From positions 1-25,872 of the forward strand of contig JABLUY010000281.1 in assembly GCA_013306675.1 (NCBI GenBank): a DNA stretch of 25,872 nucleotides. Direction: 5' to 3'. Source of the DNA: Thraustochytrium sp. TN22. Lineage: Eukaryota; Sar; Bigyra; Thraustochytrida; Thraustochytriidae. The position numbers and the translations under genes are program-made. How positions within the stretch are numbered: position 1 is the first letter of the stretch; each line of letters begins with the position of its first letter. Shown here piece by piece: positions 1-25,872 of the stretch. The notes under the pieces are model-generated. The model was not told where the DNA came from. It saw only the letters and a program-made list of their open reading frames with translations, and did not search any database.

Positions 1-50
<50 letters not shown>
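1..50. repeat. CGG trinucleotide tract
   Basis: An uninterrupted CGG/GGC run opens the window and continues, less pure, to about base 113. It lies directly upstream of the first coding start, so it is probably 5' leader or promoter DNA of that gene. The true left edge is outside the window. The same GCG repeat type continues into the first codons and makes a polyalanine stretch. Confidence 0.9.
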
Positions 51-51
<1 letters not shown>

Positions 52-113
52 GGGCGGCGGGCCGAGCGTGCGCGCGGGCGCGGGGCCGGGCCGGCGCGCT
101 CGGCGGCGCGGCC

Positions 114-1844
114 ATGTCGGCGGCGGCGGCGGCGGCGGCGGGGCCGTTCAAGAAGGCGTGCGAGGCGTGCACCAAGGCCAAGAGCAAGTGCAACGGGAAA
201 CGGCCGTGCCAGAGGTGCGAAGTGAAGAACGAGGTGTGCGTGTACGCGTTCAGGCGCAAGCGCGGGCCGGCGAGGTTCAGGCAGCGCGTGCGCAGCGACG
301 AGCCGCTGGCGCCGCCCGGCAAGGCGGGGCGCATTGAGGCGCGCGCCAGGTCGGTGCGCGAGGGCGAGGAGGAGGACGTGGCGACGGTTGCCGTGGACAT
401 TAGCCCGTTCGAGCGGCGTCTGTGGACCGTCTTCTTCACCATCTTCAAGCACCAGGAGAACCAGTATCCGGACACAATGCACCGCGGCATCGCGTGGTGC
501 TGGTACGCTCGGCAGCTTCAGCTCCTGCGGAGCCACTGCAAGCGCACACAGAACAAGCAACTGAGCGAGATGATTGAGTCCTTTTTGGAGACCATGAACA
601 TGCGGCTCAAGAGCGTCGTGAGCAACGTCAAGGACGAGTGCCCTGTGGCGCCCACGTGCTGCGCAGAGTGCTCCACCACCATCATGATGCACCCGCACAA
701 GCATCCGGTGTTTCCCAAGAAGGAGGGCATGGACGAGGGCACGACGGAGCTGCTTAAGCGTGAGCGTGAGTCGCTGACCGCCGTGCCCCCGAGCAGCCGC
801 TTCAAGTACCTGCAGCGAGCCATGAAGGACAACAGCAAGGCGGCCATGGAGTTTTTGCAAAACGACGCGCCGTCTGCGTACCAGATCCACACCAACGAGG
901 CGTTCCGGCGCATGTTCAACCTTTCGGAGGAGGGCCTCCAAGAGCTCGTCTCGTGGAGCGGCACCGGGTTCTTGCCTTGGGGCGCCGATCTTGTCGCCAA
1001 GATCATCGTCTCAGAGCGCGACCTCGTCACCTTTCTGCAAATCATGGCGCTCAAGTTTCAGAGTCTCGGCATGAAACTTGACCACACCCGCGGTTACGTG
1101 CGCGAGGTGCCCAGTACGCACTCGTTCAAGTTTTGGGTTTTCAGCGAGAGCGAGGGCCTCTGGCGCCAGCGCCAGGTTCTCATGGACTGCTCGCACCGCG
1201 TTTACAAGTACCAGGAGCATGTGGAGAGCCACGTGATCTTCAACTTTGACAACCTTGGCGACGCCCTCGACTTTGACGATGAGGAGGATGAGCCCATCTC
1301 TTCGGAGCGCCTCTCTAACCAGGCACAGCAGCAGCCGTCGCATCAAGAGGATAAGGCAGGGGATGGCGCGACGACCAAGACCGATGCCGGTGCCACTGGT
1401 GCCTCCTCCTCCTCCGCCTCCGCCTCAGCCTCCTCCTCCACGACTACACCCACGCCCACGACGTCGGACTTGGCCCCGCCCATGGCGCCCATTTTGCAGC
1501 CCGTGCCCCCGGCGGCGGTCTTCCCGGTGCCCACGCCCACCGACAGCGTGCCCCAGGATCTTGCCTCGTACTACGACAATTGGGAGTTCTTCCACCCCCT
1601 GGCTGCATCGCAGTCCGAGGGCGACGAGCCGACGCCCAAGCGCAAGAGGTATACCTACACCTCGGCCAAGATGAACAATAAGCCTTCCACGGGCGCTGCG
1701 CAAGAGGTGGAGCCCGAGCGCTCCCAGGACAACAAGGAAGACGCCGGCAATGAGGCGGATGCGCCACACTACGATGATATGAACGACACAGAGTGGCTCT
1801 CTGCCCTCATTAGCTGGAACAACGGCCAGCCCTCTTCGCAGTGA
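114..1844 (+). CDS. Zn(II)2Cys6 transcription factor with PAS-like region
   Basis: Predicted nuclear sequence-specific DNA-binding protein of 576 aa in one exon. Residues 16-42 match the binuclear zinc cluster exactly: C16-x2-C19-x6-C26-x5-C32-x2-C35-x6-C42. A basic linker follows (RRKRGPARFRQRVR). Residues about 225-380 look like a PAS fold (YQIHTNEAFRRMF, then alternating hydrophobic strands), the arrangement known from fungal Ert1/AcuK gluconeogenesis regulators. A Ser/Thr/Pro/Ala-rich linker (about 420-500) leads to a basic patch (PKRKR) and an acidic-hydrophobic tail (DDMNDTEWLSALISW) that could be an activation domain. ATG 114 is the first in-frame ATG and sits after the CGG tract. The zinc cluster is certain; the PAS call is moderate; the target genes are unknown. 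A metabolic role would be analogy only. Confidence 0.88.
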   Translation: MSAAAAAAAGPFKKACEACTKAKSKCNGKRPCQRCEVKNEVCVYAFRRKRGPARFRQRVRSDEPLAPPGKAGRIEARARSVREGEEEDVATVAVDISPFERRLWTVFFTIFKHQENQYPDTMHRGIAWCWYARQLQLLRSHCKRTQNKQLSEMIESFLETMNMRLKSVVSNVKDECPVAPTCCAECSTTIMMHPHKHPVFPKKEGMDEGTTELLKRERESLTAVPPSSRFKYLQRAMKDNSKAAMEFLQNDAPSAYQIHTNEAFRRMFNLSEEGLQELVSWSGTGFLPWGADLVAKIIVSERDLVTFLQIMALKFQSLGMKLDHTRGYVREVPSTHSFKFWVFSESEGLWRQRQVLMDCSHRVYKYQEHVESHVIFNFDNLGDALDFDDEEDEPISSERLSNQAQQQPSHQEDKAGDGATTKTDAGATGASSSSASASASSSTTTPTPTTSDLAPPMAPILQPVPPAAVFPVPTPTDSVPQDLASYYDNWEFFHPLAASQSEGDEPTPKRKRYTYTSAKMNNKPSTGAAQEVEPERSQDNKEDAGNEADAPHYDDMNDTEWLSALISWNNGQPSSQ

Positions 1845-1985
1845 CTGACTTGTCAGTACTGGACAACAACAATGGACGACGGCTGACCACGTGAGGCACA
1901 CCAGCATACTCTCTTTGCAGTGATGGTGTTTCATAAGCAGGAGGATGACGATACCATGGTCCCACGACCAAGATAGACCAACATT

Positions 1986-2095
1986 CGCCACGGACGCATG
2001 CGCAAAGGACACACGTACTCGCCTCGGACCCATGCGCAAAGGATACGTCCTCGCCACGGACGCATGCGCAAAAGACACAGATTTGCCACGGACAC
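1986..2095. repeat. 32-34 bp tandem repeat, about 3.3 units
   Basis: Units begin at about 1986, 2020, 2052 and 2084. Each carries a core close to CGCCACGGACGCATGCGCAA followed by a variable A/G-rich part. The core contains the palindrome GCATGC. It lies about 140 bp after the stop of the Zn2Cys6 gene and has no coding explanation. Confidence 0.85.
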
Positions 2096-2694
2096 GACGA
2101 CGGGTGCTCCTCTCCATCTTAACTTAGCAAGTTCCTGGTATGAAAAATCTCTCATCAGATGAACAAAAGAACGGGCAACTCGATCTGAGAACCCAAACGA
2201 AACAAAAATCTCGCAGTGGCACGACTCAGAGTTACGCCCGCTCGCGCCGCGGGCCGCACCGCCAGTGGCGGGAGGGAGGGAGGGAGAAGAATATCTTCAC
2301 CCTCGTGCACGATTGTATCCTGGCCTCACGATTCACCCATCATCAGCACCAGCACCAGCACCACCGCTGCCTCCTCCTCGCTGTCAAGCCTTTGCGCCCC
2401 GCAGGCGGGCGAGCCTGGTCCGGGAGCTCGCGCGGCCACCGGGACATGTCTCGACTGCGCGTCGGAGGGCCCGACGGAGAGCCTGATGAGGGGTCGGTCA
2501 AAGCGCCGCGCGCTCGCTGATCTAGCTACTAGCCTAGCGAATAGATCTCCGTCAGCACCTGCCTGCCTGGCTCCCGGCGCGCCTCTAACCGCTCAAGGGT
2601 GCTACATTTGGTGCGCTACGCAGCGCAGCGTAGCGCCGCGCCGCGCCGCGCAGCGCTCGCCGCCTGCGCCGCGACTGGGACTGGGACGCAGAAC

Positions 2695-2745
2695 CGGACT
2701 CGGACTCGGACTCCGACTCGGGCTCGGACTCGGGCTCGGACTCGC
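2695..2745. repeat. GGACTC/GGGCTC hexanucleotide tract
   Basis: Imperfect tandem hexamers (CGGACT, CGGGCT variants) upstream of the TCP10-domain gene. A shorter tract with the same unit occurs at about 17040-17066, so the hexamer is a recurrent simple repeat in this genome. Confidence 0.8.
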
Positions 2746-2847
2746 AGGCCGCGCGGCAGAACCGAGCCGCGGCGAGCGAAAGGGCGGGCGGCGAGCGAGC
2801 GCGCGAGCGCGAGAGCGGGCGGAGGCGGAGGCCGGCGGCGAGGCGAG

Positions 2848-5814
2848 ATGCGGCGCGGCGCCAAGGCGCTGCGCGAGTGGACGCACATCGGGCCGCCGGG
2901 CATGAAGAGGATCACCTCGCGGGGCAAGCTGGTCGACGAGAACGAGAGGCCGAACGGCGGCGACGCGACGCCGCCCGCGCGCAGTCCCGTGAGCGGGAAG
3001 GCCGGCGGGGCGGAGGCGGACGGCGCCGGCGCGGGCGCGGGCGCGGGCGCGGGCGTGGGCGCGGGCGCGACGCGCGGCGCCATGGCGACCGGGTCGGAGG
3101 TGATCTCGCTGAGCAACGGCGCGACGCTGGAGGTCTTCGCGGACGGACGCAAGATCCAGAGGTCGGCGGACGGCACGGTGATCGAGATCTTCAAGGATGT
3201 ACGTTAGGCTTGGATGGCGGAAGCGCAAAAAGAAGATGAGGGGCTGACGACAAAGTGGGCACCGGCGCAGGGCACCAAGGTGCAGACGTCGCCCTCGGGC
3301 GTCAAGATCGAAGTGCGGCCGAACGGGTCCAAGGTGCAGACGAACACGGACGGCAGCGTGCTGGAGATCCAGCCAGATGGGTTCACGCGGCAGACGTCCC
3401 CGGACGGCACGGTGGTGGAGACGCGCACGGACGGCAGCCGGTGGCAAAAGAACCCGAACGGTAGGTTGTCAACACCTTGATTCGTGTTTTGCATTTGCCT
3501 TCTACTACACACACACACAAACACACATACAAGCGCATGGGGCCGCGAATAACTCCGATGCGGCCTCACGACGCGCGGACTGAAGGACTGAATGACTGAC
3601 TGGACCTTACCTCGTGATGACGTGCACTGCACAGGCGTGATCATTACGGTGTACAAGGACGGATCGCGCACGCAAGTGTTCCCTGATGGAACCTTGATCG
3701 AGGTGAAGCCAAGCGGCGAGAAGCTGCAGACGAACCCGGACGGGTCCCGACTGGAGATCACCGCGGAAGGCGTGATCCGACCGCGATCCGCGACGAAGGA
3801 GAGCACGGCGCGCGCGGAGGAGATCAAGGCGACCGCGAGCCAGGCAACGACGAGCAAGACGGCGCAGCCGTCGTCGAGCAATGGGAGCCCAAGCCCGGCC
3901 TCTCCTGCGGCACGGCAGCCGCCGGCGGCTGCGACGGCGGCGTCGCCGAGCAAGCTCCGCGGCTTCGTACGGCGCAGCTCTACGGAAAAGCCGAACGCGG
4001 CGGAGTCGGAGGTGCAACGTGAGAACATGCGGCTCAAGGACACGCTCAAGATGGTGGAAGCCAAGGCCGCGGAGGACCTGGCGAAGCTGCGGTCGACCAT
4101 GCAGGCGGAGACGCAGAAGCTCCTGCAAGAGGTCGAGGAGTCTCGCGGCAAGGTGCAGCAGGCGAGCAAGGTGGAGGCGGCTCTCCTGGAGACGACAGAG
4201 GAGCTGGAGCGCACTAAAAAGGACCTGAACTCTGTGGTCAAGGCGGACGCGGAGGAGCTGGCAGAGCTGAAGCTGAAGCTGGCCAAGGCGGAGACGGACG
4301 CGTCGGGCATCGAAGCGAGCTTCGAGCGGCGGCTGCGCGAAGAGACGGAGTCGCTGCGCGCGCAGATTCGTGACCTGGAGGAGGCGACCAAGCGCAGCGC
4401 GCAGGAGCTGCAGAGCGACGGCAACGGAGCGTCGGCGGAGCTGGCGGTCCTGCGCACAAAGCTGGCGAATGCGGAGAGCCGTGTTCGCGAGGGAGAGGCC
4501 ACGGCGGAGCAGCTGCGCGAGGCGGTGCAACGGCACGAGGCGACCATCAAGGAAGCCAAGGCGGAGGCGGAGGGACATCGGCAGGCGCTGAGCGGCATGC
4601 GCGAGACGCTGCAGGCGGCAGAGTCAGAGCAGTTGGCGCTGCACGCGCAGGTGGAAGACCTGATCTTCAAGGGCGGGTCCTGCGCCGAGCAGCTGACAGA
4701 CCTGCGCAAGGAGCGCGACGCGGCGGTGGCGGAGCGCGAGCTGGCCTACGGCAAGCTGGCGGAGCTGACGAAGAAGATGGTGGAGACGGTGAGCTCGCTG
4801 ACGGAGCGCGAGAACGAGCTGGAAGACGCGTTCACCGAGATCCGGCACCTGCGCGAGAACGCCGACCCCAAGGCGCTGGACAAGGCGCTCGGCATCGAGC
4901 GCGAGCGCGTGCAGGAGCTGGAGTCCAAGCTGCGCGCGACGCGGGCTGCGGCATCCGCCTCGAGCGGTGGCCCGGGCGGCGAGCAGCTGGGCGAGGAGCT
5001 GGCGGCCGCGCGGCGCAAGCATCAGGAGCAGGAGCGCGTCATTGCGAGCCTGGAGAAGCGCGTAGAGACCTTTGACGTTGCGCTGAACAAGGCCAAGGAG
5101 ATGAACGCCAACTCCATGGAGCACCTGCGGCACCGGCTGCAGCATGCCGAGCTCCAGTGCAACGAGCTTCAGGCCGAGCTGGACGACGCCAACGCGGAGC
5201 GCGACCAGCTGCATGCCAAGCTGGGCGAGGCTGGCGCTGCCTCCGTCACGGAGGCGGCTGCTCCGAATGCTGATGTCCAGGAGGAGCTGTCGGCGCTCCG
5301 TGTGCAGCTGGCCAAGAAGGACCGCGAGATCGCCGCGCAGAAGGTGCAGATCGACAAGCTGGAGCGTTTTCAGGCTGCGCCCGCAGTGGAGGCGATCGCC
5401 CCCATCGCGCCAACCAGCGCGGGTCCGGCGCCGGCTCGGCCGCCCATGAACGCCCTGCTTGGTCAAATTCAGGCCGGCAAGGCGCTCAAGGCGACTCCGG
5501 CGGATGAGCCTGCGCGTGCGGCGGCACCCTCGCCCGTGCCGGGTGGCTTGCTGGCGCAGATTCAAGGCGGCGCCAGGCTCAAGAAGTCGGCGCCGCCTCC
5601 TTCGTCTGCTGCTGGCACTTCGTCCGCTGCATCTCGGCCCGCAGCCGCTGGCGCGGCGCCGTCCTTTGCGGAGCTGTGCCAGCTCAAGGCGAAGCAACGC
5701 GCCGACAAGTCACAGCGCATCGACGACCTTCTTGCCAAGAAGAAGACTGGGCCTGCCTCGAACCAGAACTCGGAGCTTGCTGCCGCTCTTGCGCGCCGCA
5801 AGCAGCAGTCCTGA
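2848..5814 (+). CDS. TCP10/CPAP-like G-box, coiled-coil, double WH2 protein (3 exons)
   Basis: Exons 2848-3198, 3271-3460 and 3635-5814 join into 906 aa, with both junctions in frame and continuing the same repeat. Residues about 85-228 are a run of short beta-hairpin repeats (NGATLEV, PDGTLIEV, NPDGSRLEI) typical of the TCP10_C/G-box domain of CPAP/SAS-4, which binds STIL/Ana2 in centriole assembly. Residues about 305-759 are a long coiled coil. Two WH2-like actin-binding motifs follow: ALLGQIQAGKALK (about 785-800) and GLLAQIQGGARLKKS (817-832). The C-terminus is Lys/Arg-rich. ATG 2848 is the first in-frame ATG; the open frame upstream has none. Likely a cytoskeletal scaffold at the basal body or flagellum (inference). 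Usually the G-box is C-terminal in CPAP; here it is N-terminal. Confidence 0.85.
3199..3270 (+). other. Intron 1 of TCP10-domain gene
   Basis: A 72-nt intron with donor GTACGT and acceptor GCGCAG, in phase 0. Removing it joins IEIFKD to GTKVQTSP, restoring the KDG...SPSG periodicity of the G-box repeats. Without removal the upstream frame stops at 3207. Confidence 0.85.
3461..3634 (+). other. Intron 2 of TCP10-domain gene
   Basis: A 174-nt intron with donor GTAGGT and acceptor TGCACAG, in phase 1. The joined codon is GGC (Gly), giving NPNG-VIITVYKDG, which again fits the G-box repeat. It contains an ACACAC-rich stretch at about 3507-3530. Confidence 0.85.
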
Positions 5815-5984
5815 TGACGATGATCAAATGAATGCCGCGACACGCACATCACACCTACGATGACAATAATAATCTGAAGAAATCAGTCAGTTGCTGCCAA
5901 GTTAGGTAATCGCGCCAGCCATGCCGCGCCGGTCGGCTGGCTGACAGGCTGGCTGACTGGCTGACTGGCCAAGTGTCAGTCAGG

Positions 5985-8900
5985 TCAGGGAGAGGGAGAC
6001 GCAATTCTGTCAATGTATCCCTGGCGGTTGGCTTGTATGTTGTCGAGAAGAATCTCCCGAGTGTGTGGGAAAAGTTCTGTGAGGACGACAAAGATGGGCT
6101 GCACAACATAGTCGATGAATCCGACTTGGACGTTGGCTTCGACTTTTGGATCGTCGAGATTTTGCATGTGCGGCGTCCGCGGCAGGTCGAGCCTCTCCTC
6201 GTCGTGAGCCTGTTGCTTGAACTCCTCGAGGACGAGTTGCGCCCATTTTTGCGCCATGGCCGGAGGTGCTGTTTGCGCGCCAATGTCGCAGGCGTGGAGA
6301 ATGAAGGAGGTGAGGGTCTGACGGTGGTCTGTGGAGTCACGAAAGGAAACGATGGGCGAGCGGTCGTCGAGGAAGACGCGCATCTGCGTGAGGAGGGTCG
6401 CGTGGTTCTTCATGTCGGTGGAGAGGATCTGCCCGATGATGAGGCGGCGAATTTCACGGAATTTGACGGGCGAAATTTCCGCGAGAATGTCGGTGCCCGG
6501 GGTGGAGAGGACCTCGAAGGCGACGGCAGAGTGCATGTTTTCGAGGACGGATACGTCGTTGTAACGCATGGCGAGCGCGGACAAGGACTTGGTTTCAAAG
6601 TCGTTGGTGCGGCCGGTGTGACCGACATCGTGGCAGATGGCCGCCATGAGAAGCGCGAGGACATCGTGATAGTGCATGCCGCTCGAGGCGGAGGTGTTGA
6701 GGATGATGGCGTAGGCCTGCTGAAAGACGTGCGCGGCATGGAACCAGTTGTGGTAGGGGTTGTCCAGGTACCGATCCCTAATTGCGGAGATAAAGGAGTG
6801 TACCTTGGTCTCGTCGAGGGAGAACTTTTGACAGAGACCGAGGCGGTAGATGGCAGTAGAAACGTCGTCAACGAGCTCACCGGAGGTGCGGTCGAGAACG
6901 TCAAAGTGCCAGCGGCCAAAAGCCTGATGCATGGGGTCGGCGATTTCCTCGCAGTGTCTCTTGGCGAGATGAAGAAAGGCGTCGGGTGAAGGGAGCGGAA
7001 ACTCTTGGAGGATCTTACGGAAAGCGTGATCGATGACAGCGCCCTGAGCACCGTCAATCTCGCTCAGGGAGAAGCGCGATCTTAGCTTGCCAACTTCGTT
7101 GGAGCGCCTCCTACGCACGACACCGAGAAACTTGGAAATGGCCTTGGTGGCCGTCTGCAGCTGAATGGCCTCGTTGGCGAGTTCTTCGGAGAACTCGCTT
7201 TCGTCGGTGAACTGCGTCTGGTCGCGCAGAAGCGACCGAATGACATCGGAAGCGTCGCTGCTGGCAATGGCCTTGTCGTACTGGAAGTTGACGGCGTGTG
7301 AGTTCATCGCAAGCGCGATGCGCACGCTCACGAGGTCGCAAATTCTAATGTCGAAGTCGGTGAAGTAGGTGATGGCGGCCGGCGCCGGCGCCGCGCGGTG
7401 TGAGGCGCGGCCGGCGGGATTTGTGGCCGCAGCTGTCGCACTATCTGCGCTGGAGGCGCCGGCAATTGCGCTAACCGCGGCACCGAGGGCGGCGGGGGTC
7501 CTGTGCACGTCTGCGTTCGCCTCCGGCTGGAATTCTTCCTCGAGCTCCTGCTTGGATCGCGGCGAGTGGAGCTTTTCGACCTTGGGAGTGGGCTCCGCGA
7601 GCGAACGGGCGCGGCCAATCTGGAGGGCGGTCATGGATCGGTTGACGCTCATACGCATGGATTGCGTGTTGCTGCCATCGCGGATGTCGAGCGAGCGCTG
7701 GCCGTTGATGACCTCGGCAGTGAGCGGTGCAAGTCGCGGCTGCTCCGGGGTGGTGGCGCGCTTGTTGATGAGCTGCAGGACACCAAAGATTCGGTCCTTG
7801 GCGACAACGGGGACTGTGAGCACTGAGCGCGACGGACTGTCCTTGGCCTGGTCCCACATGCGGTCAAAGCGTGCATCGCGGTAGGCATCTCGCACGTTGA
7901 GGACCTCCTCGTGCTCGGCGACCCAGCCCGTGAGGCCCTGACCATACGGCACGAGGCGGCCGGACTTGGTACCGTCCGAGGCGTAGATGCAAAAGAGGTC
8001 CCTGCGAAGCTGATCGCACAAGTACAGGCGCACGGTCTCAGCGTCAGTGGCGGCCTGCAGCAGGCGCAAGAGGTCGTTGATGAGCGTGCGCGACTCGATC
8101 TGGCTACAAACGGCACGCGCCACGCGTGTGAAGCGCTCAAGCTGCATGTGCTGCGCGGAGCTCCGCTTCTCGTGCGCAATGAGGCGCGACACGTAGCGCA
8201 GGTGCTGGCTGATGCGCATGGCAGTCACCTCGTCGGCGCGCGAAAAGCCCTCCGGGTTTGACGCGTTGATAAATTGCAGCACCGTGTGCGACCCACGACG
8301 TGGTTGATGAGTCTCGACAGGGATGCTGATGACCGAGGACGCCGCCCTTTCTACGTTCTTGTCCAAGTACGGGTGCGACTGGTTTGGCAGGTCGTTGAGC
8401 ACGTGCAGCTTTCCGAGGAAGACGCAATGGCGCGCCAGGCAGGTGTCAAGGACGATGGCGTTGGTCAGAACGTCCCATACGGTGTCCAGGTCCTCGTCGA
8501 TCTGCAGCAGTCGCACGCGCTCCACGGGCAAAACCCGGCGCGCCTGCCATAGCGTGTGCTCCAGACTTTGGCTCAGGTGCGCGATCTGGCTCGCACACAC
8601 CTTGTGCAGCGAGTCGAAGCTGCTTGTCGATGTCTGCGGTGCCAGCTGCTGCCGCTGCAATTTCCCCTTGCTGGTTTTGGTGTGGCGAACGTACATTGAA
8701 GCTGAGCGATGATGGCGCTCCTCACCTCTGGCATCGTGTGGGCGTCGATTCACGGCCTCGCTGGCACGCGCCAGGCCGGAGCCGGTCATCAAACCAATTA
8801 CACTCTCCATGATACCGCATTCTTCTTCCAATCGCACGATGAGATCTTCCTTCTCCTCGTCGTCCGCACCGCGAATCAGGATCCGCAAGGCTTCATCGCT

Positions 8901-9275
8901 CTCCTTGCTACCGCGATGGCGGATGAGGCGCACCTTGCACAGCAGTGTCGACGTCGCGCTTGCACGCTCGCCGCCTTGTGGCACAATCTCCTGGCTGCTG
9001 CCGTACAGTCGACGTGGAGACGGCGAGAACGCTGACGGTCGGGCACGCGCCAGCCGCGCAGCTCCTGGTGCATGCACCACGGGAGCATCGTAGAATTGAG
9101 CGACTTCGTCGTACGAAGTGTAGCTCAAACGACGGGAAGAGGCACCATCTGCATTCGAAGAAATGGGCAGCGACGTCATGGACATGGACATGGTCTTGCG
9201 CATCCCGGCGCTCCCATACAGTTCATTCGCCGGAGTCACCAGATCGCCGCCAGAACGTGATCGAAAACTGAGCAT
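5985..9275 (-). CDS. GAF-domain class I cyclic nucleotide phosphodiesterase
   Basis: Predicted to hydrolyse cAMP and/or cGMP to the 5' nucleoside monophosphate. From the first in-frame ATG (9275) the protein is 1096 aa. Two GAF modules precede the catalytic domain: a weaker one at about 250-345 and a clear one at about 390-510 (GQGLTGWVAEHEEVLNVRDA, then FGVLQLINKR). The catalytic domain is complete: H842-N-W-F-H846, H882-D883-V-G-H886, D997 in HACDIG, and the substrate glutamine Q1050 in VQVGFIDYVVQPIF. The 40-residue spacing of the first two histidines matches the PDE family. The second GAF domain lacks a clear NKFDE motif, so cyclic-nucleotide binding there is uncertain. No membrane segment is seen. 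It converges on the TCP10-domain gene, with 170 bp between the stops. Nucleotide specificity cannot be read from sequence alone. Confidence 0.92.
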   Translation of the reverse strand: MLSFRSRSGGDLVTPANELYGSAGMRKTMSMSMTSLPISSNADGASSRRLSYTSYDEVAQFYDAPVVHAPGAARLARARPSAFSPSPRRLYGSSQEIVPQGGERASATSTLLCKVRLIRHRGSKESDEALRILIRGADDEEKEDLIVRLEEECGIMESVIGLMTGSGLARASEAVNRRPHDARGEERHHRSASMYVRHTKTSKGKLQRQQLAPQTSTSSFDSLHKVCASQIAHLSQSLEHTLWQARRVLPVERVRLLQIDEDLDTVWDVLTNAIVLDTCLARHCVFLGKLHVLNDLPNQSHPYLDKNVERAASSVISIPVETHQPRRGSHTVLQFINASNPEGFSRADEVTAMRISQHLRYVSRLIAHEKRSSAQHMQLERFTRVARAVCSQIESRTLINDLLRLLQAATDAETVRLYLCDQLRRDLFCIYASDGTKSGRLVPYGQGLTGWVAEHEEVLNVRDAYRDARFDRMWDQAKDSPSRSVLTVPVVAKDRIFGVLQLINKRATTPEQPRLAPLTAEVINGQRSLDIRDGSNTQSMRMSVNRSMTALQIGRARSLAEPTPKVEKLHSPRSKQELEEEFQPEANADVHRTPAALGAAVSAIAGASSADSATAAATNPAGRASHRAAPAPAAITYFTDFDIRICDLVSVRIALAMNSHAVNFQYDKAIASSDASDVIRSLLRDQTQFTDESEFSEELANEAIQLQTATKAISKFLGVVRRRRSNEVGKLRSRFSLSEIDGAQGAVIDHAFRKILQEFPLPSPDAFLHLAKRHCEEIADPMHQAFGRWHFDVLDRTSGELVDDVSTAIYRLGLCQKFSLDETKVHSFISAIRDRYLDNPYHNWFHAAHVFQQAYAIILNTSASSGMHYHDVLALLMAAICHDVGHTGRTNDFETKSLSALAMRYNDVSVLENMHSAVAFEVLSTPGTDILAEISPVKFREIRRLIIGQILSTDMKNHATLLTQMRVFLDDRSPIVSFRDSTDHRQTLTSFILHACDIGAQTAPPAMAQKWAQLVLEEFKQQAHDEERLDLPRTPHMQNLDDPKVEANVQVGFIDYVVQPIFVVLTELFPHTREILLDNIQANRQGYIDRIASPSP

Positions 9276-9300
9276 GATGTATGTTGATTGTGCAGCGATG

Positions 9301-9420
9301 CGAATGCACGCACGGCGACGCGAATGTAGGCCTGGCCAAGCGAATGCAGCCACGGCAACGCGAATGCACGCACGGCAATGCGAATGCAGGCACGGCAACG
9401 CGAATGCAGGCACGGCAACG
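9301..9420. repeat. 20-bp tandem repeat, 6 units
   Basis: Six consecutive 20-bp units start at 9301, 9321, 9341, 9361, 9381 and 9401, with consensus close to CGAATGCAGGCACGGCAACG, plus a partial seventh. Units are directly abutting with no spacers. The array lies immediately upstream of the PDE start codon, in its putative 5' leader. Confidence 0.95.
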
Positions 9421-9464
9421 CGAATGGCACGGCACGCTTGTGCGTGGCGATTACCTTGCTCGTG

Positions 9465-9695
9465 CTTGCACTGCCGGGCGCGAGCGTGCGCTTTGTGCTT
9501 GCGCTGCCGGGCGCGAGCGTGCGCTTTGTGCTTGCGCTGCCGGGCGCGAGCGTGCGCTTTGTGCTTGCGCTGCCGGGCGCGAGCGTGCGCTTTGTGCTTG
9601 CGCTGCCGGGCGCGAGCGTGCGCTTTGTGCTTGCGCTGCCGGGCGCGAGCGTGCGCTTTGTGCTTGCGCTGCCGGGCGCGAGCGTGCGCTTTGCG
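9465..9695. repeat. 33-bp minisatellite, 7 units
   Basis: Seven nearly identical 33-bp units start at 9465 and every 33 bases to 9663, followed by a decayed partial unit. Because 33 is a multiple of three and the unit has no stop, every frame across it is open. In the PDE frame (minus) it would encode an 11-residue basic repeat, KHKAHARARQR, but no ATG precedes it in that frame. Confidence 0.95.
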
Positions 9696-9990
9696 CTTTG
9701 TGCTTGTGCTGCTACGCGCGCTCGTGCCTCGAGCGCACTCTGGCCTGCCCTGCCCTTCCTGTAGAGACAAGCCAAAGCTTTCAGCAAGACTTCAGTGATG
9801 ATCACCTCAGACTGCGCATGCTGGCTGGAGTGCAATGCCGGTGCCAGTGCCAGAGTGAACTAGTGAGTACACACATTCGGCGTAACGGATCTGATCTGAC
9901 ATGGTGCAAAATGAAACCCAAAAAAAAGACAAGAAAGCAAAGCGCAAAGGAAAGGAAAATAGGAAAGCAGCCATGCCTTATTCTTGTCAG

Positions 9991-11490
9991 TCAGGGCTTT
10001 GGCTTTGCCTTGTCGACGATAGCCGCGGCGTATAGAGCGCTGCGACGGTAACGCGCAGCTTCTCTGATTTTATCCGCATGCTTGACCCACTTTGAAATGT
10101 TGGGTCTCGGGATGTTGAGCTGGCGTGCGAGGTTGGTCATGCTCTTGTTTTCGCCGAGAGCATCGTACATGTCGAGTACCATGGCCTTGAACTCGGGATC
10201 GTAGGTGCGTGCGCGGCTGCCAAGACGCGCCCCACGTCTTCGCGGTGTCTTGAGTTGCTCTTCCTGCTGGGGATCATCCTCCTCTTGGTCGTCCTCGTCA
10301 TCTTGGACGACGACAGCAGCAGCAGCAGCAGCATGCGCAGCCTCCGCACGAGCGTGGTCAGGTGGCACAGGGTTGGGCTCGAGCGCGTGAAGCAAAACGT
10401 GCACGCGGTGAGGCCTGTTTGCAAACGCACTCTCCAAATCTCGAGCCTTGCCTGCGAAAATGGCCCTGCAGTAAATGCAATCCGCGGTGCGATGAGATGG
10501 AGGCGTGAGACGCCTCACGAGAGCATCTGCAGAAAGGCGTAGAGGCTCGTTGTTGCGAGCATCAAAGACGCTGAGTGTACGGCCGTTGTCAACAAAGCGA
10601 ACGTCTTGGATGTCAAAGCGCTCAAGCGGGACTCGGTAGTCCTCATGACCTCGCGCAACGTCGACCGGGCGATCTTTGACCGCATAGAGCAGCGCCACGG
10701 CCTGATCGTGTGCCGCGCGGCGCTCGCCGTCCAAAAAGGTACAGCGCTCAACCCGCTTGCATAAGAGGCGCAGACCAGCGCAGAGCTCCTTATCCTTGGA
10801 CGCGTCCTTTTCCTCCTTCAACGACGACGCCGCCGCAGCCGCCGCAGCCGCCGTCGCGGTCGCCGTCGCCGTCGCCGTCGCCGCAGTCGCCGCGGTCCGC
10901 TCCTCCTCGTCCGAAGGCCGTGGACGCTTCTTGGAGGTTGATCCCATGTCCGTCTCCTGCACGACGGCTTGCAGGCGCGCGCATACATTGTTAAAGTCCG
11001 CGGCCTTGACTTGGCGCTCCTCTCGAAGGCGACCCACCTTGGCGATCGCAGCCAGAGAACGCGAGACCAAGGTCTCCATGAGCGAGTCGTACTGGCCCGC
11101 GTCCGACCACGCCTGCGCGTCCTGATTCACCTCACCCAGCTCGTGCCGCGTCGCAGACAGCTCCGCGCGAGCCGCGCGCAACTCCTCGTCCAACCGACGC
11201 ACCTCCGCGTCCAGCGTTCGCTCGCGAGCTTGCAGACTCTGCAGGCTGCCCATCAAGCCGGAATCTGCATCGCGACTCGCGTCACGCTGCGCGCTCGCTA
11301 GCACGCGCACCGCGCTCTCCACCAGCTCCGCCTGCTGCGAAGATGCCGAGCTGGAAGACGAGGAAGACGAAGCCGCAGCCGCCGCACTTGACGCAGCACC
11401 TGGTGCCGTCGCCTTCGCCGCCGCCTTCGCCGCCCCTCCCGCCGCGCCCGCGGACTGCAGCAGCAGCAGCAGCAGCTCCGTGCCCTCCAT
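9991..11490 (-). CDS. Psq-like helix-turn-helix DNA-binding protein with coiled coil
   Basis: A 499-aa protein from ATG 11490; an in-frame ATG at 11703 would add 71 Arg-rich residues starting with a hydrophobic stretch, which I consider less likely. The N-terminus holds a Leu/Ala/Ser-rich low-complexity part and a coiled coil (LQARERTLDAEVRRLDEEL). An Ala/Thr repeat occupies the middle. Residues about 338-368 contain CIYC followed by HRVHVLLH, which could bind zinc in a BED-like way (weak). An acidic tract (QDDEDDQEEDD) comes next. Residues 428-477 form a psq/CENP-B type helix-turn-helix: YDPEFKAMVLDMYDALGE, then SMTNLARQLNIP and NISKWVKHADKI. Such domains occur in pogo/Tc1 transposases and in domesticated regulators; no DDE catalytic domain is present. 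Probably a nuclear DNA-binding protein; its function is unknown. Confidence 0.7.
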   Translation of the reverse strand: MEGTELLLLLLQSAGAAGGAAKAAAKATAPGAASSAAAAASSSSSSSSASSQQAELVESAVRVLASAQRDASRDADSGLMGSLQSLQARERTLDAEVRRLDEELRAARAELSATRHELGEVNQDAQAWSDAGQYDSLMETLVSRSLAAIAKVGRLREERQVKAADFNNVCARLQAVVQETDMGSTSKKRPRPSDEEERTAATAATATATATATAAAAAAAASSLKEEKDASKDKELCAGLRLLCKRVERCTFLDGERRAAHDQAVALLYAVKDRPVDVARGHEDYRVPLERFDIQDVRFVDNGRTLSVFDARNNEPLRLSADALVRRLTPPSHRTADCIYCRAIFAGKARDLESAFANRPHRVHVLLHALEPNPVPPDHARAEAAHAAAAAAVVVQDDEDDQEEDDPQQEEQLKTPRRRGARLGSRARTYDPEFKAMVLDMYDALGENKSMTNLARQLNIPRPNISKWVKHADKIREAARYRRSALYAAAIVDKAKPKP

Positions 11491-11798
11491 CTCTCGCCGC
11501 TCCTGCTCGCGCGCGCGCGGACGCGCACGCGCTCGCCAACGCACGGACGCAGGCCGTCGTCCAAGGCCGCACGCGCCCCGCGCCGTCTCGCGCGTCTCGC
11601 GCCGTCTCGCGCAGATCCTGATCTGCAGGCAGCACTCGCCCAGAACAGGTTCCTTCTCCACGAGCAGCCAGACCACCAAGAGCAGCGCCAGCTCCAGCGA
11701 CATCACCGTGGCATCCTGGCACGAGCACGACTGCCCAATACCCCTAGGCTAGAGGGCCCCCCGCCCAATCGCGAAGCATGAACGTCGGCGCGAAGCCA
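11491..11798. other. Upstream region of psq-like gene
   Basis: About 310 bp, GC-rich on its left and ending in CCCCTAGGCTAGAGGGCCCCCC near 11750. It is presumably leader and promoter of the minus-strand psq-like gene and the outer boundary of the first tRNA cassette. No further gene is seen. Confidence 0.5.
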
Positions 11799-12043
11799 TC
11801 AAGCTCGTAGCCCGATAGGCCGCGAGAAGCGGCCCAATGGCGCTTAGCCCGATAAAAAGAGACCCAAAATCAACGGCCCTTTTGAAAAAGGACCTATCGG
11901 GATGTGGAACAAAAAATGAACCGTTTCCTGACCGGGAATCGAACCCGGATCACCCGCGTGACAGGCGGGTATACTAGCCGTTATACGATCAGAAATGCTC
12001 GTGGAGCTGATCGGCTGTGATCGCCGTTCATTTCCTGTTGTTT
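11799..12043 (-). repeat. tRNA-Asp cassette, copy 1
   Basis: A repeat containing a full tRNA-Asp. On the minus strand the order is: a conserved leader of about 48 nt (ending CGATCAGCTCCACGAGCA), the 72-nt tRNA, CGGTT then a T6 run, a hairpin (11875-11894), GGGTCTCTTTTTATCGGGCT, and a second stem with a GGCCGC...GCGGCC core. The same order occurs in three other copies in the window. Beyond the GCGGCC stem, copy 1 shares a further ~30 nt with copy 2 (CTACGAGCTTGATGGCTTC versus GTACGAGCTTCAAGGCTTC). Confidence 0.85.
11924..11995 (-). tRNA. tRNA-Asp (GTC), copy 1
   Basis: A 72-nt cloverleaf: acceptor TTTCTGA/TCAGGAA (one G-U), D stem GTAT/GTAT (Asp-type pairs), anticodon stem CCCGC/GCGGG with loop CTGTCAC (anticodon GTC), variable loop TGAT, T arm CCGGG-TTCGATT-CCCGG. 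The B box GGTTCGATTCC is perfect. CCA is not encoded, and a T6 terminator lies about 7 nt downstream. The discriminator is A73, not the G73 expected for tRNA-Asp. Confidence 0.9.
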
Positions 12044-12368
12044 CATGCGAAGCGCGCGTGAAGTTATGAACAGTAATTTGCTTGGCTTTCGGTTCAGCCG
12101 CGTTCAGCCTGAGATGTTGCAGCAATGTTGGGTTGTTGCTGTGCAGCACTGCCTTGCGAGACCACGGCTTCAACCAGCACCTGCAGCCGCAGGACAGGAG
12201 AAGACCGGAGCTAGCTGCCTCAAAGTGCTCACTGTCAGGCCAGGCAGCGCACGTCGTCGCACAGGAAGCAGGCCAAGAGCTAAGGAAGAGATGGCGGTCA
12301 GGGGCGCCACGACAGTCGGCAAACGATCAACGCGCATGATACCGGGTAGGACCTAGGGCTTGAAGCAA
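12044..12368. other. Spacer between tRNA cassettes 1 and 2
   Basis: About 325 bp upstream (on the minus strand) of tRNA copy 1 and beyond the tail of copy 2. Short open frames have no recognisable domain. I see no gene here. Confidence 0.6.
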
Positions 12369-12519
12369 TGACGCATTGAACCTGAACTTGACACGGAAGC
12401 CTTGAGGCTCGTACACGGATAGGCCGCCGCGAGAAGCGGCGCATTGACGCATTGAACTTGAACTTGACACGGAAGCCTTGAAGCTCGTACGCGGATAGGC
12501 CGCAAGAAGCGGCCCAATG
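12369..12519. repeat. 76-bp tandem duplication in tail of tRNA cassette 2
   Basis: Two similar units, 12369-12444 and 12445-about 12519, both begin TGACGCATTGAAC and run through ACACGGAAGCCTTGA, GCTCGTAC and GGATAGGCCGC to a GAAGCGGC stem. The inner unit joins the body of cassette 2; the outer one repeats the cassette tail. Copies 1, 3 and 4 lack this second tail unit. Confidence 0.85.
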
Positions 12520-12708
12520 CGCGCATAGCCCTATAAAAAAAACCAAAACCAATGGCCCTTTCGAAAGGGCTTGAACAAAAAATAAACCGTTTCCTGACCG
12601 GGAATCGAACCCGGATCACCCGCGTGACAGGCGGGTATACTAGCCGTTATACGATCAGAAATGCTCGTGGAGCTGATCGGCTGTAATCGCCGTTCTTTTC
12701 CTGCTGTT
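12445..12708 (-). repeat. tRNA-Asp cassette, copy 2
   Basis: Same organisation as copy 1 on the minus strand: leader (ACAGCAGGAAAAGAACGGCG...CGATCAGCTCCACGAGCA), identical tRNA, T6 run, hairpin GCCCTTTCGAAAGGGC (12555-12570), a U-rich run, then the GGCCGCTTCTTGCGGCC stem. The hairpin is shorter than in copies 3 and 4 but perfectly paired. Confidence 0.85.
12590..12661 (-). tRNA. tRNA-Asp (GTC), copy 2
   Basis: Identical over all 72 nt to copy 1, with anticodon GTC, perfect B box and A73 discriminator. A T6 run begins 7 nt after the 3' end. It lies about 590 bp from copy 1 on the same strand. Confidence 0.9.
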
Positions 12709-12962
12709 GTGTTGGCCCGTGGCAAACTGTAAAGATCGCTCTGCTGCTGCCTGTCTGGGCGCCGCGCAAGGGAGGTCGTCGGCTGTCTCCGTTCTCTTGG
12801 GCGTTGTAGGTTGGCAAGCAGGCAAGGTCGTTCCCTGCGTGGGGCAGGGTGCGAGTCGCGTTCAAACTGGCGGGCGGGCGGCCAAGCAGCCCGTCGGAAG
12901 AGCAACAGCAATCAGTCAAAGTCGCAGCGCGAGCGCAGCGCCGCCGGGCGAGCTTGGTCGGG

Positions 12963-13559
12963 ATGGAGGCAGCGGCGCGCGGCGCGACGGCGGTCGCTCC
13001 TGTCTCGGCGGCGGGGCCAGGGGCAGGGGCAGGGGCGCCTTCCAAGTACTTCGAGCTGAGGCCGACGGCGCGCCGCGCCGCGTGCAAGCGCTCGCGCGCG
13101 GCCAGCGACAAGGACGGGGCGGCCACGACGGCGAACGAGAAGAAGAGCGGCATCGGCAAGGTGGGCAAGAAGAGAAAGGCGAGAGCCGAGGGCGCGCGGC
13201 CAGGCACGACGGCCTTTGCGTGCGCTCTGCACAGGGCGCTGGCGATGGTGCCCCGGGGCCGCGTTTGGACGTTTGGCGCGGTGGCCGAGACGATGGGGTG
13301 CAGCGCGAGGGAGGCGGCCGCGGAGGTGCGCAAGCTGCGACGAGCGGGCGTCGTGGAGGCGAACCGCGTCGTGGCGGCGAACGGCAAGCTGGACGAGGCG
13401 GGGGCGCTGAGCCGCCAGAGCACTGTCCTCCGGCAGGATGGTGTGGAGTTCGACAGTCAGGGTCGCGTGGCCACGCGATGCCTGGACAAGAGGGCGTCCG
13501 GGAGTGCGCAGGCGGAGGAGCTGCCGCGGCGGCGCGACGTGCGAGCTGAAAGATTGTAA
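12963..13559 (+). CDS. Alkyltransferase-like (ATL) DNA repair protein
   Basis: A 198-aa nuclear-type protein whose C-terminal half (about 82-170) matches the DNA-binding domain of O6-alkylguanine-DNA alkyltransferases: VPRGRVWTFGAVAETMG (helix-turn-helix entry), a recognition-helix segment AREAAAEVRKL, NRVVAANGKL, then LRQDGVEFDSQGRV. In true MGMT the active site reads PCHR; here the aligned residues are EANR (A133, N134), so the alkyl-accepting Cys is absent. ATL proteins of this kind bind alkylated guanine and flag it for nucleotide excision repair. The first ~80 residues are an Ala/Gly/Lys/Arg-rich extension with a possible nuclear signal (KKRKAR). ATG 12963 is the first in-frame ATG. The last ~120 bp of coding sequence and the 3' flank are duplicated downstream at 13661-13870. 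Confidence 0.82.
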   Translation: MEAAARGATAVAPVSAAGPGAGAGAPSKYFELRPTARRAACKRSRAASDKDGAATTANEKKSGIGKVGKKRKARAEGARPGTTAFACALHRALAMVPRGRVWTFGAVAETMGCSAREAAAEVRKLRRAGVVEANRVVAANGKLDEAGALSRQSTVLRQDGVEFDSQGRVATRCLDKRASGSAQAEELPRRRDVRAERL

Positions 13560-13870
13560 TGTAAAGGAGAGAGAGAAGACAGACAAGTCAATCAGGTTGG
13601 TTTTTTTCATTGGGTCTCAGTCAATGCGAGTGTCAAATGTTGTTTGAGGGGTCGACGCACCGGCACGATGGTGTGAAGTTCGACAGCCAGGGTCGCGTGG
13701 CCACGCGATGCCTGGACAAGAGAGCGTCAGGGATTGAGCAGGCGGAGGAGCCGCAGCGGCGGCGCGACGTGCGAGCTGAAAGATCGTAATGTAAAGGAGA
13801 GAGAGAAGACAGACAAGTCAATCAGGTTGGTTCATTGGGTCAGTCAATGCGAGGGTCAAAAGTTGTTTGC
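13431..13870. repeat. 230-bp-period tandem duplication of ATL 3' end
   Basis: Unit 1 (13431-13648) covers the last 43 codons of the ATL gene plus its 3' flank. Unit 2 (13661-13870) repeats it with scattered substitutions and two short deletions (in a T run and at TCTCAG). The short sequence GTCGACGCA occurs at 13651 and again at 13883, flanking unit 2, which suggests microhomology-mediated duplication. Confidence 0.92.
13661..13789 (+). pseudogene. Duplicated 3' fragment of the ATL gene
   Basis: This fragment repeats the coding end of the upstream ATL gene (DGVKFDSQGRVATRCLDKRA...). It keeps the reading frame and ends at TAA 13787-13789, but has no start or catalytic/DNA-binding part of its own. 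It lies between the ATL stop and the stop of the convergent dioxygenase gene, so it probably serves as shared 3' flanking DNA. Confidence 0.75.
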
Positions 13871-16273
13871 TCAAGCCGAGAGGTCGACGCAGAGGACGAT
13901 GCAGGGGTTTTGTGTGGAGACGTTGCGAAAGGCAGCCGGGAGGAGATCGGCAATGTAGACGGCCGAGGTGGTGGTGAGCGTAGTGGAGAAGGCGTCGGCC
14001 TGGCCGTCGGCGGCAAAGGCCTCGTAGAGCAGGTCGCCATGCAGCACCTTGAGGCAGGCTGGCGCGGGCGGGCGTGCGCGCGAGATGCGCTGCAGCGGGT
14101 CGAAGCGGCGCAGATAGAGGCGAAAGGCGGAGCCGCGCGAGACAAGCACCGTGTCCGAGGCGGTGGGCTCGAGCGAGATGAGGTCGCGCCACTCGAGCGG
14201 GTTGATGGTGATGCGGTCGAGCGCGCGCAGGAGGTAGCGATGCGTGGTGGCGCGGTGCAGCGCGGCGAGAACGATGAAGCGTGTGAGTGCGTTGAAGTTG
14301 GTGAAGACGCGACGGTCGCGGTCCTGCTCAAAGAAGGAGAGCAGGCTGTCGACGGTCTGGTCCACGTCCTTGTCCTCGTCGTCGGCGCTGGCGTCAGAGT
14401 CGACGCGCAGGCGCTTACTAGCGCTGTCGATGCGGTCCGCGATGGGCATCATGGCGTCTGCCTTGGCCTTGGCGCAGGCCTGGCGTGCCGAGGTGGCCGA
14501 GTGCACAACCGGGATGATGCGGTCGACGCCGGCGGAGTCGACGTAGGCCATCTGGACGAAGGGCGGCGAGTACAGATGAAGAGTGACGGCGGGCTCGTCC
14601 GTGGCGTTGTGCAGCACGTGCAGGCCGCGAAAGCAGGCGCAGTCGATGTTGTCGCCCTCGTGGAAGACGCGCGTCTCGACGAGGCGGGGCGCCGCGGCGG
14701 ATTTCTCGTAGCGCTTGAGCACGAGCTCGCCGCGCAGCACCTTGACCCAGGAGCAGACGCGCGAGCCGTGCTCGTGAATGGGCGTGCCCTGGTCCTTGTT
14801 CCAGCAGAGCACCATGAGCGAGAAGTCGGCCTCGAGCGCGACGAGCGACCGCGTGTAGCGGAAGGCGTCAAAGTGCACGAACTCGGTCCACTCGCGGTCC
14901 TTGAGCGCCAGGCGCTCGAGCAGTCGCGCGATGGACGACGTCTTCTTGTCGACGGCGTCGCAGCAGCCGCCGTTCGTGTGCTCGTGCTCGCTCTGCAGCG
15001 CGTTTCGGACGGCCGTGTAAAACTCGGGCAGCGCGAGGGGCGCGAGCGACACGTCCGTGGCGTCCGGGGCGTCCGGGGGCGACAGCGCCGACGGCGTCGT
15101 GGTATTGGCGTCGGCGTCGGCGTCGGCATCGGCGGCGTCCATGTCGACGACGTCCTCGTGCGGCAGGGTGGACGAACGCTGTTGCTGCCGGTGCGGTGGA
15201 GCATCCTGCTCGTCGTGACCGCCACAGGCGCGCGAGGCCATCCACGGGTTGCGCGGGATGCGCGCCGTCGCCATGGAGCCCTGGCGGCGCGCGCCCGAAG
15301 CTGCATCGAAGAGCGTGCAGAGCACGTACGGCGGCGCGTACACGTGCAGCGAAACCGAGACCTGATCCGGGTCAGGGTTGCCCATGGAGTGCAGACCCTG
15401 CGTGTTGTTGATGTAGCAGGTCTCCTGCGCAGATAGCGTCAGGTCCCGAATCACCTTGAGCGGCTCGCCGCCGGCCGCGTCCTTGTCAGGCGTCGCGTAG
15501 CGCACCTCGCGCACACGGCCGCGAAGCACTTTCACCCAACATGAGCTCCCGGCGTGGTCGTGGATAGGCGACATCTGGCCTTTGTCCCAGCACAGGATGA
15601 GCACGGTGAATTTGGCGCGCGCGTCCTCGCCGGGCACGTCGTAGCCGACGAGATTGCGTGTGTACGCGCGGTCGTGGAAGCGCAAGTACCGGCCGTACTC
15701 GTGCTCGTCCAGGCGCGCCGCGGCCAGCAGGGCTGAGATGCGCGCGATCTCCGCGTTGCTGTGCACCTCGCCTGCGCGCAGCGTGCGCACCTCGTGGTGC
15801 AGCAGCTCGATCAGGTCGCGGAAGTTCGTGTACAGCCGCAGCCGCGTTGCCTCGTCGCCGGACTTGGTCACCACGCGCGAAACGCTGGCGCCGCGGTCCG
15901 CGTCCGTCACGGACCGCAGGCCCTGGCACAGCACCACGCGCTCGCGCGCGCGCCAATCGCAGACCACGTTGGCCACCTCCGTGCGCAGCACGTGCACCGA
16001 CACGGAGCCCGCCTGCCCGCGCAGCATCACCGTGCCGTCCTCGCCGTCGCCGCCGGAAACGTTGTCGTCTTTGCTGCCGCGCACCACGCGGCTCCACACG
16101 CCGCCGCACCCCTGAACCTCGTACGTCGCCAGCTCCTCGGTCCATGCCACCACCAGCACGGAGACGCCCACCGCCTCGAACACCACGCTCACGCACCCGG
16201 CATTTTCCATCCACGTCTCCGGTGTGAACTCGGCCAGGAACCGCGCCGGGTCTGCGATCGCCAGGGCCCACTG

Positions 16274-16307
<34 letters not shown>

Positions 16308-16393
16308 TCCATCTCCATCGCCGCCGCCGCCGCCGTCGTTGCGGCGTTCGCGGACGGCGCCGTAGCGGCCGTCATGGCCAGGACCTCGGTCAT
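13871..16393 (-). CDS. Fused multi-domain cysteine dioxygenase
   Basis: Predicted mononuclear non-haem iron enzyme that oxidises L-cysteine to cysteine sulfinate with O2. The protein is 840 aa from ATG 16393. Module 1 (about 187-362) has YTRNL (substrate Arg), IHDHAGSSC with H278, H280 and C285, H335, and Y352 in LHVYAPPY. Module 2 (about 455-612) has YTRSL, IHEHGSRVC with H540, H542 and C547, H592, and Y608 in LHLYSPPF. Both therefore keep the three iron ligands and the Cys-Tyr pair that forms the thioether crosslink. A C-terminal region (about 697-840) repeats parts of the fold (FTNFNAL, CLKVLHGDLLYEAF) but lacks the HxH ligands. The N-terminal ~180 residues are of unknown fold. A normal eukaryotic CDO is a single domain of about 200 aa. 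It converges on the ATL gene. Confidence 0.88.
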
Positions 16394-17120
16394 GCCGCCG
16401 CCGCCCTCGCGCGCTGCAGGCAGAGCGCTCGCTCGCGCCACCGTCACGCTGCGCGACTGCGGCCGCGCACGCCGCCGCGCGCCGCCTGCCCGCCTGCCCG
16501 CCTGCCCGCCTGCCTGCCTGCCTGCGCGCCTCTCCGACGCGCGTCCGCGCGTGACCGGTTCTGCTGAGCGGCGGCCCGGCCCAGCCTGCCTCGTAACTTA
16601 GTCAACCAACTACTCCGCCAGTGTCGGTGCCACTGCGCCACTGGCCGCCTCCAGTGGTGGCAGTGCAGCTGCCACTGACTGCAGTTGCCTGCCTGCGGTT
16701 GACTGTGGACAGCCTGACTTGGACAGCGCCGTGGCACAGGCTGGTAGCGCAGAACCGGGCCGGGCCGGACCTGACGCCCGGAGAAAGAAAGATCAGCTGG
16801 CAGCTGAGGACAAAACAAAAATCGAACGAGGGCTCCTGGCAGGAGGGGGGGGAAGCGCTGCGGCTGAGAAGACTGGCCGGCCGCACGAGCGCCAGCCCAA
16901 GACTGCAGTGGCGCTGCCGCGGTTGCGACGCCTGCTCGCTTTCTCTTGGCGCCGCTTCCTTCGCAGCGCCCAAGTCCAGCCCACGCGCCGCCGACGCGGC
17001 CGACGGGCCGACCCAGGGAGCGCCGCAAAGTCGAAGATCAGGACTCGGACTCGGACTCGGACTCGACGCGGCTTGCCTCGACTTCAAGTTGACTCGGAAC
17101 TCATTGAATGCAGCACCCCG
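16394..17120. other. Intergenic region, no supported gene
   Basis: About 730 bp from the dioxygenase start to tRNA cassette 3. It contains CCTGCCTGCCCG-type repeats (16484-16530), CAGTG/CACTG-rich sequence with short inverted matches (16610-16710), and a GGACTC hexamer tract (about 17040-17066) like the one at 2695-2745. It includes the promoter of the minus-strand dioxygenase. Open frames here show no domain. Confidence 0.65.
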
Positions 17121-17347
17121 TTAGGCCGCCGTAAGCGGCCCAATACGCGCTTAGCCCGATAAAAAGAGACCCAATCCCGATGGCCCTTTTGTAAAGGGCC
17201 TATCGGGAATATGAAACAAAAATAAACCGTTTCCTGACCGGGAATCGAACCCGGATCACCCGCGTGACAGGCGGGTATACTAGCCGTTATACGATCAGAA
17301 ATGCTCTTGGAGCTGATCGGCTGTGAGCGCCGTTCTTTTCCTGCTGT
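17121..17347 (-). repeat. tRNA-Asp cassette, copy 3
   Basis: Same element on the minus strand: leader ending CGATCAGCTCCAAGAGCA, tRNA, T5 run, near-perfect long hairpin (17176-17207; CCCGAT/ATCGGG outer and GGCCCTTT/AAAGGGCC inner stems), GGGTCTCTTTTTATCGGGCT and the GCCGC...GCGGC stem. Homology stops soon after that stem (CCTAACGGGG), so the tail seen in copies 1 and 2 is missing. Confidence 0.85.
17230..17301 (-). tRNA. tRNA-Asp (GTC), copy 3
   Basis: Identical over 72 nt to the other copies: GTC anticodon, perfect B box, A73 discriminator. It faces copy 4 head to head, 637 bp away. Confidence 0.9.
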
Positions 17348-17387
17348 TGAGAGTCGAGTGTGCTTGCTAATACAAGTAGCTTCACAC

Positions 17388-17437
17388 GTCCATGGGGAAC
17401 AGCTAGGCGCAGGTCCATGGGGAACAGCTAGGCGCAG
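17388..17437. repeat. 25-bp exact tandem duplication
   Basis: Two identical abutting copies of GTCCATGGGGAACAGCTAGG plus CGCAG at 17388-17412 and 17413-17437, between the two inverted tRNA cassettes. No coding explanation. Confidence 0.95.
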
Positions 17438-17740
17438 GTCCCTGCTCTTGACTCGTCTGCGGCCTGCTGATGGTGGACTTGGGAGGCTCCGCTGCGAATC
17501 GTAATGCTGCATTAAGCTGTCTCGTTGCTGTGATGGTAGTGAATGGAAGATTTCAGCTCTGTGCGCTGGTCGACACGATCTCGAAAGTTCACTACGCTAG
17601 CTGACTGTGAACTCTTAGGCGAGGCCAGGCGAGCAAGCTCGCTCCGCTGGCCATGTACAACAAACCCTCGCACCGCAAACAATGCGCTCTGGTAAATATG
17701 TCGCTCTGGCAAACGGTTTCACGTGCAGACATAATCTCGA

Positions 17741-17792
17741 AGGTCTTGCCTAGCTGGACCAGTCGTAGGTCTTGCCTAGCTGGACCAGTCGT
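17741..17792. repeat. 26-bp exact tandem duplication
   Basis: Two identical abutting copies of AGGTCTTGCCTAGCTGGACC plus AGTCGT at 17741-17766 and 17767-17792. Like the 25-bp duplication it lies in the spacer of the inverted tRNA pair; both look like recent local slippage or repair events. The rest of the spacer (17348-17890) shows no gene. Confidence 0.95.
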
Positions 17793-17890
17793 GTATCCCA
17801 GCCGTGAGGCAGTCTTTCGTCATGAAGAAGAGGCATCTCAAAGGGAACCGGTCACGGATTTTCTAAAAGCTCCCAGAACCAATCGCTTTC

Positions 17891-18126
17891 AACAGCAAGG
17901 AAAAGAACGGCGCTCACAGCCGATCAGCTCCAAGAGCATTTCTGATCGTATAACGGCTAGTATACCCGCCTGTCACGCGGGTGATCCGGGTTCGATTCCC
18001 GGTCAGGAAACGGTTTAATTTTTGTTCCATTCCCGATGGCCCTTTACAAGAGGGCCATCGGGATTGGGTCTCTTTTTATCGGGCTAAGCGCCTATTGGGC
18101 CGTTTCCGGCGGCCTATTCGTGTACG
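17891..18126 (+). repeat. tRNA-Asp cassette, copy 4
   Basis: The only cassette on the + strand. Leader AACAGCAAGGAAAAGAACGG...CGATCAGCTCCAAGAGCA, tRNA, T5 run, perfect hairpin 18032-18062 (CCCGATGGCCCT/AGGGCCATCGGG), GGGTCTCTTTTTATCGGGCT, then a GGCCG...CGGCC stem and GTGTACG. With copy 3 it forms an inverted pair with arms of about 230 bp and a ~540-bp spacer. Confidence 0.88.
17939..18010 (+). tRNA. tRNA-Asp (GTC), copy 4
   Basis: The fourth identical 72-nt tRNA-Asp, anticodon at 17972-17974, A73 discriminator at 18010, and a T5 run at 18019-18023 as terminator. The leader base-pairs with the acceptor side: CGATCAG upstream is the exact reverse complement of CTGATCG at tRNA nt 4-10. Confidence 0.9.
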
Positions 18127-18516
18127 TCGCCCGGACCCGGCCGCGGTGGCGGCGGCGGCGCGGCAGCCACAGCGGCAACAATCATCACGTTGTAAAAGTT
18201 CTTGACTTGCCGAGACTCATGACTTGCCTGGCTTGCCTGGCTTGCTTGCTTGCCAGGTCTGGCCAGCCGCCACCGGGTGGTAAGCTTGTACTGTCAAGGT
18301 AAGGTGTCGCAGGTGCTGCCGAGGTGTTTGCGGTTCCCAGATGCAAGCCCAGCCTCACAGACGCCGCGACTCCCGCGAGCAGAGCAGAATAGACGGCAAC
18401 AACGCAACGCGGCTCGCTCGCAAGGCGTGCTCGCAACGCCGCTCGCTCGCCTCGCTCGCCTCGCTCGCCTCGCTCGCCTCGCTCGCCTCGCTCGCTCGCC
18501 TCGCTCTTGAGGCAAG
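18127..18516. other. Upstream region of the NACHT-WD40 gene
   Basis: About 390 bp with no gene. It holds a GGCTTGCCT-type run (about 18224-18255) and a CGCTCGCCT 9-bp tandem tract (about 18448-18507) ending just before the start codon. These would lie in the promoter and 5' leader of the receptor gene. Confidence 0.65.
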
Positions 18517-21500
18517 ATGCCGGACAACAGGACCGTGGTGCGGGTTCTGTTTGCAGAGGGCGAACAAGATCGTGGCGAGCGAGTCCGTGCTGTGCTTGAA
18601 GAGGGTCTGGATGCAGCGGCGTGGCTCGTGACCACCGAAAGAAGGCCAGCTCGAGTGACGGCCGTGGTGGTGAGCAGGAGTTATGAGGAGGAGGACACGG
18701 AGAGGGCCCGAGAGCTGCAGCAAGCTTTTGAGGCCAGCGGCGCGCTGATCCCAGTCGTGATGGACGAGGACATGCTGCTGCAAAAGGCATGGCGCGGGGC
18801 GCTCGGGCGATACCTAGGGAACGAGCTGTACGTGGACCTGGACGAGGACGAGGATGCCCCCGCGGTGCTGGTTGAGCATGTGGTGGCGTGCACGGCAGGG
18901 GCGTTGCCCATGAGTAGTTGGGACGTCTACCTCTCGTACGAGTCGGAGGCGTACGAGGAGAGCCGAATGGTGGCAATGATGCTGGAAGCTGAACACCGGC
19001 TACGCGTGTGGCTCGAACCGAGAGAGGGCTTTGAGGTGCGCGGCATCAGGCAGGCGCGCGTCTTCGTAGTGCTGGGTACCTTGAGGTACATGGAGCGCGT
19101 GAACCAAAACATGCAGGAGCGGTGCGCGCTGGAGTTCTTGGAGGCCGCGGAGGTCCGGTACGAGCGCACGGTGGTGGGCGCGTTGGAGATGGCGCTGTTG
19201 AACGTGGCATGGGAGGGGCCCTTTCGCCTGCATCTCCAGGAGCAGGTGCCGGTGAATCTATCGCCCGTGACCGAAGCGAGCGTGCGGATGCTGGCCGATG
19301 TGATTTTGCAGCGCACGCTCGCGCCCATGGTGGCGACGCGGCTGTCGCCGCACATGCGGCAGGTGTGGGCCTTCTTGCAGCCGTATTCGTCGGAGGCCTG
19401 GGCGACGCGCAAAGCGACGGGCTTCGCGGCCGGAACTCGACACTGGGTTTTGGACGCCATCGGCGAGTGGTACCGCGGCGAGAGGTCCCGCGTCTTGGTG
19501 CTGCGAGGCGCCATTGGCTCGGGCAAGAGCACGGTGATGGCAGAAGCATGCCGGCGTGGCGGCGCACTCGGGGACGACCAGCATCAGCAGGCACATCCCC
19601 AGGGCATCGCCGGCGCCAACCGCGCGGGGGCGGTCCGCCGCCGCCGTAGCACGGCGATGCTGGCGCGCATGTGGCGGCGGAGCGGCCGCGCGCGGCCTGG
19701 CGTACCGGTGATCGCAGCTCACTTTTTCCGCAGCGACGTGGCTGGGGCCACCTCGGCTCGGGAGGCTCTGCTGAGCATCGCGTGGCAGCTGGCGGAGACG
19801 CTTCCTGGTTTCGCGGACGCCCTCGAGGTGTCGACCAAGGAAGCTGTCCTACGGCAGCCCCTCGTGGACGTCTTCCGCATCCTGCTGGTCGAGCCCCTGC
19901 AGCGGCTCGCGGCGCCGGCGCCGCGGCGCAGCCAAGTGATCGTCTTGGACGGCCTGGACGAATGCACCGACGCCCTGGACCTGATCCACCAAGTCATCGT
20001 ACAACGCTGGACGCGTGAGCTGCCCGCGTGGCTGTGCGTCATGGTCAGCACGCGCCCCGAGGTGGACATCCCGCAGGTTGTCTACAACTTTAGGCCCACC
20101 CTGGTGGAGCTCGACGGTCAGGCAAATCACGATGACATGCGCGCATACATGACGGAGCAGCTGCAGCAGGGGGGGCTCGACACGCACCACGCCGAAGAGC
20201 TCGCGCTGCGCTCGCACGGGGTCTTTCTGTGGGCGAGCTTCATGCCGAGCGTCCTGCACACGATACGCAAACGGGGCATCAAGAGCGTGCCGGAGGGCCT
20301 GGATGCGATGCTGCGTGCGCAGTTCGCGCGCTTCCTGCGGCACATCGAGGCCTTGGGCGGCAAGGACACCTATGACACGGTGCTGGCGCCCATGGTCGTG
20401 GCGCGCGAGCCCTTCAGTGTGCGCTTGCTGCACGAGATGCTGGGGCCGCAACACCGACCGGCGCGCACCAGGCAGATCTTGCGCGCGGCGCGCGCCCTCA
20501 TCTACCAAACAAGCGACGTGATCGGCCTGCGCCACACCTACATGGCGACCTGGCTCCTGGCGAACGACACGGACGATCTTGGCGTCGAGCCTGAGGAGGG
20601 CCACGACAGCCTGAGCGAGGCGCTCCAGAGGTACAGCCGCGAGGCCTTCGCACTGCGCCACGCCGTCTACCACCTCGTCACCTCGGGCCAGCGCGACGAG
20701 GCCCTGCGCCTCCTCGATGACTTTACCTGGGTGCAGCACCTCGTGTCCTCGGGTACTGACCCAGAGCAAAGGCGCGCCATTGTGGCCGGCGTCCTGCGCG
20801 ACTGCCGCGCTGACCGCCTCGACCTGGAGAGCGAGACGCCGGACTTCTTGCGTCAGGCGCTGCGCGCCCTCAGTCTCTCGCCGGACGAGCTGACCAGCCA
20901 GGTCCTGGCGCGCATTGCACTTGATGAGAAGATTGCCCTCCGCCAGGGCGTCGTCCTGCCCAACACACGCTGGCTGCGCCCGCTCAAGACCAGCCTCGCG
21001 CACCCGCGCCAGCCCCTGCTCCACACCATGCCTGGCCACGTGGGCGCGGTCACTTGCGTCGCCTTCTTCACGCCGGAGAAGCTCGTCTCTGGCGGCCAGG
21101 ACGCCACCTTGCGCATCTGGGAGACCGCTGGCGCCTTCGGCCAGCAGCTCGCCGTGCTCGTCGGCCATAACGCGCCCATCACCAGCGTCGCCGCCCTTCC
21201 GCCGGAACAAATCATTTCCGCCTCCGACGACCGGTCCATGCGCATCTGGGACACCTTCTCCTGCGAGACCATCCTGGTCCTCGACAGGATGCACGATGCC
21301 CCCATCACCGCCGTCGACGCGCATCCGCCCTTTGCAGTTTCGGCGGCCGCCGACAATACGCTCCGCGTTTGGGACGCCAACAGCGGCCACCTTCGCCAGC
21401 AGCTCGATGGCCACGCGGATCTCGTGCGCGCCGTCGCAATCTGCGACGGCCGCGTTGCCTCCGGCTCGCGCGACAGGACCGTGCGCCTCTGGTCGCTCCC

Positions 21501-22881
21501 GGACCTCGCTTTTGGGAACGACGGGAACGCCTCCAGCTCCGCCTCCGGCTCCCTCCTCGATTTTCCGGTGCTCGTCCTGGAAGGCCACACCGACGAGGTC
21601 ACCGCAGTCGCCATTCATGACGACAGCCACCACGACGACGCCGCTACCGTCCTCTCCGCCTCGCTCGACCGAACCGTGCGCATCTGGAGTGCCGCGCACG
21701 GAGCCCTGTTGCACACGCTCCGCGTCGACGCCTTCGTCTACGCCGTATCCGCCTCGAACGACCGCATCGTCGCGGGCTGCGCTGATGCCACGCTCCATGT
21801 CTGGGATGCCAGCGCCAAACCCGTCGCCACCCTGCACGGCCACGAGGCCGCCATCCTCGCCGTCCGCGTCTTTCAGGACCGAGTCGCTTCCGCCTCTGCG
21901 GACGCCACGCTGCGCATGTGGAACGCACGCGCCCGCCTTCCGCCGGCGCTGCCTTCGCACCACCTCCCGGTGCGCTGCCTCGCCGCCCACGCCGGCAAGG
22001 TCGTCTCCGGCTCGGACGACACCACCGTACGCGTCTGGGACGGCGCGGACGGGAGCCAGCTCCACGTCCTCTTTGGCCACGCGGGACCGGTCCGAGACGT
22101 CGCCATTTACGAGACCATTGTGGCCTCCGCCTCCGAGGACCGAGAGGTGCGCATTTGGGACGCAATCAAGGGCGACCTCAGGCACACGCTTGCAGGCCAC
22201 ACCGACGTCGTCACGGGCGTCACGCTGCGCGACCACCTCGCCGTCTCCGTTTCCTGCGACTGCACAGTTCGCGTCTGGGACGCCAGGCGCGGCGTGCTGC
22301 TCCACCACTTCGCCGGCTTTTTGGACCACGCCTACGCCGTCGCCGTCTCCTCCAGACCCCCACTCGTGCTCTCCGGCTCCGAGGACCACACGGCGCGCCT
22401 CTGGGATCTTGAGCAGAACCACTTGCGCCACGTCTTCCGAGCCCACACCGGCCCGGTGCGCGCCGTCAAGCTGGCCTGGAACGCCCGCCACGCCATCACC
22501 GCCTCCACTGACTTTTGCATCAAGTTTTGGGACACTGCCACGGGCGACCACCTCTGGGACCTCAAACGTCACGAGGCGAGGGTCACCCATCTCGATCTGC
22601 TCGACGACACCATCCTCCTCAGCCGCGACGCTGACGGCATTGTCCTGCACACGGACGTCGTCGCCAACACCACCCGCCCCGCCGCACTCTCGCTCAGGGA
22701 CAACGTCCACTTGCGTCTTGCAGGAGGCATCGGCTTCACTGCTGACGATGTCATCCTCGACTGGATCTACCTACCCGAGGACCAGGACGCCTACGACAGG
22801 GACGACCACGAGCCGAGCCACCTCGCGCTTGGGGACAGCTCCGGCATGATCCACATTCTCAAGCTTGAACACGCTGCTTGA
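18517..22881 (+). CDS. TIR-like/TIR-like/NACHT/WD40 NLR-type receptor
   Basis: A 1454-aa single-exon STAND ATPase. Residues about 5-125 resemble a TIR domain without its catalytic part (VTAVVVSRSYEEE, then LIPVVMDED). Residues about 133-250 are a second TIR-like module: WDVYLSYESEAYEE (beta-A), RQARVFVVLG (beta-D) and RCALEF, whose E206 sits where NADase TIRs have their catalytic Glu. The NACHT domain has Walker A GAIGSGKS (331-338), Walker B VIVLDGLDEC (474-483) and a sensor-like VMVSTRPE. A helical linker (about 640-830) leads to about 14 WD40 units (from about 834), i.e. two seven-bladed propellers (DATLRIWE, DRTVRLWS, DTTVRVWD and so on). By family knowledge the repeats would sense a ligand, NACHT would oligomerise and the TIR part would signal, as in innate immunity or cell death. 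TIR calls are moderate; NACHT and WD40 are firm. Confidence 0.9.
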   Translation: MPDNRTVVRVLFAEGEQDRGERVRAVLEEGLDAAAWLVTTERRPARVTAVVVSRSYEEEDTERARELQQAFEASGALIPVVMDEDMLLQKAWRGALGRYLGNELYVDLDEDEDAPAVLVEHVVACTAGALPMSSWDVYLSYESEAYEESRMVAMMLEAEHRLRVWLEPREGFEVRGIRQARVFVVLGTLRYMERVNQNMQERCALEFLEAAEVRYERTVVGALEMALLNVAWEGPFRLHLQEQVPVNLSPVTEASVRMLADVILQRTLAPMVATRLSPHMRQVWAFLQPYSSEAWATRKATGFAAGTRHWVLDAIGEWYRGERSRVLVLRGAIGSGKSTVMAEACRRGGALGDDQHQQAHPQGIAGANRAGAVRRRRSTAMLARMWRRSGRARPGVPVIAAHFFRSDVAGATSAREALLSIAWQLAETLPGFADALEVSTKEAVLRQPLVDVFRILLVEPLQRLAAPAPRRSQVIVLDGLDECTDALDLIHQVIVQRWTRELPAWLCVMVSTRPEVDIPQVVYNFRPTLVELDGQANHDDMRAYMTEQLQQGGLDTHHAEELALRSHGVFLWASFMPSVLHTIRKRGIKSVPEGLDAMLRAQFARFLRHIEALGGKDTYDTVLAPMVVAREPFSVRLLHEMLGPQHRPARTRQILRAARALIYQTSDVIGLRHTYMATWLLANDTDDLGVEPEEGHDSLSEALQRYSREAFALRHAVYHLVTSGQRDEALRLLDDFTWVQHLVSSGTDPEQRRAIVAGVLRDCRADRLDLESETPDFLRQALRALSLSPDELTSQVLARIALDEKIALRQGVVLPNTRWLRPLKTSLAHPRQPLLHTMPGHVGAVTCVAFFTPEKLVSGGQDATLRIWETAGAFGQQLAVLVGHNAPITSVAALPPEQIISASDDRSMRIWDTFSCETILVLDRMHDAPITAVDAHPPFAVSAAADNTLRVWDANSGHLRQQLDGHADLVRAVAICDGRVASGSRDRTVRLWSLPDLAFGNDGNASSSASGSLLDFPVLVLEGHTDEVTAVAIHDDSHHDDAATVLSASLDRTVRIWSAAHGALLHTLRVDAFVYAVSASNDRIVAGCADATLHVWDASAKPVATLHGHEAAILAVRVFQDRVASASADATLRMWNARARLPPALPSHHLPVRCLAAHAGKVVSGSDDTTVRVWDGADGSQLHVLFGHAGPVRDVAIYETIVASASEDREVRIWDAIKGDLRHTLAGHTDVVTGVTLRDHLAVSVSCDCTVRVWDARRGVLLHHFAGFLDHAYAVAVSSRPPLVLSGSEDHTARLWDLEQNHLRHVFRAHTGPVRAVKLAWNARHAITASTDFCIKFWDTATGDHLWDLKRHEARVTHLDLLDDTILLSRDADGIVLHTDVVANTTRPAALSLRDNVHLRLAGGIGFTADDVILDWIYLPEDQDAYDRDDHEPSHLALGDSSGMIHILKLEHAA

Positions 22882-23451
22882 CTCCCCGCCGAGCCTCCCA
22901 GCCACTGCTGCTGTGATTGATTGAGAGCGAAGCCAGCCGGGCGCCATCATCGGCGGACGCCTAGGAAGGCCGATGTGCTCGCTGCCGCTTACGTCGGTGC
23001 CTAGCTAGCTAGCTGGAGGCCCAACATAACAAGACTTTGAACGCCAACAAGGGTTCAAGATGAGAACGAGAGCGCTAGCCTAGCACCTAGCCAGGCCTAG
23101 GTCGACCCTCGCAGCGTAGGCGTTGGTTGGTGCCATGGTGGTGTCTGCACCCGTTTGAGTCCTGATCCTTCACAGACTGACTGTGAGTCAAGGTGGGAAA
23201 AAAAGTCTTGCTCCACTGGCGTGGCATGGCTTGCGTGGCCTTCGAAGCGCGGCGCCCGGGCCGGCCAGGCAGTTAGAGCTCCAACCGTGGACGATCCGAA
23301 GCGAGGCCAGCGAGCGAGCGAGCGAGCGCACAGACGCGGGCCGGCGCCAGGACGCGGGCCGGCGCCAAGTCGCGGGCCGGCGCCAAGTCGCGGAGCGGCT
23401 AGGCCGCGACGCCGGCGCGCGAGAGTAGAAGCGCCGAAAGATCGGAGACCC
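22882..23451. other. Intergenic region with short tandem repeats
   Basis: About 570 bp without a supported gene. It contains CTAGCTAGCTAG (about 23000-23012), a GAGC tetranucleotide run (about 23304-23325) and 3.3 units of an 18-bp repeat ACGCGGGCCGGCGCCAAG (23334-23393). The open frame upstream of 23452 lacks an ATG, so this is treated as leader. Confidence 0.65.
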
Positions 23452-24453
23452 ATGGCGCCGCACGGCCTGCTGGCGTGGCTGCGCAAGGGCGGCCGGCGCG
23501 AGCACGACGGCGGCGCCAAGGCCGCAACGGCGGCGCGAGCGTGCGGCCCTGAACAGGGCGGCTCGCATGGCAGCAAGCGCGGTCGCGCTGACGCGCGAGA
23601 CGGCGGGGAGGAAGCCGAGTTTGTCGACCTCGTGAGCGACGATGAGGACGGTGAAAAGATGAAAGAGGTCGATGCGCAGCCCGAGAAACGCGCCAAGAAG
23701 CACGCGTCAATCGACAGCGAGGAGCTTGAGACAAGGCGCGCTGCGGTGAAGCTGGAGGGGCTCCCGAGTCAGTTCGTGGAGGCGTCGGAGCTGGATCTGC
23801 AGGACATTAACGAACCGTCCGACAACTTCGTCAAGATGGAAGTCCTGGCTGCCTGGGACGATCTGGTGGCGCAGCATGAGCTCCAGGAGGCAGGTGGTCG
23901 TGACGCATCCCGTGGGCGCGGCGAAGCCAAGTCAATCGACGGAAAGGCAGGTGGAGCGCAGCCGCGTCATTGCCAACGCGACGGATGCCATACGTTGGCT
24001 CGTTCTGGCGGTCGTCCCTTCTGTGCAGCGCACGGCGGCGGGCGGCGCTGCGAGCACTCAGGCTGCGGTAAGATCGCCCAGAGCGGCAGGAATCGCCCGT
24101 TTTGCAACGCGCACGGCGGCGGGCGGCGCTGCGAGCACCCAGATTGTGACATGAGTGCCCGAAGCGGCGGCAATCGCCCCTTCTGCATTGCGCACGGCGG
24201 CGGGCGGCGCTGCGAGCACCCAGATTGCGACAAGTGGGCCCAGAGCGGCGGCAATCGCCCCTTTTGCATTGCGCACGGCGGCGGGCGGCGCTGCGAGCAC
24301 CCAGATTGCGACAAGAGTGCCCAGAGCGGCGGCAATCGACCCTTTTGTAAAGCGCACGGCGGCGGGCGGCGCTGCGAGCACCCTCAATGTAGCAAGAGCG
24401 CCCGTGCTGGCGATCTGCAGCGTTGCAGAGCGCACGGAGGCGGGAAGCGTTGA
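23452..24453 (+). CDS. HGGG zinc-finger repeat protein with SUMO-related motifs
   Basis: A 333-aa protein. The C-terminal half carries six tandem fingers (174-331), each about 27 aa, of the form C-x4-C-x12-C-x2-H followed by GGGRR (for example CEHPDC then PFCIAHGGGRR; the last is shorter). Four 81-bp units are nearly identical in DNA. This finger type is known from plant WRKY19-like and oomycete proteins; its ligand is not established. The N-terminal half has a SUMO-interaction-like motif, FVDLVSDDED (57-66), a basic patch KRAKKH, and two sumoylation-type sites, VKLE (K100) and VKME (K128). This suggests a nuclear regulator (inference). ATG 23452 is the first in-frame ATG. The stop is TGA 24451-24453. 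It is paralogous to the next gene, about 1.56 kb downstream. Confidence 0.85.
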   Translation: MAPHGLLAWLRKGGRREHDGGAKAATAARACGPEQGGSHGSKRGRADARDGGEEAEFVDLVSDDEDGEKMKEVDAQPEKRAKKHASIDSEELETRRAAVKLEGLPSQFVEASELDLQDINEPSDNFVKMEVLAAWDDLVAQHELQEAGGRDASRGRGEAKSIDGKAGGAQPRHCQRDGCHTLARSGGRPFCAAHGGGRRCEHSGCGKIAQSGRNRPFCNAHGGGRRCEHPDCDMSARSGGNRPFCIAHGGGRRCEHPDCDKWAQSGGNRPFCIAHGGGRRCEHPDCDKSAQSGGNRPFCKAHGGGRRCEHPQCSKSARAGDLQRCRAHGGGKR

Positions 24454-25009
24454 TCCGAGATTGGTTGCTCCCGCATGGCCGCTTCAAGGTGCGCGACTTG
24501 CGCATTGCATCAAGCGCGCGCCGATAGATGACCTTCGGAATGAGGCCTAAAGAAGACAGAGAAAGTTGAAGAGATCACGAGTTTCCCTCCTTGCTGCACC
24601 GCTGCTCCGTTGCAGCTGGCTTCACGCGAGCACTTGGCGCGGCGCGGCCGCGTGCGAGCGAGCGCGGGCGGGCGAGCGCAGAGTTCTCTGCAGCCTCGCC
24701 TGCCAGTGCGGGACGAACACCTCGGCCCGCAAAGGGAAGCCGCGTCTGGCGGCCTGGCCCGGCGGGCCTGGGCAGGCTGGGAAGGGAAAAAAGCAAACCA
24801 GCAGCGGCAGCCTGCAGCTGGGCAGCAGCGGCGCCTCGCCCGTGCGATCAAAACGCGATTGTCGCGCGACTGGCCGTGCGGCGAGACTCTCGCGCAGGCG
24901 CGAGCGTCAAGTGGCGGGGCAGGGTCTGCGCGGCGCGTGGCGCCCGACGACTCCGAGGCGCCGCGCAGCGCAGGAGCGGCTCCGCGCCGCGCAGGGGCGG
25001 CGGCTCGAC
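24454..25009. other. Spacer between zinc-finger paralogues
   Basis: About 556 bp. The first bases (TCCGAGATTGG) match the sequence after the finger array of the downstream paralogue, so the duplicated unit extends past the stop. The rest is GC-rich with GCGAGCG-type runs near 24650-24680. No gene is supported. Confidence 0.6.
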
Positions 25010-25872
25010 ATGGCGCCGCGCGGGCTGCTGGCTTGGCTGCGCAACGGCGGCCGGCGCGAGGACGGCGGAGGCGACGAGACCGCGGCGGTGGCGCGAGCGC
25101 GCGACCGTGGGCTCGCCGAGCGGCGTGGTGCCAAGCGCGGCCGCAGCCATGCGCACGACGCCAGCGCAGAGCCCGTGGTTGTGGACCTCGTGAGCGACGA
25201 TGAGGACGGTGCGCTGGGCGGTGAAACGATCCAGCAGGCTGCTGCGCCGCCCAGAAAACGCGTCAAGAAGCACGCGTCGACCGACAGCGAGGAGGCCGAG
25301 ACGAGGCGCGCTACGGTGAAGCTGGAGGGGCTCCCGGGCCAGTTCGTGGATGCGTCGGAGCTGGATCTGCAGGACGTTGACGCACCGACCGACAACTTCG
25401 TCAAGATGGAAGTCCTGGCTGCGTGGGACGATCTGGTGGCGCAGCACGAGCTCCAGGAGGCAGGCGGTCGTGACACATCCCGTGGGTGCGGAGAAGCCAA
25501 GTCAATTGAAGGGATGGCAGGTGGAGCGCAGCCGCGTCATTGCCAACGCGAGGGATGCCAGACGTTGGCTCGTTCTGGCGGTCGTCCCTTCTGTGTAGCG
25601 CACGGCGGCGGGCGGCGCTGCGAGCACCCAGATTGCGACAAGAGCGCCCAGAGCGGCGGCAATCGCTCCTTTTGCGTTGCGCACGGCGGCGGGCGCCGCT
25701 GCGAGCACCCAGGTTGCGACAAGAGCGCCCAAGGCGGCGGCAATGGCCGCTTTTGCGTTGCGCACGGCGGCGGGCGGCGCTGCAAGCACCCCCAATGTAG
25801 CAAGGGCGCCCTTGCTGGCCAACTGCAGCTTTGCCAAGCGCACGGAGGCGGGAAGCGTTGCTCCGAGATTGG
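25010..25872 (+). CDS. HGGG zinc-finger paralogue, 3' end outside window
   Basis: A tandem paralogue of the gene at 23452, open from ATG 25010 to the window edge (287 complete codons). It shares the MAP-x-GLLAWLR start, the SIM-like VVDLVSDDED (about 57-66), the sites VKLE (K104) and VKME (K132), and the shared block from KLEGLP to HELQEAGGRD. It has four fingers (from 25541, 25619, 25700 and 25781) rather than six. At the position of the upstream gene's TGA stop this copy has TGC, so translation continues (GKRCSEIG) beyond the window. The real C-terminus is unknown. Confidence 0.82.
   Translation, partial: MAPRGLLAWLRNGGRREDGGGDETAAVARARDRGLAERRGAKRGRSHAHDASAEPVVVDLVSDDEDGALGGETIQQAAAPPRKRVKKHASTDSEEAETRRATVKLEGLPGQFVDASELDLQDVDAPTDNFVKMEVLAAWDDLVAQHELQEAGGRDTSRGCGEAKSIEGMAGGAQPRHCQREGCQTLARSGGRPFCVAHGGGRRCEHPDCDKSAQSGGNRSFCVAHGGGRRCEHPGCDKSAQGGGNGRFCVAHGGGRRCKHPQCSKGALAGQLQLCQAHGGGKRCSEI

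Follow-up and report, generated by a model that had tools for sequence, protein, structure and literature searches.

The tRNA-Asp repeat block

The window, which is the whole stretch of 25,872 nucleotides analysed here (Thraustochytrium sp. TN22, contig JABLUY010000281.1), contains four tRNA-Asp(GUC) genes that were identified by ARAGORN and Rfam, each with a score of 55.4 bits against the Rfam tRNA model. Copies 1 (11923..11995), 2 (12589..12661) and 3 (17229..17301) lie on the minus strand and copy 4 (17939..18011) on the plus strand, and all features described below lie on the strand of their tRNA. As reported in the first-pass annotation, the four tRNA parts are identical (71/71 bases), and with an intact cloverleaf, a B box and a T-run soon downstream the copies have the appearance of Pol III-transcribed tRNA genes. 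A genome search found only these four nuclear tRNA-Asp genes, all inside about 6 kb, and whole-genome queries with the entire cassette, with the tRNA alone and with the tail each returned matches confined to this cluster. Among the origins that had been put forward for the repeat, segmental duplication in the form of local copying proved right, while the dispersed mobile element is unsupported, since copies occur only in the cluster and no convincing target-site duplication was found at the four units (longest direct matches of 7, 4, 4 and 4 nt).

The larger repeat that had been noticed around the tRNA was recovered as a leader of about 48 nt and a tail of about 105 nt, the block common to the four copies spanning about -48 to +105. 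Pairwise mismatch is 54–71% immediately upstream of the block, 0–9% in the leader, 0% in the tRNA, 6–17% in the stretch holding the first T-run, 4–30% in hairpin 1 plus T-run 2, 8–19% in the hairpin 2 segment and 36–68% beyond the block. Within the block copies 3 and 4 share 95% identity, whereas outside it they differ by 61–68%, so that their edges are not explicable by neutral drift of a larger duplication. Between copies 1 and 2 the hairpin 1 segment has diverged by 25%, with the stem and the backup T-run still present. The 5′ edge of the block is a CAACA motif, and the 3′ edge is GGCCTA in four of the six copy pairs; in the pairs 1-2 and 2-3 the similarity extends beyond GGCCTA to +131/+133, and two 63-nt repeats, 76 nt apart, lie at the distal end of the tail of copy 2 (12365..12503, minus strand; repeat family D16). 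Three of the four Ala-AGC copies likewise start at CAACA and stop at a GGYCTA-type motif, and in many tRNA families the similarity ends at or close to the T-run; rows for genes 150–250 nt apart (e.g. Asn, Met, Ile), in which overlapping DNA was aligned with itself, were left out of this comparison.

The leaders begin near the CAACA motif, run up to the tRNA and were delimited by the edge of similarity and the motif CAACAG (at -45 in copy 1), placing them at 11996..12042, 12662..12709, 17302..17349 and 17890..17938 in copies 1 to 4, respectively. Their bases can pair into two short stems, CGGC/GCCG and GCUC/GAGC, which never vary among the copies and therefore give no covariation evidence. On the other side, the previously noted T-run directly after the tRNA is present in every copy, as T6 in copies 1 (11911..11916) and 2 (12577..12582) and as T5 in copies 3 (17218..17222) and 4 (18019..18023). 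Folding, together with the observed pairs except in copy 2, places tail hairpin 1 at 11875..11894 in copy 1 (inner stem), at 12555..12570 in copy 2, and, as a long double stem, at 17176..17207 in copy 3 and 18032..18062 in copy 4. A backup T-run is retained in all four tails, within GGTCTCTTTTT in copies 1 (11854..11864), 3 (17161..17171) and 4 (18067..18077) and as T8 in copy 2 (12535..12542); a T4 lies about 5–6 nt past the stem in copies 1 and 2 and a T5 lies 9–10 nt past the outer stem in copies 3 and 4. Hairpin 2, defined by folding, motif and pairs, ends with GGCCTA in each copy (11816..11834, 12496..12514, 17122..17140 and 18098..18116).

The tails fold better than dinucleotide shuffles in all four copies (z of -3.11, -4.74, -5.14 and -5.86). 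The claim that the tail hairpin covaries was not confirmed, however: no pair is altered on both sides, neither in the named helices (0/28) nor in the structure derived by RNAalifold itself (0/21), two counts of low power with four sequences, and covariation thus does not show the selection on tail structure that had been read from it. Pairing, which was said to be kept throughout, can form in the inner hairpin of all four copies, with a register shifted by one base in copy 2, and the reported G-U pair of copy 1 is present. Only copies 3 and 4, however, preserve the outer stem; copy 1 has breaks at two of the six pairs, and copy 2 has a deletion of the 5′ arm. The long CCCGAT/ATCGGG stem is indeed intact in copies 3 and 4, but as these are 95% identical they amount to nearly one observation. 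Across the tRNA families, stems preceding backup T-runs have a mean z of -0.70 ± 0.22, compared with -0.22 ± 0.28 and -0.11 ± 0.16 for controls, a modest excess with error bars that touch one control; the two segments of copy 2 reach z of only -1.32 and -0.89 in this test.

Motifs flanking nuclear Pol III genes

The comparison was extended to 80 nuclear tRNA genes, which were grouped into 34 families by B box (the Thr family was labelled by internal match, and Gly-GCC is split in two); families were used because ARAGORN gives some genes with introns an anticodon name that is open to doubt (Pyl, Stop, SeC). A plant-like TATA/CAA promoter arrangement was found as a genome-wide pattern, in that a TATA-like box, called as an 8-mer with at least 6 of 8 positions matching, lies 28–30 nt before CAACA at 19/80 genes from 13/34 families, compared with 0–2 genes at eight slid offsets and a mean of 0.31 (maximum 4) in 500 shuffles. 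CAACA itself occurs within 140 nt of 29 of the 80 genes and is absent from that range in 51. The arrangement is weak at the Asp copies, where the TATA scores are 5–7 of 8 and the spacing to CAACA is 26–30. Of the 15 5S genes, 10 also have a TATA-like box, at -27 to -33 from +1, and the single U6 gene has one at -32 relative to the start given by the model match. Transcription presumably starts at CAACA, and the leader is probably transcribed, because the CAACA edge follows a TATA-like box at fixed spacing and the boxes of the 5S and U6 genes are similarly placed. The TATA-CAACA spacing may be of use in the construction of Pol III expression cassettes for these protists.

The usual picture of Pol III genes, those for tRNA and 5S among them, is one of internal promoters and an end marked by a T-run alone. 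A positioned 3′ motif common to both classes would, if true, be an extra control element that is directly testable. In an enrichment test of the regions downstream of tRNA genes, GGTCTA was the top-ranked 6-mer in a ranking that excluded any word containing five consecutive A or T or found in fewer than five families. The form GGYCTA occurs at +20 to +37 in 16/80 tRNA genes from 12/34 families, where 0.72 would be expected, and in 7/15 5S genes, where about 0.14 would be expected; the 5S genes played no part in motif discovery, and the range was picked after inspecting both data sets. In the wider range of +12 to +75 it is found in 20/80 tRNA genes (shuffle mean 2.4, maximum 7), in 7/15 5S genes (shuffle 0.4, maximum 2) and in 1/15 mitochondrial tRNAs, a control made up of 15 of the 20 ARAGORN tRNAs on mitochondrial contigs. 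The 5S set holds 15 of the 16 listed loci, C99:9592 (63 bits) having been left out, and several of the 5S flanks are related. The motif is seen in both orientations at similar positions, and 22 of the 34 families are without GGYCTA at +20 to +37. At the Asp genes, GGYCTA/TAGRCC falls inside this range only in copy 3, and the match common to all four is the GGCCTA at +87 to +101. By eye, no GGYCTA was seen in 120 nt at the one U6 gene.

No association was seen between the motif and a shorter first T-run (p = 0.21 for genes, 0.24 for families), and compensation for weak first T-runs was accordingly rejected as its role. Neither of two longer forms was retained. As one joint motif, GGYCTATCRACAGC has two genomic matches, both in the C375 cluster and the same number as its reversed control. 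GGYCYCTTTTT has 80 genomic matches, compared with 41 for the reversed control, and was not used to define the core of the element because few of these sit just 3′ of known Pol III genes (5/80 in sense orientation, and one more 3′ of tRNA-Asn on the other strand). A positioned 3′ motif of tRNA and 5S genes was not described in the titles and abstract openings of the open-licence papers that literature searches on this point listed, which is weak evidence of absence.

Interpretation of the cassette

We favour, with moderate confidence, a reading of the cassette as a single, complete unit of RNA polymerase III transcription, present in four local copies and comprising the T5/T6 stop, the stem with its backup T-run and a 3′ element. 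The four units are the whole nuclear tRNA-Asp family found; they would have spread through local copying in direct and inverted orientation and stayed similar chiefly across the block. Pol III would start at CAACA, about 29 nt past the TATA-like box, and produce a precursor whose 5′ leader of about 48 nt bears the two short stems. Termination would occur mostly at the T5/T6 run right after the tRNA, and polymerases reading through would encounter hairpin 1 and then the backup run of T4–T8. The tail also has forms of the GGYCTA-type element that is placed 20–37 nt past a number of tRNA and 5S genes; this element is probably a site in the DNA for a factor that acts in terminating or recycling Pol III or in forming a boundary. 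Besides any function of the tail, the inferred parts of this reading are the start site, back-up termination, binding of a factor and block-limited copying or gene conversion. The wider idea of a flank function gains support from the block, which starts at the presumed Pol III start and ends at a Pol III-associated motif in four of six pairs. A broader and more tentative proposal, which is possible although we would not expect it, is that Pol III genes of the thraustochytrid type, in at least the tRNA and 5S classes, have a lineage-specific GGYCTA-like DNA element at about +28, where a putative factor would set the 3′ boundary and recycle Pol III. Along with the TATA-like box and CAACA, this element would give genes with internal promoters an outer frame of three parts, and it would also help to define the block preserved by local copying and conversion.

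Two alternatives concern the tail. It may act solely at the DNA level, as a boundary or factor-binding site, with hairpins that are a by-product of inverted GGCC motifs and an RNA structure that is irrelevant. We regard this as possible but doubtful: the occurrence of the motif in both orientations and the location of most of the tail beyond the primary terminator are consistent with it, while the modest excess of stems before backup T-runs and the retention of such a run in four of four tails argue against it. Rather less probable, and on the whole unlikely, is passive local duplication, in which the block is simply the unit recently copied or converted, with a tail that serves no purpose in itself. 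In its favour, every copy is local, copies 3 and 4 are near-identical, two-sided changes are absent, copies 1-2 and 2-3 are alike beyond GGCCTA, and the far end of the tail of copy 2 is a repeat. Against it, the 5′ edge coincides with CAACA, the tail has a motif enriched 3′ of 5S genes as well as of unrelated families of tRNA genes, and stem and backup T-run persist despite the divergence of copies 1 and 2 in hairpin 1.

Two further explanations are far less probable. A dicistronic transcript, in which the tail hairpin is processed to a stable small RNA, would fit the strong folding of the tail, but the T5/T6 run precedes the hairpin in every copy, the hairpin sequence differs among copies, and only tRNA was matched by Rfam at gathering score in the window, making this reading very unlikely. 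More improbable still is a tRNA-headed mobile element, SINE-like or spread by RNA-templated copying, even though a 5′ edge at the presumed transcription start is what RNA-templated copying would produce and the flanks of copy 1 share a 7-nt direct match (shuffle P 0.03). The longest direct matches at the other three Asp units have P values of 0.98, 0.91 and 0.88, and among nine units (4 Asp, 3 Ala, 2 Gly) only Asp copy 1 and an Ala copy (8 GC-rich nt) reach P near 0.03, which is unremarkable over nine trials. Only four copies were found, in a single 6-kb cluster, and no source of this essential tRNA was found other than the block; neither copy number nor the target-duplication test supports the mobile element.

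Comparison with known systems

In humans, NF1/TFIIIC1 acts at Pol III terminator regions as a downstream factor promoting termination and reinitiation. The complete Pol III unit proposed here would share such a downstream factor, a putative one in the thraustochytrid, with a motif that differs from the human one. Dictyostelid retroelements that target tRNA genes resemble the Asp block in that a particular sequence lies about 50 bp upstream and 100 bp downstream of tRNA genes (PMC5006619); unlike these, the Asp block has no dispersed copy, and no retroelement gene stood out in a Pfam scan of seven frames. The Asp genes resemble homogeneous tRNA gene clusters, in which genes for the same isoacceptor lie nearby in parallel or opposite orientation, but their spacing is partly above the 1000-nt limit given there, and the repeated block is larger than the tRNA (PMC2888827).

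Plant nuclear tRNA genes have upstream TATA and CAA motifs as well as a downstream poly(T) followed by a backup poly(T), an organisation to which the TATA-like box, the CAA start motif and the two T-runs correspond (PMC11700998). In contrast to the plant genes, where CAA lies within 10 nt, the thraustochytrid motif is the longer CAACA, located 28–30 nt past the TATA-like box at the 19 genes and often about 20–50 nt before the tRNA, and a 3′ GGYCTA motif is present of which the portion of the plant account drawn on here makes no mention (PMC11700998). Release of Pol III in yeast is aided by a hairpin at a distance of 0 or 7 nt from the T-tract, whereas 18 nt is ineffective (PMC9278858), so that the outer-stem gap of copies 3 and 4 lies between the effective and the ineffective distance. 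A short first T-tract followed by RNA structure and a second T-tract is likewise reminiscent of hairpin-assisted or secondary termination in yeast; in the yeast data referred to here, however, read-through regions fold below average, whereas the Asp tails fold strongly in all four copies (PMC9278858).

Genomic setting and tRNA complement

Four tRNA-Asp(GUC) genes, at 11923–11995, 12589–12661 and 17229–17301 (copies 1–3, reverse strand) and 17939–18011 (copy 4, forward strand), were confirmed by ARAGORN and Rfam in the places indicated by the first-pass annotation. The window comprises bases 1–25872 of a 43,524-base contig (C201) within an assembly of 37.9 Mb in 453 contigs. Whether searched with the cassette (leader, tRNA and tail), the bare tRNA or the bare tail, the whole assembly yielded these four Asp copies only; the tail-only search missed copy 2 and added two weak matches that are the same hairpins in reverse reading. 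Since nothing else was recovered, the four copies are all of the nuclear tRNA-Asp genes found; a separate tRNA-Asp is present on a mitochondrial contig. The mitochondrial contigs are C318 and C363. Although the mitochondrial genome is AT-rich, none of the 58 leucine codons of its cox1 is TTA, and three further mitochondrial genes of C318 carry 1–3 TTA each in stop-to-stop frames. This near-absence of TTA on C318 fits the mitochondrial code of Thraustochytrium (NCBI table 23) and, taken with a GC-rich nuclear genome of 38 Mb, suggests that the source is a thraustochytrid.

Elsewhere in the window are tandem repeats of 33-bp period (D3, 9429–9731) and a 173-nt direct duplication (94%, 13430–13832) where a frame resembling O6-methylguanine methyltransferase reaches its 3′ end, and past that point. 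Pfam matched two stretches of one frame's protein (13871–16597) to cysteine dioxygenase type I, and a long frame (18511–22881) to an NPHP3_N-like domain joined to many WD40 repeats.

Nuclear tRNA genes were collected by covariance-model search and by a B-box plus T-run pattern (74 matches versus five with a reversed control); the resulting comparison set of 80 ARAGORN genes and 34 B-box families is a lower bound, as both searches are selective. Several isoacceptors, including Ala-AGC, Val, Leu, Glu, Gln and Pro, occur in local clusters of 2–4 copies in direct or mixed orientation. The Asp cluster is ordinary as a local tRNA gene family, and less ordinary for its apparent unit starts and ends and its 3′ motif. 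At locus L050 (contig C397), both tRNA-Arg(ACG) genes (1409, reverse; 1792, forward) have behind them a 7-bp hairpin with perfect pairing, GGTCTATTTTGATAGACC, joined directly to T10; the two copies stand in opposite orientation and are 99.7% identical up to the 250-nt comparison limit. A tRNA-Met copy at L054 (contig C68, 1937–2009) has no T-run before +52; a strong hairpin containing a B-box-like GGTTCGA comes first, and then T21. Palindromes resembling TTAGGCCTAA are repeated between genes, including stretches upstream of tRNA genes (e.g. loci L047, L060 and L064).

Extent and structure of the Asp block

The four copies were aligned in transcription order and pairwise mismatch was taken per segment. 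Upstream of CAACA the copies differ by 54–71%, within the leader by 0–9%, in the tRNA not at all, and around the first T-run by 6–17%; the segment of hairpin 1 and the backup T-run is looser (4–30%), that of hairpin 2, which ends in GGCCTA, is tighter (8–19%), and beyond it mismatch rises to 36–68%. The 5′ edge lies at CAACA, similarity reaching out to −47 to −55 and CAACAG standing at −45 to −49. This edge is shared by Ala-AGC, part of Gly-GCC and one Cys/SeC-labelled pair, and lies elsewhere in Glu and some other families; in many tRNA families copy-to-copy similarity ends at or near the T-run. Copies 3 and 4 are 95% identical within the block and 61% and 68% mismatched immediately outside it, a contrast that drift after a larger duplication cannot have yielded: either the block alone was copied, or conversion keeps the block alone alike.

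In each copy the tail folds more strongly than its dinucleotide-shuffled counterparts. The tail hairpin had been described as covarying, which was not borne out: when the tail helices then proposed were counted together with the leader stems (28 pairs, 106 cells), 94.3% of the cells were paired, and none of the 28 pairs had changed on both sides, a weak test with four sequences. The five further pair types are all one-sided changes, and the outer tail stem is intact in copies 3 and 4 only. The order of stem and then T-run is kept across the copies: in copies 1 and 2 the stem is followed after about 5–6 nt by T4, and in copies 3 and 4 the outer stem is followed after 9–10 nt by T5; the last T-run is T5 or T8.

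Candidate signals flanking tRNA and 5S genes

A TATA-like 8-mer precedes CAACA by 28–30 nt in 19 of 80 genes and 13 of 34 families, CAACA itself being found within 140 nt in only 29 of the 80; eight other offsets gave 0–2 genes, and shuffles a mean of 0.31 (maximum 4). As an outside yardstick, 10 of 15 5S genes have a TATA-like box at −27 to −33 (simple pattern), and the single U6 gene has one at −32 from its model-matched start. This spacing and these distances point to CAACA as the likely start site of Pol III and to a conserved leader that is probably transcribed. In 34% of genes the 40 nt preceding the tRNA reach a folding z < −1.5 relative to shuffles (family mean −0.62 ± 0.19), compared with 6–9% of other upstream and 6–16% of downstream windows. 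In Asp, two leader stems are invariant and differences are confined to unpaired bases. The cleanest compensatory signal seen lies outside the Asp family, in the leader of a five-copy intron-bearing family (L057/L058), with two two-sided changes in 13 pairs and no broken cells, the structure having been predicted from the alignment used for counting. Other families show two-sided leader changes only where the alignment is poor or cells are broken.

Downstream of tRNA genes (+8 to +98; words with five consecutive A or T or in fewer than five families dropped), GGTCTA was the top-ranked 6-mer, and GGYCTA was present for 16 of the 34 families versus 3.4% of 232 control windows. At +20 to +37, a range picked after both tRNA and 5S data had been seen, it is present in 16 of 80 genes and 12 of 34 families (0.72 expected). 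At +12 to +75, which avoids that choice, it is found in 20 of 80 tRNA genes (shuffle mean 2.4, maximum 7), one of 15 mitochondrial tRNA genes, and 7 of 15 5S genes (mean 0.4, maximum 2); the latter were not used in motif discovery, though relatedness among several of their flanks means that they do not amount to 15 independent trials. The 5S genes form a tandem group on contig C116 (L092) and single loci on other contigs, several of which share a flank like TCTTTTTGCC...TAGRCC. Asp copy 3 has the motif inside +20 to +37, and GGCCTA stands at +87 to +101 in all four copies. The Asp family exposes a 3′ motif common to tRNA and 5S genes.

A proposed unit with two stops and a 3′ site

We lean, with somewhat better than even confidence, towards the block as a complete Pol III unit, in which primary termination would occur at T5/T6, a stem plus T-run behind it would act as a fail-safe, and a 3′ site would serve a putative factor. 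Less probably, at perhaps a one-in-four level of belief, the block is simply what was copied or converted locally, its tail having no function of its own. The 3′ edges bear on both: in four of the six Asp pairs similarity ends at GGCCTA or within about 15 nt of it (+103 to +112), while in pairs 1–2 and 2–3 it continues past GGCCTA to +131 and +133, and these two pairs slightly raise our rating of passive duplication and slightly lower that of the complete unit. Genome-wide support for stems before backup T-runs is modest, copy 2 being weak. A simple model in which the motif offsets a weak first terminator is counted against, since no association of the motif with weak first terminators was found across the tRNA genes tested.

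For the complete unit, the fail-safe step finds support in principle by analogy with yeast, where a hairpin 0 or 7 nt from a weak T-tract aids Pol III release and one at 18 nt gives no help (PMC9278858). At the 5′ end, TATA and CAA motifs of plants serve in the roles suggested here, with CAA mostly closer to the tRNA (PMC11700998).
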